Assembly: GCA_000242935.3 (NCBI GenBank)
Contig: CP007053.1
Location: 496,001-560,000, forward strand
DNA length: 64,000 bases
DNA from: Opitutaceae bacterium TAV5
GTDB lineage: Bacteria > Verrucomicrobiota > Verrucomicrobiia > Opitutales > Opitutaceae
Direction: 5' to 3'
Below are positions 1-64,000 of the stretch, in pieces (within the stretch, counting starts at the first letter, position 1; every line of letters begins with the position of its first letter). A model generated the notes under the pieces. It made no database searches. It saw only the letters and a program-made list of their open reading frames with translations, and was not told the DNA's origin. A program made the translations under genes and the position numbers.

Positions 1-806
1 CCGCCCTCCTCCTGCAAGCCATCGCCGGCCACGACCCGCACGACTCGACCTCCTGCCAGGTCGCCCTTCCCGACTACCGCGCCGGCCTCCATCGCCAATC
101 CGCCTCCTCCGAGGCGCCCCGCCGGCTCGGCATCCCCAAGGAATATTTCGGTGAAGGCCTCGACCCTGAAGTCGGCGCCGCCGTCGAGCAGGCCATCGCT
201 CACTACAAAAAACTCGGCTACGAAATCCGCGACGTTTCCCTGCCTCATACCGAGCATTGCCTGAGTGTTTATTACATCCTTTCCACGGCCGAGTGTTCCT
301 CCAACCTCGCCCGCCTCGACGGCATCCGCTACGGTTACCGCTCCCCCAACGCCACCGGTGCCGTTGACATCTACAGCAAAACCCGGGCCGAAGGTTTTGG
401 TCCCGAAGTCAAACGCCGTGTCATCCTCGGCACCTACGTCCTCAGCAGCGGCTACTACGACGCCTATTACCTCCGCGCGCAAAAAGTCCGCACCCTGATC
501 CGCCAGGATTTCCTGAACGCCTTCGGGCAAGTCGACGCCATCGTCACGCCCACGAGCCCCACGCCTGCGTTCCGCAAAGGCGAGCGCTCCGCCAACCCGA
601 TGGCCATGTATTTGTCCGACATCTACACGATCGGCGCCAACCTCGCCGGCATCCCCGGCATCAGCATCCCGTGCGGTTTCACCCGGGCCGGCCTCCCCAT
701 CGGCCTGCAACTCCTCGGCCAGCCGCTGAAAGAAGCCGACCTCCTCGCCATCGCCCACGCCTACGACTCCGTTCACGACTGGCACACCCGCCATCCCGCT
801 CTCTGA
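1..806 (+). CDS. gatA: Asp/Glu-tRNA amidotransferase subunit A, 3' part only
   Basis: C-terminal 267 codons of the amidase subunit of GatCAB, which makes Gln-tRNA(Gln) and Asn-tRNA(Asn) by transamidating the mischarged tRNAs. The reading frame enters at base 3 and stops at 806. Visible family signatures are DPHDSTS near the left edge, the GYEI core after a helix, and [11 protein letters not shown] at about 655-690, typical of the amidase-signature family C-terminal half. The Lys-Ser-Ser catalytic triad lies upstream of the window and cannot be checked. The gene is followed after a 185-base repeat-containing spacer by gatB, so the two subunits are probably co-transcribed; gatC is not in the window. 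Confidence 0.95.
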
Positions 807-815
807 AAAATTCGC

Positions 816-962
816 ACAGAAGTTAAGAAGATCACGAAGGCACTCCCGTTCCCGTAACCTCCTCCCGCATCCGACACATCTTTCCTGAAAAAGAAAACGC
901 CACATCCGCCCGACCACCCTCCAGCCACCTCCGTGGCCTTCGTCTCCTTCTTATCTTCTGTT
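816..962. repeat. Imperfect inverted repeat in the gatA-gatB spacer
   Basis: The left arm (816-841, ACAGAAGTTAAGAAG then ATCACGAAGGC) is matched by the right arm (936-962, GCCTTCGTCTCCTTCTT then ATCTTCTGT) with a few mismatches, separated by about 95 bases. It belongs in style to the family of intergenic inverted repeats with GAAGG/CCTTC-rich arms seen also at 3647-3793 and 39451-39558. It may act as an RNA hairpin between gatA and gatB or be a small non-autonomous mobile element. No coding sequence is seen in the spacer. Confidence 0.6.
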
Positions 963-991
963 CAAAATAAAACGCTCTTCTGTAATTTATA

Positions 992-2455
992 ATGCAATAC
1001 GAAGCCGTCATCGGACTTGAAGTCCATATCCAGCTCAAAACCCGGACCAAGATGTTCACCCGAGCTCCCGCCGGCTACGGGCACGAACCCAACACCCTCA
1101 CCGATCCCGTCGTTCTCGCTCTCCCCGGCGCGCTTCCTGTCCTCAACAAGGCCGCCATCGACCAGATCATCAAAGCCGGTCTTCTCGTCGGCTGCACCAT
1201 CGCCCCCGAATGCCGCTGGGATCGCAAAAACTACTTCTACCCCGACTCTCCCAAAAACTACCAGCTCACCCAGCAATTCCACCCCATCTGCCTCGGCGGC
1301 GAAGTCGAAATCGAACTCCCCGGTCCCGCCCGCAACATCATGGGCGAACACAAAAAAATCCCTCTCAACCGCATCCACCTCGAAGAAGACGTCGGCAAAC
1401 TCAACCACCACGCCACCGACTCCCTCGTCGACTACAATCGCGCCGGCACCCCGCTGATGGAGCTCGTCACCGAACCGGCACTCCACTCCGCCGATGAAGC
1501 CTTCGCCTTCCTCACCGCCCTGCGCGCCGTCATGGTCCAGGGCGGCGTTTCCGACTGCGACATGGAAAAAGGCCAGATGCGCTGCGATGCCAACGTCTCC
1601 ATCCGTCCTGCCGGCAGCACGACGCTCGGCACCAAGGTCGAAATGAAGAATCTCAACTCGATCTCCTACGTCCGCGACGGCATCGCCCACGAAATCAGAC
1701 GCCAGACCGCTCTCGTCCAGTCCGGCGGCCGGGTCGTGCAGGAAACCCGCGACTACGACGGTCTCACTGGCGCTTCGCAATCCCTCCGTACCAAGGAAGA
1801 CGCGCATGACTACCGCTTTTTCCCCGACCCCGACCTCCTGCCCGTCCGTGTGGATGACGCCTGGAAAGCCACCATCGCCGCCACGCTTCCCGAACGCCCC
1901 TTCGACCGCCAGCGCCGCCTGATGGCCGATTACAGCCTCCCCTACACCATCACCAGCGTCCTCATCTGGGACAAACCCCTCGCCGGCTACTACGACACCG
2001 CCGTCCAGCTCGCCGGCCCCGCTCTCGCGCAGCCGCTGGGCAACTGGATCACCAACGATCTTCTCCGTGAACTCGGCGCGGCCAATGCGACTTTCGACGA
2101 AGCCGCCGCGAAAATCCCTCCGGCCAACCTCGTTGCTCTCGTGAAACTCATCGCCGACGGCCTTCTCACGAACAACACCGCCAAAGAAGTTTTCATCGAC
2201 ATGTTCGCCACCGGCGACGCCCCCGAGGCCATCGCCGATCGCCGTGGTCTCAAGACCGTCCCGACCGACTCCAACGAACTCGAGCAATGGTGCCGCGATG
2301 CCATCGCCGCCAACGAAAAGGCCGCCAACGAATTCCGCGCCGGCAAGGAATCCGCCATCAACGGCCTCAAAGGCCCCGTGATGAAAGCCAGTCGCGGCAA
2401 AGCCAATCCGAAACAGGTCGACGAAACCCTCCGCCGCCTGCTGGCCTCCGGCTGA
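992..2455 (+). CDS. gatB: Asp/Glu-tRNA amidotransferase subunit B
   Basis: 487-residue GatB, the kinase/tRNA-binding subunit of GatCAB that phosphorylates the mischarged Glu or Asp and recruits the tRNA. It starts with MQYEAVIGLEVHIQL, the canonical GatB N-terminus. The GatB signature region (NRIHLEEDVGKLNH, then YNRAGTPLMELVTEP at about residues 130-165) and KVEMKNLNS are intact. The C-terminal YqeY-like helical domain ends with KGPVMKASRGKANPKQV and a short helix. Length is normal for the family (about 475-490). A 1.3-kb antisense open frame over it is a GC-content shadow. It follows gatA on the same strand, and yraN follows after 51 bases. Confidence 0.97.
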   Translation: MQYEAVIGLEVHIQLKTRTKMFTRAPAGYGHEPNTLTDPVVLALPGALPVLNKAAIDQIIKAGLLVGCTIAPECRWDRKNYFYPDSPKNYQLTQQFHPICLGGEVEIELPGPARNIMGEHKKIPLNRIHLEEDVGKLNHHATDSLVDYNRAGTPLMELVTEPALHSADEAFAFLTALRAVMVQGGVSDCDMEKGQMRCDANVSIRPAGSTTLGTKVEMKNLNSISYVRDGIAHEIRRQTALVQSGGRVVQETRDYDGLTGASQSLRTKEDAHDYRFFPDPDLLPVRVDDAWKATIAATLPERPFDRQRRLMADYSLPYTITSVLIWDKPLAGYYDTAVQLAGPALAQPLGNWITNDLLRELGAANATFDEAAAKIPPANLVALVKLIADGLLTNNTAKEVFIDMFATGDAPEAIADRRGLKTVPTDSNELEQWCRDAIAANEKAANEFRAGKESAINGLKGPVMKASRGKANPKQVDETLRRLLASG

Positions 2456-2506
2456 CGCCTCCTCCCTGCGATATTTCGTTTCCCGCTCTTTACCACGCAG
2501 TAGTCC

Positions 2507-2923
2507 ATGAGGCTCATGAAAAACGCCTCTCGCCGTATCGATGCACCTTCCTCACCTGCCCGTGCCCGTGGCGACATCGGAGAACAGGCCGCGGCCGATT
2601 ACCTCCGCGCCAAGGGCTACCGCATCCTCGCCCGCAACTGGCGCAACCCCGCCGACCGTCGCGAAGAGCTCGACCTGATCTGCGACGACGCCGGCATCAT
2701 CGTCTTTGTCGAAGTCAAAACCCGCGCCGCCACCGCGCTCGTCCCCGGTTACCACGCCGTCAGCCGGGCCAAAAAACTCGTCCTCCGGCGTGCCTGCCGC
2801 GCCTGGCTCCACGGCTGCGACCCCCGTCCCGATCATTACCGCTTCGACATTGTCGACGTCGCCATGACCCGCAGTAACACCGTGGTCGATGTCTTCCACT
2901 ACGAATGCATCCCTCTCTTTTAA
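2507..2923 (+). CDS. yraN: YraN/UPF0102 family nuclease-fold protein
   Basis: 138-residue member of the UPF0102 (YraN) family, predicted PD-(D/E)XK nuclease fold of unproven function, often near rnhB or DNA-processing genes. Visible motifs are GEQAAADYLRAKGYRILARNWR (written here only as the family helix-strand start), EELDLIC and the active-site-like strand IVFVEVKTR at about residues 72-80. The first residues MRLMKNASRRID extend beyond the usual start; an internal ATG at residue 4 is equally possible. It lies 51 bases after gatB and 84 before the cyclophilin gene, in a same-strand run that could be one transcript. Confidence 0.88.
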   Translation: MRLMKNASRRIDAPSSPARARGDIGEQAAADYLRAKGYRILARNWRNPADRREELDLICDDAGIIVFVEVKTRAATALVPGYHAVSRAKKLVLRRACRAWLHGCDPRPDHYRFDIVDVAMTRSNTVVDVFHYECIPLF

Positions 2924-3007
2924 GCCTGCCTCCTTTTCCCGTTTCGATTCCTTGCCGATCATTTTTCACTGTCGTGACGCCGGAGCATCTGCCACCTTGA
3001 CCGGCGT

Positions 3008-3646
3008 ATGAATCCAAAAAAACTCCTTTCGCTCCTCACCACCCTCGCCGCCATGTCGCTTGCCTTCGTGCAAACGACCGTTGCCGCCGCAGACGCCGTA
3101 CCTGCCGACAGTAAACCGGTTGCAGCCGCCGGCAAGGAAGTCGCCGTCATCTCGACCACTTACGGCGACATGACCATCGCCTTCTGGCCCGAGGTCGCCC
3201 CGAACACCGTCGAAAACTTCAAAAAACTCGCCCGCGACGGGTTTTATGACCACACCGCCTTCCACCGCATCATCAAGGGCTTCATGATCCAGGGCGGCTG
3301 CCCCAACACCAAACCCGGCGCCACCGGCACCCCCGGCACAGGAGATGCCGGTTACAAGATCAAGGCCGAATTCAACTCCAGGTCCCACGTGCGCGGCGTC
3401 ATCTCGATGGCCCGCTCCAGCGACCCTGATTCGGCCGGCAGCCAGTTCTTCATTTGCCACGGCGATGCGAAGTTTCTCGACCGCCAGTACACCGCCTTCG
3501 GCCAGCTCATCGCCGGCGATGACGTGCTCGACAAGATCGCCACCGCTCCCACCCGCCCCGACGGACGCGAAAACAGCACACCGCGCGACCGTATCGAGGT
3601 GAAAAGCATCCGCATCGTGGAGCAGACGGGAACTTCCAAAAATTGA
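3008..3646 (+). CDS. Exported cyclophilin-type peptidyl-prolyl isomerase
   Basis: 212-residue cyclophilin that catalyses cis-trans isomerisation of X-Pro bonds. An N-terminal hydrophobic segment (residues 6-26) ending in VAAADA looks like a Sec signal peptide, so it probably acts in the periplasm. The core carries the active-site blocks TAFHRIIKGFMIQGG (catalytic Arg of FHR), a SQFFIC block and FLDRQYTAFGQLI, in the right order and spacing for PpiA/PpiB enzymes. The start at 3008 is supported by the signal peptide. It is followed by an inverted repeat (3647-3793) that may end transcription. Confidence 0.93.
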   Translation: MNPKKLLSLLTTLAAMSLAFVQTTVAAADAVPADSKPVAAAGKEVAVISTTYGDMTIAFWPEVAPNTVENFKKLARDGFYDHTAFHRIIKGFMIQGGCPNTKPGATGTPGTGDAGYKIKAEFNSRSHVRGVISMARSSDPDSAGSQFFICHGDAKFLDRQYTAFGQLIAGDDVLDKIATAPTRPDGRENSTPRDRIEVKSIRIVEQTGTSKN

Positions 3647-3793
3647 TTTTTACCGCGAAGGACGCGAAGAGCGCGAAGATGAACCCAATACTGCCATCAT
3701 GGTGCTCAATGAGTGCATGCCCAATGGGTCGATTAAACTCCTGCGGTTTCATTTTTTCCGATCTTCGCATCCTTCGCGTCCTTCGCGGTTAAT
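3647..3793. repeat. Long inverted repeat, 'CGCGAAGGACGCGAAG' family
   Basis: The left arm starts in the stop region of the cyclophilin gene and reads TTTTTACCGCGAAGGACGCG followed by AAGAGCGCGAAGAT (to 3680). The right arm (3761-3793) is its near-complement, ATCTTCGCATCCTTCGCGTC then CTTCGCGGTTAA. About 80 bases lie between the arms. Similar arms occur at 39451-39558. The element fills the space between the cyclophilin gene and meaB and could fold into a very stable hairpin in RNA. Confidence 0.75.
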
Positions 3794-3819
3794 TTCCAGA
3801 ACCTCCCGGAAATATCCTC

Positions 3820-4974
3820 ATGACCCGGCCCTCTCCCGATTCCTCCCGCCACTCTCACGATCACGCCCACAGCCTCCCCGCCGGCGAGGTTCCCGACTGG
3901 GTACCGGACAACGCCGTCGGCAATCGCGCCTTCGCCACCCGCATCGTCCAGGGCACCGGCAAGGGCGGCGCCGTCGCCTCCTCCTCCGCCGCGCCGCGCC
4001 GCCGCACGCTCACGCTCGACGAGTACGAACAGGGCGTCCTCGCCTGCAACCCCACCGTCCTCGGCCGCGCCATCACGCTTATCGAAAGCAACGCCTCCGC
4101 GCACCAGGAACTCGCCCAGCAACTGCTCGCCCGCCTGCTCCCGCACACCGGACGCGCCAAACGCATCGGCATCACCGGCATCCCCGGCGCCGGCAAATCC
4201 ACCTTCATCGAAGCCTTCGGCACGCATCTCACCGGCCTCGGCCATCGCGTCGCCGTCCTCGCCATCGATCCCTCCAGTTCGCTCACCGGCGGCAGCATCC
4301 TCGGCGACAAGGTGCGCATGGAAAAACTCTCGCAACACCCCGCCGCCTTCATCCGCCCCTCGCCCTCCGGCGGCTCGCTCGGCGGCGTCGCCCGCAAGAC
4401 CCGCGAAGCCGTCCTCGTCTGCGAGGCGGCCGGCTACGATGTCGTCATCGTCGAGACCGTCGGCGTGGGTCAAAACGAAGTCACCGTCCGTTCGATGGTC
4501 GATTATTTTCTCGTGCTGATGATCTCCGGCGCGGGTGACGAAATCCAGGGCATCAAGAAAGGCGTCATCGAGCTCGCCGACACGCTCGTCGTGAACAAGG
4601 CCGACGGCGACAACCTTCCCCGCGCCACGCTCGCGCAGGCCGAGATGAAGCGCGTGCTCCACATCCTCAAGGCTCACACCGAGGGCTGGGAAGTCCCCGC
4701 CCTGCTCGCCTCTTCGCTCACCGGCCAGGGCGTGCCCGAAGTCTGGAAAACCACCGAGGCGTATTTCGAGGCCACTACGGCCAGCGGCGCGCTCCGCGAA
4801 CGGCGCCGCACCCAGGCCATCGAGTGGATGCACACGCTCATCAACGAAAGCCTGCGCACGCGTTTTTACCAGAAACCCTCCGTGCAGGCCCGCCTGCCCG
4901 AATTCGAAGCCGCCGTCGCCGATGGCAAAAAACCTGTCCTCGCCGCCGCGCTGGAATTGCTCGGCGAATCGTAA
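3820..4974 (+). CDS. meaB: MeaB/ArgK-type GTPase, B12-mutase chaperone
   Basis: 384-residue G3E-family GTPase of the MeaB/MMAA group, which guards and loads adenosylcobalamin on methylmalonyl-CoA mutase. The P-loop [18 protein letters not shown] lies at about residues 124-141, followed by AIDPSSS, the EKLS helix, [10 protein letters not shown] (switch region) and the base-specificity motif NKADGDN. The C-terminal dimerisation helix region is present. The first 60 residues are longer than usual and contain a His cluster, HSHDHAH at residues 11-17, reminiscent of metal-storing tails on HypB/UreG, though MeaB itself is not known to handle free metal. No mutase gene is in the window, so the partner enzyme is encoded elsewhere. 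Confidence 0.93.
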
Positions 4975-5009
4975 ACGCCATCCTTTCCGCTCCCTCCCCG
5001 CTTCCTGTC

Positions 5010-5429
<420 letters not shown>

Positions 5430-5453
5430 TCATTGCCACTGGCGATGAAGGAT

Positions 5454-5726
5454 TCATCCCGGCGTCGTCGCCACCTCGAGCGCATCGAGATGCGCGAGCG
5501 CGGCGGCGCGATCCGCACCGCACATTTCCTGCGACGGACGCAGGCTCGCGCAGACGGCGGGGCGTTCCGGCCGGCCGAAAATCGCACAGCGCAAGTCGGG
5601 CAACAACTGCACACAGGGCACGCCCGCCGGCTTCCCGAACGGCATGCCCGGGATCGGTGTGCTGATCGACGGCGCGATGCAACATGCGCCGCAACCGGCG
5701 CGGCAGGACAACGAAGCGTCTGTCAC
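5454..5726 (-). CDS. YkgJ family Cys-cluster protein
   Basis: 90-residue protein of the YkgJ/CxxCxxCC family (UPF0153), small proteins thought to bind Zn or an Fe-S cluster through conserved cysteines. Visible motifs are CRAGCGACCIAPS, PGMPFGKPAG, CVQL, CAIFGRPERPAVC and PSQEMCG, which match the short E. coli YcgN/YkgJ-type relatives. The start is a GTG at 5726 overlapping the menE stop as GTGA, a classic translational-coupling overlap; there is no in-frame ATG close by. It is the last gene of the pyrD-menE-ykgJ run. Its role beside menE is unknown. Confidence 0.85.
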   Translation of the reverse strand: MTDASLSCRAGCGACCIAPSISTPIPGMPFGKPAGVPCVQLLPDLRCAIFGRPERPAVCASLRPSQEMCGADRAAALAHLDALEVATTPG

Positions 5727-7381
5727 GCGGCTTCTCCGGCAGCGTGGCGACGCAGCGCCTCGCGGTTGAGCTTGCCTTGCGCCGAGCGCGGCCAGGGCAT
5801 CACAGCCACGTAGCGGCGCGGACATTTGAACGGCGCCAGCTTGCCGGTCAGCGCCGCGCGCACGGCGGCGGCATCCACCGGAGGAAACGAGTCGTCCGCC
5901 GGATAACACGCCACCACCGCCTCGCCCCACCCGGGATCGGGCACGCCGATCACAGCCACGTCACCCGGGAAAAACCCCGTCGCCCGCAACGCCGCCTCGA
6001 CCTCCTGCGGGTTGACCTTTTCGCCTCCCGTGATGATCAGCGCATCGCGGCGTCCGGAAACATGCAGGCTGCCGGCCGCGTCGAACGAACCGGCGTCGCC
6101 GGTCTCCCAAGCGGCGCTTCGCGCCAGTTCGGAGTTCAGGGTTTCCGGTTCAGGGTTACCGGAAGATGCGACATCGCCGGTCTCCCGCCCCTCCTGCGCC
6201 CCGAACCCTGCACCCTGAACCCCGAACCCTGAACGCTGAACTCCCGTCGCGCTAGCGACGGCGCGCCAGCCGGGCCAGTATCCGTGAAACAAGGACGCCG
6301 AACGGATCGCGATGCGGTTGCCGCCGCCTCCATCCGCCATCAGGTCGATGCGCGCGTGCGGCATCGGGCGGCCGGCGCCGCGTCCGCCGGCGGCAAACTC
6401 CTCCGGCGTGAGCGCCGCCACCATCGCCGCCGTCTCTGTCATGCCATAAGAAAACGCCAGCGGCAGCCGCGCCGCCGCGCCCGCCTCGACCAGCGCCGGC
6501 CAGCTCGGGCCTCCCCCGATGAAGACGGCACGAAACCCGCGCAGCCACGCCAGCGCGGACTCGTCGGCGTTGTCCAGCAATCGCTGGAGCTGGGTCGGCA
6601 CGAGCGAAAGAAACGTGGCGGCGTTCGCAGCTACATTGTCGCCGGGAGCAGGGCGCTCCTCGCCGCGTTCGATGCGTTTCCAGTCGGCGTGCCGGTAGCT
6701 ACCGCCGGTCAACGCGCAGCGCATCCAGGCCATCAGGCCGCTGATGTGATGGAGCGGCAGGAGCCCGACCGCGTTGACCCGGCCCACGCCGAAGTGGCGG
6801 CAAAAACCGTCCACCGCTGCGGCCAGCGTTTGCCCGTCGTGGCGGGCGAGCTTGAGGTTGCCCGAGGAACCGCCGGTGGGGATGCAGAGCCAGCCGGAGT
6901 GGCACGGGCTTCCAGCCCGTGATGTGGCATGGGCATCCTTGCCCATGATTGCCGGACAGGGAGGGGGGACATTTGCGGCGCGGAGCGCCGTCCACGGGCT
7001 GGAAGCCCGTGCCACGAGAGGAAGCGATGGTTGAGCCGCGAGCGCGGCGAACTGCGCCCGCTCGCGTTCGCCCCAGGACGGGTCGGCGATAAAAACCGGA
7101 CGGCCGTCATCCGCGGCCACGGCGTCGGCCAGCGCGATGCGGAAGCGGAGCGGGTCACGTTCGTCGACGAGGTGAATTGCGGGAGCGGCGGCATTCCTGC
7201 CGCTGCGACGAGGCGCAACGCGCCTCGCCCCGATCTTCCCGGGAAGTTCATCCGCCCCCTGTCGGGTTGCCGGTCTTGTGGAGACACTGTCCGGCAAGGC
7301 AGCGGCAGGAATGCCGCCGCTCCCCGGGCAATCTCTCCGGATGCTCTCCTGCAACAGCCGTCCGAGTTCCGCGCGCGTCAT
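5723..7381 (-). CDS. menE: MenE-like o-succinylbenzoate-CoA ligase with repeat insertions
   Basis: 552-residue AMP-forming acyl-CoA ligase, best matching MenE of menaquinone synthesis. Core motifs are PTGGSSGN (phosphate loop), LPLHHISGLMAWMR, SYGMTETAAM, ETGDAGSF, GRRDALIITGGEKVNPQEVE and the C-terminal GKLNREAL with the catalytic Lys. The ATG at 7381 has an AGGAG eight bases upstream, which decides against a longer frame starting at 7471. The gene is about 110-130 residues longer than typical MenE because three repeat blocks sit inside it: 7181-7324, 6899-7015 and 6131-6244, each a multiple of three bases long by my boundaries. It lies 25 bases after pyrD. Other men genes are not in view, so substrate is inferred, and activity despite the insertions is unproven. 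Confidence 0.82.
   Translation of the reverse strand: MTRAELGRLLQESIRRDCPGSGGIPAAALPDSVSTRPATRQGADELPGKIGARRVAPRRSGRNAAAPAIHLVDERDPLRFRIALADAVAADDGRPVFIADPSWGERERAQFAALAAQPSLPLVARASSPWTALRAANVPPPCPAIMGKDAHATSRAGSPCHSGWLCIPTGGSSGNLKLARHDGQTLAAAVDGFCRHFGVGRVNAVGLLPLHHISGLMAWMRCALTGGSYRHADWKRIERGEERPAPGDNVAANAATFLSLVPTQLQRLLDNADESALAWLRGFRAVFIGGGPSWPALVEAGAAARLPLAFSYGMTETAAMVAALTPEEFAAGGRGAGRPMPHARIDLMADGGGGNRIAIRSASLFHGYWPGWRAVASATGVQRSGFGVQGAGFGAQEGRETGDVASSGNPEPETLNSELARSAAWETGDAGSFDAAGSLHVSGRRDALIITGGEKVNPQEVEAALRATGFFPGDVAVIGVPDPGWGEAVVACYPADDSFPPVDAAAVRAALTGKLAPFKCPRRYVAVMPWPRSAQGKLNREALRRHAAGEAA
6131..6244. repeat. In-frame inverted repeat of TTCAGGGTT type inside menE
   Basis: The block begins GGAGTTCAGGGTTTCC and ends in tandem CCCTGAAC / CCGAACCCTGAA motifs with a final CTGAACTCC, so the two ends are inverted relative to each other. 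About 114 bases (38 codons). In the MenE protein it encodes a low-complexity Gly/Gln/Phe stretch just before the conserved ETGD motif, and a second copy of ETGD appears inside the insert. This is where normal MenE passes directly from the GYW-type strand to ETGD. Confidence 0.7.
6899..7015. repeat. In-frame GTGGC-type REP-like array inside menE
   Basis: Two plus-oriented units (GTGGCACGGGCTTCCAGCCC and GTGGCATGGGCATCCTTGCC) followed by an inverted unit ending GCCCGTGCCAC. Total 117 bases, 39 codons, with no stop in the menE frame. It lies directly upstream (in protein terms, N-terminal) of the IPTGGSSG phosphate loop. The same units form intergenic arrays at 20943-21098, 42642-43012 and 53433-53738. 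Confidence 0.85.
7181..7324. repeat. In-frame inverted repeat of GGCGGCATTCCTGCCGCTG type inside menE
   Basis: Perfect 24-bp arms: GGGAGCGGCGGCATTCCTGC+CGCT at 7181-7204 and its complement at 7301-7324, with a CGAGGCG/CGCCTCG sub-hairpin next to the left arm. Total 144 bases, 48 codons, open in the menE frame. The same core recurs at 38408-38550 between galK and the AAA ATPase gene. Confidence 0.82.
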
Positions 7382-7406
7382 GCGATCTGCTCCTGCGGCC
7401 AGCCCT

Positions 7407-8474
7407 TCACCAGCCCGCCCGGTGATTGTCCGCGAGCGCGCGGGCGAGCTGCGCCGCGAAAAACGCGCCACGGTAGATCATCCCGGTGTAGATCTGCACG
7501 AGCGAGGCGCCGGCGTCCATTTTCTCGCAGGCGGCCTTCGTATCCATGATGCCGCCCACGCCGATGATCGGCAGGCGGCCATGCGTGGCGCGGGAGATGT
7601 ACTTGATTATCTCCGTCGAACGCTCGCGGACGGGCGCGCCGCTGAGTCCGCCGGTTTCGTTGACCGTGGCAAACCAGCCGGGGCGGGCGAGCGTCGTATT
7701 CGTGGCGATGATACCGTCGAGGCCGAGTCCGAGCAGGGTTTCGAGCACGTCGTCGATCTGCTGCCACGAGAGATCAGGGGCGATCTTGAGGAGGATCGGG
7801 CGGCGCGGTTTGCCGGCAGTGGCACGGGCGGCGTTGGCCTCGCAGAGGGCGCGCAGCACGCCTTCGAGCCGGTCCTTTTCCTGGAGCTTGCGCAGGTCGG
7901 GCGTGTTGGGGCTGCTGACGTTGATCGCGATGTAGTCGGCATGGTCGGCGAGCAGGCCGAAGCTCGTGAGGTAGTCGCCAACCGCCTCCTCCAGCGAGGC
8001 GACTTTCGATTTGCCGAGGTTGACGCCGACGGGGATGCGGCGCTTGCCGGGGCCGGGCATCCGGGCGAGACGGCGGGCAACGTGCTCCGCGCCCGAGTTG
8101 TTGAAACCCATCCGGTTGATGACGGCCTCCTGCGCGGGGTAGCGAAACATGCGCGGCTTCGGGTTGCCGGGCTGCGCCAGCGCGGTGACGGTGCCGATCT
8201 CGGCATGGCCGAAACCCAGCGCCGCCATCGCCGGCCAGATGGCGCCTTCCTTGTCGAAGCCCGCGGCGAGCCCGACGGCATTGGGAAACTCCAGCCCGAA
8301 AGCGCGCACCGGGCGGTATACGGAGCGCGGCAGGCGGTGCCACGCTTCGAGAGCGCGGCACAGCGGCGGCAGCTTGCCGAGCACATTGAGCGCGGTCACG
8401 GCGACTTCGTGCGCCGGCTCGCAGTCGAGACGGAAAAACAGCGGACGGGCAATTTTTTCGTAGAGGGATCCCAT
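7407..8474 (-). CDS. pyrD: Quinone-dependent dihydroorotate dehydrogenase (class 2)
   Basis: 355-residue class 2 dihydroorotate dehydrogenase of pyrimidine synthesis, a membrane-associated FMN enzyme passing electrons to quinone. The N-terminal amphipathic helix region typical of class 2 (YEKIARPLFFRLDCE) is present. Conserved blocks include GLAAGFDKEG, GHAEIGTVT, NRMGFNN, VNLGKSK, INVSSPNTP (catalytic Ser), KIAPDLSW, the TNTT loop, GGLSGAP, GVGGI and QIYTGMIYRG (FMN phosphate site). The ATG at 8474 gives normal length; the open frame continues upstream only as a shadow of the permease gene. It starts a three-gene minus-strand run with menE and the YkgJ-type gene. Confidence 0.96.
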   Translation of the reverse strand: MGSLYEKIARPLFFRLDCEPAHEVAVTALNVLGKLPPLCRALEAWHRLPRSVYRPVRAFGLEFPNAVGLAAGFDKEGAIWPAMAALGFGHAEIGTVTALAQPGNPKPRMFRYPAQEAVINRMGFNNSGAEHVARRLARMPGPGKRRIPVGVNLGKSKVASLEEAVGDYLTSFGLLADHADYIAINVSSPNTPDLRKLQEKDRLEGVLRALCEANAARATAGKPRRPILLKIAPDLSWQQIDDVLETLLGLGLDGIIATNTTLARPGWFATVNETGGLSGAPVRERSTEIIKYISRATHGRLPIIGVGGIMDTKAACEKMDAGASLVQIYTGMIYRGAFFAAQLARALADNHRAGW

Positions 8475-8594
8475 GAAGGCAGCAGCGTGGCCGCCTGTCG
8501 GCCCGGAATCAAGCGGAGGGATTGTGCGGCAACGCCAATCTCCCGCGGACGAATTCGGAGTTGAAAACCGCTCCGGTCCGGCGTGGATGTCCGG

Positions 8595-10022
8595 ATGCCC
8601 GGAACGCCCTCCTCCGCCATCGTCCCCCCCGACCGCAATGCGGACGGCACGCTCAGACGCGGCCTGAAAAATCGTCATATCCAGCTCATCGCCCTCGGCG
8701 GAGCCATCGGCACCGGCCTGTTTCTCGGCTCGGGCGGCGTCATCCAGCTCGCCGGCCCCGCCATGATCCTCGGCTATGCGATCGGCGGCATCATCGAGTT
8801 CCTGATCATGCGCCAGCTCGGCGAGATGATCGTGGAAGAACCGGTGGCCGGCTCGTTCAGCCACTTCGCCTACAAATACTGGAGCGGATTTGCCGGGTTC
8901 ATGTCGGGCTGGAACTACTGGGTGCTCTACGTGCTGGTCGGGATGACGGAGCTGACGGCGGTGGCCAAATACATCCACTACTGGGCGCCGGACATGCCGC
9001 AATGGATTCCGGTGCTGGTCTTCTTTGTCCTCATCAACGCCATCAATCTGGCCAACGTGAAGATCTTCGGCGAGGCCGAGTTCTGGTTCTCGATCATCAA
9101 GGTGCTGGCGGTGCTCGGCATGATCGCGTTTGGCGGCTGGCTGCTGCTCTCGGGCCGGGGCGGCGAGGAGGCCGCGGTATCCAACCTGTGGACACACGGG
9201 GGGTTCTTCGCGACGGACGCCCGCCACTTCGCCGTGGCGCTGGTCATCATCATGTTCTCGTTCGGCGGCCTGGAGCTCGTCGGCGTCAGCGCGGCGGAGA
9301 CGGCCGAACCGTACAGGACGATCCCCAGGGCCATCAACCAGGTGATGTTCCGCATCCTGATCTTTTACGTGGGCGCGATCGGCGTGATGCTCATGCTGAT
9401 GCCGTGGGATGTGATGGCCGAAAAGGTCGCCGCCGCCGGCAAGGCGGGGGACAGCTACGGAGCCAGTCCTTTCGTGCTGATTCTCAGCCAGCACGGTGTC
9501 GCCGGCGCCGCCCATCTGCTGAATTTTGTCATCCTCACGGCGGCGCTCTCGGTCTACAACAGCGGCGTCTATTGCAACAGCCGGATGCTTTACGGGCTCG
9601 CCCTGAAGGGCAATGCCCCGCGCGCCCTGCTCAAGGTGGACAGGCGTGGCGTGCCCGTGCTGGCGCTGGTGGCCTCGGCCCTGGCGACCGGCCTCGGCGT
9701 CATCATCAATTACACGGTTCCGGAAAAAGCGCTGGGCTATCTCCTCGCGCTGGTGGTGGCGGCCCTGGTGCTCAACTGGGCGCTGATCAGCATCACGCAC
9801 CTGTATTTTCGCCGGGCCAAAGACCGCGAGGCGCATGTGTCGCGGTTTCCCTCATGGGGAGCACCCTGGACCAATTACCTGTGCCTCGCCTTCGTGGCCT
9901 TCATCCTCGTGGTGATGGCCACGCTCGCGGACATGGCCGTGCAGGTGCTGCTGATTCCGCTCTGGCTCGGGCTGCTCTGGATCGGCTGGAAGATCCGGAC
10001 TAAAAACACCGCTGGCTGCTGA
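8595..10022 (+). CDS. aroP: AroP/PheP-like aromatic amino acid permease
   Basis: 475-residue APC-superfamily transporter with about 12 membrane spans. The N-terminal block RGLKNRHIQLIALGGAIGTG, followed by LFLGS, is nearly identical to enterobacterial AroP/PheP, and MRQLGEMIVEEPVAGSFSHF, YWVLYVLVGMTEL and TAALSVYNSGVYCNSRML also follow that subfamily. The substrate is therefore probably Phe/Tyr/Trp taken up by proton symport, though related AnsP/GabP/CycA permeases cannot be excluded. A GTG four codons upstream (8583) is an alternative start. It is divergent from pyrD and is followed 100 bases later by glnB on the same strand, an uncommon pairing. Confidence 0.85.
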   Translation: MPGTPSSAIVPPDRNADGTLRRGLKNRHIQLIALGGAIGTGLFLGSGGVIQLAGPAMILGYAIGGIIEFLIMRQLGEMIVEEPVAGSFSHFAYKYWSGFAGFMSGWNYWVLYVLVGMTELTAVAKYIHYWAPDMPQWIPVLVFFVLINAINLANVKIFGEAEFWFSIIKVLAVLGMIAFGGWLLLSGRGGEEAAVSNLWTHGGFFATDARHFAVALVIIMFSFGGLELVGVSAAETAEPYRTIPRAINQVMFRILIFYVGAIGVMLMLMPWDVMAEKVAAAGKAGDSYGASPFVLILSQHGVAGAAHLLNFVILTAALSVYNSGVYCNSRMLYGLALKGNAPRALLKVDRRGVPVLALVASALATGLGVIINYTVPEKALGYLLALVVAALVLNWALISITHLYFRRAKDREAHVSRFPSWGAPWTNYLCLAFVAFILVVMATLADMAVQVLLIPLWLGLLWIGWKIRTKNTAGC

Positions 10023-10107
10023 AAAATCCGCCCCGGAAACTTTTTCCGCCGGACCGCCCGAACAAAGCCACCAAACCGCTTGCCTTGCTCCGCAGGTCAG
10101 GCGATGA

Positions 10108-10461
<354 letters not shown>

Positions 10462-10562
10462 GTCCGGGGCAACGCGCATCGATCCCCGCGTGGCACCGGC
10501 CTTGTACCGGTCCGGCGGGTGGCCCGGCAAGAGATCATGCGCCGGACACCGGCGCTCCCGGT

Positions 10563-10613
10563 GCGCCAAAAAGGACGCCCCGCTCACGGTGAGCGGGGCG
10601 TCCTTTTTGGCGC
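10563..10613. terminator. Near-perfect 25-bp hairpin, bidirectional terminator
   Basis: A 25-base arm (GCGCCAAAAAGGACGCCCCG, then CTCAC) is followed after one base by its exact complement. The central CCCCGCTCAC stem is GC-rich, and both flanks read A5/T5, so transcripts from either side would have a GC stem followed by a U run. It sits between glnB (plus, ends 10461) and the convergent lipoprotein gene (minus, ends 10671), the expected place for a shared terminator. Confidence 0.88.
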
Positions 10614-10670
10614 TGCCCCCTGGTTCAGGGAGCAGTCGTCGAGTCTGTCGAAGGCCGGAGGGAAAATCCG

Positions 10671-11189
10671 TCATTCACCCTTGGCGGGAACGAATTCCAG
10701 ACGCAGCGCGTCAGGACCGGTGAAGACGAGGCGCTTTTTCTGGAACGCCACCTGGGTGGTCGCTTTCAGATCGGCGATATAAGCGGTTTCACGTTTGACC
10801 ACATCCGGGCTGCTGCCGGTGATGCGGGTGGCGGCGAGAGCCCGCCCCCAGTCGAGGCTGCCGTCTTCGGCCAGCGCTGCCGTGCCGAAATAGGCGTTTT
10901 CACCCGAAGAGCCGGTGACACGCCCCCCTTCCCCGAGACGCAGCGTGACCAAGGTCGGAAGATGGCTGGTGCCGTCGGCGGAAGTCCATGTGTCGAGATC
11001 CCAGTACGTGTTGGCAGCAGCCCTCAGTGCATCGGCCGAAGTTGTCGGGACCGAAGCCTTTGTCGCGGTCGCCTGCGGTGCCGAATCCTGTGACGCAGAA
11101 GTGGTCGCCGTTTGCTGACAACCGGTGAGTGCGAGAACAGCAGCAAACGCGACCGGTGCGAATGAGCGAGCAATGTTGGTTGGGTTCAT
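10671..11189 (-). CDS. META-domain lipoprotein
   Basis: 172-residue predicted lipoprotein. The hydrophobic leader ends in a lipobox, LALTGC, with Cys24 as the acylated residue. A Ser/Thr/Ala-rich linker is followed by a META domain (HslJ type): the TYWDLDTW start, a central GEGGRVTGSSGENAYFG loop, and the RETAYIADL...TTQVAF...LVFTG end. META proteins of the HslJ type are linked to envelope stress or novobiocin resistance in E. coli, but function is not general. It converges on glnB through the shared hairpin at 10563-10613. Confidence 0.75.
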   Translation of the reverse strand: MNPTNIARSFAPVAFAAVLALTGCQQTATTSASQDSAPQATATKASVPTTSADALRAAANTYWDLDTWTSADGTSHLPTLVTLRLGEGGRVTGSSGENAYFGTAALAEDGSLDWGRALAATRITGSSPDVVKRETAYIADLKATTQVAFQKKRLVFTGPDALRLEFVPAKGE

Positions 11190-11367
11190 ATGGAAAACAA
11201 TGGCGACAACCCGGAGGTGATCAAGAGACTTCCATCATACTTTTCCCATGAATAAATACATCTGTATGAGTAACCTGCTAGTAGAAGAGATTTGCAAATA
11301 GGGCTTCTCGCGGAACGGCCCTCCGGCGTTGTTGCCTTTCGGCCGAACCGGCGCACCGTCGCTGTGC

Positions 11368-11844
11368 ATGCAAGAAGCGCACGAGGTTCTCAAAGAGGTA
11401 CTAAAGCATACCAGCGCCAAACAGGTGGCCGCCGACCTGGGCGTGTCGCTTTCACTCGTTTACAAGTGGGCGGAGGTCCCCGCCGGCGCCTCTGCCGGCA
11501 GCGGGTCATTCAGCCCGCTGGAGCGCGTGGGCCAGCTCATCCGGTCCACCGGAGACGTCCGGATCGCCCGCTGGGTCTGCCAGCAGGCCGGAGGTTTTTT
11601 CATCCAGAACGCCGAAAGACGCCCCGTCCCGGAATTGCTCGCTCCCGCGACGAGCGGCATCGTCCAGGAATTCGCCGACATGCTGGCGCTCATCGCCGCC
11701 GCCTCGGCCGACCAGAAAGTCACGCCCGAGGAAGCCGCCTCCATCCGCAAACGGTGGGAGCAGCTCAAGAGCGCCACCGAGGGCTACGTGCGCGCGGCGG
11801 AGACCGGAACGTTTCATCCCGAAGAACCCGGCCCGACCGGCTGA
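11368..11844 (+). CDS. Small HTH protein, phage CII/CP76-like
   Basis: 158 residues. An N-terminal helix-turn-helix is visible in TSAKQVAADLGVSLSLVYKW (about residues 15-34). A helical C-terminal half (EFADMLALIAAASADQKVTP, then a Glu/Lys-rich helix) resembles the all-helical tail of phage CII-like CP76 regulators; this assignment is tentative. No phage genes are nearby, so it is probably a domesticated chromosomal regulator. The ATG at 11368 was chosen because the preceding 13 in-frame codons have no domain match. It stands alone, with the converging gene 11983-12435 downstream. Confidence 0.55.
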   Translation: MQEAHEVLKEVLKHTSAKQVAADLGVSLSLVYKWAEVPAGASAGSGSFSPLERVGQLIRSTGDVRIARWVCQQAGGFFIQNAERRPVPELLAPATSGIVQEFADMLALIAAASADQKVTPEEAASIRKRWEQLKSATEGYVRAAETGTFHPEEPGPTG

Positions 11845-11982
11845 CCCGCCCCCCCGCCGGATTCCGGAAGAACGTACGAAAGGGAGGACACCGGCAGTTG
11901 CAGGCGGCCTCTCCGGCCGGAGCTTCATCCGGCATCATGTGCCCGGTTTCCGGATACCCGGACCTGCCAGGGCGGCGGCGGC

Positions 11983-12435
11983 TCAGCCACGCAGGAACGA
12001 GCTTGGCAGCGTTGTCTTCGGAGCTTCCTTGCGCTGGCAAACCGCACAGAAGGCATCGATCTCCCGGCCGGCCACCCGCCGGATCGCCTCGCGGGCGATG
12101 GTGATTTCCTCCGTGCACCGGCCGGGTTCGAGGTGCGCCCAGCGGCCCCGCGGATCGAGCATGATCTCCATCAGGGCCGCCTCGCCCGTCACAAAATAGG
12201 CGATCAGGGGATTGAGCCCGCACGGGCACCGGGGCTGCCCGGACTCGCGCGCGGAATGCCGCGGCCCCGTCTGCAACTCCTGGAAAAACTGCTCCAGCGT
12301 CCAGTCCATGAGATGAACCAGCGCATCCGGCTCCGCCAGCGCCGACGACGGAGGCAACGCCCTCAACCTCACCTCCCACCGGACGCGCAAGTAGAGTCTA
12401 CGGGCCTTGAGCGCCCCGATGAGGGTATCGTGCAT
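11983..12435 (-). CDS. Hypothetical Cys-containing protein
   Basis: 150 residues, not recognised. It has five cysteines in the second half: CPCG at residues 70-73, C107 and CAVC at 130-133, a spacing that could bind zinc or an Fe-S cluster. There is no signal peptide or membrane segment. Between the Cys pairs the sequence is helical (VTGEAALMEIMLDPRGRW, then EEITIAREAIRRVAG). The frame is open with good codon use, and the ATG at 12435 lies in a clear intergenic gap, so it is probably a real gene. Function unknown. Confidence 0.55.
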   Translation of the reverse strand: MHDTLIGALKARRLYLRVRWEVRLRALPPSSALAEPDALVHLMDWTLEQFFQELQTGPRHSARESGQPRCPCGLNPLIAYFVTGEAALMEIMLDPRGRWAHLEPGRCTEEITIAREAIRRVAGREIDAFCAVCQRKEAPKTTLPSSFLRG

Positions 12436-12603
12436 GCCAGCAATGTGCCATATCCGGCGCTTCCCTGCCTCGCATCAGTTGGCGAGCCTTGCGCGGATTT
12501 TGGATCGATTGTCGTCCGATGATCGTTCCTTATCTGTGCGAAAACAAAAAACGCACAGTTGCAGCCAACCCCCGCGGAGAGTCAGCCTCGCCCTTCCGTT
12601 ACC

Positions 12604-12631
12604 ATGAAGTGATCTTCATCGGACCTATAAA
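12604..12631 (+). promoter_or_regulatory. Dyad and -10-like element upstream of the cbb3 cluster
   Basis: An inverted repeat ATGAAG-TGAT-CTTCAT occupies 12604-12619 and is followed by a TATAAA box at 12626-12631, 22 bases before the CcoS-like ATG at 12653. The dyad would lie around the -35 region of that promoter, where a regulator could block or aid RNA polymerase. It is not an FNR/ANR box (TTGAT-N4-ATCAA), although the 4-base spacer is alike. Tentative. Confidence 0.35.
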
Positions 12632-12652
12632 GTTTCCTTTTCTTCCAGACAC

Positions 12653-13057
12653 ATGGATATCATTCCTCTCACGCTGGTTATCAGCCTCTGCCTGACGATC
12701 ACCTTCATTGTCTTTTTCTGGCGTGAACAGTCGCGCCGGCGATTCACGAGCGCCGAGAGCGAGGCGCTCCTGCCTCTCGCCGACGAGGAACCGTCCAGCG
12801 CCGGTGTTACCCGTCGCCCTCGCGTGTCCGGCAGCGGCAGCCAGCCGGTGGTGATCGATATCGCCGCGGCGCGTGCCGCGCGTGCCTCCCGGCTGGCCGC
12901 GGAAGCCGGCGCCGGCGGCTCCCCGGCCCCGGAGGCTCGCTGCCATGCGCACGGCCATCACCCCGGCCCCTCCTCGCATGGCGAAAAACACGACTGCCAC
13001 GGCGACGGTTCCTGCCACTCCTGCGAACGCCGCAAAAGCCGCGCCCGTGCGTCCTGA
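12653..13057 (+). CDS. ccoS: CcoS-like cbb3 assembly protein with His/Cys tail
   Basis: 134 residues. The N-terminus MDIIPLTLVISLCLTITFIV continues into a single membrane helix and FFWREQSRRRF, like the small CcoS protein needed for cbb3 cofactor insertion. Unlike normal CcoS (about 50-60 residues) it has a long tail. After an Ala/Arg-rich region, residues 97-124 contain four Cys and eight His (RCHAHGHH, HGEKHDCHGDG, SCHSC), a probable metal-binding segment. Its position at the head of ccoNO-Q-P-G supports a role in oxidase assembly, perhaps copper capture for CuB; that role is inferred. No CcoI copper ATPase is in the window. Confidence 0.62.
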   Translation: MDIIPLTLVISLCLTITFIVFFWREQSRRRFTSAESEALLPLADEEPSSAGVTRRPRVSGSGSQPVVIDIAAARAARASRLAAEAGAGGSPAPEARCHAHGHHPGPSSHGEKHDCHGDGSCHSCERRKSRARAS

Positions 13058-13162
13058 TAAATCCCGCGCCTGAAACCGCAGCGTCCTCGCCGTCTCTCCG
13101 CCTTGCCTCCGACCTGACCAGACCCGCCCCGACCCTCCGCTACCGCATCTCACTTCACGACC

Positions 13163-15538
13163 ATGGCTGCACGCACCGTAACGCTCGAATACAACGACAA
13201 GATCGTCCGCCAGTTCATGCTGGCCGGCATCATCTGGGGAGCTGTCGGCATGCTTGCCGGCGTCCTCGTCGCCTCGCAGCTCAACTTCTGGCAGATGAAC
13301 GGGAAGTTTCTCGAGTGGATCACCTTTGGCGGTTTCAAGGCCGAGGGTATCCAGTACCTGACCTTCGGCCGCCTGCGTCCGCTGCACACCAATGCCGTCA
13401 TTTTCGCCTTTGTCGGCAACATGATGTTTGCCGGCATCTACTACTCCACGCAGCGCCTCGTGAAGGCGCGGCTTGCCAGCGACGTCCTCTCGGCGATCCA
13501 CATGTGGGGCTGGCAGCTCATCATCGTGGCGGCGGCCGTCACGCTCCCGATGGGTTTCACGCGCGGCAAGGAGTACGCCGAGCTCATCTGGCCGATCAAC
13601 ATCGGCGTCGTCTTCATCTGGGTCGTCTTCGCGGTGAATTTTTTCTGGACGCTCGCCCGCCGCAACGAGCCCAGCCTCTACGTCGCCATCTGGTTCTACA
13701 TCGCGACGATCATCACCGTGGCGATGCTCTACATCGTCAACCACCTCTCGTTGCCCACGTCGTTCCTGCACAGTTACCCGGTTTTCGGCGGCGTGCAGGA
13801 CGGGCTCGTGCAGTGGTGGTACGGGCACAACGCCGTGGCGTTCTTCCTCACCACGCCGATCCTCGGCATCATGTACTACTTCGTGCCGAAGGCGGCGGAG
13901 CGGCCGGTGTACAGCTACAAGCTTTCCGTCATCCATTTCTGGTCGCTCGTCTTCGTTTATATCTGGGCCGGCCCGCACCATCTGCTCAACACCGCGCTCC
14001 CCGGCTGGCTCCAGGCGCTCGGCATGACCTTTTCCCTCATGCTCTGGGCACCCTCCTGGGGCGGCATGCTCAACGGCCTGCTCACCCTGCGCGGCGCGTG
14101 GGACAAACTCCGCACCGATCCCGTCCTGAAGTTTTTCGCCGCCGGCGTCACCTTTTACGGCATGGCCACGTTTGAAGGGCCGCTTCTCTCGATCAAGTCG
14201 GTCAACGCCCTCGGCCACTACACCGACTGGATCATCGGCCACGTCCACGCCGGCGCCCTCGGCTGGAACGGCTTCATGGCCGCCGGCATGTTTTACTGGC
14301 TCGCCCCGCGCCTCTGGAACAAGCCCCTTCACTCGCAATCCCTCGCCAATCTCCATTTCTGGCTCGGGACGGTCGGCATCCTCCTCTACGTCGCCGCCAT
14401 GTGGACCAGCGGCATCACCCAAGGTCTGATGCTCAGCGCCACCACCGACAACGGCACGATCCTCGCCCACCCCAACTTTGTCGAGACACTCAACACGATC
14501 CGCCCCATGATGCTCTTCCGGCTCGTCGGCGGCGGCCTCTACCTTGTCGGCTGGGGCCTTCTCATCTACAATATCGGCCGCACCATCTGGCGCGCCGCTC
14601 CCGTCAACGGCACCATCCGGGTGTTTGTCGAGGACAAGCCTGCCGTCCGCCTCGGCGTGGGCGGCACGCTGCTCAATCCGCCCGTGCTCTTCTCCGTTCT
14701 CGGCGCGCTCTTCGCCTGCGTGTGGATGTTTGGCGGCGACCTCCTGAAGCTCGTCGGCCTCTTCGGCACCATCCTCTGTGTCATCCTCGCGTGGATGCAC
14801 TTCGAGACGCGCGGCGGCAAGTGGGCCGCGTGGTACGACAAGCTCCTCGTCCATGCCACGCCGTTCACCGTGCTCACCTTCCTCGCCGTCGCCGCCGGCG
14901 GCATGATCCAGATCGTGCCCACCGTCATCGCCAGCCGCGCGCAAAACGTCGAGGACCGCCTGCAAGTCCTGTACACCCCGCTCGAACTCGCCGGGCGCGA
15001 CATCTATGTGCGCGAAGGCTGCTACAACTGCCACTCGCAGATGATCCGCACGCTCGTGCCCGACATCATGCGCTACGGCCGCGCCGGCGTGAACGACGAC
15101 TACTCCCGCCTCGGCGAATCCATCTACGACCATCCCTACCAGTGGGGCTCCAAACGCACCGGTCCCGACCTCGCCCGGGTCGGCGGCAAATACACCGATG
15201 ACTGGCACTACAACCACATGCGGGACCCGCGCATGTCGCCCGGCTCCAACATGCCGGCCTACCCCTGGCTCTTCGACCAGGTCACCGACACCGCCGCGCT
15301 CCCGCGCAAGATCGACGTGCAGCGCCAGATCGGCGTGCCCTTCCCCGAATGGAGCGAAGAGGAGATCGCCGCGCAGGTCAAAAAGCAGGAAACCGAAGTG
15401 GCGGACCGCCTCAAGGCCAAGGGACTCTACACGCAGCCTGACCGCGAGATCGTGGCGCTCATCGCCTACCTCCAGAAACTCGGTACCTACGAAACCGTCA
15501 AACCCGCCGCGCCCGTCGCACCGTCCGTTATTCCGTAA
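13163..15538 (+). CDS. ccoNO: Fused cbb3 cytochrome oxidase subunits I and II (CcoN-CcoO)
   Basis: 791 residues. Residues 1 to about 540 are the catalytic CcoN subunit with about 12 membrane helices and its histidine ligands: RPLHTNAVIF (His75, low-spin heme), WWYGHNAVAFF and GPHHLLNTALP (CuB), and the YTDWIIGHVHAGALGWNG block (hemes b3 and b). A linker helix leads into a CcoO domain with one membrane anchor and a c-type heme site C620-Y-N-C-H624, followed by a distal Met-containing SPGSNMPAYPW. CcoN and CcoO are separate genes in proteobacteria; the fusion is known in some other phyla. The enzyme reduces O2 with high affinity, so it suits microoxic life. Confidence 0.96.
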   Translation: MAARTVTLEYNDKIVRQFMLAGIIWGAVGMLAGVLVASQLNFWQMNGKFLEWITFGGFKAEGIQYLTFGRLRPLHTNAVIFAFVGNMMFAGIYYSTQRLVKARLASDVLSAIHMWGWQLIIVAAAVTLPMGFTRGKEYAELIWPINIGVVFIWVVFAVNFFWTLARRNEPSLYVAIWFYIATIITVAMLYIVNHLSLPTSFLHSYPVFGGVQDGLVQWWYGHNAVAFFLTTPILGIMYYFVPKAAERPVYSYKLSVIHFWSLVFVYIWAGPHHLLNTALPGWLQALGMTFSLMLWAPSWGGMLNGLLTLRGAWDKLRTDPVLKFFAAGVTFYGMATFEGPLLSIKSVNALGHYTDWIIGHVHAGALGWNGFMAAGMFYWLAPRLWNKPLHSQSLANLHFWLGTVGILLYVAAMWTSGITQGLMLSATTDNGTILAHPNFVETLNTIRPMMLFRLVGGGLYLVGWGLLIYNIGRTIWRAAPVNGTIRVFVEDKPAVRLGVGGTLLNPPVLFSVLGALFACVWMFGGDLLKLVGLFGTILCVILAWMHFETRGGKWAAWYDKLLVHATPFTVLTFLAVAAGGMIQIVPTVIASRAQNVEDRLQVLYTPLELAGRDIYVREGCYNCHSQMIRTLVPDIMRYGRAGVNDDYSRLGESIYDHPYQWGSKRTGPDLARVGGKYTDDWHYNHMRDPRMSPGSNMPAYPWLFDQVTDTAALPRKIDVQRQIGVPFPEWSEEEIAAQVKKQETEVADRLKAKGLYTQPDREIVALIAYLQKLGTYETVKPAAPVAPSVIP

Positions 15539-15650
15539 CGCGCCTGCGGCGCGGAAAAGCCGCACCGCGCGAAGCGACATCCTCCTCTGCCAAACTGAAA
15601 CACTGAAATTCAAACCACCCGGAACACTCCGTCCGCACTCCGCATTTGTC

Positions 15651-15818
15651 ATGTTTCGCCGTCTTGTCATCGAAAACTGGATCAGCCTCCTCACGGTGAT
15701 CGCCTTCATCGTGGCGCTCTCGATCTACGTGCCCATCACCCTGCGCGCCCTGCGCATGACCCGCGCCAGGACCGACCACCTCGCCAACCTTCCGCTCGAT
15801 GACGACCAGACACCGTAG
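15651..15818 (+). CDS. ccoQ: CcoQ-like small cbb3 oxidase subunit
   Basis: 55 residues, too short for most gene callers. MFRRLVIENWISLLTVIAFI begins a single membrane helix ending about VPITLRALRM, then a short charged tail. Size, topology and position between CcoO and CcoP match CcoQ, which stabilises CcoP in the oxidase. The ATG at 15651 lies 112 bases after ccoNO. No enzyme motif is expected. The TAG stop abuts an inverted repeat (15818-15896). Confidence 0.7.
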   Translation: MFRRLVIENWISLLTVIAFIVALSIYVPITLRALRMTRARTDHLANLPLDDDQTP

Positions 15819-15896
15819 GGGCGTCGCTTGCCGACGCCCGCCACCCGCGTGCGGAGCCTCATGCTGCTGACGCGGGCGCCGGCGAGCGACGCCCCT
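15818..15896. repeat. Inverted repeat of GGGGCGTCGC type between ccoQ and ccoP
   Basis: The left arm GGGGCGTCGCTTGCCGACGC (15818-15837, continuing CCG) is complemented with two mismatches by the right arm at 15873-15896 (CGGGCGCCGGCGAGCGACGC, then CCC). About 33 bases separate the arms. It is a sister of the GGGGCGACG...CGTCGCCC motif found inside the GH35 gene at about 54530. Located inside the cco transcript, it could set the relative amounts of the two parts of the mRNA. Confidence 0.65.
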
Positions 15897-15938
15897 GCAA
15901 AGAAAACCGAACACCAGACGACCTTCGACCCATCCACC

Positions 15939-16550
15939 ATGAGCCACGACCACTCACCCGCCGCCTCCTCCGCCGCCACCGCCTCCTCCGCCGCTGCCGG
16001 GCCGCAGACCGAGCCGCCGCCGCCCGGCCAGCTCGACGGTCCTATCCGCCACCACGTCTACGATGGCATCGCCGAATACGACAAACGCCTCCCCAACTGG
16101 TGGCTGCTCACCTTCTACGGCGCCATCGCCTTCGCCATCATTTACTGGATGGCCACGCAGCATTTCAGCGATGTGACCGACGGCCAGCGGGCCATCACGG
16201 CCATGCAGCAGATCGAGGCCATCCGCCTCTCCTCCGGCTCGGCGCAGCTCGATGACGAAGCGCTCTGGAAAATGAGCCGCAACCCCGCCTTCGTCCAGGC
16301 CGGCGAGGCCATCTTCAAGGCCAACTGCGTCGCCTGCCACGGCGCCGATCTCAAGGGCGGCATCGGCGTCAACCTCGTCGACGACGAATGGCTCCACGGC
16401 GGCAAACCCACCGAAGTCGTCCACACCATCACCAACGGCGTGATCGAAAAAGGCATGCAGGCGTGGGGCCCCGTTCTCGGCCCGCAAAAAATCGCCGAAG
16501 CCGCCGCCTTCATCATGTCGCACCACCAGGAACCCGCGGCCGGAAACTGA
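15939..16550 (+). CDS. ccoP: cbb3 oxidase subunit III, monoheme CcoP
   Basis: 203 residues. An N-terminal Ala/Ser-rich segment leads to the CcoP N-domain (HHVYDGIAEYDKRLPNWWLL) and one membrane helix (about residues 50-66), then a single cytochrome c domain with C130-V-A-C-H134 followed by GADLKGGIGVNLVDDEWLHG and a GMQAWGPVLGP loop holding the axial Met. Proteobacterial CcoP has two CXXCH sites; only one is present here, and no other cysteine pair exists. Electron entry would therefore be shorter. The ATG at 15939 was chosen over an upstream frame start that lies in repeat sequence. Confidence 0.93.
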   Translation: MSHDHSPAASSAATASSAAAGPQTEPPPPGQLDGPIRHHVYDGIAEYDKRLPNWWLLTFYGAIAFAIIYWMATQHFSDVTDGQRAITAMQQIEAIRLSSGSAQLDDEALWKMSRNPAFVQAGEAIFKANCVACHGADLKGGIGVNLVDDEWLHGGKPTEVVHTITNGVIEKGMQAWGPVLGPQKIAEAAAFIMSHHQEPAAGN

Positions 16551-16560
16551 TCGGATTTTT

Positions 16561-16742
16561 GACCACGGATTACACGGATCGGCATGGATAAATTCCACGG
16601 AAGGAGGCCCACGAAACACACGAAAAGACACGAAAGCCAAACTATCCGGATTCCTCGTATTTTTTTCGTGTCTTTTCGTGTGTTTCGTGGGCATTCCCGA
16701 TTCCCGGTTTTATCCGTGTCCATCCATGTAATCCGTGGTTAA
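16561..16742. repeat. Nested double inverted repeat between ccoP and ccoG
   Basis: The outer arms are ACCACGGATTACACGGAT (from 16562) and ATCCATGTAATCCGTGGTT (ending 16740). Nested within them are perfect 28-bp inner arms, CCCACGAAACACACGAAAAG+ACACGAAA at 16608-16635 and its exact complement at 16664-16691, with a 28-base loop. The whole 180-base spacer is this element. Both arm sequences are of types known as abundant intergenic repeats in Verrucomicrobia and Planctomycetes. It looks like one repeat inserted into another. Confidence 0.85.
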
Positions 16743-16754
16743 AACCTCCTCGCC

Positions 16755-18206
16755 ATGCCACCTCCCGTCGCCCCCCGTCCGAATCGCGATTCCGTCACCA
16801 CCATCCGTGACGACGGTTCGCGCCTGTTCCTTCATCCGGCGGACGCCCGCGGACGGTTCACACGCTGGCGCCGCCTCTCCGGCTGGCTCCTCATCGCCTT
16901 CTACCTCGCTCTCCCCTGGATTCCCGTCAACGGCAACCCGGCCGTGTTTCTCGACATCGCCGAACGCCGTTTTCACCTCTTTGGCGGCACCCTCGCTTTC
17001 CAGGATGCGTGGCTGATGTTTTTCGGCATCACGGGGCTCGGCTTCTCGCTCTTTTTCATCACCGCCCTCCTCGGTCGCGTATGGTGCGGCTGGGCCTGCC
17101 CCCAGACCGTCTTTCTCGAACACCTCTACCGCCGTGTCGAACGCTGGATCGAGGGCGACGCCGTCTCCCGCCGCCGGCTCGACGCCGCGCCCTGGACCCG
17201 CGCCAAGACCGCCAAACGCATCGGGAAGCACGTTGCGTTCGTCCTCCTCTCTGCCGGCATCGCCCACCTGTTTCTCGCGTACTTCGTATCCATTCCGCAA
17301 CTATGGTCGATGATGACGCACGCTCCCGGCGCGCATTGGGCGTCCTTCGTTTTCATGGCCGTGGCGACCGGCATCCTCTATTTCAACTTCGCCTGGTTTC
17401 GCGAACAGCTCTGCCTCATCATCTGCCCCTATGGCCGCCTGCAATCCGTGCTCATCGACGACAACTCGCTCGTCATCGGCTACGACGCCCGGCGCGGTGA
17501 ACCCCGCGGCCGCCCCACGCGCACCACTGCCGCCGATCCCGGCGCGGCCGGCATCGGCGACTGCATCGACTGCCACCGCTGCGTGCAGGTCTGCCCCACC
17601 GGCATCGACATCCGCCAAGGTCTTCAAATCGAGTGCATCGCCTGCGCCGCCTGCGTGGATGCGTGCGACGAGGTGATGACCAAGCTCAAGCGCCCGCGCG
17701 GCCTCGTGCGCTACGACTCGACCAACGGCCTCGCCGGGCAGCGCACCCACTGGCTGCGCCCGCGCATTTTTGTCTACCTCGTGCTGCTCGCCGTCGGCGG
17801 CGCGGTGGCGACCTTCGCGTTCTCCACCGTGCGCCCCGCCAGCCTCGGCGTCACCCGCCAGACCGGCGCGCCTTACTTCGTGACGGCCGACACCGTCCGC
17901 AACCAGTTTTCCGTGCGTATCGTCAACAAACGTACCGGACCTGTCCGTTTCCGCGTCACCGCAGAACCGGTCGCCGCGTCCGCCGCCGTGCCCGCGCCGC
18001 CGATCCAGCAATTCGGTTTCGACGGCCTGCTGGAAATCGCCCCGCTCGCCGAGGAAGTCCGGCCCTTCGTGATCCAGCAAAAACGCGCCGACTATGCCGG
18101 CAACTTCCGGTTTCTCCTCCGCGTGCAACCCGAAGACGGCTCTTTCACGCTGGAGCGTGAACTCGAATTCATCGGGCCCGACGCCGAACTGCTCCGCGAG
18201 GAGTGA
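16755..18206 (+). CDS. ccoG: CcoG (FixG/RdxA) ferredoxin-like cbb3 maturation protein
   Basis: 483 residues, membrane-bound Fe-S protein of the CcoG/RdxA family, which reduces Cu(II) to Cu(I) for cbb3 maturation. Four to five membrane helices lie in the first 200 residues, with the conserved motifs RVWCGWACPQTVF and FREQLCLIICPYGRLQ. Two 4Fe-4S clusters follow (CIDCHRCVQVCPTG from residue 270, then CIACAACVDACDEVM), then another helix and a C-terminal immunoglobulin-like domain. It closes the cco cluster; its copper-reductase role fits the His/Cys-rich CcoS-like protein at the cluster's start. Confidence 0.95.
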   Translation: MPPPVAPRPNRDSVTTIRDDGSRLFLHPADARGRFTRWRRLSGWLLIAFYLALPWIPVNGNPAVFLDIAERRFHLFGGTLAFQDAWLMFFGITGLGFSLFFITALLGRVWCGWACPQTVFLEHLYRRVERWIEGDAVSRRRLDAAPWTRAKTAKRIGKHVAFVLLSAGIAHLFLAYFVSIPQLWSMMTHAPGAHWASFVFMAVATGILYFNFAWFREQLCLIICPYGRLQSVLIDDNSLVIGYDARRGEPRGRPTRTTAADPGAAGIGDCIDCHRCVQVCPTGIDIRQGLQIECIACAACVDACDEVMTKLKRPRGLVRYDSTNGLAGQRTHWLRPRIFVYLVLLAVGGAVATFAFSTVRPASLGVTRQTGAPYFVTADTVRNQFSVRIVNKRTGPVRFRVTAEPVAASAAVPAPPIQQFGFDGLLEIAPLAEEVRPFVIQQKRADYAGNFRFLLRVQPEDGSFTLERELEFIGPDAELLREE

Positions 18207-18306
18207 TCCCCGCGGCAAGGCCGCCCCGTCCGCAAGGCAACACAAGCGGAGGTCTTCCGTCACAGCGGAAGGAAGCGTTCTTCGCCGGCCCCCTTCCCCC
18301 CTTCTC

Positions 18307-19455
18307 TCAGTTCGTCGAAATCGTGAGCACCGGCGGACGGCCCTCGCCGCTCGTATCGGTCATGGTGAAAAGCAGCATGAGCAGCGAAAAAGCCCGTTTT
18401 GTCCGCAAGTCGCCGTCATCGATCCAGAACCAGCGTCCGCGGTACGGGATGGAAACCAGCACGTCCTTCGGTTCGCGCGAACCGCTGTGTATGAAAAAAC
18501 GGATACGCTCCCGTTCGACGGAGTCGGCCGTCGTGTCCATCGGCGGCGCCCCTGCCGGAATGCCCGGCGTGGCGCGCCCGGCCACGATATCCTCGTCGGG
18601 GATTTCCACGTGCATCGCCAGGGCGCCGGTCACGTGCAGCAATGAGCGCGTCTGCACCGCAATCTCGGTGTCGGACGAGGCGATGTTGCCATGGACGAGC
18701 CTGAATTCGGTTGCATCGGGATTCAGTCCGAGGAGCCGGCGAAGCTCGACCGCCTGTTCCGCCACCTCCGGAGGCACGTTCTTCGAACGGATCGTCAGCA
18801 AGGTGGCCGGCTGCGCGTCATCCTTGCCGGTGATCACGCGGATGCTGATGACGCCCGACCGCTGCAACTCGTTCATGAGCAAAGCCACGCGCAGGAAACG
18901 CGGATCGGCGAGGCGGGTGGATTCCTCGTTGCCCAAACCGTTGATCGCGCTCGTCCCGAGCAGCAGCATCGCCTCGGCCGGCCAGCCTGCCTGGATCGTC
19001 GAAAACAGGGCCGCGGGCGAAAGCGGCGTGACGAGGCCGGCCACGAACTTGTTCCCCGTCATCGGCGTGTAGGTGATCGTCGGCCGGTCGATGTAGCGAC
19101 CCTCCATGCGGGCGCTGCCGAAGCTGTCGGCCCGTCCGCCGGGACCGTGGATCTCGGCGCCGAATCCGCCGAACATCTCGATCTGGTAACCCGCCACGAT
19201 CTGGCCGACATCCACGTAGATCGGCGGGTCGAGGTAGCGGAGCTTGACGATGTTGAGCAACGTCTGGCGTTTCCATGATTCGGTGACGGCCGAGCTGTAG
19301 TCGAAACGGTCGCGCGCCACCGAGGCCGGTCCGATCGACCTGCACCCGGAAACGCCGCAGGCTACAGCCACAACGACAGCCGCCAGGACAGCGACCGGAG
19401 AGAGGTAAACGAAGCGGGAGAATCGACTCCGCTTCGCGCGACAAGCTGGATGCAT
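18307..19455 (-). CDS. Conserved lipoprotein of unknown function
   Basis: 382 residues. A long basic N-terminus precedes a hydrophobic segment (about 17-35) that ends in the lipobox GVSGC (Cys38), so it should be anchored in the envelope. The mature part begins with SIGPASVARDRFDYSSAV and KRQTLLNIVKLRYLDPPIYV, a block seen in uncharacterised lipoproteins of proteobacteria and planctomycetes. Later there are RSLLHVTGALAMHVEIP and IHSGSREPKDVLVSIPYRGRWFW. No catalytic motif is visible. The ATG at 19455 gives the signal peptide; the much longer open frame upstream is a shadow of tyrS. It is divergent from tyrS. Confidence 0.7.
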   Translation of the reverse strand: MHPACRAKRSRFSRFVYLSPVAVLAAVVVAVACGVSGCRSIGPASVARDRFDYSSAVTESWKRQTLLNIVKLRYLDPPIYVDVGQIVAGYQIEMFGGFGAEIHGPGGRADSFGSARMEGRYIDRPTITYTPMTGNKFVAGLVTPLSPAALFSTIQAGWPAEAMLLLGTSAINGLGNEESTRLADPRFLRVALLMNELQRSGVISIRVITGKDDAQPATLLTIRSKNVPPEVAEQAVELRRLLGLNPDATEFRLVHGNIASSDTEIAVQTRSLLHVTGALAMHVEIPDEDIVAGRATPGIPAGAPPMDTTADSVERERIRFFIHSGSREPKDVLVSIPYRGRWFWIDDGDLRTKRAFSLLMLLFTMTDTSGEGRPPVLTISTN

Positions 19456-19599
19456 GGCAAAAGCGAACGGCAAAACCGGACCGCGGCAAACGCCAATTAA
19501 CGGCCGCCAGCGACCGGCCCGGCGACGGCCGGTTTGTGGACGGACTCCCAAAACACCCTTGCGCCGCCCCGCGCCCCTGAGTTTGGCTGGCGTTCGATT

Positions 19600-20904
<1,305 letters not shown>

Positions 20905-20942
20905 GTGGCGCGGGCTTTTTCAGCCAAACGCCCGCTTCCGAA

Positions 20943-21146
20943 GTGGCACGGCCATCCTGGCCGTGGACGGCGCGAAAGCGCCGCAACGTGGCATGGGCTT
21001 CCAGCCCATGATTTGGTTCCCGGCTGGCAATGTTCACGGGCTGGAAGCCCGTGCCACTGCGGGAGAGGCAACGCACACGGGCAAGGAGCCCGTGCCACGC
21101 GCGAGCGTCCCGTCCGCCAGCGGAGCGGCAGCATTCCCGGCGCTCC
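20943..21146. repeat. GTGGC-type REP-like array between tyrS and recA
   Basis: Two plus units (GTGGCACGGCCATCCTGGCC at 20943; GTGGCATGGGCTTCCAGCCC at 20988) are followed by two minus units (CACGGGCTGGAAGCCCGTGC about 21035-21057; CACGGGCAAGGAGCCCGTGC about 21076-21098). A degenerate GGAGCGGCAGCATTCC piece lies at 21120-21136. The block fills the 245-base gap between the convergent tyrS and recA genes and has head-to-head symmetry. Confidence 0.85.
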
Positions 21147-21149
21147 CGT

Positions 21150-22229
21150 TTACTCCGCGGCCGGCTCGTCGCCGGTCACGATGGTGCCGCCGGTGACGTT
21201 GACCTTTTCGTAAATCGCCTTGCTGAGCTTTGCGGCCAGTTCGGGTTTTTCGCGGATCGTCTGTTTGGCGGCGTCGCGGCCCTGGCCGATGAGTTCGCCT
21301 TCGTAGGAAATCCACGCGCCCTTCTTTTCGAGGATCTTGTGCTCGATGCCGAGGTCGAGGAGAGAGCCGGTGCGCGAGATGCCCTCGTCGTACATGATGT
21401 CGAACTCGCACTCGGTGAACGGAGGCGCGACCTTGTTCTTGACCACCTTGATCTTGGTGCGGTTGCCGACGATCTTGCCGTCGGGCAGCTTGATCTGCTC
21501 CTTGCGGCGGATGTCGATGCGGATCGACGAGAAGAACTTGAGGGCGCGACCGCCGGGCGTCGTCTCGGGGCTGCCGAACATGACGCCGATCTTTTCACGA
21601 ATCTGGTTCGTGAAAATGAGAATGCACTTGGTCTTGCTGACCACGGCGGTGAGGCGGCGCATGGCCTGGCTCATGAGGCGCGCCTGGGAGCCGACGGTGG
21701 CGTCGCCCATCTGGCCGTCGAGTTCCTGGCGGGAAATGAGGGCGGCGACGGAGTCGATGACGATGACATCGATGGCGTTGGAGCGGATGAGCGCCTCGGC
21801 GATGTTGAGCGCGTCCTCGCCGCTGTCGGGTTGCGAGACGAGCAGGTCGTCGAGATTGACGCCGACAATGCGCGAATACTTCGGGTCGAGGGCATGCTCG
21901 ACGTCGATGAAGGCGGCGAGCCCGCCCTTTTTCTGGGCCTCGGCGATGACACTGAGACAGAAGGTGGTTTTGCCGGAGGATTCCGGACCGTAGATTTCGA
22001 TGATGCGGCCGCGGGGGAGTCCGCCGACACCAAGGGCGAGATCGACGGCGAGGGAGCCGGTCGAAAGCGTTTCGACCTGCATTTTGTGGGCGTCGCCCAG
22101 ACGCATGATCGAACCTTCGCCAAACTGCTTGGTGATGGCGGAAACGGCGAGATCGAGGTTCTTGCGGTCGGGAGTGCCGGCGACGGCGGGAGCGGAGGTG
22201 GTGGTTTTGGTGAGGACTGCTTTGGCCAT
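21150..22229 (-). CDS. recA: Recombinase RecA
   Basis: 359-residue RecA, the strand-exchange ATPase and SOS co-protease. The Walker [10 protein letters not shown] is at residues 81-89; EGSIMRLGD, the DSVAAL Walker B strand, the L1/L2 DNA-binding loops ([18 protein letters not shown] and [22 protein letters not shown]) and [12 protein letters not shown] are all present. There is a short extended N-terminus of about 20 residues. The gene converges with tyrS over a repeat array. A perfect 12-bp palindrome 93 bases upstream (22322-22333) may be an operator. Confidence 0.98.
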
Positions 22230-22321
22230 AATATGGCCTCAAAGTAGCGGGCGGGAACGAACCGGGGGCGAGGAGAAAATGGGGAGAGGTGTAAAATGAG
22301 GGGAAAGGACCTCGCCTGCCG

Positions 22322-22333
22322 GATGATATCATC
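22322..22333. promoter_or_regulatory. 12-bp palindrome upstream of recA
   Basis: GATGATATCATC is a perfect palindrome within the 234-base AT-richer gap between recA and the LysR gene. It is about 93 bases upstream of the recA ATG and could be an SOS or other regulator site. It is not an E. coli (CTG-N10-CAG) or Bacillus (GAAC-N4-GTTC) LexA box. The remainder of the gap holds A/T-rich stretches suitable for a promoter (22335-22375) and nothing else I can identify. Confidence 0.3.
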
Positions 22334-22463
22334 GGTAATCTATTGTCTATAAATGATAAATAATCCGTGATAACTGGCGGCACGAACGAGAGGGTGTGCC
22401 ATGTGTCTGAGCGAAATTTTCGTTGTTTTAGAAGATGCTGCGACACGAGGACGGGAGGCTCGG

Positions 22464-23444
22464 TCAGGGGAACCGGCCGGCGCCCGCTCCCGACCGGATC
22501 CGGATCGCCGATTTGTCTCGCGAGAGTTCGGCATTGTCCACGATCAGATCGCGGGCCACGGCGCGGCAGACGCCGGTGAACAGCGTCTCTGGCAGGCTCA
22601 GCCGCCGGCCTTTCCTGTAAAACACCATCCACCGCCGTCTCAGCGAACGGCGGCCCAGCGGCAGGCAGACGAGCGTGCCGGCCTCGATCTCGCGCATGGC
22701 GATCCAGCCCGGCAGCACCCCCACACCGAGGCCCAGACCGACCAGTTGCTTCACCACGTCCTCGTTGTCGCTCTCGATGAAGGCCCGCGTGGGGATGCGC
22801 TCCTGCCGGAAAAACGAGTCGATCAGCTCGAACATCGCCGAGTGCTCCTCGGGCAGGATCAGACGCGCCTCGGCCACCTGCGCGCGCGTCACCCGGCCCA
22901 GCTTCGCCCACGGATGCAGCGGATGGATCAGGAACCCCAGTTCATCCTCGGCCAGCTCGATCTGCATCAGTTCCCGGTAATCGCGCAGCAGCGGCGCCAC
23001 GCCGACATCGACCGTGCCCTCCAGCAGGCGCGCCACCAGGTCGTCCGCCTCCCGCTCCACGAGCGAGAGCGCCATTTGCGGGAAACTCTCGCGAAATTCC
23101 CGGATCAGGTTCGGCACGATGAACCGGCAGCCCGTCGGCGTGGAGCCGATGACCAGCCGGTGGCTGCCCCAGTCGCGTCCCGTCCGCATCTGCTCCCGCA
23201 CCGCCTGCAACCGCCGCACCATCTCCTCCGCCTCCGGCAGGAAGCGCTTCCCCTCCGGGCTGAGCGCCAGCGTGCGGCCCACCCGCTCGAACAGCTTCGC
23301 CCCCAGCGTCTCCTCCAGCATCCGGATGGCGTGGCTGAGGGCCGAGGGCGTCAGGCCCAGATCCTTGCCCGCCTTGTGCATGCCGCCGCGGCGCACGATG
23401 GCCACGAACGCATTGAGATGCCGGGTCTCGATCAAGGTATTCAC
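22464..23444 (-). CDS. LysR-family regulator, CynR/NAC-like
   Basis: 326-residue LysR-type regulator. The N-terminal winged HTH is HLNAFVAIVRRGGMHKAGKD followed by LGLTPSALSHAIRMLEETLG, and the sensing domain has the usual LVIGSTPTGCRFIVPNLIREF start. It is divergent from the cyanate/nitrate-type transport genes and is therefore their likely activator, as CynR is for E. coli cynTSX. The start is unclear: a GTG at 23444 (chosen, because LysR proteins begin 5-10 residues before this helix) or a TTG at 23510. Neither has a Shine-Dalgarno. Confidence 0.85.
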   Translation of the reverse strand: MNTLIETRHLNAFVAIVRRGGMHKAGKDLGLTPSALSHAIRMLEETLGAKLFERVGRTLALSPEGKRFLPEAEEMVRRLQAVREQMRTGRDWGSHRLVIGSTPTGCRFIVPNLIREFRESFPQMALSLVEREADDLVARLLEGTVDVGVAPLLRDYRELMQIELAEDELGFLIHPLHPWAKLGRVTRAQVAEARLILPEEHSAMFELIDSFFRQERIPTRAFIESDNEDVVKQLVGLGLGVGVLPGWIAMREIEAGTLVCLPLGRRSLRRRWMVFYRKGRRLSLPETLFTGVCRAVARDLIVDNAELSRDKSAIRIRSGAGAGRFP

Positions 23445-23504
23445 GCATGGAGGGCAGCATTCGGCGTGCCTCGTCTCGTCCGCGCCGCGCGCCTGTGCGA
23501 AATA

Positions 23505-23523
23505 ATTCAACGGTATGTGAAAT
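23505..23523. promoter_or_regulatory. Possible LysR binding site in the divergent promoter region
   Basis: An imperfect dyad AATTCA-N8-TGAAATT (arms TTCA and TGAA with an 8-base centre) lies in the short AT-rich space between the LysR gene and the first binding-protein gene. LysR regulators typically bind T-N11-A dyads between themselves and the divergent target. Location is the main support. Confidence 0.3.
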
Positions 23524-23541
23524 TAATTGAGCCATTTAAAA

Positions 23542-24714
23542 ATGCACATTCGCGTCTGCTGGCATCGCCGGTGCTCCAAAACCGGCATGACCGCACGACC
23601 CGCAGCACCGTCCTCCCGGCTCCGCCACCGGAGTCCCGTGCCGGATCGTCCCCTGCGCGTCGGCTACGTGCCCATGACCGATTGCGCGCCGCTCGTCGCC
23701 GCCCATGAGTTTGGCCTCTTCGAGCGTCACGGCCTGCGCGTCATCCTCAGCCGCGAGCCCGGCTGGGCCACCGTGCGCGAGAAAATGATCCTCGGCGAGC
23801 TCGACGCCTGCCAGGCCCCCGCCAGCATGGTCTTCGAGCTTTCCTGCGGGCTTGGCGTCGTCACCACGCCCAGCCTCACCGGCCTGGTCACCGCGCACAA
23901 CGGCAACGCCATCACCCTCTCCAACGAACTCCGGGACCTCGGCGTGCGCGACGTCTGGTCGCTGCGCCGCCTCATCGACCGCCACCGCGGCAGCCGCCGC
24001 TTCATCTTTGCCGGCGTCCTCGCGTATTCATCACAACACTACCTGATGAGGAAGTGGCTCCGCTCCGGCGGCATCGACCCCGAGCGCGACGTGGACATCA
24101 TTTTCCTCCCGCCGCCCCAGATCAACGTGTGCCTCGGCGCCGGGCACATCGACGGCTGCTGCGTGGCCGAGCCCTGGAGCTCCGTCGGCCTCCTGCGGGG
24201 CATCGGCTGGTGCGTCACGCTCTCCGCCGACTTCGATCCGATGCACCCGGAAAAAGTCTTCATGGTCCGCGCCCACTTCGACCGCGACCATCACGAGAAC
24301 CACCTGCGTCTCGTCGCCGCCCTCATCGAGGCCGCCCGCTGGTGCGACCAGCCGGCCAGCCGGGCCGAACTGGCCGACATCCTCTCCTCTCCCCGTTATC
24401 TCGACATCCCGCGCGATACCATCGCCAACGCCCTCATCGGCCCCTTCCGCATGGGCATGGATCAGGAAACCCCGGCGACGAATGCCATCGTGTTTCATCG
24501 CAACGATGCCAATCGCCCCACCGTGGCCAAGGCCCGCTGGGTCCTGCACGAGATCCATACCCACCGCCTCGGCGACGGTCTTCCCGAACTGTCCGACTCC
24601 GAAATCCGCGAACGCTACCGCGAGGACATTTACGAGGAGGCGCTTGCCCTCGTCGCTCCGCCCCGGCGGGCGCGTCCACGCGCAGCCTCGCCCGCATTTG
24701 CCTCCGTCGCCTGA
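23542..24714 (+). CDS. NrtA/NasS-like binding protein without signal peptide
   Basis: 390 residues of the NrtA/CmpA/NasS group that binds nitrate, bicarbonate or cyanate-like anions. Family blocks are LRVGYVPMTDCAPLVAAHE, KMILGELDACQAPASMVF, YSSQHYLMRKWL, DIIFLPPPQ, GHIDGCCVAEPWSS and the late KARWVLHEI. No signal peptide, lipobox or Tat motif precedes the domain, so the protein seems cytoplasmic, like the nitrate sensor NasS rather than a transporter subunit. The usual NasS partner, the antiterminator NasT, is absent. Starts at 23542 (chosen) and 23587 are both possible. It is the first gene of the cluster leading to cyanase. Confidence 0.78.
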   Translation: MHIRVCWHRRCSKTGMTARPAAPSSRLRHRSPVPDRPLRVGYVPMTDCAPLVAAHEFGLFERHGLRVILSREPGWATVREKMILGELDACQAPASMVFELSCGLGVVTTPSLTGLVTAHNGNAITLSNELRDLGVRDVWSLRRLIDRHRGSRRFIFAGVLAYSSQHYLMRKWLRSGGIDPERDVDIIFLPPPQINVCLGAGHIDGCCVAEPWSSVGLLRGIGWCVTLSADFDPMHPEKVFMVRAHFDRDHHENHLRLVAALIEAARWCDQPASRAELADILSSPRYLDIPRDTIANALIGPFRMGMDQETPATNAIVFHRNDANRPTVAKARWVLHEIHTHRLGDGLPELSDSEIRERYREDIYEEALALVAPPRRARPRAASPAFASVA

Positions 24715-24769
24715 AGTCCGCGCTTCCGCCGCGCTGTCATTTTCCGTCTTCACCTCAACCACACGTATC

Positions 24770-26272
24770 ATGATAGCAAATACATCGAAAATCCATCCGG
24801 GACGCTCCGCCAGCGCGCCCGTGTGCCATCGCTCCAACGTCAACGCCGACGCCCTCCGTGATTTCGAGGCCCGCCAGACGCCCGATTTTCGCGGCCTGGA
24901 GCACGGGCCGTGCGGCCGCGCCCACGTCCCGGGCGTCGAATGTCCCGATTGCGCCACCAGCCTCGCCGAACGCGCCCGCGCCGCGCTCACGCCCGCCACG
25001 CCCTCCATCGAGGACATCGTTTCCCGCCAGGTCGAGGATGCGATTATCCAGGCGGTGATCCCCGACCCCATGGTCCGCCGTACCTTCATCAAGCGCCTGG
25101 GCCAGGGCTCGCTCGCCGCGCTCATCTCCACCGCCCTCCCGCTCGACTTCGCCAAGGCCCTCGCCGCCGAGCCCGTGAAAACCGGCGCCATCGAGAAGCC
25201 CGATCTCTCCATCGGCTTCATCCCCATCACCTGCGGCACGCCCATCATCATGGCCGAGCCCATGGGTTTTTACAAAAAGAACGGCCTCAACGCCACCGTG
25301 CGCAAGGCCGCGGGCTGGGCCATCATCCGCGACTGGGCCGTCAACCGCGAGGTCGACGCCGTCCACATGCTCAGCCCCATGCCGCTCGCCGTCACCCTCG
25401 GCGCCGGCTCCCGCCCGCTCAACATGGTCGTCCCCGTCATCGAGAACGTCAACGGGCAGGCGATCACCCTGCACAACAAACACAAGGGCAAGGTCAAGGG
25501 ACCGCAGGACATGAAGGGGTTTCGCTTCTGCGTGCCCTTCGACTACTCGATGCACAACTACCTCCTCCGCTACTACCTCGCCGAGGGCGGGCTCGATCCC
25601 GACAAGGACGTGAGCATCCGCGTCATCCCCCCCGCCGAGATGGTCGCCAACCTCAAGGCCGACAACATCGATGGCTACCTCGGCCCCGATCCCTTCAACC
25701 AGCGCGCCGTGTATGAAAACGCCGGATACATCTTCATGCTGACGAAGGACATCTGGCCCGGCCATCCCTGCTGCACGCTCTCGCTGCTCGAGGAGTTCCC
25801 GCGCCGGTATCCGAACACTTTCCTCGCCCTCTGGCGTACCCTCATCGAGGCCACTTATTTCTCCTCCGATCCCGCCAACCGTGATGCCATCGCCAAGGCC
25901 ATTGCGCCCGCCAACTACCTCAACCAGCCCGAGATCGTGCTCCGCCAGGTGCTCACCGGCCGCTACGCCACCGGCCTCGGCGGCGTGGCCAGCACGCCCG
26001 ACCGCATCGACTTCGACCCCATGCCCTGGACCGCCATGGCCAAGTGGATACTCAGCCAGATGGTGCGCTGGAAACAGATCCCCGCCGATGTCGATTATGA
26101 GAAGATCGCCACGCAGGTTTACCAGGAGGCCGGCTGCAACGATCTCATCCGCGAACTGGGCCTCACGCCCAAGATCGCCCCGCCGAAGTCCTTCACCATC
26201 CTCGGCAAGGACTTCGATCCCGCCCGCGCCGCCGACTACGCCGCCAGCTTCGCCATTCCCGCCAAATCCTGA
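24770..26272 (+). CDS. NrtA/CynA-like substrate-binding protein with long N-terminus
   Basis: 500 residues. The binding domain starts near residue 143 (LSIGFIPITCGTPIIMAEPM) and continues as in NrtA/CmpA proteins (KGFRFCVPFDYSMHNYLLRY, NIDGYLGPDPFNQRAVYENA, DIWPGHPCCTLSLLEEFP). Before it is a twin-arginine motif, RRTFIKRL at residues 103-110, followed by a hydrophobic stretch, so export is probably by Tat. Unusually, about 100 residues precede the Tat motif, including C48 and a CPDC pair at 58-61. Such a leader would be removed or remain in the cytoplasm. The ATG at 24770 is the only one that fits the gap after the previous gene. It is the periplasmic subunit of the adjacent ABC transporter. 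Confidence 0.82.
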   Translation: MIANTSKIHPGRSASAPVCHRSNVNADALRDFEARQTPDFRGLEHGPCGRAHVPGVECPDCATSLAERARAALTPATPSIEDIVSRQVEDAIIQAVIPDPMVRRTFIKRLGQGSLAALISTALPLDFAKALAAEPVKTGAIEKPDLSIGFIPITCGTPIIMAEPMGFYKKNGLNATVRKAAGWAIIRDWAVNREVDAVHMLSPMPLAVTLGAGSRPLNMVVPVIENVNGQAITLHNKHKGKVKGPQDMKGFRFCVPFDYSMHNYLLRYYLAEGGLDPDKDVSIRVIPPAEMVANLKADNIDGYLGPDPFNQRAVYENAGYIFMLTKDIWPGHPCCTLSLLEEFPRRYPNTFLALWRTLIEATYFSSDPANRDAIAKAIAPANYLNQPEIVLRQVLTGRYATGLGGVASTPDRIDFDPMPWTAMAKWILSQMVRWKQIPADVDYEKIATQVYQEAGCNDLIRELGLTPKIAPPKSFTILGKDFDPARAADYAASFAIPAKS

Positions 26273-26351
26273 CGCCGCGGGACCGGCCCCGCCCTTCGCC
26301 CGCGCCACACGCGGGGAGGGGCGGCGGTCCGCCGCCACGCAAAAACTCATC

Positions 26352-27260
26352 ATGTCCGTTTCCTGTCTCATCGAAAAATTTTCCCGGCGCTTCGCGCCCT
26401 TCGTGCTCACGGTTTTCGTCGTGCTCGCCGGTCTCGTCGTCTGGTCCGCCCTCACACGCCAGCCCCGCCTCGACCCGGCCGACTTTTCACCCGACCAGCT
26501 CGAACTCATGGAGCTCAATGGAGACGTCATCCGCGATCCCGGCACCGGCGCCTACGCCTACAACCCCGCCAAGCGCCAGGGATTCCCCGGCCCCGGCGAC
26601 GTGTGGAACAAGACCAGGGAGGAGGCGCGCGAGGCTTTTGAGAGAAAAGGCACCAACGACCACGGCATCGCCTGGCTCGTCGGCTACACCCTGCGCCGCT
26701 TCTTCACCGGCTTCGGCGCGGCCTCCATCGTGGCCATTTTCGTCGGCGTTCTCATCGGCCTTTCCCCGCTCCTCTACAAGACGCTCAATCCCATCATCCA
26801 GTTCCTCAAGCCCATCTCGCCGCTCGCCTGGCTGCCGCTCCTGCTCTACTCGGTGAAAGACCCCTTCTGGACCGCCATCCTCGTCGTCTTCATGGCCTCG
26901 CTCTGGCCCACCGTGGCCAACACCGCCTTTGGCGTCACCAATCTTCGCAAGGATTATCTGCGGGTGGCCGACATGCTGGAGATGAATTTCGCGCGCCGCC
27001 TCTTCTGCGTGATCCTCCCCGGCGCAGCGCCCACGATCATCGCCGGCCTGCGCATCTCCTTCGGCAGCGCGCTCGTTGCCGTCGTCCCCGCCGAGATGCT
27101 CCTCGGCGAACTCGGCGTGGGCTACCTGAGCTGGATCGAGTGGAACAACCTCGACGTGGCCGGCGTGATCTTCGCCATCGGCGTCGTCGGCGTTGTCGGC
27201 GTCCTCCTCGACTTCGCGTTCAGCCGCCTCGCCTCCTGCTTCACCTACTCGGAAGGCTGA
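26352..27260 (+). CDS. ABC permease, NrtB/CynB-like
   Basis: 302 residues, the membrane subunit of a nitrate/cyanate/taurine-type ABC importer. A first helix (about residues 15-33) is followed by a periplasmic stretch of about 75 residues, then about five helices. The EAA coupling loop is ADMLEMNFARRLFCVILPGA, followed by GLRISFGSALVAVVPAEMLL and GELGVGYL, as in NrtB. The ATG at 26352 is 79 bases after the binding-protein gene. It is one subunit of the importer, with the ATPase following 52 bases downstream. Confidence 0.88.
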   Translation: MSVSCLIEKFSRRFAPFVLTVFVVLAGLVVWSALTRQPRLDPADFSPDQLELMELNGDVIRDPGTGAYAYNPAKRQGFPGPGDVWNKTREEAREAFERKGTNDHGIAWLVGYTLRRFFTGFGAASIVAIFVGVLIGLSPLLYKTLNPIIQFLKPISPLAWLPLLLYSVKDPFWTAILVVFMASLWPTVANTAFGVTNLRKDYLRVADMLEMNFARRLFCVILPGAAPTIIAGLRISFGSALVAVVPAEMLLGELGVGYLSWIEWNNLDVAGVIFAIGVVGVVGVLLDFAFSRLASCFTYSEG

Positions 27261-27312
27261 CCCGCCTTCGCCGTCTCCCGTCCGAACCAATCCGATACAC
27301 CTCCCGCCTTAC

Positions 27313-28140
27313 ATGTCCGGAAACAAATACCTTTACATCGACCACGTCTCGAAGTCCTTCCCTTCGCTCGATCCCGCTGCGCGCCGCGGCGCGCAGGTCA
27401 CCGTCTTTGGCGGCGTGGCCTTCGAGCTTCGCGAAGGCGAGTTCATGAGCATGGTCGGCCACTCCGGATGCGGCAAGAGCACCCTGCTCAACATCATCGC
27501 CGGCTTCGATGCCGCGAGCGAAGGCGGCGTGTTCCTTCAGGGCAAGGCCATCACCCGACCCGGCCTCGATCGCATGGTCGTCTTCCAGAGTTTCGCGCTC
27601 ATGCCTTGGCTCACCACCTTCGAAAACGTGCGCCTCGCCGTCCGCCAGGCATATCCCGACCGGGACCGGGCCGGGATCGATGACTGGACGCAAAAATACA
27701 TCGACCTGATGAACCTCACCGGCGCCGAGCGCAAACGGCCCGCCCTCCTCTCCGGCGGCATGCGCCAGCGCGTCGGCATCGCCCGCGCCTTTGCCGTCAA
27801 TCCCAAGGTCCTGCTCCTCGACGAACCCTTCGCGCAGATCGACGCTCTCACCCGCGGCAGCATCCAGGAGGAACTCGTCCGCATGTGGCAGGCCACGCGC
27901 AGCACCGTCTTCATGGTCACGCACGATGTGGACGAGGCCATCCTCCTCTCCGACCGCATCGCCCTCATGAGCAACGGTCCCGGCGCCGAGCTGGCCGAGA
28001 TCGTCGAGGTGGACATCCCGCGCCCCCGCACCCGCGCCACCCTCATCGACAACCCCCGCTACATGCAGCTCCGCAATCACATCCTCCAGTTCCTCGTCGC
28101 CGGCGCCAAGCGGCCTCCGTCCGTCGCGGCCGCCGCCTGA
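27313..28140 (+). CDS. ABC ATPase, NrtD/CynD-like
   Basis: 275-residue ATP-binding subunit. Walker A GHSGCGKST at residues 49-57, Q-loop VFQSFALMPWLT, signature LSGGMRQRVGIARA, Walker B VLLLDEPFAQID and switch His in MVTHDVDEA are complete. NrtD-like tail features (ELAEIVEVDIPRPRTR) are present. It lacks the extra NrtA-like domain that marks NrtC, so regulation by a fused sensor domain is not seen. Lies between the permease and cyanase genes on the same strand; the importer most likely feeds cyanase. Confidence 0.92.
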   Translation: MSGNKYLYIDHVSKSFPSLDPAARRGAQVTVFGGVAFELREGEFMSMVGHSGCGKSTLLNIIAGFDAASEGGVFLQGKAITRPGLDRMVVFQSFALMPWLTTFENVRLAVRQAYPDRDRAGIDDWTQKYIDLMNLTGAERKRPALLSGGMRQRVGIARAFAVNPKVLLLDEPFAQIDALTRGSIQEELVRMWQATRSTVFMVTHDVDEAILLSDRIALMSNGPGAELAEIVEVDIPRPRTRATLIDNPRYMQLRNHILQFLVAGAKRPPSVAAAA

Positions 28141-28218
28141 TCCGCCTTTCACCCGCTTCGCGTCACATCGCCGGCAGCCTGCCCCGCGACCGGCGGACCT
28201 CCCGTTATTTTTTTCACC

Positions 28219-28662
28219 ATGATCAAAACAACCATGACAGAAAAGATCCTCGCAGCGAAAGCCGCGAAAAACCTCACCTGGAACGCCATCGCCCAGGCGG
28301 CGGGGCTCTCCGAAGTCTTCACGACCTCGGCCTGCCTGGGCGAAAACGCCCTCGATCCCGACGAGGCCGGCAAGGTCGCGACCGTCCTCGGGCTCGGTCC
28401 CGACATCGCTGCAGCGCTGGTCGAATATGCCAACAAGGGCGAAGCCGCCACGACCATCCCCAAGGAACCCTTGCAGTATCGCTTCCAGGAAATCCTCTAC
28501 GTTTATGGCGGCACCCTGAAGGCCCTCATCGAGGAAAAATTCGGCCCCGGCATCATGAGCGCCATCGACTTCACGATGGACGTCGAAAAAGTTCCCGATC
28601 CCAAGGGCGACCGCGTGAAGATCACCATGAACGGCAAATTCCTCGGCTACAAAAAATGGTGA
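28219..28662 (+). CDS. cynS: Cyanase (cyanate hydratase)
   Basis: 147 residues. Cyanase converts cyanate and bicarbonate to ammonia and two CO2. The N-terminal HTH-like domain (AKNLTWNAIAQAAGLSEVFT) is followed by the catalytic domain YRFQEILYVYGGTLKALIEE, then KFGPGIMSAIDF. The active-site residues Arg88, Glu91 and Ser114 line up with E. coli Arg96, Glu99 and Ser122. Length is slightly shorter than E. coli (156). A second ATG at 28234 is possible. It gives the transport cluster its likely substrate. No carbonic anhydrase gene (cynT) is adjacent. Confidence 0.97.
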   Translation: MIKTTMTEKILAAKAAKNLTWNAIAQAAGLSEVFTTSACLGENALDPDEAGKVATVLGLGPDIAAALVEYANKGEAATTIPKEPLQYRFQEILYVYGGTLKALIEEKFGPGIMSAIDFTMDVEKVPDPKGDRVKITMNGKFLGYKKW

Positions 28663-28814
28663 GCCGGTGACGACGGCGGAGTGAGAGGCGGCGCGTCCGT
28701 CTCCTCCCCCCCCTCCGCCCTCTGCAGACTCCTTCCTCAACTCTTGGCGGAAAACAGTCCGCCGGGCGCGCTTCGTCGCGTATCCAGAAAACAAAAACAA
28801 CAGAAACCGCACGC

Positions 28815-30086
28815 ATGAAAACGCACATCCACCGCCTGATGTTCCTCACGGCGATGTCCTCCGTCGCGCTGACCCTTGGGCCGGCGCTTTCCGCCCAATC
28901 CGCCACTCCCGCCGTCACTGCCACCCCCGCCGCCGAGCCTGATGCCGCGCCGCTCACGTTCCAGGAAGCGTTGCAAAACGGCAAGGTCACCCTCGACGTC
29001 CGCCTCCGCTACGAGCACGTGGACCAGGACGGTTTTGCCGAAAAGGCCGACGCTCTCACGCTGCGCACCCGCCTTGGCTACGGCACCGCGGCCTGGCACG
29101 ACTTCAAGGCCTACTTCGAGGTCGAGAACACCACCGCCCTCGTGGACGACTACGCCGACAGCGTCACCGCCAAGCCCGGGTATCCCGTCGTCATGGACCC
29201 CGAGGTCACCGAGGTGAACCAGGTCTGGCTCTCCTACACCTTCGCCGACACGCAGGCCACGATCGGCCGCCAGCGCATCGTGTATGACAACGCCCGCTTC
29301 GTCGGCGATGTCGGCTGGCGTCAGGACAACCAGACCTTCGATGCCGTCCGCCTCCGCAACACCACCCTCAAGGACCTCGCGTTCGACTACGCCTGGCTCT
29401 GGAAAATCAATCGCGTCCAGGGCGACGATCGCGACTGGGATTCCAACTCCCACCTGCTCAACGCCAGCTACAGTGGCTTCAAGCCCGGCGTGCTCACCGC
29501 CTACGCCTATCTGCTCGACTTCGACGGCCCCGCTCCCTCCGTCGCCGCCAGCACGCAGACCTACGGCCTGAGCTTCGCCGGCTCCACTCCGCTCAACGAC
29601 ACCCTCAAGCTCACCTACCGCGCCGAGTACGCCTTCCAAAGCGACTACGCCGACAATCCCGCCAGCTACGACGCCTCCTACTACGTGGCCGAGCTTGGTG
29701 TCGCCCTGCCGAAGTTCGCCGTTGCCGCCGGCTACGAAGTGCTCGGCGCCGACGACGGCCAGGGCTTCCGCACGCCACTCGGCACCGTGCACGCCTTCGG
29801 CGGCTGGTCCGACTTCGCGCTGCCCGTCGGCAACATCCCCGGCGGCATCCGCGACCTCTACCTGAAGGTCTCCGCCACGCTGCCCTACAAGATCGGGCTG
29901 CTCGCCTTCTACCACCAACTCGAGGCCGACGAAGGCGGTGCGGATTACGGAGACGAACTCGACCTCCAGCTCACCTATCGTATCAACAAAAACCTGACAC
30001 TGCTCGCCAAGGCCGCCTTTTTCGACGGCAAGGATACCTACGCCGACCTCAACAAATTCTGGCTCCAGGCCGATTACTCCTTCTGA
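28815..30086 (+). CDS. Outer-membrane porin-like beta-barrel
   Basis: 423 residues. A signal peptide (residues 8-26, ending ALSAQSA) leads to a protein of alternating polar and aromatic residues with repeated strand-turn patterns (for example DVRLRYEHVDQDGF, KAYFEVENTTALVDDY) and a C-terminal aromatic strand, WLQADYSF, the signal used for outer-membrane assembly. It resembles alginate-export/AlgE-type and other specific porins, but the substrate cannot be read from sequence. Its place 150 bases after cynS suggests passage of cyanate or another small anion across the outer membrane. Confidence 0.78.
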   Translation: MKTHIHRLMFLTAMSSVALTLGPALSAQSATPAVTATPAAEPDAAPLTFQEALQNGKVTLDVRLRYEHVDQDGFAEKADALTLRTRLGYGTAAWHDFKAYFEVENTTALVDDYADSVTAKPGYPVVMDPEVTEVNQVWLSYTFADTQATIGRQRIVYDNARFVGDVGWRQDNQTFDAVRLRNTTLKDLAFDYAWLWKINRVQGDDRDWDSNSHLLNASYSGFKPGVLTAYAYLLDFDGPAPSVAASTQTYGLSFAGSTPLNDTLKLTYRAEYAFQSDYADNPASYDASYYVAELGVALPKFAVAAGYEVLGADDGQGFRTPLGTVHAFGGWSDFALPVGNIPGGIRDLYLKVSATLPYKIGLLAFYHQLEADEGGADYGDELDLQLTYRINKNLTLLAKAAFFDGKDTYADLNKFWLQADYSF

Positions 30087-30151
30087 GCGGGAGCATCGGC
30101 CCGACTTTGCCCGGCTCAATTAATCCCGGGCAACCAAGGCGCTGTGTTGTT

Positions 30152-30179
30152 GGCGTTTTCTGAGCAGCAGGAAAACGCC
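30152..30179 (+). terminator. Hairpin after the porin gene
   Basis: GGCGTTTTC (30152-30160) pairs perfectly with GAAAACGCC (30171-30179) across a 10-base loop. There is no following U run, so it may be a Rho-independent terminator of weak type or a stabilising 3' hairpin. The rest of the 283-base gap (30087-30369) is AT-richer with no gene that I can support. Confidence 0.45.
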
Positions 30180-30369
30180 TCCGGCGCAGGCGGGGGCCAG
30201 AAGTTGATATGGATTTAGTCTTCAGCGACGTTGTCGTTTTTCAAGTAAGCTTCAAACCGTCGGGATGTTATCCCGAGCGCTTCGGGAAACTTCCATTTGG
30301 ATCATATATATCCATCTATGGAATGAGCATCAGGAGTGGCAACGGATACGGGTCAAATGTAAGCATCAA

Positions 30370-33300
30370 TCATTTATTGTCGGATACAGGCAGGCTCCAA
30401 GCCTGGTAGAGGCGGCTGTTGCTTTGCAGGGCGGTGACGGTCAGCTTGTCGCCTTTCCGTAGTGTGAGCGGCTCGCTCATGAGGATGGCGGACAATTCCA
30501 CCCAACCGCGTCCCCGCCCGAGTTCGCGGGGAGGCCATGCGGGCCAGAAATTGGCCGGGACTGGCTGGCCGTTGACCGTGATCGCGTAACGAAACCCGCC
30601 GCCACGCACTGCCAGCACGATGCGAGCGGAGCCAGCGCCTGAGTCTTCCCACAACGTCCAGCCAACGGATTCGCCGCCATTGAGTTTGTTCCGTGACCCA
30701 GTCTGTGGATAAAGGTCGGCCTGTTTGAGAGGGAGCGGTCGCAAAGCGGGAAGCATTTGCTCGATTTTGGTCGGAATGGGAAGCGGCACGGGAGCCTCCG
30801 GCAGTGCAACGAGTTTTCCAATACTCGTGGTGAGCGAGGGCGGGGTGGGTTCGGGCGGTGGAATGGCTTCGATGACTTGCGCGGTGAGGGGTTGCGGCGG
30901 CGTTTCGTAAAGAACATAAACCGGGGCTTCGGTTAACGGCCACATGGCCCCGGCGGCGTCCGTCTCGGGAATCAGTTCATTGCCCCACAGATCGAATGTT
31001 TTTGTTGGTTGCCTGCCGAGACGGATTTTTACGGGAACGATGCGGGCAGGCTTGAAATAGGTGGATCGGGGCGGCCTGGCCTCGGATGAGGCGGCAGCGG
31101 CGACAGGTTTTTGATCGTCGATGCCGGCGATGCCCGCAATGGGTGCGGTTTCGATGGCGGCATCCGCAGCTTTGGTTTTGCGCGGATCGGTGACGCCCAT
31201 GTGGAAACCCTCGGGTTCAACGCGCCAGAAGGCCAGCACATGGCGTCCGTCGGGGAGTTTGTATTCATGCGCCTGCACGTTGTCGTGCCAGACGTGGGCG
31301 CGGACATAGGTTGCATCGCCGAGCAGACGGCTGAACCAGCCGACGGCGGGGGCGGGCATGAGGGGCGAGGTGTCGGCTGCGCCGGTCTGCATGAGGCGGT
31401 GGTGGATAAATGTTTTTTCGACGCCGTAGGCGGAGGAGAGGAGGAGAAAGCGGGTGAAAAAAGCGGTGGCCCGCCTCGGATCGAGGGGACGGAAGCTCCA
31501 GGTGTTTTTCCAGTTGGGCCAGTGGCCGGGCAGGGCTTCGGCGGCGATCTGGTCTTGCCGGACGGGCACGCCGGCAATCAGGAGATCGAGGCCGGAGTGG
31601 TAGCCGATCTCGGTGTTCCAAACGGGTTTTTCCACGCCGAAGCGTTTCATGATGCGACGCACGGTTTCGACGCGGTGAAGGTAACTTTTCTCGCTGTTGA
31701 AATGGTACCCGATCTCCGGAGGGAAAGGCGTTGTGTAGGTGTGGATGGAAATGATGTCGCAGTAGTCACCACCGCCGAGTTCGAGAAAGCGTTCGAGGAA
31801 CGGGAAAAAATGTCCGGTGCCGGAGGGGGCCAGGATTTTGGCGCCGGGATCGACGGACTTGACCGCAGCGTAAGCGGCACGCACGAGTTCGAAGTAGCTT
31901 TCAACAGGTCCGTGGAAAAAGAAACCGCGGGGCTTCAGGCTGTTGTTGTTGGGTTCGTTCCAGATTTCGTAATGCGTGACGCGTCCTTTGTAACGTTCGG
32001 CGACGCGACGGCAGTATTCGCTCCAGTCTGCTATGTCCTTTGGCGGTGAATACGCTCCCTTGCCTCGATAGGTGCCGCGTTCAGGTTCGGTGGCGGCCCA
32101 TTCGGGAGTCATGCCCAACACGACGAGAGGCGGGGCCAGTCCGGCTTCTTCGGTGCGTTGCACGGCGGCATCGAGCATGCTCCAGTCCCATTGTGCAGGG
32201 GATGTCTGGATACCAGACCAGTGAACGGCACGTCCGCCAAAATCCCAGAACCGAACCCATTTGGCGCCGGTGAGCGCATAGGGCGCGCCGTGGGTGCCGA
32301 CCTGGCTGGAGTTGTTCATTTCGTCGGCACGCGGCGCGGCGGTGATTCCGTAGGCAACGGCGCGAGGTGCTCCCATGGGCGCACCGACAGCGGCAGGAGA
32401 GGCAGCATGATCAGCGGAAGGGGGGGCGTGGAGTGAGAGGTGCGCGGTAAAGTAACCGTAGCGGCCGGCGGGGAGGTCGATGTCCATTTGCCGTTCTTCG
32501 CCGGGCGCGAGTGTGAGCGGGATGTGTTGCGCGTCACCAACGGGTTGATCCTGCCACTCGGCAATGGCGACGCGCAGAATGCCGGAGGCGGAATGCGTGG
32601 CGGCGTTTCCTGCGAGAATCGTGAGGCGGGCGTCGGGCGAGTGGAGGGGCCAGAGATAACCGCCCATGTAATCACCACCGATGTTGCGAAGCCCGGGCGA
32701 ACGGGTGGCGTCGTGCGGGAGGGCGGAGCCGGGGCGGGTTTTTGTTTGGAAATAAAGGCTCTCCGCCGGGAGTGGTTCGATGGTGAGCGCAATGATGCGT
32801 TGCGGATGCGGTGCGGCCGGCGGGGCGGTTTCCGCAGCGGTCGCAACGGCGGGGCGCACCGAGAGGGCGAAGTCAACGATGGGGGCAAGGCGGCCCTCCC
32901 AGAGGCCAATGACGCGGGGGTTTTGCGGCAGGCCGCCGGGTTTGCCGCGAGCTTCGCCGATGCGGGCTTCGATGCGGTCGCCGCGACGGACGAACGCGAG
33001 GGAAACATCTCCGGCCCCTGTCGTTGCAGGCAGAGTGATCCATGCGCCGGTTTCCGCATCTTTGCCTTGTTCGTGGAGAACAAGGCGGGCGCGGGAAACC
33101 GCCGGTTCGTATTCGATTTTTAATGACCATTCGCCGGCGTCGAGCAATGCGAAGCCGAATGGCGCAGCCTGCGGATCGGCTTCAATGCGCATCTGCGCGA
33201 CAAAATCCCCGAAGGCCGGTCGCGGCTTCATGGAGCGGAGCGGGTAAAACCGGTAACGCAGCGTGGTGCGGCCACGGGAGGCGGGGGTGGCCGCATCGTC

Positions 33301-33501
33301 AATGCCGGGAGAGAGCAGCAGGCGTTTCGCATCCGGCAAGACGACGGCGTCGTCGGGACGCCCTTCGGTGAGTGTCCAGGTTTGTGGCGAGAGGGCTTCG
33401 TCAAAGGTCTCGCGCCGGTTTTCGGGAACTGCTCGCAACAGGGGTTGCAACAGGCCGGTGAGGGCGGCGGCGGTTGCAATTGTCGATAAAAATGGATGCA
33501 T
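30370..33501 (-). CDS. Large secreted glycosidase, GH39/GH-A clan-like
   Basis: 1043 residues. After a leader (residues 4-24) comes a beta-rich region of about 400 residues, then a (beta/alpha)8 barrel of the GH-A clan: the general acid/base is Glu516 in YEIWNEPNN, and the nucleophile is probably Glu631 in PVWNTEIGYHS. This two-Glu spacing is typical of GH39 and related GH5/GH30-like barrels; the exact family needs a profile search. A C-terminal beta region with Pro-rich linker follows. It is the last gene of the minus-strand set pseudopilin, PEP-CTERM protein, glycosidase. The ATG at 33501 was chosen over a GTG at 33522 because the leader starts there. Confidence 0.75.
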   Translation of the reverse strand: MHPFLSTIATAAALTGLLQPLLRAVPENRRETFDEALSPQTWTLTEGRPDDAVVLPDAKRLLLSPGIDDAATPASRGRTTLRYRFYPLRSMKPRPAFGDFVAQMRIEADPQAAPFGFALLDAGEWSLKIEYEPAVSRARLVLHEQGKDAETGAWITLPATTGAGDVSLAFVRRGDRIEARIGEARGKPGGLPQNPRVIGLWEGRLAPIVDFALSVRPAVATAAETAPPAAPHPQRIIALTIEPLPAESLYFQTKTRPGSALPHDATRSPGLRNIGGDYMGGYLWPLHSPDARLTILAGNAATHSASGILRVAIAEWQDQPVGDAQHIPLTLAPGEERQMDIDLPAGRYGYFTAHLSLHAPPSADHAASPAAVGAPMGAPRAVAYGITAAPRADEMNNSSQVGTHGAPYALTGAKWVRFWDFGGRAVHWSGIQTSPAQWDWSMLDAAVQRTEEAGLAPPLVVLGMTPEWAATEPERGTYRGKGAYSPPKDIADWSEYCRRVAERYKGRVTHYEIWNEPNNNSLKPRGFFFHGPVESYFELVRAAYAAVKSVDPGAKILAPSGTGHFFPFLERFLELGGGDYCDIISIHTYTTPFPPEIGYHFNSEKSYLHRVETVRRIMKRFGVEKPVWNTEIGYHSGLDLLIAGVPVRQDQIAAEALPGHWPNWKNTWSFRPLDPRRATAFFTRFLLLSSAYGVEKTFIHHRLMQTGAADTSPLMPAPAVGWFSRLLGDATYVRAHVWHDNVQAHEYKLPDGRHVLAFWRVEPEGFHMGVTDPRKTKAADAAIETAPIAGIAGIDDQKPVAAAASSEARPPRSTYFKPARIVPVKIRLGRQPTKTFDLWGNELIPETDAAGAMWPLTEAPVYVLYETPPQPLTAQVIEAIPPPEPTPPSLTTSIGKLVALPEAPVPLPIPTKIEQMLPALRPLPLKQADLYPQTGSRNKLNGGESVGWTLWEDSGAGSARIVLAVRGGGFRYAITVNGQPVPANFWPAWPPRELGRGRGWVELSAILMSEPLTLRKGDKLTVTALQSNSRLYQAWSLPVSDNK

Positions 33502-33539
33502 GGATGGTGGCGATGACGACACGCCTGAAACAGGGTCGG

Positions 33540-34508
33540 TCAGGTGGTGTGTTTGCGTTGCGCGGTGGCGCGGCGAAGCACGATGAACATCAACGCGCCG
33601 AACCCTGCCAACAGCAGGGTTGCGTGCGCGGGTTCCGGAACTTGCGTGGTGCGCAACGTCAGCGTCAGGTCTTGGTCAACCAGGTAAACACTGCGGTGTT
33701 GGGCGGCGCTGCCACGAATGGCGAAGGCGAGTTGTTCGTTTTCGGCAAGCACGATTCCTGTCAGGCTTTCCGGAAGCGTTCCCTCAGCCTGATCGAACAC
33801 CGTAAAGGTTCCCGTCAAACCGACGTTAGCCGTTGTTGTGTTGAACAGAACGGACACGTCTCCGCTGACGCTGATTTTGGCGATCACGATGTTGAGATTT
33901 CCGGGAGACGCCGTGTTGTCCAACTGCCAGGAAAGTTTCCCTCCGATGTCATACACGCCACCGTCGATGGAAAGCTCCCTGTAGGTGGTGATTATCCAGG
34001 CTGGTCTGAGTTCGGGCGGAGGATCGTTCGGATCAGCCGGGCTTTTCACGTTCCAGTAAGTTTGTATCCTGTCTGCAAATGCCCGGACTCTGGATCGACC
34101 GCCAGTGGTGTTAAGATTGAAAAGGCTGTCGCCCGAGACGTAGTTCACGGGGGTCCACGTTGTGGGTGAGGTGAGCGTGGTGATGCCGGTCTTGATTGTC
34201 CCGCCTTCGCCATCATCGCTGATGGAAACACCATCCTGACGGTAATAACTCCAGACGGCGGCGGTCGGATTCGAGGCGGTGCCGTGTGTGTTTTGGCCGC
34301 TTGTCTTCACGACGGCTTCAGCGGTCCAGCTTGAATAACGTGAAACGTCAATTCCGGTGGCTTGTGCGCGGGCGGTGCTTGCGCCCGGCCCAAACGCGAA
34401 TCCGGCGAGTGTGAGTGCGCCGGCAGTGGCACACATTGTGTGCGACCATGCGTTCAGGCGACGGCGGGCGATGAGACGAGGCGGTTGTTTTGTGGTGATG
34501 GTGTTCAT
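33540..34508 (-). CDS. PEP-CTERM anchored secreted protein
   Basis: 322 residues. A long leader with a basic start and hydrophobic core (about residues 25-45) precedes a beta-rich secreted domain with no recognised enzyme motif. The C-terminus has the exosortase sorting signal: VPEPAHATLLLAGFGALMFI followed by basic residues RRATAQRK. Such proteins are cleaved by exosortase and are linked to exopolysaccharide-associated surfaces. The exosortase is not in the window. It sits between the pseudopilin and the glycosidase genes, 38 bases upstream of the latter in transcription order. Confidence 0.85.
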   Translation of the reverse strand: MNTITTKQPPRLIARRRLNAWSHTMCATAGALTLAGFAFGPGASTARAQATGIDVSRYSSWTAEAVVKTSGQNTHGTASNPTAAVWSYYRQDGVSISDDGEGGTIKTGITTLTSPTTWTPVNYVSGDSLFNLNTTGGRSRVRAFADRIQTYWNVKSPADPNDPPPELRPAWIITTYRELSIDGGVYDIGGKLSWQLDNTASPGNLNIVIAKISVSGDVSVLFNTTTANVGLTGTFTVFDQAEGTLPESLTGIVLAENEQLAFAIRGSAAQHRSVYLVDQDLTLTLRTTQVPEPAHATLLLAGFGALMFIVLRRATAQRKHTT

Positions 34509-34555
34509 GGGCGTATTCGCGGATTGGTTATGGATTGGCGGAGGAGGGGGAGATG

Positions 34556-35197
34556 TCAGTTTTGCTTCAATGCTTCGGAGAGTGCGGTTACGTCCATGAG
34601 GTCGCGGGCGGATTTTACGTGGAAATCAACATACAGGATGTTGCGGACGGAGGTGTGTGTGTTGGGCGTGATCCAGGTGGTGTCACGCTCGCCCCAGCGT
34701 TCGTAAGCGAGGATGGCAAGGGAGGGGGCGTTGAACGAGCGGATGGATTTCCGGCCTTTTTCGCTGCGTCCAAACCCATCCCAGCTGCGATTTTGTTGAT
34801 ACGAGTTGCGAAGCCATGAGTTGGTGTAGGTGCGTTCGAGAACGGGTTTTGCTGTCGGGCAGGAGAAGACACCGGTTACGGGAGCACCGTCTGTCTTGAT
34901 TTGCACGTAGGGGCGGAGTGCCGCGAGGCTTGCGCCACCGGGAAAGTCGGCGTCGGAGTAGGGTGGAAGGAGGTCTTTTTGCTCACCGAGAAACAGCGAG
35001 TAGGCCATGCCAAGCTGGCGGAAGTTGGAGAGGCATTGCGTGATGCGCGCCGATTCGCGCACACGACCGACAACCGGGATCAGGATGCCTGCGAGGATGC
35101 CGATGATGGCGATGACAGTGAGCAGTTCGACGAGAGTAAAGGCACGCCGGGATGGGGATGAGGCGTGTGACAGGATATGGGTAAACGGAGGGTGCAT
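34556..35197 (-). CDS. Pseudopilin with prepilin N-terminal methylation domain
   Basis: 213 residues. The type IV prepilin peptidase site and first helix are RRAFTLVELLTVIAIIGILA, cut after the residue before Phe and followed by a long hydrophobic helix. The globular part has a GGxS-type loop and ends near VRNILYVDFHVKSARDL, a variant of the VDGH end motif common in verrucomicrobial and planctomycete pseudopilins. These resemble type II secretion minor pilins. The ATG at 35197 is preferred over in-frame codons further upstream, because leader length is then normal. First gene of the operon divergent from the LacI regulator. Confidence 0.82.
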   Translation of the reverse strand: MHPPFTHILSHASSPSRRAFTLVELLTVIAIIGILAGILIPVVGRVRESARITQCLSNFRQLGMAYSLFLGEQKDLLPPYSDADFPGGASLAALRPYVQIKTDGAPVTGVFSCPTAKPVLERTYTNSWLRNSYQQNRSWDGFGRSEKGRKSIRSFNAPSLAILAYERWGERDTTWITPNTHTSVRNILYVDFHVKSARDLMDVTALSEALKQN

Positions 35198-35243
35198 GGG
35201 GAGACCCAACGGAATGACACCGAGCAGCGCAAATGCCGTGAAG

Positions 35244-35257
35244 CTAAACATGTTTAG
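35244..35257. promoter_or_regulatory. LacI-type operator candidate
   Basis: CTAAACATGTTTAG is a perfect 14-bp palindrome in the 99-base space between the divergent pseudopilin and LacI genes. Its centre CATG with A/T-rich flanks and its location are what a GalR/LacI operator shows. It probably controls the pseudopilin-PEP-CTERM-glycosidase operon and the regulator itself. Confidence 0.6.
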
Positions 35258-35296
35258 TTGCCCGTACAGAATCTCACCGGTAGAAATATCTCCGCC

Positions 35297-36343
35297 ATGC
35301 TCAATATCCGCGAACTCGCCCAACTCGCCAGCGTCAGCCCCGGCGCGGCCAGCCTTGCATTACGCGGGCGACCGGGCGTTTCCGAGACAACACGACAGCG
35401 AGTCCTGAAGCTCGCCGCCGAACACGGATACAAGCCCAACCCGATGGTCACCGCACTCATGAGCCAGGTGAGTACGCGATTGCGGAGGCGGGTGGAATCG
35501 ATCGTCGGCCTGCTCTCCACACTCGACGTAAAAAAATACCCCTTGCACAGCACGCCGGGTTTGTTCCTGAAGGGCATCACACATGAGGCCGGGCGCGCGG
35601 GGTTTCTGGTAGAGCAATTTTGTCACGTGCACTTCACCGCCGCCGAGGTGCCGCTTGCCCGAATGCTCGATGCACGGCGTATCCGCGGACTCATTTTGCA
35701 TCAGATGCAGGACGATTTTGATGCTCTCGAAATCGATAAAGACCAGTTCGCCTTCGTTGCCATTGGCGTGCCGGTGCCTGGTAGCAGAGTGGATTTCGTC
35801 TGCAACGACCACGGGCACAGCGTGCAACTCGCCACTCAGAATCTCCTGCGTCTCGGCTACCGCCGTCCCGGTCTGGCGCTGGATGGCAACCGTCCCGAGC
35901 ACGCCGAATCCGCCATGCTCTCGGCCATGTTGCTTGCCCAGTTTCGCGCAGGAAATCCCGGTGTGCCGCCGTTGCTCAGCAAGGACTGGGGACCGGAGGT
36001 TTTCCTCGCCTGGTATCGCCGCGAAAAGCCCGACGCCATCATCTGCTCCGATCACCTCGCACTCGACTGGCTACGCGGTGCGGGCGTGCGGGTGCCGGGC
36101 AGCAGCAAGCGCGGGCGCAGTGGAAGTAATGGTAACGTGGCGTTCGCTCACCTCGATCTCGACCCCGGTTGGAAAGGCATCGCCGGCATCGACCAGTGCA
36201 ACGACCAGGTCGGCGCGGCGGCGATGGACCTCCTGATTTCGCTCCTCAACGCCAACCGCTACGGCCTGCCCGCGCATCCGCGCACCGTGAAACTTCAGGG
36301 CGAATGGCATGACGGCGCCACCGCGCCGCCGGTGCGTCGCTGA
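35297..36343 (+). CDS. LacI-family transcriptional regulator 1
   Basis: 348 residues. The N-terminal DNA-binding domain NIRELAQLASVSPGAASLAL continues RGRPGVSETTRQRVL, with the hinge near KPNPMVTALMSQ. A periplasmic-binding-protein-like sensor domain follows (IVGLLSTLDV, then GLILHQ, DGNRPEHAESAMLS, DAIICSDHLALDWLR). This type responds to sugars and controls catabolic genes. The start ATG 35297 places the HTH at the N-terminus. It is divergent from the glycosidase operon and separated from it by the operator-like palindrome at 35244-35257. Confidence 0.93.
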   Translation: MLNIRELAQLASVSPGAASLALRGRPGVSETTRQRVLKLAAEHGYKPNPMVTALMSQVSTRLRRRVESIVGLLSTLDVKKYPLHSTPGLFLKGITHEAGRAGFLVEQFCHVHFTAAEVPLARMLDARRIRGLILHQMQDDFDALEIDKDQFAFVAIGVPVPGSRVDFVCNDHGHSVQLATQNLLRLGYRRPGLALDGNRPEHAESAMLSAMLLAQFRAGNPGVPPLLSKDWGPEVFLAWYRREKPDAIICSDHLALDWLRGAGVRVPGSSKRGRSGSNGNVAFAHLDLDPGWKGIAGIDQCNDQVGAAAMDLLISLLNANRYGLPAHPRTVKLQGEWHDGATAPPVRR

Positions 36344-36595
36344 TCAATCGTCGGTCCGGATACGGTCGGATTCCTGGTCAGGCGGGATGTCCGGGACTGC
36401 GGAGAGAAACGCATCGAACTCGCGCCGGTTGCCTTTCGCGGCCTCTTCACGCAGATGATCGAGGGTGACAAGCGCCGCCATTTTCTCGGCGGCAGCGGAA
36501 ACGATAAACTGGTCAACGCTCCAGCCATCACGGAGAGCAAGTTCCCGGATGTTCCTGTGCAGGGATTCGGGGAGTTGAACGGTGAGCGTGTTCAT
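36344..36595 (-). CDS. Ribbon-helix-helix protein, orphan HicB-like antitoxin
   Basis: 83 residues. TVQLPESLHRNIRELALRDG, then WSVDQFIVSAAAEKMAAL, is a ribbon-helix-helix domain of the type in HicB-like antitoxins and stand-alone Arc/MetJ-type regulators. There is no partner toxin gene next to it (the upstream gap is repeats), so it is either an orphan or regulates something else. Its stop codon abuts the LacI stop on the other strand. The ATG at 36595 gives exact domain start; the longer frame to 36784 runs into repeat sequence. Confidence 0.7.
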   Translation of the reverse strand: MNTLTVQLPESLHRNIRELALRDGWSVDQFIVSAAAEKMAALVTLDHLREEAAKGNRREFDAFLSAVPDIPPDQESDRIRTDD

Positions 36596-36766
36596 GATTT
36601 GGAGGATTGTCGGATGTTTTTCAGGAAATCGCCCGGGGTCACAGCCGCAATGCCAAGTTGGTTGCAACCCCGGAAGTCCTTTACACTGCGATCCCGGGGA
36701 TTCGTTGCAGTGCGCGAGGATTCTGAATGCCGGAGAAGTTGAGGATTCCGGGGACGCTGGCTTGCC

Positions 36767-36881
36767 CTCTGCGCCCACTCCCAACCTCTGTGGTGCAGAT
36801 TTTTACACCGCAGAGATCGGGAGTGGGCGCAGAGAAAAAGACAGAGAGTGAGACGGAGAGAAAGAAAGAGAGAGAGGGAGG
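36767..36881. repeat. Inverted repeat followed by a purine-rich tract
   Basis: Arms of 29 bases (CTCTGCGCCCACTCCCAACC then TCTGTGGTG at 36767-36795, and its complement at 36806-36834 with three mismatches) form a hairpin with a 10-base loop, followed by a nearly pure purine run GAGAAAAAGACAGAGAGTGA and further AG-rich sequence to about 36881. The rest of the 500-base gap (36596-37095) holds short palindromic patches such as GGCGCGTCAGCGCCTCGCC at about 36993-37011. No gene supported here. Confidence 0.65.
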
Positions 36882-37095
36882 TTACGCCCTCCCCGTACCT
36901 TGTTTCCTTGCCCGCCTCCCCCCCCCCGGAGCCTGCGAACTTACGTTCGCGGCTACAGGGCGCAGCTACAGGGCGCGGACCGGCTAAACGGATACGGCGC
37001 GTCAGCGCCTCGCCTCTGAATCGGGCGACGCTTCGCGTCTTCGTCATCACCACACGCAGGGACGCGTTTGGCTACACATGGCCGCATGGCGCCTC

Positions 37096-38247
37096 TTACA
37101 TCACCGCCGCACCCGGTCCGGTCTGCATGTGGAGGATGTCGGGGCGGGAGCCGAATTTCGCCGCATAGGCCTCGGCCACCTTTTCGGCCTGCGCCTGGCC
37201 GAAGTTGCCGTCCGTCAGCGACATCACCGCGCCGCCAAAACCGCCGCCGCTCAGGCGCGCGCCGTACACGCCCGCGGCCTTCTCCAGGGTGTCCACCAGA
37301 AAATCGAGCTCGGGTGTGCTGTTTTCGAAAAGATGCTGCGAACTGCGATGCGAGGCGGTGAGGAGTTTTCCGACGGCAACCAGGTCGCCTTTCGCGAGCG
37401 CGGCTTTCGTCGCATCCACGCGGGCGATTTCTTCGGTGATGTGTCGTGCTCGTTTGAATACAACGGGATCGAGCTTGCCTTCGGCCGCGAGCACCTGCGC
37501 GGGCGTCACCTGCCAGAGGAGTTCGACGCCGAGGGCCTGGGCGGCGGCCATGCACTCGCGGTTGCGCGCGGCATAGAGGCCGTCGACGAGCGCGTGTTTG
37601 GTGTGCGTATTAAAAATCCAGAAATGCGCGTCGGCCGGCATCGGCACGGTGGAGAATTTGGGACCGCGGCAATCGATGAACACGAGATGGTCTTTCTCGC
37701 CGAAACCGGAGACGCCCTGGTCGAGAATGCCGCAAGGCACGCCGACGAAGTGGTTCTCCGCGTGTTTGCCGATCTTGACGAGCGTCTCCCGGTCGGGGTT
37801 TTGGCCGGTGATGCCGAGGAAGGCGAGGGCCGAGGCGAGTTCGATGGCGGCGCTGCTGGAAAGGCCGGAACCGGCGGGCAGATCGGCATCGGCGAGGTAA
37901 TCGAAACCGGCGGGCGCCCGCTGGCCGAATTCCGGAAGCGCGGCGAGGATGCCGAGCGGGTAGTTCGCCCAGGAGGCCTTGCCTTCGAGGCGCGCGAGCG
38001 GAGCGGCGGAGTCGAGTTCGATTGTCTCGCCGGTGTAAACCGCATGCAGGCGGCGGCGCGAGGGCGCGGCGGCTTCGGCGGGAGCGATGGCGACCCACAC
38101 GCCCCGGTCGATGGAAGCGCCGAGCACGGTGCCGCCGTTGTAATCGGTGTGGTTGCCGATGAATTCGATGCGGCCGGGCGCACGGGTGACGAGTTGCGGA
38201 TCACGGCCGTAAATGGCGCGAAAGCGGGCGATGAGCTGGGCCTTCAT
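37096..38247 (-). CDS. galK: Galactokinase
   Basis: 383-residue GHMP-family kinase that phosphorylates galactose at C1, first step of the Leloir pathway. The galactokinase signature GRIEFIGNHTDYNGG is at residues 25-39, the ATP loop is LPAGSGLSSSAAIE and the third motif is RLSGGGFGGAVM near the C-terminus. The catalytic region GVPCGILDQGVSGFG is present. Length matches GalK. No other Leloir genes adjoin, but the GH35 beta-galactosidase later in the window would supply galactose. Confidence 0.95.
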   Translation of the reverse strand: MKAQLIARFRAIYGRDPQLVTRAPGRIEFIGNHTDYNGGTVLGASIDRGVWVAIAPAEAAAPSRRRLHAVYTGETIELDSAAPLARLEGKASWANYPLGILAALPEFGQRAPAGFDYLADADLPAGSGLSSSAAIELASALAFLGITGQNPDRETLVKIGKHAENHFVGVPCGILDQGVSGFGEKDHLVFIDCRGPKFSTVPMPADAHFWIFNTHTKHALVDGLYAARNRECMAAAQALGVELLWQVTPAQVLAAEGKLDPVVFKRARHITEEIARVDATKAALAKGDLVAVGKLLTASHRSSQHLFENSTPELDFLVDTLEKAAGVYGARLSGGGFGGAVMSLTDGNFGQAQAEKVAEAYAAKFGSRPDILHMQTGPGAAVM

Positions 38248-38407
38248 GAGATGGTAACAGGTAGCGTGGCGATGGAGGGAGGTCGGAAAGAGTGATCGGG
38301 AGGAAAAACGAAACGGAAACGTTCAGCCTGCCCGCGGGCGCGAGGCGAGCGCAAAGAGAGAAAACCTGATCGCGTGTCGCGTGGAAACAGGGAGGCAGCG
38401 GGTCCGA

Positions 38408-38550
38408 CGGAGCGGCGGCATTCCTGCCGCTGCGACGAGGCGCGTCAGCGCCTCGCCCAGTGCCTCGCCGCCCGAACCGGCGACGCATTGCGTCGTCAGC
38501 AGCGGCAGGTACCGAGGCCGAAGGCCGACAGCTTGCCATGCCGCCGCTCC
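38408..38550. repeat. GGCGGCATTCCTGCCGCTG-type repeat upstream of the ATPase gene
   Basis: Starts GGAGCGGCGGCATTCCTGCC, followed by CGCTGCGACGAGGCGCGTCA, and has a degraded inverted copy ending CATGCCGCCGCTCC at 38537-38550. The inside contains CGACGCATTGCGTCG and other small palindromes. The core is identical to that in menE (7181-7324). Occupies most of the 378-base gap between galK and the ATPase gene. Confidence 0.75.
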
Positions 38551-38625
38551 TTGCCATCCGTCCCGCATCCGGTCCAGCCTTCCGGCCAGACAAGCCAACA
38601 CCACACCATCCCCCCCGCCGCCGCC

Positions 38626-39420
38626 GTGATCTACCTGCGCCATATTTCCTTCAGTCCCCGGTCCGGACCCGGCCCCGAGCCAGATCTCGAGGCGTACCCG
38701 TTCACCGTGCCGTCGCTCGGCGGGTTCGACGAAATGGAAATCACGACGCCGGTGACGTTTTTCGTCGGGGAAAACGGTTCCGGCAAATCCACCTTGCTCG
38801 AAGCCGTGGCGCTCGCCGCGCGGCTGCCTCCGGCCACCGGAGCGCCCCTAGAGCACGACGAAACCCTCGACCCCGTCCGCCCGCTGGCCCGCGCGCTGCG
38901 GCTCGGGTGGCGCCCGCGCACGCACTACGGTTTTTTCCTGCGAGCGGAGGATTTTTTCAATTTCGCCCGCGAAACACGCCGCCGCGCCGAGTCGATGGAC
39001 GAGATGGCCGAGCGCTTCAAGGACGACCCGCGGGTGCGCGGTTACATGTTTGCGCAAAAACAGGCGCTGACTTCGCGCTACGGCGAGGACCTGCACGCGA
39101 TGTCGCACGGCGAGAGTTTCCTTAAATTTTTCCAGACCCGGTGTGTCCCGGGCGGATTGTACCTGATCGACGAACCCGAGGCGGCGCTCTCGCCGCAGCG
39201 CCAGCTCGCGTTCCTCAGCCTGATGAAGGCGCTGGTCGAGGAGGGCGCGGCGCAGTTCATCGTGGCCACGCACTCGCCGCTGCTGCTCGCGTACCCCGGC
39301 GCGCGGCTGCTCTGTTTCGACGACGGCCGGCTCGCCGAAACCGCGTACGACGACCTGCCGCATGTGCAACTGACCCGCAACTTCCTCGCCAATCCGGAAC
39401 GGTTCTTGCGGGGATTGTAA
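38626..39420 (+). CDS. Orphan AAA/ABC-type ATPase
   Basis: 264 residues, ATPase of the ABC-like AAA (SMC/RecF-like) group. Walker A is GENGSGKSTLLEAVA, signature-like region LHAMSHGESFLKFF, Walker B YLIDEPEAALSPQRQ and switch His in IVATHSPLLL. There are no membrane segments and no fused nuclease. Such single-gene ATPases are widespread and mostly uncharacterised. The start is a GTG at 38626, since the frame further upstream runs through repeat sequence. Confidence 0.82.
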   Translation: MIYLRHISFSPRSGPGPEPDLEAYPFTVPSLGGFDEMEITTPVTFFVGENGSGKSTLLEAVALAARLPPATGAPLEHDETLDPVRPLARALRLGWRPRTHYGFFLRAEDFFNFARETRRRAESMDEMAERFKDDPRVRGYMFAQKQALTSRYGEDLHAMSHGESFLKFFQTRCVPGGLYLIDEPEAALSPQRQLAFLSLMKALVEEGAAQFIVATHSPLLLAYPGARLLCFDDGRLAETAYDDLPHVQLTRNFLANPERFLRGL

Positions 39421-39450
39421 CCCCGCTCCCCTCTTCCCGGATTTCCGGAT

Positions 39451-39558
39451 TTTTTACACAAAGTTCGCAAAGGACGCGAAGGAGACAAGGTGCACAAGGG
39501 TTCCCTGCTTCCTCGCAGCTTTGTCACTTCGCGCTCTTCGCGAGCTTTGTGTAAAAAT
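39451..39558. repeat. Long inverted repeat after the ATPase gene
   Basis: The left arm TTTTTACACAAAGTTCGCAA, then AGGACGCGAAGG (39451-39482), matches the right arm CTTCGCGCTCTTCGCGAGCT, then TTGTGTAAAAA (39528-39558), with mismatches; about 45 bases lie between. The GGACGCGAAGG core links it with the element at 3647-3793. Confidence 0.72.
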
Positions 39559-39662
39559 TCAGCGAAGACGCTCATCAGGACGCGCATCAAAACGCCCATC
39601 TGAAAACGAATGCTCCCCGCCGACCGTTGCCCCGCGGCCTTCCGGTTTGCGGGATGGTTTGC

Positions 39663-40553
39663 ATGAACCCGCACCGTTGCCTCTCCCGCCTGTTCTCCCT
39701 GCCTGCCGTCCTGCCGGCCGCCGCTGCCGTGGTCGCGCTCGCCGCCTCGCCTCGCGTCATCGCTGCAGCCGACGCGCCCGGCAAGACCACCGCGTCGGCC
39801 ACCACCGTCGCGCAACCGGCCACGCCGCCTGACGCCGCCAGGTTCGATCTCTATCTGCTCGTCGGCCAGTCCAACATGGCCGGACGCGGTCCGCTCACCG
39901 ATGCCGACCGCGCGCCCGACCCGCGCGTGCTCGTGTTCGGACCGGAGGATGCATGGCAGTTGCAGGGTGAACCGGTTCACTTCGACAAACCGAAAGCGGC
40001 CGGCGTGGGCCTCGGGTTCACCTTTGCGAAGCTCATGGCGGCGCAAAAACCCGGCGTCACCATCGGCCTGATCCCGTGCGCGGTCGGCGGCACCCCGCAA
40101 AGCCGCTGGATGCCGGGCGGCGATCTTTACGAAGAAGCCGTCCGCCGCGCCCGCCTCGCCCAGCCCTCCGGAAAACTCCGCGGCATCCTCTGGCACCAGG
40201 GTGAAAGCGAATGCGGCAGCGAGACCAAGGCCCGCGCCTATGCCGCCAACCTCGCGAAAATCGTGGCCGGTTTCCGTCGCGATCTGGACGCGCCCGACGT
40301 CCCCTTCGTGGCCGGCGAACTCGGCGAATTCCTCTACACACGCTCCGCCAACAAGTCGCCGTGGGCGCGCGTGGTGAACGAACAGATCGATTCTCTCCCG
40401 ACGCTCGTTGCCGCTGCCGCCACGGTGCCCTCGCATGGCCTCGCCCACAAGGGCGACGAACTCCACTTCGGCTCCGCTGCACAACGCGAATTCGGCAAAC
40501 GTTACGCCGAAGCAATGATCCGCTTGCAGACGGCTGCTCCGGACAAGCCATAG
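39663..40553 (+). CDS. Secreted SGNH-type carbohydrate esterase (SASA domain)
   Basis: 296 residues. A long signal sequence (to about residue 35, ending ASPRVIAAADA) is followed by a SASA-domain esterase: the nucleophile block LLVGQSNMAGRG, the GVGLGFTFAKLM helix, GILWHQGESE with the oxyanion and substrate residues, and the catalytic KGDELHFGS (Asp-X-X-His) at the end. Members of this family deacetylate sialic acids, xylans or other acetylated sugars. The substrate is not defined here. The ATG at 39663 matches the leader start. Confidence 0.85.
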   Translation: MNPHRCLSRLFSLPAVLPAAAAVVALAASPRVIAAADAPGKTTASATTVAQPATPPDAARFDLYLLVGQSNMAGRGPLTDADRAPDPRVLVFGPEDAWQLQGEPVHFDKPKAAGVGLGFTFAKLMAAQKPGVTIGLIPCAVGGTPQSRWMPGGDLYEEAVRRARLAQPSGKLRGILWHQGESECGSETKARAYAANLAKIVAGFRRDLDAPDVPFVAGELGEFLYTRSANKSPWARVVNEQIDSLPTLVAAAATVPSHGLAHKGDELHFGSAAQREFGKRYAEAMIRLQTAAPDKP

Positions 40554-40577
40554 CCTTGCAATTTAATAACTTATTCA

Positions 40578-40605
40578 ATCTGTTATTCTATAAAGACTAA
40601 CAGAT
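40578..40605 (+). terminator. Weak hairpin after the esterase gene
   Basis: ATCTGTTA (40578-40585) and TAACAGAT (40598-40605) form an 8-bp stem with a 12-base loop in an AT-rich segment just after the esterase stop. Possible terminator or 3' stabiliser; no U run follows. Confidence 0.35.
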
Positions 40606-40693
40606 CAACTGAACCATATCGCAGGCCAGCGCATCCGGATAACAGTCGCCACCTCCGGTAAATGCCCCATAGTTGCAAACTCCCTCTTGCATT

Positions 40694-40924
40694 ATGGACC
40701 CACATAACCCTGACCGGCCAACACCGGAGAACGCAGACATCCTGGGAAGAAGCGATGCCAGAACACGCGCTCCCGATTCGAGCGCCTTCCAAAAACACCG
40801 GCATCCCGCCAAGCCCGCGCACGCAGATTTTCGCAAGACCAAGGCGTTTTTCAAGATCCTGCTGATTCTGGGATTCATCGCCGGGCTTCTCGCTCTGGCC
40901 TGGCTGGCGGCACGACGCATGTAA
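40694..40924 (+). CDS. Small hypothetical membrane protein
   Basis: 76 residues. The first 45 are polar and Pro/Asp/Arg-rich; the remainder contains one hydrophobic helix, KILLILGFIAGLLALAWLA, followed by ARRM. No family recognised. The ATG at 40694 and the clear helix make a real gene likely, but there is no similarity evidence. It lies 82 bases upstream of the helicase start on the same strand. Confidence 0.45.
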   Translation: MDPHNPDRPTPENADILGRSDARTRAPDSSAFQKHRHPAKPAHADFRKTKAFFKILLILGFIAGLLALAWLAARRM

Positions 40925-41006
40925 CCGCCAGGAAATATCCCTTGCGCAGATTGCAGGTTGCCAACCGGCGTTCTTCGGCGAGTCTCCGGAGTTTAATCCG
41001 ATATTT

Positions 41007-42626
41007 ATGTTAAGAAAGCTCATCGCGAAGATCCGCGCCAAGATCGCGCCTTCGTCTCCGGCCAGCCCGGCAAAATCATCCGGCGGCACCTCCGTTTCCG
41101 CATCCTCAGGCTCCCGCGACGCCGCCGCACGCGACAAGGGCGACCGTTCCCGTCCGCGTGGCGAACGCGGCGAGCGGTCCGGTCGCCAGCCGCGCGAACC
41201 CCGCGAACCGCGCGGCGAATCCCGCGAGGGCGGCAGCCGCAGCGGCGGACGCAGTCGTCGCGGCGGCCCCGGCGGTGAAAGCCGTGAAGGACGCGGCGGC
41301 CGGCGCGGCGAACGTCGCGAACGCCCCCCGCGTGACGAAACCTTCGAGCATCCGCGCCGCGATCCGATAAAGCCCGTCACGCCCGTCGAGATCCCGCCGC
41401 AGGACACCGCGTTCAGCAAGCTCGGGCTCAACGACGCCATCGCCTTCGCCGCCGCCGAAATGGGTTACACCGATCCCACGCCCATCCAGGCCCAGGCCGT
41501 GCCGCTCGTCCTCGAAGGCCGCGATGTCACCGGCTCCGCGCAGACCGGCACCGGCAAGACCGCCGCCTTCGCCCTGCCTGTCCTCCACCGCCTCGGCGCG
41601 CACGGACGTCTCCGCTGCCTCGTCCTCGAACCGACCCGCGAACTCGCGCTCCAGGTCGAGGAGGCGTTCCAGAAATACTCCAAATACACCGACCTCACCA
41701 CCACCATCGTGTACGGCGGTGTCGGATACGGCAAACAGCGCGAGGACCTGCAGCGCGGCGTCGACGTCCTCGCCGCCACCCCCGGCCGTCTGCTCGACCA
41801 CCTCGAACAGGGCACGCTCACACTCGATAGCATCGAAATCCTCATCCTCGACGAGGTCGACCGCATGCTCGACATGGGCTTCCTGCCCGATGTGAAGCGC
41901 ATCGTCCAGCAATGCCCGCGCGAGCGCCAGACGCTTTTCTTCAGCGCCACCCTCCCCCCCGAGCTCGCCCAGCTTTCGAGCTGGGCGCTGCGCGACCCCG
42001 TGCAGATCAAGATCGGCCAGCGCCGCTCGCCCGCCGAGACTGTCTCGCACGCCTTTTATCCGGTCGTGGCTTCCCAGAAATTCGACCTGCTGATCGAGCT
42101 CCTCAAGCGCACCGAATTCAAGAGCATCATCATTTTCACGCGCACCAAGATGGGAGCCGACCGCATCGCGCACCGCCTCCAGCGCGAGCAGCACACCGTC
42201 GGCGTGATCCACTCCGACCGCAGCCAGCGCGAGCGCGTCGAGGCGCTCGAAGGCTTCAAGAGCGGCAAGTTCGAGGTGCTCGTGGCCACGGACATCGCCG
42301 CCCGCGGCCTCGACATCGCCGGCGTGTCGCACGTGATCAACTACGACGTGCCGGAAAACGCCGAGGACTACGTCCACCGCATCGGCCGCACCGGGCGCGC
42401 CAACGCCACCGGCGACGCGTTCACGCTCGTCACCGAGGACGACGTGCGCGACGCGCGTTCGATCGAGCGCTACATCGACGCCGCCATCGAGCGAAAGAAA
42501 CTCGACGATTTCGACTACATCTATTCGGCGCTCTTTGACGAAAACGCCACCGGCGTCGCCGCACCTCCGAAGACCGCCGGCCGCCTCGTTCGCGGCATGC
42601 GCGGCGGCAGCCGCGGTCGCCGGTAA
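41007..42626 (+). CDS. DEAD-box RNA helicase with RGG-rich N-terminus
   Basis: 539 residues. The first 130 are Arg/Gly/Ser-rich with RGE/RGG-like repeats. The helicase core then begins with AFSKLGLNDAIAFAAAEMGY and carries the Q motif PTPIQAQAVP, motif I AQTGTGKT, Ia PTRELALQ, II DEVD in place of DEAD, III SAT, V ARGLDIAG and VI HRIGRTGR. RhlE/CsdA-like by overall pattern, normally acting in rRNA or mRNA remodelling. DEVD instead of DEAD at motif II is a known tolerable variant. A long repeat-filled gap follows it. Confidence 0.93.
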   Translation: MLRKLIAKIRAKIAPSSPASPAKSSGGTSVSASSGSRDAAARDKGDRSRPRGERGERSGRQPREPREPRGESREGGSRSGGRSRRGGPGGESREGRGGRRGERRERPPRDETFEHPRRDPIKPVTPVEIPPQDTAFSKLGLNDAIAFAAAEMGYTDPTPIQAQAVPLVLEGRDVTGSAQTGTGKTAAFALPVLHRLGAHGRLRCLVLEPTRELALQVEEAFQKYSKYTDLTTTIVYGGVGYGKQREDLQRGVDVLAATPGRLLDHLEQGTLTLDSIEILILDEVDRMLDMGFLPDVKRIVQQCPRERQTLFFSATLPPELAQLSSWALRDPVQIKIGQRRSPAETVSHAFYPVVASQKFDLLIELLKRTEFKSIIIFTRTKMGADRIAHRLQREQHTVGVIHSDRSQRERVEALEGFKSGKFEVLVATDIAARGLDIAGVSHVINYDVPENAEDYVHRIGRTGRANATGDAFTLVTEDDVRDARSIERYIDAAIERKKLDDFDYIYSALFDENATGVAAPPKTAGRLVRGMRGGSRGRR

Positions 42627-42641
42627 ACCGGTTGCAGCCCC

Positions 42642-43012
42642 GTGGCGCGGGCGTCCCGCCCGCTCCCACTCTTTCTCGTTCTCTCACTCTTTCTTGTGCT
42701 GCGGCGCGTCGTGCGAGTGCCGGAGCAGGAGAATGATCGATCAGGAGAAAGAGAAGGAGAACGAACCCGGACCGGAGAAAGAGTACGAGAACGATTCCGG
42801 CGTGGCACGGGCATCCTTGCCCGTGAGCGTTGCCTCTCCGCGCCGTCCGGAAACAAACCGGCGGCGTTTTGCTGCCGATCCGTCCACGGCCAGGATGGCC
42901 GTGCCACGCCGGAGGCGGGCGGGACGCCCGCTGAACACGGGCTGGAAGCCCGTGCCACACAATCCGGCGGCTTCGCCGTCTGCGGGCGGGACGCCCGCGC
43001 CACGACGCTCCG
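42642..43012. repeat. GTGGC-type REP-like array with purine/pyrimidine tracts
   Basis: Plus units at 42642 (GTGGCGCGGGCGTCCCGCCC) and about 42802 (GTGGCACGGGCATCCTTGCC) and minus units at about 42885-43012 (CACGGCCAGGATGGCCGTGC, GCGGGCGGGACGCCCGC, ACACGGGCTGGAAGCCCGTG, GCGGGCGGGACGCCCGCGCC). Between 42665 and 42795 a pyrimidine run (CACTCTTTCTCGTTCTCTCA) faces a purine run (GGAGAAAGAGAAGGAGAACG), an inverted pair of a second family. The 445-base gap 42627-43071 holds nothing else. Confidence 0.85.
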
Positions 43013-43071
43013 CGTCACATCAGATGTCAAATGACTGTTTCTTGCAGGAGCAAGAGAGCCGGCGCCGCCGG

Positions 43072-44727
43072 TCAGAGCCCGAGTTCCTCGACGCGTTTTT
43101 TCAGGGTCGCCCGGGTGATGCCGAGAACATCCGCCGACTGGGCGACATTGCCGCCGGTGGACCGGATGACGCGGATGATCATTTCGCGTTCGAGGCGTTT
43201 GAGGAGAGGCTCGTCGCCGCCCGCGAGGGCATGGTGAAGAAAATCCAGCGCGGCCTCGACGGTGAGGGCGGGCACCGTCGCGACCGGGGCAGACGGGACA
43301 GCCGGTGCAGGCGCGACCGGTTCCGGCCCGGTTTCCGGCGGCGCGTCACCGGTGGCTGACGCGGCGACGGATGTCGCCGGATGCGTTGGCTGGCCGGAGC
43401 CCGGGGCTGCGGTATCCGCCGGCGACGCTGCCGGGAAAGGGGCGACGGAGCCGGCGGGTGCGGCAGGCACGGGAGTCGGGAAGGCGCCTGGCGCCGGCGC
43501 GGTTCCGGGGACTGCGGCAGCCGCTGCCGCAGGGCGCACGGTATCGCGAATCTCGGCGGGCAAGTCCTTGGGCAGGATCATGTCGCCTTGCGCGATGACG
43601 GCGCTGCGGTAGACGACGTTCTCGAGTTCGCGCACGTTGCCCGGCCACTCGTAGCCGGCGAGGATGTTGATGGCCTCGGGCGACACCTTGCTGACGCGGG
43701 TTTTTTTCTGTTTCACCAGATTCTGGAGACAGAAATCGATGATCTGCGGGATGTCGCCAATGCGGTCGCGCAGGGGGGGCATTTTTATGCGCACGACGTT
43801 GAGGCGATAGTAGAGGTCTTCGCGGAAGGTCTTCGTCTTCACCATGGCCTCGAGGTCCTTGTTGGTGGCGGCGATGATGCGCACGTCGACGCGGATGGTC
43901 TCGGTGCCGCCGACACGCTGGATCTCGCCCTGCTGGAGGACGCGCAGGATCTTGGTCTGCGTGGCGAGGGCCATGTCACCGATCTCGTCGAGAAAGATGG
44001 TGCCGCGGTCGCAGAGCTCGAACTTGCCGATGCGCTGCGTGGTGGCCCCGGTGAACGAGCCTTTTTCGTGCCCGAACAGCTCGCTCTCGATGAGGTTGTC
44101 GGGGATGGCGGCGCAGTTGACGGCGATGAAGGTTTTGGAAGCGCGGTGCGAGTGTTTCCAGATCGAGCGGGCGACGAGTTCCTTGCCGGTGCCGCTCTCG
44201 CCGGTGATCATCACGGTGACGTCGCTGGCCGTGACCTGGCCGACGATCTTGAAGACGTCCTGCATGACGGGCGAGGCGCCGACGATGCCTTCGCGGTAAT
44301 CGTCGACGTTGATGGTCGGTTTGTACTCGCCGGCGGTGCGCATGTCGTGATGCGCCTTGAGGGCGTTTTCGGCGAGCGTGAGCACCTTGGCCGGGTCGAA
44401 CGGCTTCATGATGTAGTCGAACGCGCCGTACTTCATCGCCTCGATGGCGGTTTGCGCGGTGCCGAAGGCGGTCATGAGAATGACGAGCTGGCGCGGGTTG
44501 GCGGAGCGGATGTGCTGGAGCGCTTCGAGTCCGCTCATGCCGCCCATGCGCACGTCGAGAAAGACGACGGCCGGGTGCGGCCCTTTCTTGACCATGGCCA
44601 CGCCTTCCTCGCCGCTGGCAGCCTCGGCGACCTGGTAGTTTTTCGAGGAAAGCACACGGCTGAGCGAATAGCGGACCTCGGCGTCATCATCGATGACAAG
44701 AATAACGGGAGAACTGGAATCGGGCAT
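43072..44727 (-). CDS. NtrC-family sigma-54-dependent response regulator
   Basis: 551 residues. A receiver domain with phosphorylation site Asp58 ([10 protein letters not shown]) and the conserved Lys in FDYIMKPFD, followed by an AAA+ sigma-54 activation domain: Walker A GESGTGKE, the sigma-54 contact loop GSFTGA (usual GAFTGA), Walker [12 protein letters not shown]-finger region. Then an Ala/Pro-rich linker of about 90 residues (about 395-490) and a Fis-type HTH ([20 protein letters not shown]). It should activate sigma-54 promoters on phosphorylation. No histidine kinase gene is adjacent. The ATG at 44727 gives the receiver start; longer frames are not needed. Gap to pilT is 177 bases with no evident gene. 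Confidence 0.93.
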
Positions 44728-44904
44728 GGCTGGTGGCTGGAGAGTGTTGGTTGCGAAGGGCGAGCCTTGCGCGCAGGAGGGCATGGCGCAAGCATCGGCA
44801 TCGGGCAGGGGAGGGTGCGACTCCATGCAGCGACGTCATGTGCGAGCAGGCCTGAAATACCCGGACCGGGCGGCAGGCCCGGGTGTCATGCCGCTCAGGC
44901 CTGC

Positions 44905-45999
44905 TCAGGTCTTGAAGAAGATGCCCTTCATGTTCATGTCGAGCGCCTGCGGGTTGGGCGAGAAGCGGATGGCGTCGGCCTTGGTGATCTTGTTGGCCTT
45001 GAACAGGCGGAGCAGTTCGCGATTGAACGAGAAACTGGCCGAGTCGGTGCCGGTTTCCATCATGGCCGTGATCTTTTCGGTCTGCGCCTCGGCGATGAGG
45101 TTTTTCACGACGGAGTCGGCCGTGAGGATTTCGCAGGCGGGCACGCGGCCGCTGCCGCCGAGCGTGGGGATGAGTTTCTGGCAGATGAGGCCGCGCAGGG
45201 TGTTCGACACCTGGCGGCGGGCGAGGGTCTGCTCCTCGGCCGGGAAAAACTCGAAGAGGCGCGTGAGACCCTGCGCCACGGTGTTGGCGTGCATCGTGGT
45301 GAGCACGAGGTGGCCCGTCTCGGCGGCGGAGATGGCCGTCTCGAACGTGATCCGGTCGCGCATCTCGCCGATGAAAATGATGTCGGGATTCTGGCGCAGG
45401 ACGGAGGTGATGCCGAGTTCGAAGGTCGGCACGTCGAGGCCGACCTCGCGCTGCTGGAAGACGGACTTCCGGTCGTCGAACGTGTACTCGATCGGGTCCT
45501 CGAGCGTGATGACGTGGCGGTCGAGGTTCTGGTTGATCCAGTTGAGCATGGCGGCGAGCGTCGAGCTCTTGCCGCTGCCGGTGGCGCCGCAGACGATGAT
45601 GATGCCGTCCTTCACGTTGGTGATCTTGAGGATCGGTTCGGCGGGCAGTTGCAGGCCTTCGAGAGTGGGAACGTCATTCTTGATGTAGCGGAACACCACG
45701 CTGACCGTGCCGCGCTGGCGGAAGGCGTTGACGCGGAAACGGCCCATACCCTCGACCACATAGGAGTAGTCGATTTGCGAATTGGTTTTCCAGGTCGGGC
45801 GGAACACTTCGGGAACGCTTTCCAGGACGAAACCTTCGACGGTTTCTTTCGTGAACGGCTCCATCTCGACGGCGTTGAGCTTGCCGGAGAGGCGCAGGTG
45901 GCCGGGGGAGCCGGTTTTGACGACAACGTCGCTGGCGCCGCTGTCGACACCGAGTTTGAGGAGCGCGTTGAATATTTCGACGGGTGTGTGTTCAGGCAT
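44905..45999 (-). CDS. pilT: Twitching motility ATPase PilT
   Basis: 364-residue hexameric ATPase that retracts type IV pili (PilT/PilU). Walker A is GATGSGKSS, the Asp box TLEDPIEYTF, Walker B-like IIFIGEMRDR and the His box LVLTTMHANT. The N-terminal PAS-like domain begins ALLKLGVDSGASDVVVKTGS. The ATG at 45999 is the family start. It is divergent from dapA. Together with the two pseudopilins and a further NtrC-type regulator it indicates functional pilus/secretion machinery in the organism, but no pilus structural operon is in the window. Confidence 0.93.
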   Translation of the reverse strand: MPEHTPVEIFNALLKLGVDSGASDVVVKTGSPGHLRLSGKLNAVEMEPFTKETVEGFVLESVPEVFRPTWKTNSQIDYSYVVEGMGRFRVNAFRQRGTVSVVFRYIKNDVPTLEGLQLPAEPILKITNVKDGIIIVCGATGSGKSSTLAAMLNWINQNLDRHVITLEDPIEYTFDDRKSVFQQREVGLDVPTFELGITSVLRQNPDIIFIGEMRDRITFETAISAAETGHLVLTTMHANTVAQGLTRLFEFFPAEEQTLARRQVSNTLRGLICQKLIPTLGGSGRVPACEILTADSVVKNLIAEAQTEKITAMMETGTDSASFSFNRELLRLFKANKITKADAIRFSPNPQALDMNMKGIFFKT

Positions 46000-46142
46000 A
46001 GGAGAAAGGGAGTGGCAGGAGAGGGGGGATGAAGCGGGAGATCGGGAAGGTTTGGCCGGAAAACGGGAAAAAAGTTGCGCCGGAGATAAATCGGGCTGCT
46101 CTCGTCGTGCAAGGTAACTCTCCTCGTTCTTCTCCTGTTCCC

Positions 46143-47060
46143 ATGAAGCTCCGACCACTGACCGGTGCCATTACGGCCCTCGTCACCCCTTTTACAAAAA
46201 ACCAGCAAGTCGCCTGGGGCGACCTCTCCCGACTCGTTGAATACCAGATCAAATCCGGTATCAACGGCCTCGTCCCGGTCGGCACGACGGGGGAGTCGCC
46301 CACGCTCGCCCACGACGAGCACATGGAGGTGGTCCGCGCCGTCATCACCGCTTCCCGCGGGCGAGTGCCCGTGATCGCCGGCACCGGCTCCAACTCCACC
46401 CGGGAGGCCATCGAGCTGACGGCCAACGCCCACGCCGCCGGGGCCGACGCCATGCTCGTGGTCGCTCCCTACTACAACAAGCCGAGCCAGGAGGGGCTTT
46501 TCCGGCATTTCAGCGCCGTGGCCGAGGCCACCAGCCGGCCGGTCATCCTGTATTCGATCCCGGGCCGTTGCGGCATCGAGATCGGCGTGCCCGTCATCGA
46601 ACGGCTGCGCGCCCGGTATCCGCACGTCCGCTACATCAAGGAGGCGGGCGGCTCCGTGGACCGCGTGGACCAGATCAAGCAGGCGCTCGGCAACGACATC
46701 ACCGTGCTCAGCGGCGACGATTCGCTGACGTTGCCCTTCATGTCGGTCGGCGCCGAAGGCGTCATCAGCGTGGCCTCCAACCTCTACGCGAAGGAAGTGG
46801 CTCAACTCGTGCAGTTTGCCCTCGCCGACGAGTTCTCGAAGGCAACCCGGCTCCACCGCCGGCTGTATCCGGTGTTCAAGGCGCTTTTCATCGAGCCCAA
46901 CCCGGTGCCGGTCAAGGTGGCGCTCGCCCGCGCCGGGCTCATCGGCAGCGACGTCGTCCGCCCGCCGCTCTGCGAGATGGCCGACGACACCCGCGCCACG
47001 CTCCTCGCCGCGCTCGATGGCTTCGGCGGCAAGCGCCGGAAGCAGCCGCGAAAGTCATGA
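46143..47060 (+). CDS. dapA: 4-hydroxy-tetrahydrodipicolinate synthase
   Basis: 305 residues, first enzyme of the lysine/meso-diaminopimelate branch; condenses pyruvate with aspartate semialdehyde. GAITALVTPF start, pyruvate-contact block VGTTGESPTLAHDEH, active-site Tyr in APYYNKPSQEGL and the Schiff-base Lys in YIKEAGGSVDR are visible. Length is normal for the family (about 290-305). The ATG at 46143 is preferred over in-frame codons upstream within the pilT-dapA space. Followed after 64 bases by dapB. Confidence 0.96.
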   Translation: MKLRPLTGAITALVTPFTKNQQVAWGDLSRLVEYQIKSGINGLVPVGTTGESPTLAHDEHMEVVRAVITASRGRVPVIAGTGSNSTREAIELTANAHAAGADAMLVVAPYYNKPSQEGLFRHFSAVAEATSRPVILYSIPGRCGIEIGVPVIERLRARYPHVRYIKEAGGSVDRVDQIKQALGNDITVLSGDDSLTLPFMSVGAEGVISVASNLYAKEVAQLVQFALADEFSKATRLHRRLYPVFKALFIEPNPVPVKVALARAGLIGSDVVRPPLCEMADDTRATLLAALDGFGGKRRKQPRKS

Positions 47061-47124
47061 CGATCCGGCGGCCATTTCTTCCGGCCTTGTCTTTCGATCT
47101 TCAGCCTTCAGTTCTTCAGCCTTT

Positions 47125-47871
47125 ATGAACATCGCCCTTGTGGGAGCCCGTGGTCGCATGGGCCACGCCATCGCCGCCGCCGCGCAGGAAGCCGGCGACA
47201 CCCTCACCGCCGCGCTCGATGCCGGTGACGATCTCGCCGACGGCATCGCCCGCGCCGAAGTCGTGATCGATTTCAGCTTCCATTCGGCCACGGCCGGAGT
47301 GATCGAACTCGCGGTGAAGTATAAAAAGCCGCTGGTCATCGGCACGACCGGCCACCCGGCCGACGAAAAGAAAAAACTCCTCGCCACCCTCGCCGCCGCG
47401 CAGATCCCCTGCGTATGGGCGGGCAACTACTCGGTCGGCGTCAATCTCCTCTATGCGCTGACGCGCCGCGCCGCCTCGGTCCTCGGCTCCGACTACGATG
47501 CCGAGGTGGTCGAGATGCACCACCGTTTCAAGAAAGACGCGCCGAGCGGCACGGCCGCCCGCCTGCTCGAAATCATCCTCGAGGAACGCAAGCTCGGCGC
47601 CGATGCGCTCCGCCACGGCCGAGAAGGCATCACCGGCGAGCGCCAGCCGACGGAGGTGGGCATCCATTCGTTGCGCGGCGGCGACGTCGTGGGCGACCAC
47701 ACGGTGATGTTTGCCGCGCTCGGCGAACGGCTCGAACTCACGCACAAGGCGTCCGACCGCGGCATCTTTGCCCGCGGCGCCGTCCGCGCCGCCCGCTGGC
47801 TGACGGAACCGGCGACGAAGCCCCGGCCGGGCGTTTACGACATGCAGGACGTGCTGGGGCTGATGGCGTGA
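47125..47871 (+). CDS. dapB: 4-hydroxy-tetrahydrodipicolinate reductase
   Basis: 248 residues, next step after DapA, using NAD(P)H. N-terminal nucleotide loop GARGRMG, IGTTGHP, the substrate/catalytic block EMHHRFKKDAPSGTA (His and Lys) and the C-terminal RGGDVVGDHTVMF strand. In operon with dapA, so cell-wall diaminopimelate and lysine synthesis genes are coupled. An AT-rich inverted repeat starts immediately after the stop. Confidence 0.96.
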   Translation: MNIALVGARGRMGHAIAAAAQEAGDTLTAALDAGDDLADGIARAEVVIDFSFHSATAGVIELAVKYKKPLVIGTTGHPADEKKKLLATLAAAQIPCVWAGNYSVGVNLLYALTRRAASVLGSDYDAEVVEMHHRFKKDAPSGTAARLLEIILEERKLGADALRHGREGITGERQPTEVGIHSLRGGDVVGDHTVMFAALGERLELTHKASDRGIFARGAVRAARWLTEPATKPRPGVYDMQDVLGLMA

Positions 47872-47875
47872 TGAG

Positions 47876-48010
47876 GAATTAATAATTAAAAATTAATAAT
47901 GGACGGAGTGGGACAGGCACCCTGTCATTCCGGTTCAAATTCCGCATCTGTTTCGTTCCCGGTCCTGTTTCCGAATTCTTAATTATTAATTTTTAATTCC
48001 TTAATTATCA
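47876..48010. repeat. AT-rich inverted repeat between dapB and ruvA
   Basis: Arms AATTAAAAATTAATAAT (47884-47900) and its exact complement ATTATTAATTTTTAATT (47982-47998), with related A/T flanks GGAATTAATAATT and AATTCCTTAATTAT outside. The centre is about 80 bases of normal GC content. Being so AT-rich in a GC-rich genome, it stands out; it may terminate dapB transcription or be a mobile hairpin unit. Confidence 0.75.
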
Positions 48011-48020
48011 ACTCTTCCCC

Positions 48021-48650
48021 GTGATCACTTCCATCCAGGGCCTTTTGACCGAAGCCACGCCGCTTCGCGCCGTCATCGAAATCAACGGACTCGGTTACGA
48101 GGTAAACATCCCCGTGACCACCGCCGAAAAACTTCCGGCGGTCGGCGCCACCGTGAAGCTGCAGACCCTCGTGATTTACCGCGAGGACGCGCAGACGCTT
48201 TACGGTTTCGCCAGCGCGGAGGAACGCGACTTTTTCAGGATGATGATCGAGCACGTCAGCGGCGTGGGGCCCAAACTCGCGCTCACGATCATGAGCCGCA
48301 TGTCGCTGCCGGTGCTCGAAGGCGCGATTCGCGCGGGCGACATCAGCTCGCTTTCGAAATGCCCCGGCATCGGCAAAAAGACTGCGGAGCGTCTCGTGGT
48401 CGAATTGCGCGCCAAGGTCGGGGCGACGTCTTCCGCTGACGGCACGTCGCCGGTGACGGGCGGCGGCGCGGGGGGGACTGCCGGAGCGGCGGGCGGCGGT
48501 GGCGGTTCGCATGTGCGCGATGCCGTGCTCACGCTGGTGGCGCTCGGTTACAAGCAGGCCGAGGCGGATGAATCCGTCCGCCGCGCCGGCCTGGCGATCG
48601 GGCCGAAGGCCACCACCGAGCAACTCGTCAAGAAAGCGCTGGGAGGGTAA
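48021..48650 (+). CDS. ruvA: Holliday junction DNA helicase RuvA
   Basis: 209 residues. RuvA binds four-way junctions and loads RuvB. Start ITSIQGLL, domain I strand TLVIYREDAQTLYGF, HhH motifs VSGVGPKLALTIMS and CPGIGKKTAERLVVELR, then a Gly/Ala/Ser-rich linker (about residues 138-165) and domain III DAVLTLVALGYKQAEAD. The start codon is GTG at 48021. The ruvB gene is not adjacent. Mfd follows after 136 bases. Confidence 0.94.
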   Translation: MITSIQGLLTEATPLRAVIEINGLGYEVNIPVTTAEKLPAVGATVKLQTLVIYREDAQTLYGFASAEERDFFRMMIEHVSGVGPKLALTIMSRMSLPVLEGAIRAGDISSLSKCPGIGKKTAERLVVELRAKVGATSSADGTSPVTGGGAGGTAGAAGGGGGSHVRDAVLTLVALGYKQAEADESVRRAGLAIGPKATTEQLVKKALGG

Positions 48651-48786
48651 GCCGGCCCGCGCCACGTCAAGGCCGTCTGCGTCACATCAAGATATGCACG
48701 ATAACCGGCCAGCCCCGCTCTCCTTGCCAAGCGCGCGCCATCATCCGGTTTGCCTTTCCGACCCGACAGCGTTCCGCTGAGGTTCC

Positions 48787-52358
<3,572 letters not shown>

Positions 52359-52362
<4 letters not shown>

Positions 52363-53429
52363 CCGGCCGCCGTTTCCTTCCTGCATTTGCCCTCCTCGCC
52401 TTGCTCTCTCCGGCCGCGTCCCCCGTCCTGCTCGCGCAGGCAGTCGCCACCCCTCCCGCTCCGCTCGGGCCTTCGGCCGCCGCGCCGGCGGCCACGCCGG
52501 CCCCCGCCTCCGAAGACGACGGCCTCAACCTGCGTTTCGCCAACGGCATTGTCGCCGTGGTCGAGGACCGGGTCATCACCGTGGACGACGTCCGCCGCGA
52601 GCTCGCGCCCATCCTCCAGCAGATCCGCATGGAGTCAGCCAATCTGAAGCAATTCCAGGACAAGGTCGAAGTCGTGCAGGACCAGATCATTCACAGCCTC
52701 ATCGACCGCGTTCTCATCGTTAAGGATTTTTACAAGGACGGCCGTCGCCACATCCCCGCGAGCTACATCGACAACGCCCTTGCCGAGAACCTCACCAAAC
52801 AATTCGACGGCGATCGCGCCCGCTTCCTTTCCTTCCTGCGCGCCCGCGGCCTCACCCTTCGCGACTACCGCAAGGAAGTCGAGGAGGACATCGTTTACGG
52901 CTACATGCGCAGCCAGCAGCGCAAGAGCCAGAGCGTTGTCAGCCCGGCCCGTGTGGAGGAGTATTACAAGCAGAACGAAAAACGCTTTTACCAGGAAGAG
53001 GGCGTCCACCTGCGCATGATCCAGCTCAACCGCGAGAAGGACGAAACCGACGACCAGCTCATCGGTCGCGCCAACGATATCCTTGCCAAGCTCAAGGCCG
53101 GCGAATCCTTCGAAGAGCTCGCCAAGGCCTATACCCAGGACTCGCGCAAGGCGCGTGGCGGCGACTGGGGATGGCGCAGCAAGAACGATCTCGCCGCCGA
53201 GTTCAGCGAACCGCTCTTTGCCCTGAAAAAAGGAGAGGCCACCGCCCCCATTCTCCAGGGCAATTCCTGCTTCATCCTTTATGCCGAGGATCGCCGCGCC
53301 GCCGGCGTGCCTGCCATCGACGAAGTCCGCGACCAGATCGAACGCGAGCTCGTGACCGAGATGGCCCGCAGTTCGGAGGAAAAGTGGCTCCAGAAACTGC
53401 GCCGGTCCGCGTACATCAAGCTGTACTGA
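52359..53429 (+). CDS. SurA/parvulin-like periplasmic peptidyl-prolyl isomerase
   Basis: 356 residues. A signal peptide (residues 5-25, ending LLAQAVA) leads to an Ala/Pro linker, a SurA-N-like helical domain (GIVAVVEDRVITVDDVRREL, QDKVEVVQDQIIHSLIDR) and a parvulin domain (HLRMIQLNREKDE, ILAKLKAGESFEELAKAYTQ, GGDWGWRSKNDLAAEFSEPL, PILQGNSCFILYAEDRR). It should assist outer-membrane protein folding. The ATG overlaps the mfd stop (ATGA), so the two are translationally coupled, an unusual pair of DNA repair and envelope quality control. The end of the transcript enters a repeat array. Confidence 0.92.
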
Positions 53430-53432
53430 GCA

Positions 53433-53738
53433 AGTGGCGCGGGCGTCCCGCCCGCAACGTGGCATGGGCATCCTGCCCATGATTCCGGCGTGGCACGGGC
53501 TTCCAGCCCGTGGACGTTGCCTCTCCGCGTGGCACGGGCATCCTTGCCCGTGGACGGCGCGCAGCGCCGCAAAGTGGCATGGGCTTCCAGCCCATGATTC
53601 CGGGGAGGCGCGGGCATCCCTGCCCGCGCCTCCCGCGCCACTTCTGCCGGGAGGCAACGCTCACGGGCAAGATGCCCGTGCCACTCCGGCACACGGCCAG
53701 GATGGCCGTGCCACGCGCGGGCGTCCCGCCCGCATCAC
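53433..53738. repeat. GTGGC-type REP-like array between PPIase and GH35 genes
   Basis: A block of roughly nine units: plus units GTGGCGCGGGCGTCCCGCCC (53434), GTGGCATGGGCATCCTGCCC, GTGGCACGGGCTTCCAGCCC, GTGGCACGGGCATCCTTGCC, GTGGCATGGGCTTCCAGCCC, a GGCGCGGGCATCCCTGCCCG unit, then inverted units CACGGGCAAGATGCCCGTGC and CACGGCCAGGATGGCCGTGC, and a final GCGCGGGCGTCCCGCCCG. Spacers contain GACGTTGCCTCTCCGC. This is the longest array in the window and fills the gap between convergent genes. Confidence 0.9.
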
Positions 53739-55969
53739 TCCCGGCGCACCAGGCGCACCGTCGCCGGATCGCCGCCGAGCTCTTCAAACAGCACCAGCGT
53801 ATCCGGCCCCCCGTCCGTGCGCAGCCAGTCGTCGGGCACATGGTAATAACGCTGCGTCGGCCCGCTCGAAGGCGCGGCAGTGAGGCTGCCCTTCATCCAC
53901 GCCATCCACGGACCCATCGGATCGGTGTCGGCCAACAGCCAGTAACGGCCGATGCAATGACCGTTGATCCACGCCATGCCCTTGCCCATGCCGCCGAGAT
54001 CCAGCGCCCACGGACCGTGACCTTTCGGCCGGGTAAACGTCGTGCGCCACCACCTCAACGGACGCCGCGCTCCGCGTCCGGTCGCCGCCTTCGCCGTTTT
54101 CCACGCGAGCAGACTGCCTGCCGCCGGATCGGCGAACCCGCAACGCTCACCGAGCAGACCGGGCTGGTGACGCCACTCACCCTCGAGCTTTTTTCCATTC
54201 CAGAAAACCGGCGCCCACAGGCCCTTCTTTTCCAGAGCCATGTTTTCGTAACCGATCATCCAGTCTCCCTTGATCAGTCCGAGCGCGCAGCAGAGCAGCG
54301 AGAGGCGATGCTTGCCCGGTGTGATGCGCAGCGCCTTCAGATCGAGCTCAAAGGTCTGCGTAAAAAGCCCGGCATCCATCTTGCCTCGACGCTCGCGCAA
54401 CGGTGTCGGCGTGGTGGCGACGAACGTGCCATCGATGAAGACGTGAACGATGTCGGCCACGCGGGTGAGGCGGAGAGTGTTTACGGTATTCGCAGGGACT
54501 TCGCTTGCGAGGCCCGCGATGGAGGGGCGACGTCCCCGTCGCCCGACGCGCGCCAGCGCGCCTCTTTCCAACCCGGCGGGACTGCCGTCCCGTCCGGCGA
54601 CGAGGACGTCGCCGCTCCCCTCCACGACAATCGCGGTCTCGTACCAGCAATAATCCGTTTCGTCCTTCGTCAGCAAAAGCTGTTCGAGCGGCTTGCGCGC
54701 CGTCACCGCCGATTGCGCCTCCGCCGGCCACGCCGCCGGCAACGGCTCGGCGCGCCAGCCCCAAGGCGCGAAGCGCACGCCGGAGGCCTTCCAGGTGCGG
54801 CGAACCGGCGCCACGCGAGCGGATGAATCGTAGAGCACCTCGCCGTTCTTCCCGACGATCCGAACGGTCCGGGCGACGTCGTCGCACCAAAATGTCAAAC
54901 CTGACGAATACTGAAATTTCAGTAGGCCGTTCCGTTCACCGGTAATCGCCCGCGGTCGCTCGCTGGCCAGGATTTTATCAGCGCACGCCGCCAGTGCCTT
55001 GTTCAACCGGGCAAGATGTCGGGCCTTCGTGGTGGGCAACCCGTATTCGTCGAGCGGCCCGCCGAATTCGTACGCAGTCGTCAGCAGGTACATGCCGTCG
55101 CGCCCGAAGTTGGTGCCGCCGTGCCACAGAAAATAGTTCACGCCACTGCCGCCCGCCGCGAAAAACCGGGCGGTGGCATAGGCCAGCTCCTCCGGTTCGC
55201 GTTTCGGCAGCACGCCGCCCCACGTCTGATACCACCCCGCCCAGTTCTCCGTCCAGAGGGCGGGTTGTTCCGGGTGCTCCCGGAAATGTTGCCCGATGAT
55301 TTCGTGCGCGCGGAAGGCATTCAGGGTTTCCAGCGAATCGCCCGCGCTCGCCACGGCGTCTTTCTCGCCCGCTTCGGCGGCGCGGCCGGCGGCGCACGTC
55401 ACCCACGGAATGCCGAGCCCGAGCGATTGCGCCAGTTCCACGGACCAGCGCAGGTAACGCCGCCCGTCCTCGCCGTAGGTGGCGGCGATGTTGTCGTATT
55501 CGTTCTCGATCTGCGCGAGGATGACGGGACCGCCGTTGGGCGCGCAGAGCGGACGGATCACCTCGGCCACAAGCCGCACCCAGCGGGCCTTCTCGCGCTT
55601 GAACGCCTCGTTGTCCGTCCGCATCCGGATGTCCGGCACATCGCGCAACCAGCCGGGAAGGCCGCCGTAATTGGTCTCGGCGCAGATGTAGGGGCCGATG
55701 CGCAGGATCACATTCAACCCTTCGGCCTGGGCGAGACGGCAAAAGCGAACGAGGTCGAGCCGTCCTGAAAAATCAAGTACGCCGCGCCGGCGCTCGTGGA
55801 GATTCCAGAAAATGTAGGTCTCGACGGTGTTGAGCCCCGACTGCCGCATGTGCCGCAGGATGCGCGGCCACATGGCCGGCGTGCTGCGCGGATAGTGGAC
55901 GGCGCCGCTCAAAACGAGCGTGCGCCTGCCGTCGAGTAGAAGGGCGCGATGGTCAAAAGAAACGGTCAT
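53735..55969 (-). CDS. GH35 beta-galactosidase
   Basis: 744 residues. Family 35 beta-galactosidase with the start LSGAVHYPRSTPAMWPRILR, the barrel blocks RIGPYICAETNYGGLPGWL, acid/base Glu157 in AQIENEYDN and nucleophile Glu241 in WTENWAGWY, then WHGGTNFGRDG. C-terminal beta domains follow. There is no signal peptide visible at the chosen ATG, 55969, so it is cytoplasmic or non-classically exported. A region at about residues 455-490 (54520-54605) resembles inserted GGGGCGACG/CGTCGCCC repeat units. It lies directly downstream of the SGNH gene and the LacI regulator on the same strand. Confidence 0.9.
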   Translation of the reverse strand: MTVSFDHRALLLDGRRTLVLSGAVHYPRSTPAMWPRILRHMRQSGLNTVETYIFWNLHERRRGVLDFSGRLDLVRFCRLAQAEGLNVILRIGPYICAETNYGGLPGWLRDVPDIRMRTDNEAFKREKARWVRLVAEVIRPLCAPNGGPVILAQIENEYDNIAATYGEDGRRYLRWSVELAQSLGLGIPWVTCAAGRAAEAGEKDAVASAGDSLETLNAFRAHEIIGQHFREHPEQPALWTENWAGWYQTWGGVLPKREPEELAYATARFFAAGGSGVNYFLWHGGTNFGRDGMYLLTTAYEFGGPLDEYGLPTTKARHLARLNKALAACADKILASERPRAITGERNGLLKFQYSSGLTFWCDDVARTVRIVGKNGEVLYDSSARVAPVRRTWKASGVRFAPWGWRAEPLPAAWPAEAQSAVTARKPLEQLLLTKDETDYCWYETAIVVEGSGDVLVAGRDGSPAGLERGALARVGRRGRRPSIAGLASEVPANTVNTLRLTRVADIVHVFIDGTFVATTPTPLRERRGKMDAGLFTQTFELDLKALRITPGKHRLSLLCCALGLIKGDWMIGYENMALEKKGLWAPVFWNGKKLEGEWRHQPGLLGERCGFADPAAGSLLAWKTAKAATGRGARRPLRWWRTTFTRPKGHGPWALDLGGMGKGMAWINGHCIGRYWLLADTDPMGPWMAWMKGSLTAAPSSGPTQRYYHVPDDWLRTDGGPDTLVLFEELGGDPATVRLVRRE
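54520..54605. repeat. Repeat-like segment inside the GH35 gene
   Basis: GGGGCGACGTCCCCGTCGCC and CGACGCGCGCCAGCGCG plus GGCGGGACTGCCGTCCCG form stacked small palindromes within the coding sequence. They encode an Arg/Gly/Ala-rich stretch in the C-terminal beta region. Related units appear at 15818-15896 and 56020-56043. Less certain than the menE insertions because homologues cannot be aligned here. Confidence 0.55.
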
Positions 55970-55986
55970 AAAGATGGAATAAAAGC

Positions 55987-56043
55987 GTGGTGCGGGCGTC
56001 CCGCCCGCATCCGGTTCCAATACGGGCGGGACGGCAGCGCCAC
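55987..56043. repeat. Paired inverted repeat units between GH35 and SGNH genes
   Basis: GTGGTGCGGGCGTCCCGCCC at 55987 is answered by GGGCGGGACGGCAGCGCCAC ending 56042, a small head-to-head pair of the GTGGC family in the 78-base space between two genes of the same operon. Confidence 0.75.
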
Positions 56044-56047
56044 AGGA

Positions 56048-57376
56048 TCAGCGTGAGGCCTCCTTCAGAAGGAAGCCGCAAAGGTACAGATTGTTCTGCG
56101 CAAACACCTCCGGATTTTTGGGTGCGTAGCCGCGCTTTTTCAGCATCGCGGTCTTGTCGATCGGCTCGACGCCGGCCTCGAGCAACTCCACGCGCAGCGT
56201 GTGCGTGCCGGGTTTCAGTTGTCGCGGGAACCACCATGCCGACAACCGGTAGTGGCCTTCCACGCTGAACGAATCGAAAAACGTCCCGCTTGCCGGCGGC
56301 AGGTCGTCCACCGTCACGCGGAAGCGTCCGTTGTCGGGTCCCTTCATGCCGAGCAGGCCGACCGTGGTGCCCTCGAATGTCATCGTGGCGGCCGCGCCTG
56401 GACGGGTTGCGATCCAGAGCGGCGGTGTGAGATTGGCCGGTTGCCAGGCGGTGCGTTTGTCGCCCGCTGCCGGCGTCACCTGCTCCCACGCGCCGGTGCG
56501 CTCCGCCTGCCCGACAAGCGCAATGCCGGCGCGCTCCCACGGTGCGGCGGTCAACGGCGCGGGCAACGCATGCGCGGCCGGGCGCGCTGATGCCGCGTTC
56601 AGCATCTCTGTCAGCGCCGGCCGGATCACCGAAAAATACACATGGTGCCCCGCCGGCAACGGATGGACGCCGTCTCCGGTGAAGACGAGCTTCCCGTCCT
56701 TGTCGCGGCCTTCGCCATCGAGTCCTTGCGATGGCCCGCGCATCACGAGCTGGCCGGCCCTGGCAAGCCGCGCCACCTCCACGCCGAGGTGGATCGACGG
56801 GATGCCGTAATGCGCCGCCACTTCATCCATCGCGCGCGCGGTGGCCGAGCTGCGTCCGGCTTCGTAATCGGCAAGCTGGCCCTGGTTGACCGTGTAGACG
56901 AAACAGATATCGGTGCCGGGATTTGCGCGCCAAGTCTGGCGGACGATGCCCTCCGTCGTTTCCCGGATCAGTTCCGCCGGCCGGCCGTCGTTGTTGACCG
57001 CAAATTCCACAAACAGCAGGTCGGGTCTGCGGTCGATCACCTGTGTATCCACCCGGCACGCACCGAACACCGAATCCGTACCGGGGATTGCCGCAAAAAT
57101 CTCCTCCACGTTTGCGCGCGGAAATTCGCGTTTCAGGAAATCGGTCGTGAGCACGCGCCAGCCGCCGGCCGCCGTGATGCTCCCTCCCAGATACGCCACA
57201 CGCACGGTTTCTCCGACGTTCGCCTTCGCGGCGACATTCGGCAGTCCGCCGCGGAAATCGGACAGTCCGTCGGGCTGCGCCGCGATTGCGGATGCGCCCG
57301 CCATCACGGCCGCAATGGCCAAACCGGCAGAGCCGGTGGACCGGGAGCAGGGCAAGAGACACAACAGGGTTTTCAT
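56048..57376 (-). CDS. Secreted SGNH hydrolase (acetyl esterase type)
   Basis: 442 residues. A signal-like segment (residues 10-33, ending SAIAA) precedes an SGNH/GDSL domain: block I YLGGSITAAGGW with the nucleophile Ser in GGS, block III FAVNND, and block V GDGVHPLPAGH with the Asp and His. A C-terminal jelly-roll module (MTFEGTTVGLLGMKGPDNGR, SVEGHYRLSAWWFPRQLKPG) may bind sugars. Such enzymes remove acetyl groups from plant polysaccharides; the exact target is unknown. The ATG at 57376 is the family-like start. It is downstream of the LacI gene and upstream of GH35 in one minus-strand run. Confidence 0.82.
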   Translation of the reverse strand: MKTLLCLLPCSRSTGSAGLAIAAVMAGASAIAAQPDGLSDFRGGLPNVAAKANVGETVRVAYLGGSITAAGGWRVLTTDFLKREFPRANVEEIFAAIPGTDSVFGACRVDTQVIDRRPDLLFVEFAVNNDGRPAELIRETTEGIVRQTWRANPGTDICFVYTVNQGQLADYEAGRSSATARAMDEVAAHYGIPSIHLGVEVARLARAGQLVMRGPSQGLDGEGRDKDGKLVFTGDGVHPLPAGHHVYFSVIRPALTEMLNAASARPAAHALPAPLTAAPWERAGIALVGQAERTGAWEQVTPAAGDKRTAWQPANLTPPLWIATRPGAAATMTFEGTTVGLLGMKGPDNGRFRVTVDDLPPASGTFFDSFSVEGHYRLSAWWFPRQLKPGTHTLRVELLEAGVEPIDKTAMLKKRGYAPKNPEVFAQNNLYLCGFLLKEASR

Positions 57377-57470
57377 CGGAGAATCGGAAAAATTCGGCAG
57401 GAGGGAGGGAAAAAGGGGAGCCGGAGAAGAGGGCGGGACAGGAGGGAGAGGACGGGGTGCGTATCGCGGT

Positions 57471-58661
57471 TCAGGCTTTCGCCCCTGGCACCCGTGCTTT
57501 CGGCGGCGGACGCAGGCAGGCACACGAACTGCGTTTTACAAAATCGGGCGGAATCATCACCTCGCGGCTGCCCGATCGCGAACCGGAAGCCGTGTCGCCA
57601 CCGCCGCGCGAGCCGAGCAGCACGGCGAGTTGCGTGAGCGTCTGCACCACGCGGCCGATGTGCACGTCGAACGTCGTCAGCGGGGGATCGAGTTCCGCCG
57701 TCACCGGCAGATTGTCGTGCCCCACCAGGCTGAAATCCGCCGGCAGGGACAGTCCGGCATCGAGCGCGGCCCTCCGCCCGCCGATTGCCAGCCAGTCCGA
57801 CGCAAATACCATCGCCGAGGGGCGTTCCCCGGCCACCGTCCGCCGCAACAGCGGCAGCAGCGCCTCCCGGGCCCCCTCCTGGTTGCAGGCCGCTGCCGGC
57901 AACGTGAACATCCAGTCCCTCCGTTCCTCCAGGTTAAATTCGCCCAGCGCCGCCGGAAACGCTTCCGCGTATTCGCGAAAATACAACTCTTCCGCCGGTC
58001 CCGTCATCAGCCCGATCCGCTGGTGTCCGAGCGCCGCGAGGTATTGCACGGCCTGGCTGCAACTCTGCCCCGCATCCACCAGCACGCTCACCTGGTCGGC
58101 AAAGGGCGAACGCTTGTCGAAGAGCACCGCGGGAACGCCGCGCTCGTGCGCCACGGCGAACGACGATTCTGCGAAGTGCCCGTAAAAAATCCCCACGTCC
58201 ACTTCCAGCGCCTGGGCGCGCAGGTCGGCGTCGTTCTGGTAATAAAACACCTTCAGGTCCACGCCACGGGTTCCGAGCGTGCCGCGCAGCCGCTCGATCA
58301 GGTTGAGCGCGTTCGGGTTGATGTCGCGCGACGGACCGTAATAGGGCGCGAAAAAGAGCCCCGCCACCATCGACGGGCGCGCCTTCAGCTGACGCGCCGC
58401 GCTGTTGGGCGTGTAGCGGTGCTCCCGGGCCGCTTCCAGCACCCGCTGGCGCGTGCTCGCGCTCACGCCGGGACGGTTGTTGAGCGCACGCGACACGCTG
58501 ACCATGCTCAGCCCGAGGAGACGCGACAGCTCCTTCAGGTCCACCGTGGCCGTCCCGGCGCCCGGGCCGGAAGCCTCTCCCGGGGCGATGGGATTCGCCA
58601 CTCCCGCCGTGCCACCGAAAAGCGAATCAGGAATCTCAACGCTGCTCATGAATGCAGTCAT
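57471..58661 (-). CDS. LacI-family transcriptional regulator 2
   Basis: 396 residues. An unusually long N-terminus of about 40 residues (Gly/Ala/Pro-rich) precedes the HTH VDLKELSRLLGLSMVSVSRA, LNNRPGVSASTRQRVLEAAR and hinge RYTPNSAARQLKARPSMVAG. The sensor domain follows the usual pattern (FYYQNDADLRAQAL, GLMTGPAEELYFREYAEAF, FASDWLAIGGRRAAL, LVGHDNLPV). The ATG at 58661 is preferred; 58649 (residue 5) is possible. It probably controls the divergent PEP-CTERM/pseudopilin genes through the dyad at 58988-59000 and its own downstream GH35-SGNH operon. Confidence 0.9.
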   Translation of the reverse strand: MTAFMSSVEIPDSLFGGTAGVANPIAPGEASGPGAGTATVDLKELSRLLGLSMVSVSRALNNRPGVSASTRQRVLEAAREHRYTPNSAARQLKARPSMVAGLFFAPYYGPSRDINPNALNLIERLRGTLGTRGVDLKVFYYQNDADLRAQALEVDVGIFYGHFAESSFAVAHERGVPAVLFDKRSPFADQVSVLVDAGQSCSQAVQYLAALGHQRIGLMTGPAEELYFREYAEAFPAALGEFNLEERRDWMFTLPAAACNQEGAREALLPLLRRTVAGERPSAMVFASDWLAIGGRRAALDAGLSLPADFSLVGHDNLPVTAELDPPLTTFDVHIGRVVQTLTQLAVLLGSRGGGDTASGSRSGSREVMIPPDFVKRSSCACLRPPPKARVPGAKA

Positions 58662-58982
58662 AACGCGCAACAATCGGGAGGACTCAAGGATGCGATTGGC
58701 CTGTTCTTGCCGGACCGGACACACGTCCACACTCCCCCGGCCGACGCAGGAAAATGCCGCAGCCCCGTTTCCCGATCCGGGAAAAGCCGGCTGCACCCGG
58801 ACTCACAACCGGCACACCGGGCGCGGCCCGCAATCGAATGAATTTCGTCTTTGGAATGGAGTTTCTGGAAGTCATCAAGATAAACGATTAAAATTTGTTT
58901 TTCGAAAAGGCCGCAAGGCGATCTCATAGGAACAAAAGCACGAACAAAAAGCAGAACGAATTTGTGAACGCTCTTTTTTCGT

Positions 58983-59012
58983 TTGACAACGATAATCGTT
59001 TTAACCTTTCAT
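58983..59012 (+). promoter_or_regulatory. Promoter with operator-like palindrome
   Basis: TTGACA at 58983-58988 is a -35 consensus; a weak -10 candidate TTTCAT is at 59007-59012 (18-base spacing). A 13-bp palindrome AACGATAATCGTT (58988-59000) overlaps the end of the -35 and the start of the spacer, where a LacI-type protein would block RNA polymerase. An AACGATTA half-site lies upstream at about 58884. The whole 58662-59061 gap (400 bases) is otherwise free of genes; it is AT-richer near 58860-59010. Confidence 0.6.
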
Positions 59013-59061
59013 TGCGGTGTCATTTTTTCCCCTTCATTCGCCTCACTCGAATCCAAGCATC

Positions 59062-59796
59062 ATGAAAAACTCCACGCATACTCTCGGCCGGGTTCTGCTC
59101 GCCGCCGTTTCGTTCGCACTCGCCAGCACGGTTGCCTCCGCCGCCGGCATCGATCTTGCCTCGACCGCGGATACCTATGTCCGCTCCGATCAAGGGAACA
59201 CCAACAAGAATGCCGAATCCGAACTCTGGGTCGGCCACCTGGCCACTCCGGTTCAGTTCCGGACTCTCCTGACCTTCGATCTTTCGGCCATCCCGGAAAA
59301 CGCCGTCATCAATTCCGTCTCCCTCACTCTCCAGCAGGTGGTCGAGGACGGCAGCAGCACGATCGGATCCATCACCGTCAACCTGTACCTCGCCGACCCG
59401 TTCACCGAATCCACGGCCACCTGGAACAACACGCAGAGCGGCGCCCCCGGCTCCACCGTGCTTTCTTCTTCCGCTGTCAGCCTCCGCCCAAGCCAGGGAT
59501 CGGGCTCGTACGGGCTTCCCGCCAGCGTCACATGGTCCTCATCGGCAGCCTTCGTTGATGCCGTGCAGACGGCCTACAACGCAGGTACCTCGATCAGCTT
59601 CCTCCTTGCCGATGCCGACGAGAGCGATACCGTCCGCCAGCTCCTCAAATTTGCCAGCCGGGAAAATACCGCCCTCGTGCCGAAACTCACCATCGACTAC
59701 ACCGTCACGCCCATCCCCGAACCCGCCACCGTAGCCATGCTTCTCGGGGCCGGCATGTTCGGGGTCGCGGTTGCCCTCCGCTGCCGTCGCGCCTGA
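59062..59796 (+). CDS. PEP-CTERM protein with DNRLRE-type domain
   Basis: 244 residues. Signal peptide (residues 8-27, ending TVASA) followed by a beta-sandwich with the pattern AGIDLASTADTYVRSDQGNT, STATWNNTQSG, and FLLADADESDTVRQLLKFAS near the end, as in DNRLRE/CBM96-like domains found in polysaccharide-associated proteins. The C-terminal sorting signal is IPEPATVAMLLGAGMFGVAV plus RCRRA. The exosortase is not in the window. First gene of the plus-strand set divergent from LacI regulator 2. Confidence 0.85.
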   Translation: MKNSTHTLGRVLLAAVSFALASTVASAAGIDLASTADTYVRSDQGNTNKNAESELWVGHLATPVQFRTLLTFDLSAIPENAVINSVSLTLQQVVEDGSSTIGSITVNLYLADPFTESTATWNNTQSGAPGSTVLSSSAVSLRPSQGSGSYGLPASVTWSSSAAFVDAVQTAYNAGTSISFLLADADESDTVRQLLKFASRENTALVPKLTIDYTVTPIPEPATVAMLLGAGMFGVAVALRCRRA

Positions 59797-59891
59797 ATCC
59801 CGCCGGCCTTCTCCTCCGGCCGCCGCATTGTTGCCAGGAAATGCGACGGCCTCTTTCTCCCCCTGCCACCACGCTCCCCGTTTTCCCCATC

Positions 59892-60572
59892 ATGAACACC
59901 TGCCCGCTGTATCGAATTCGCAAACACCACCGCTCCGCTTTCACCCTGATCGAACTTCTCACGGTCATTGCCATTATCGGCATTCTCGCGGCCATCATCA
60001 TTCCCACGGTCGGCAAGGTGCGCGACACCGCCCGTTCCGCCCAATGCCTCGGCAACCTCCGCCAGATCGGGGCCGCCGCACGCCTCTACATCGAGGACAA
60101 CAAGGGCATGACGCCGCCGCTTGGTTATCTGTTTTACAAAAAACTCTGGCCCTATGCCTACAACCCGGAACAGGTCGATTCCATTAACGTCACAGGGGCA
60201 GAACTGCCGGGAGCGCCCATTGCCGGCACCATCTTCGAATGCCCCAAAGCGCATGCGGACTCCGCTCCCGATATCACCACCATCCGCAGCTATGGAGTCA
60301 ACGACCAGCTGGCTCCCGGTGCCAGCTCAACAAAGAACACCGAAGGTATCAACATCAACCTGGTTACCACGCCTTCGCTCGCCGCATTTTTCGGAGATGT
60401 AAAAAACTCCAGCGCCTTGCACCCTAACCCCAATACCTGCAACGGACGCCATAACGACAAAATGAACGTCGTCTTTGTCGACGGCCATGCCGCCGCCGTC
60501 ACCCTCACGACCGAAATCACCGATCCCGGCAGCTGGAACACCAATCCGTTCTGGATCGGCATCCAGCGCTGA
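59892..60572 (+). CDS. Pseudopilin with prepilin N-terminal methylation domain
   Basis: 226 residues. Leader and helix RSAFTLIELLTVIAIIGILA, then AIIIPTVGKVRDTARSAQC. The globular part ends with NVVFVDGHAAAVTL, the H-X-DG-like end motif of verrucomicrobial and planctomycete pseudopilins. The start ATG 59892 gives a 15-residue leader. It is the twin of the gene at 34556-35197, and as there it sits in an operon with a PEP-CTERM protein and a large secreted protein. Confidence 0.88.
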   Translation: MNTCPLYRIRKHHRSAFTLIELLTVIAIIGILAAIIIPTVGKVRDTARSAQCLGNLRQIGAAARLYIEDNKGMTPPLGYLFYKKLWPYAYNPEQVDSINVTGAELPGAPIAGTIFECPKAHADSAPDITTIRSYGVNDQLAPGASSTKNTEGININLVTTPSLAAFFGDVKNSSALHPNPNTCNGRHNDKMNVVFVDGHAAAVTLTTEITDPGSWNTNPFWIGIQR

Positions 60573-60645
60573 GCTTCAAACCACACCCCGAAACCGCGAC
60601 GCCTGCTCGCTTCTTTTCCTCGCCCGCCTCCACTCCCTTTTCGCC

Positions 60646-63600
60646 ATGATCCACCCGAAGCCGCCGGCCTCGCCTGCCACTGCATTTGCCATCCTTCCCG
60701 CACTCGCGCTGCTCCTCATCGCCTGCTTCACGGCTATCGTCCGCGCCGCCGCCCCCACGCCCGCCGACACGCTTCTCATCGAACCCGAGACCTTCACCGC
60801 ACTCGGCCCCTGGCAACGCACGGGAGACACCATCCAGTCCGCCAACATGCCTGCCGTCGCCTTCGCCGGCTTTCGCGTCGCCCAACCCGGCGACTACCAG
60901 GTCTGGACCCGCTCCCAGGATTTTCCCGCCAGCCAGCCCGGCACCCGCCGCTTCCGGATCAAAATCGACGAAACCCCGCTCGCCCGCGAATCCGGCGCGC
61001 ACGGCCACGAAGGCTGGCACTGGGAACATGTCGGCTCCGCCCGCCTCGATGCCGGCACCCATCTCCTGGAAATCGACGACACCGCCCGCTTCTACGGACG
61101 GCTCGAGGCCATCCTCATCACGCGCACCGGTCTTGACCCCAACACCCAACCACGCGCCTCCCTCAACCGCTTTCACCACGATGTCATCCAGCCCACCCGC
61201 GTTGCCGCCGTTGATGACGCCGCCATCACTCCGCCCGCTCCCGATGCCATCCCGCTCGCCGAGCTCCGCAACGCCGACATCGTTATCCGCTTTCTCCCCG
61301 CACGCGCTGCCGACGGTTCCCCGCGCATCTGGCGAGAAACCGTCTTCCTGAACTCTCCCGCTTCTGCCAGCCCGCCGCCCTCCGCTCCGGTCACGTCAGT
61401 TGCCGCCGGCGTTGAACCGCTCCTGCTTCTCTCCCGCGATCCCTCCGTCGCGCCCGTTTCGTTCTCCGCCTGGTTCCCGAGCTGGCCCACGACGGCGCAA
61501 ACCGACTGGGACCTCGAGGGCCGCCGGCTCCGCCGCCCCGCCGATGCCCGCGATCCTTTCGCCGCCGGCGACCTCACCTCGCTCCCCCCCGTCGCTCTCC
61601 GCGTCATCGACGCCTCCACTGTCGAGCTCACCTACCGCTCCGCCAGCACCTCCCTCGGCGCCGCCGCCCGCTGGACACTTCCCGCCGCCGGCCACATCGT
61701 CCGTGTCGAAACCAGCCTCACTGTCCCGGCCGACGCCTTTTATTCCCTCGCCTTCGGCGCCGGTCCCGCGTCCACCCGCGACAACATTACCGCCGTCCAG
61801 CTGCCCCCCCTCTATCAACTCCGCCGGCTCCCCGACGAGCCCGTCCTGATCACCTCGTCGTTCACCCCGCATCCCCTCGCCCTCATCGAAACCCGGTCCC
61901 GCGGCGCCACCGATCGCGCATCCCCCGTCACCACCGGCGTCATCGCCGATCCTGCCGCGCTTACCCGTGCCTGGCCTTCCCGCACCAATCCCACCCACGG
62001 TTTCTCTCTCGTCGGTCCGGCCGGCGAACCTCACCCCTTCGTTTTCAGCCCCGTCCTCGGCGGCGACGGCTCCCGCATCGCCCGCGGCCAGGCTGTCCAC
62101 GCAGCCTGGCACATTGTCACGGCGCCTCTCCCCTGGTCCGATGTCATGCGCGAGTCCGACACCGCGCTGTATCAACTCGAAGACTACCGCGAACCCGTCT
62201 CCGCCTCGCTCTCCGTCCAGGCGCTCAACATCATCGACCTCATCGCCGATGACCGCGCCTCCGGCTGGGACCCGTTCCTCAAGGGTCCGGCCAATATCGA
62301 AAGCCCCGATACCGTCACCCACGCTGCGCCGCTCATGTATTTCTCCGCGGCACGGCTGACGCGGGATGCCGCATTTTACAAAAAACGCGCCCTTCCCACT
62401 CTGGAATACCTGCTCAGCCGCCCGGGCGCCCACTTCGCTCTCACCCACGAAGGCAATCTCTACGTCACCCGGGCCACCGCGAAGATTGATTTCAAAAACG
62501 TCTTTTTCGGCTCGGCCGTCTGGCAAGGCGTCGATGCGCTCCTCGGCGAGCTCAATCCCTGGCTCCGTGACTACGCCGCCGATAACGGCCGCCCCCTCCG
62601 CCCTCGCAACAACAGCGCCGAGCCCGAATGGTCCGGCCTGCTCGCCCTCTATCGGCAAACCCCCTCGCCTGAGCTCCTCGCCAAGGTCCGCTACGAAGCC
62701 AATTCCTGGATTCAGCGTGTCCAGACGCTCAACGCCGCCACGACCCGCGGCATTCAACCTTTCTACAATGTCAGCTTCTATCCCTACTGGTGGGACCTCC
62801 TCGATCTTTACGAGATCACCGACGACACCCGCTACCGCGACGCCGCCCGCCAGTTTGCCTGGCAAACCGTCGCCGGCATCTGGGTCACGCCCCCCGCCGC
62901 CCCGCCGCCCGCGACCGCCACGCTCTACCCCGGCGGACACATCACCGGTTCCTACTACATCTGGTGGCTCGGCAACGACCGCTTCCGCCTTGGCTGGCCC
63001 CCGCGAGCGGGCGACCGGAAACACCACGAAGCCCTCGTCCCCGTCGATCTCCCCGTTCCCGAAAAAACCGTCCCCGCGTGGGTTGTCTCGCCGGTCGGCC
63101 TCGGCCTCGAACAGCCCATCTCCTGGCTCACCGCTGCCCACCAGATGAGCAACATCCAGCTCTCCTCCTGGGCCGCCAATCTCCTCCGCCTTTCCGTCGC
63201 CACCGGCGATGATTACTGGCGCACGTTCGCGCGCAACTCCATCATCGGCCGCGGAGCCAGCTACCCCGGCTACTACCTCTCCGACTTCGTGGATTTCATG
63301 CACGATCCCGATTATCCGAAGAAAGGCCCTGACCTCACCTCCTTCTACTGGCACCATGTCCCCGTACACCTCGCCATGGTCGTCGATTATCTCGTCACCG
63401 ACGCCGATACCCGCACCGGCGGCGCCATCCGTTTCCCCTACGCCAGGCAACAAGGCTACGTCTGGTTTTCCAACCGTATCTACGGCGGCCAACCCGGCCG
63501 CGTCCTCGACGACAACGCCTGCTGGCCCTGGCTCGATCGCCGCAGTTTCTCTGTCGATACACCCAAAGTCGACTACCTCGGCGCCCGCAGTCGCGACAAA

Positions 63601-64000
63601 TTCCACGTCGTCCTCCTCAACCAGGCCCGGGGCTCCGCCACCGCCCGCATCTTCATCGACCCTGCCCGCACCGGTATCACTCCCGGCTCCACTCCCCGGC
63701 TCCGCACCACCACCGACTCCGCCGACACCGGCACACCGCTCGCTGCCGACGCCGACGGACGTTTCACCCTCCCGCTCGAACGCGGCGGCTGGGCCGTCCT
63801 CTCCTTCGATGCCCGTCCCGATGACGTCTGGCCCGCGCTTCCTCCCCTCGAAGCCCGGCCCGTCAAAATCACGCCGACCGACACCGCGTGGGGCGAAGGC
63901 CGCGCCTTCCGCATCCGCTCTCCATACGGCACCGACTCCCTCTATGTCGCCCTCTCCGGGCGCCCCGACGGCGGCAAGGTCACTCTCCTCCCCGACGACG
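60646..64000 (+). CDS. Large secreted protein, CBM-like N-terminus, 3' end cut
   Basis: At least 1118 codons, still open at the window end. A leader (residues 12-34, ending AIVRAA) is followed by a beta-rich domain LIEPETFTALGPWQRTGDTI ... LDAGTHLLEIDDTARFYGRL, of the style of carbohydrate-binding modules. From about residue 490 there is a helical region with repeated aromatic motifs (SVQALNIIDLIADDR, ALPTLEYLLSRPGAHFALTH, FYNVSFYPYWWDLLDLYEIT, YPGGHITGSYYIWWLGNDRF) that could be an alpha/alpha toroid, the fold of several lyases and glycosidases. I do not recognise the family or active site. Third plus-strand gene of the locus. Confidence 0.7.
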   Translation, partial: MIHPKPPASPATAFAILPALALLLIACFTAIVRAAAPTPADTLLIEPETFTALGPWQRTGDTIQSANMPAVAFAGFRVAQPGDYQVWTRSQDFPASQPGTRRFRIKIDETPLARESGAHGHEGWHWEHVGSARLDAGTHLLEIDDTARFYGRLEAILITRTGLDPNTQPRASLNRFHHDVIQPTRVAAVDDAAITPPAPDAIPLAELRNADIVIRFLPARAADGSPRIWRETVFLNSPASASPPPSAPVTSVAAGVEPLLLLSRDPSVAPVSFSAWFPSWPTTAQTDWDLEGRRLRRPADARDPFAAGDLTSLPPVALRVIDASTVELTYRSASTSLGAAARWTLPAAGHIVRVETSLTVPADAFYSLAFGAGPASTRDNITAVQLPPLYQLRRLPDEPVLITSSFTPHPLALIETRSRGATDRASPVTTGVIADPAALTRAWPSRTNPTHGFSLVGPAGEPHPFVFSPVLGGDGSRIARGQAVHAAWHIVTAPLPWSDVMRESDTALYQLEDYREPVSASLSVQALNIIDLIADDRASGWDPFLKGPANIESPDTVTHAAPLMYFSAARLTRDAAFYKKRALPTLEYLLSRPGAHFALTHEGNLYVTRATAKIDFKNVFFGSAVWQGVDALLGELNPWLRDYAADNGRPLRPRNNSAEPEWSGLLALYRQTPSPELLAKVRYEANSWIQRVQTLNAATTRGIQPFYNVSFYPYWWDLLDLYEITDDTRYRDAARQFAWQTVAGIWVTPPAAPPPATATLYPGGHITGSYYIWWLGNDRFRLGWPPRAGDRKHHEALVPVDLPVPEKTVPAWVVSPVGLGLEQPISWLTAAHQMSNIQLSSWAANLLRLSVATGDDYWRTFARNSIIGRGASYPGYYLSDFVDFMHDPDYPKKGPDLTSFYWHHVPVHLAMVVDYLVTDADTRTGGAIRFPYARQQGYVWFSNRIYGGQPGRVLDDNACWPWLDRRSFSVDTPKVDYLGARSRDKFHVVLLNQARGSATARIFIDPARTGITPGSTPRLRTTTDSADTGTPLAADADGRFTLPLERGGWAVLSFDARPDDVWPALPPLEARPVKITPTDTAWGEGRAFRIRSPYGTDSLYVALSGRPDGGKVTLLPDD

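Follow-up and report, generated by a model that had tools for sequence, protein, structure and literature searches.

A RAYT nested in frame in menF as the probable source of in-frame REP units in menE and mfd of Opitutaceae bacterium TAV5

The REP units that are read in frame within menE and mfd of Opitutaceae bacterium TAV5 most probably belong to a RAYT/REP system of the GTAG superfamily, whose RAYT is itself nested in menF and which has spread these units to the two genes. We have extended a preliminary description of the repeats in one 64,000-nucleotide stretch of TAV5 DNA (contig CP007053.1, positions 496,001 to 560,000; the window) by investigating the repeats, their host genes and the associated transposase in the window, in the genome and among relatives. 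TAV5 is a termite-gut bacterium, and its assembly is a complete isolate genome in two contigs, with a chromosome of 7,317,842 bp.

In menE, the unit GTGGCACGGGCTTCCAGCCCGTG is present at 6899-6921 on the plus strand and as a perfect (100%) complement at 6993-7015 on the minus strand, the GTGG tags of the array pointing outwards. Features of the two host genes are as follows.

5723-7381, minus strand: menE (o-succinylbenzoate-CoA ligase), 552 aa, ATG at 7381; family scans and alignment.
6899-7015, minus strand: REP array of 117 bp (39 codons) in the variable menE linker preceding GWLCIPTGGSS; alignment with 14 relatives.
6899-6921, plus strand: REP unit with GTGG tag, 8-bp stem and TCC loop; core matches and structure search.
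6924-6947, plus strand: REP unit with a 4-nt loop, between the two exact copies; sequence.
6993-7015, minus strand: REP unit, inverted; core matches and structure search.
7178-7327, minus strand: second menE insert, near the N terminus; REPs of a different type as an inverted pair, the core GCGGCGGCATTCCTGCCGC lying at 7185-7203 and 7302-7320.
6116-6244, minus strand: third menE insert, a 43-codon repeat; GVQRSGFGVQGAGFGAQ...NPEPETLNSELARS.
48853-52362, plus strand: mfd (transcription-repair coupling factor), host of a single REP unit; start from the gene finder.
51839-51861, plus strand: REP unit of mfd, variant GTGGCGCGGGCGTCCCGCCCGCT, in frame as GAGVPPA; structure search and alignment.

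Family scans of menE placed PF00501 and PF13193 over their curated cut-offs and NF005660 and TIGR01923 under theirs. The name mfd is that of the preliminary description and is presumably correct, as it fits the residues. That the 117-base array keeps the frame of menE, and that mfd contains a single in-frame unit, was confirmed. All three in-frame inserts of menE are missing from 14 MenE relatives and the GAGVPPA unit, which occupies a variable linker, from 17 Mfd relatives; the same residues in relatives, which the preliminary description regarded as evidence against insertion, were thus not found in these alignments. One of the 17, the Mfd of the same-genus genome G005, is 88% identical over the part searched and is without the unit.

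Identification of the repeats as REP/BIME elements is upheld by their GTGG-tagged hairpins and their abundance. At up to 3 mismatches, the 21-nt core matches nine times in the window versus none in 100 shuffles, and 287 times genome-wide versus once for the backwards pattern. Structural units, defined as a GTGG tag (at most 1 mismatch), an 8-bp stem (at most 1 mismatch) and a TCY loop, number 141 in 2.0 Mb versus 5 in reversed sequence. The window contains 17. Two of these lie within menE and a third within mfd; the remaining 14 are intergenic according to the gene calls, in four clusters, three of them flanked by convergent genes.

20943-21096, no strand assigned: intergenic REP cluster between convergent genes; three structural units at 20943-21057, with a unit of 3 mismatches at 21076-21096.
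42642-43003, no strand assigned: intergenic REP cluster between convergent genes; four structural units.
53434-53714, no strand assigned: intergenic REP cluster between convergent genes; six structural units.
55987-56009, plus strand: single intergenic REP unit between codirectional genes; structure search and gene calls.

The genomic distribution was determined with a custom codon-usage gene finder in 2.0 Mb sampled evenly along the chromosome (27% of its length), in which the 141 units form 79 clusters, 35 of them with 2-5 units. Only 15 of the 79 clusters lie inside called genes and 64 outside, versus a coding fraction of 0.83. This is an approximately four-fold under-representation in genes, which is typical of REPs and expected if host-gene selection filters insertions. 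Under a stricter local test (one frame on both sides, open throughout), nine clusters pass, three of which (L191, L201 and L215) resemble chance matches, so that six look like true REPs. Intragenic units occur in all six frames, in numbers of 9, 6, 3, 3, 2 and 1 (24 units in 13 clusters; L225 and L233, in which the strand or frame of the flanks disagrees with the called gene, were omitted here but belong to the 15 intragenic clusters), and a frame bias is not claimed because the counts are few, non-independent and include the three chance-like clusters.

The preliminary description correctly noted that the 23-nt unit is stop-free in all six frames; the whole menE array is stop-free in four of six. 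The further suggestion that this openness is an adaptation permitting insertion in any orientation is rejected, as it is the usual state of GC-rich 23-mers. Six-frame openness is observed in 54% of letter shuffles and 62% of palindrome-preserving shuffles of the unit, in 68% of window 23-mers at equal GC and in 48% of a sample of all window 23-mers. A property shared by 54-68% of matched 23-mers provides no evidence of adaptation.

Six Y1_Tnp matches are detected in the TAV5 genome, of which a single one has these REPs within the 6-8 kb considered around each; the five others have no such unit at up to 6 mismatches in their surrounding 6-7 kb. Three REP units precede and six follow this RAYT, all in one 800-codon open frame ordered MenF-N, REPs, RAYT, REPs, MenF-C and stop-free on either side of the RAYT. 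The search for a RAYT/IS200-like transposase advised in the preliminary description therefore yields one RAYT linked to these REPs, inside menF. The frame is an isochorismate synthase, an enzyme of vitamin K synthesis, matching TIGR00543 at residues 531-795 with 315.5 bits (cut-off 224.75), and is alone in TAV5 in exceeding this cut-off, two other matches being below it. REP_Tyr_transpos (NF047646) matches residues 342-444 of the 800-aa frame with 74.1 bits, below the cut-off of 80, and PF01797 scores 31.3, above its cut-off of 23. The RAYT is not free-standing, having neither stop boundaries of its own nor an ATG within 45 codons upstream. In both TAV5 and genome G079, the RAYT is flanked by the REP family of its own genome.

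The 772-aa fusion was modelled with AlphaFold2 from 44 sequences (mean pLDDT 80.6, pTM 0.64). The model has pLDDT values of mostly 85-97 in MenF-N, RAYT and MenF-C and below 50 in the REP-coded linkers at 185-239 and 427-496. The fusion is thus predicted to consist of both folds joined by disordered REP-coded linkers. In Foldseek, the alignment with Escherichia coli MenF (3bzn) spans the insert, with E 1e-25, a target-length TM of 0.82, an rmsd of 13.1 Å and 17% identity; 2eua also matches (TM 0.80, rmsd 8.9 Å).

The menF fusion matched all 150 of the Opitutaceae genomes searched, through the MenF half alone in most matches listed. Among the matches listed, three genomes besides TAV5 match across the RAYT insert, and a RAYT-only search added MenF-RAYT in G235 and G173, the latter ending at a contig edge. 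MenF-RAYT is thereby present in six Opitutaceae genera, in one of them contig-cut. Linker length, obtained for 22 of 30 MenF loci (the linker pattern gave none in eight, including the fusion L046), is 252-318 residues in three fusions and 18-58 in the 19 others, of which three (L049, L052 and L057) are REP-coded as judged by eye.

Nesting extends well beyond menF. The 192-aa RAYT query matches in 100 of 252 Opitutaceae at E≤1e-10 and in 39 of 387 Verrucomicrobiota at E≤1e-40. In the latter set, 32 of 45 RAYT matches (the best eight candidates or fewer per genome) lie in frames of at least 400 aa, versus 5 of 141 matches, one of them in a frame of at least 550 aa, for a control Y1 class (342 aa, TAV5) for which the genome set and E-value were identical (the best five candidates or fewer per genome). 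Within Opitutaceae at E≤1e-40 nesting is less common, 15 of 38 matches being in frames of at least 400 aa. Of these 15 frames, three are apparently spurious and one is interrupted by a stop.

We classified 79 distinct RAYT loci, which are the strongest matches and no random draw, eight duplicate loci having been removed before tree construction. The set comprises 36 nested loci, six terminal or uncertain loci kept outside the 36 (L089, L123, L132, L137, L145 and L154, all but L145 Pfam-scanned) and 37 stand-alone loci, the last including three long frames deemed probably spurious by eye (L085, with a Pfam match to Y1_Tnp only, L096 and L099). Since 37 of the 79 are stand-alone, nesting is not obligatory. 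The relatives with names are all metagenome bins (29 of 29).

The 36 nested loci cover 19 host kinds. Pfam matches in 40 frames and that of TAV5 identified as hosts ValS (3), LeuS, AlaS, TsaC/Sua5, IspG (2), MetH (2), MenF, DUF4080 radical SAM proteins (4), creatininase, adenosine deaminase, GH38, an FAD oxidoreductase, an NspC-like decarboxylase, a PFL-like protein and several restriction or methylase enzymes, the names ValS, LeuS, TsaC and NspC being our reading of Pfam matches together with residues. In 27 of the 36, recognisable host sequence flanks the RAYT at both ends, identified by Pfam matches on either side or spanning it in 19 (the upstream match being weak in L141 and L150) and by Pfam on one side and alignment to relatives on the other in eight (five MenF, three DUF4080). 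The remaining nine (L075, L092, L108, L112, L130, L135, L136, L144 and L153) have a host domain on one side only, four of them having a short or contig-cut side.

The nested RAYTs retain the residues expected of an active enzyme. Both HUH histidines and the Tyr of xYxxxNP, which we take to be the catalytic Tyr of RAYTs, are kept in 36 of 36 nested and 6 of 6 terminal loci and in 36 of 37 stand-alone loci, the first His being Gln in one; these residues align with those of E. coli TnpA-REP (4er8; match E 1.3e-10). Across 12 nested pairs, the RAYT part has a pN of 0.14-0.36 and a pS of 0.69-0.84, the low non-synonymous and high synonymous values indicating that the RAYT is kept as a protein by purifying selection. 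In most pairs the RAYT exceeds the host in synonymous divergence, and GC3 is lower in the RAYT in 34 of 36 loci; because weaker codon bias in the RAYT could cause the higher divergence, nothing is concluded from that excess.

Counting ATG starts alone, a start codon lies within 45 codons upstream of the RAYT in 9 of 36 nested loci and is absent from that interval in 27. Hairpins to either side occur in 35 of 36 nested loci, 27 of 37 stand-alone loci and 23 of 291 control windows, and 12-mers are shared across the insert in 30 of 36 nested and 32 of 37 stand-alone loci. The nested RAYT core is wholly open in another frame in only four of 36 cases, so that nesting in the same frame as the host follows from host-gene selection, provided that the insert is stop-free.

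On the well supported branches of the RAYT tree, the label 'nested' must change at least seven times; the overall minimum is 17 changes. RAYTs from the same kind of host often cluster (ValS L110 with L111, MetH, IspG, DUF4080), and the RAYT of MenF L079 clusters with that of the restriction enzyme L105 (98/90). A single old insertion behind all MenF-RAYTs is not supported, as L079 groups with L105, L073 is unplaced and the four others group together (82/88, not starred). Genus g106, with matches in 21 of 28 genomes and 18 loci translated, provides a series of states of the DUF4080 linker, which is clean in seven loci (L327, L328, L331, L333, L335, L336 and L337), REP-only by eye in five (L323-L326 and L332) and REP-RAYT-REP in five (L320, L321, L322, L329 and L334); the anchor motif was not found in L330, and DNA was compared side by side for 11 of the 18. 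These three states are as expected if the cassette enters, or leaves by REP-REP deletion, in either direction. In TAV5 itself, ispG (identified by residues) contains REPs (L241) at the linker which holds a RAYT in the IspG of G543 and G474, as judged by eye.

Taken with the menF locus, these observations suggest how the system may operate. REP copies would land in genes, the survivors being those in frame in tolerant linkers such as those of menE, mfd and ispG, and selection on the host gene would retain the reading frame. The RAYT nested in menF would be translated together with its host enzyme, as one of its domains, connected through disordered REP-coded linkers, and may still process REP DNA and so spread the units of menE and mfd. 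The flanking REPs would serve both spread and loss, a REP-REP deletion leaving a REP-only scar. For the clade as a whole we lean, with some reserve, towards a RAYT that is a cassette with neither start nor stop, largely an internal domain of conserved enzymes, expressed only with its hosts, moving as a readable REP-RAYT-REP segment and not lost by frameshift or nonsense mutation without cost to the host enzyme. Such frame-locking would explain the persistence of single-copy RAYTs; to our knowledge, how RAYTs persist as single-copy genes while REPs continue to spread is an unsolved question.

Purifying selection on the RAYT part would equally be observed if the RAYT had been domesticated as a functional domain of its host enzyme and were not simply a passenger that the host gene retains, and reuse of one linker, in MenF of several genera and in DUF4080 proteins of several genomes, is consistent with this. 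However, we consider domestication unlikely, as the hosts are functionally unrelated, many close relatives of the hosts lack the RAYT, and the tree contains apparent host switches such as that between MenF L079 and the restriction enzyme L105.

The TAV5 repeats could alternatively be ordinary intragenic REPs, as in Opitutus terrae, with the menF RAYT a decaying chance insertion that happens to be in frame. Genic REPs in Opitutaceae are already published, according to the available passages of PMC3733652, and the MenF of same-genus G005 has REP-like linker codons and no RAYT. Decay by chance is nevertheless improbable in view of the 36 nested cases in 19 host kinds with HUH and Tyr in all, the near-saturated synonymous but low non-synonymous change, the presence of MenF-RAYT in six genera, and the near absence of a control transposase class from long frames.

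Nested RAYTs, presumably maintained in frame by selection on their hosts, resemble a familiar arrangement. Inteins with homing endonucleases place an enzyme domain in conserved proteins; their sites are fixed, and relatives have empty alleles. The recurrence and empty alleles are similar here, and in-frame domains within conserved enzymes might suggest post-translational or post-transcriptional removal of the inserts, in the manner of inteins or introns. Removal is very improbable, however, as no splicing (HINT) domain was matched by Pfam in 41 frames at E≤0.001 (0.01 for the TAV5 frame) and the REP-only inserts are domain-free. The insert apparently stays in the protein. That the repeats and fusions are artefacts of assembly or annotation is scarcely credible even with metagenome bins as the named relatives, since the two-contig TAV5 assembly has the chromosome length stated in the abstract of PMC4358385 and the fusions, found in many genomes, stay open for hundreds of codons.

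The TAV5 system shares the HUH and Tyr residues and REP flanks of RAYT/TnpA-REP proteins (E. coli 4er8, NF047646, PF01797) but, unlike these, the TAV5 type is stop-free on both sides, usually has no close ATG, is internal to a host enzyme and falls under the NF047646 cut-off. Rickettsia palindromic elements, as described in the passages available from PMC3733652, are likewise palindromic and in frame within genes; they differ in organism, and here the likely mobilising enzyme is also nested in frame. There is a further likeness to the GTAG-20 REPs of O. terrae, some of which are intragenic and most of which have the tag mutated to GTGG, GTAG REPs often being near RAYTs, according to the same passages. 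These resemble the TAV5 units in being short tagged hairpins in inverted pairs and high copy, some of them genic, a likeness judged from the published description, including the statement on the GTGG tag. They are from another genome, and the passages concerned (PMC3733652) make no mention of in-frame nesting of a RAYT in a host gene. REPs within genes and the GTGG tag are thus already known, whereas a RAYT nested in menF was not found in print: no description of in-frame RAYT nesting in host genes was found in literature that included the available parts of PMC3733652 and PMC6006769 and had most subscription papers outside its scope. In the available part of PMC6006769, a few unexpectedly long proteins were discarded as gene fusions or annotation errors.

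If nesting is as we propose, survival and expression of the RAYT would be tied to hardly dispensable genes (menF and those for ValS, LeuS, IspG and MetH). It would represent a natural and recurrent route for insertion of an entire enzyme domain into a second enzyme through disordered repeat-coded linkers, and nested sites would mark linkers that tolerate domain insertion. The relationship of RAYT to host is open to testing in TAV5, a cultured isolate.

REP copy number corresponds in part with RAYT presence. A degenerate unit occurs in 14, 23, 58, 75, 95 and 267 copies in the six MenF-RAYT genomes, while 18 of 21 comparison genomes have 0-3 copies and three have 11, 30 and 65, a difference (Fisher p 0.0003) that ignores kinship and the fact that the comparison genomes were hand-picked and are mostly congeners. 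Of the high-copy exceptions, G016 and G102 have RAYT matches elsewhere and G133 is outside the 100 matching genomes. Conversely, genomes with RAYT matches of other subclades have almost no copies of the degenerate unit, G005 having four matches and one copy; the unit thus accompanies only some of the clade's RAYTs. Allowing at most 1 mismatch, the exact TAV5 unit occurs in 14 of 252 Opitutaceae, copy number ranging from 0 in G005 through 14 in G102 and 69 in G079 to 162 in TAV5.

A second REP type, with the core GCGGCGGCATTCCTGCCGC, accounts for the most abundant 16-mers in the TAV5 sample, outnumbering all others with 43 copies in 2.0 Mb. Three copies of the core lie in the window, and menE carries, in addition, an insert of 43 codons:

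window 7185-7203, second REP type, core GCGGCGGCATTCCTGCCGC
window 7302-7320, second REP type, core GCGGCGGCATTCCTGCCGC
window 38412-38430, second REP type, core GCGGCGGCATTCCTGCCGC
window 6116-6244, menE insert of 43 codons, reading GVQRSGFGVQGAGFGAQ...NPEPETLNSELARS

The insert at 6116-6244 is without counterpart in 14 relatives in the alignment and looks like a different low-complexity repeat. MenE found zero matches at E 1e-30 in the same-genus genome G005, for which completeness is given as 99%.

The TAV5 chromosome (G000:C1) contains two more Y1_Tnp frames of ∼350 aa:

G000:C1:223807-224001, Y1_Tnp frame (L041)
G000:C1:6690966-6691151, Y1_Tnp frame (L042)

The GTGG-tagged REP of the menE/mfd type was not found in the fetched surroundings of either frame, and both are absent from the matches to the control class of Y1 transposases within TAV5.

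In two genomes, G617 (L336) and G614 (L337), the radical SAM gene DUF4080 holds its nested RAYT at another site, upstream of the linker that is normally used; that linker is clean in both. In G608 (L334), the DUF4080 linker contains a long tandem array of REP-coded RQDVGETVPPASCGQHS repeats.

Restriction or DNA-methylase enzymes are hosts to 10 of the 36 nested RAYTs (L092, L105, L112, L115, L130, L135, L136, L141, L150 and L151). Such defence genes might be preferred as hosts, or might just be large and tolerant. At L102, the frame with the nested RAYT (121-2892) has a Cas_NE0113 domain followed by an adenosine deaminase (Pfam), a combination that resembles a CRISPR-linked CARF-deaminase.
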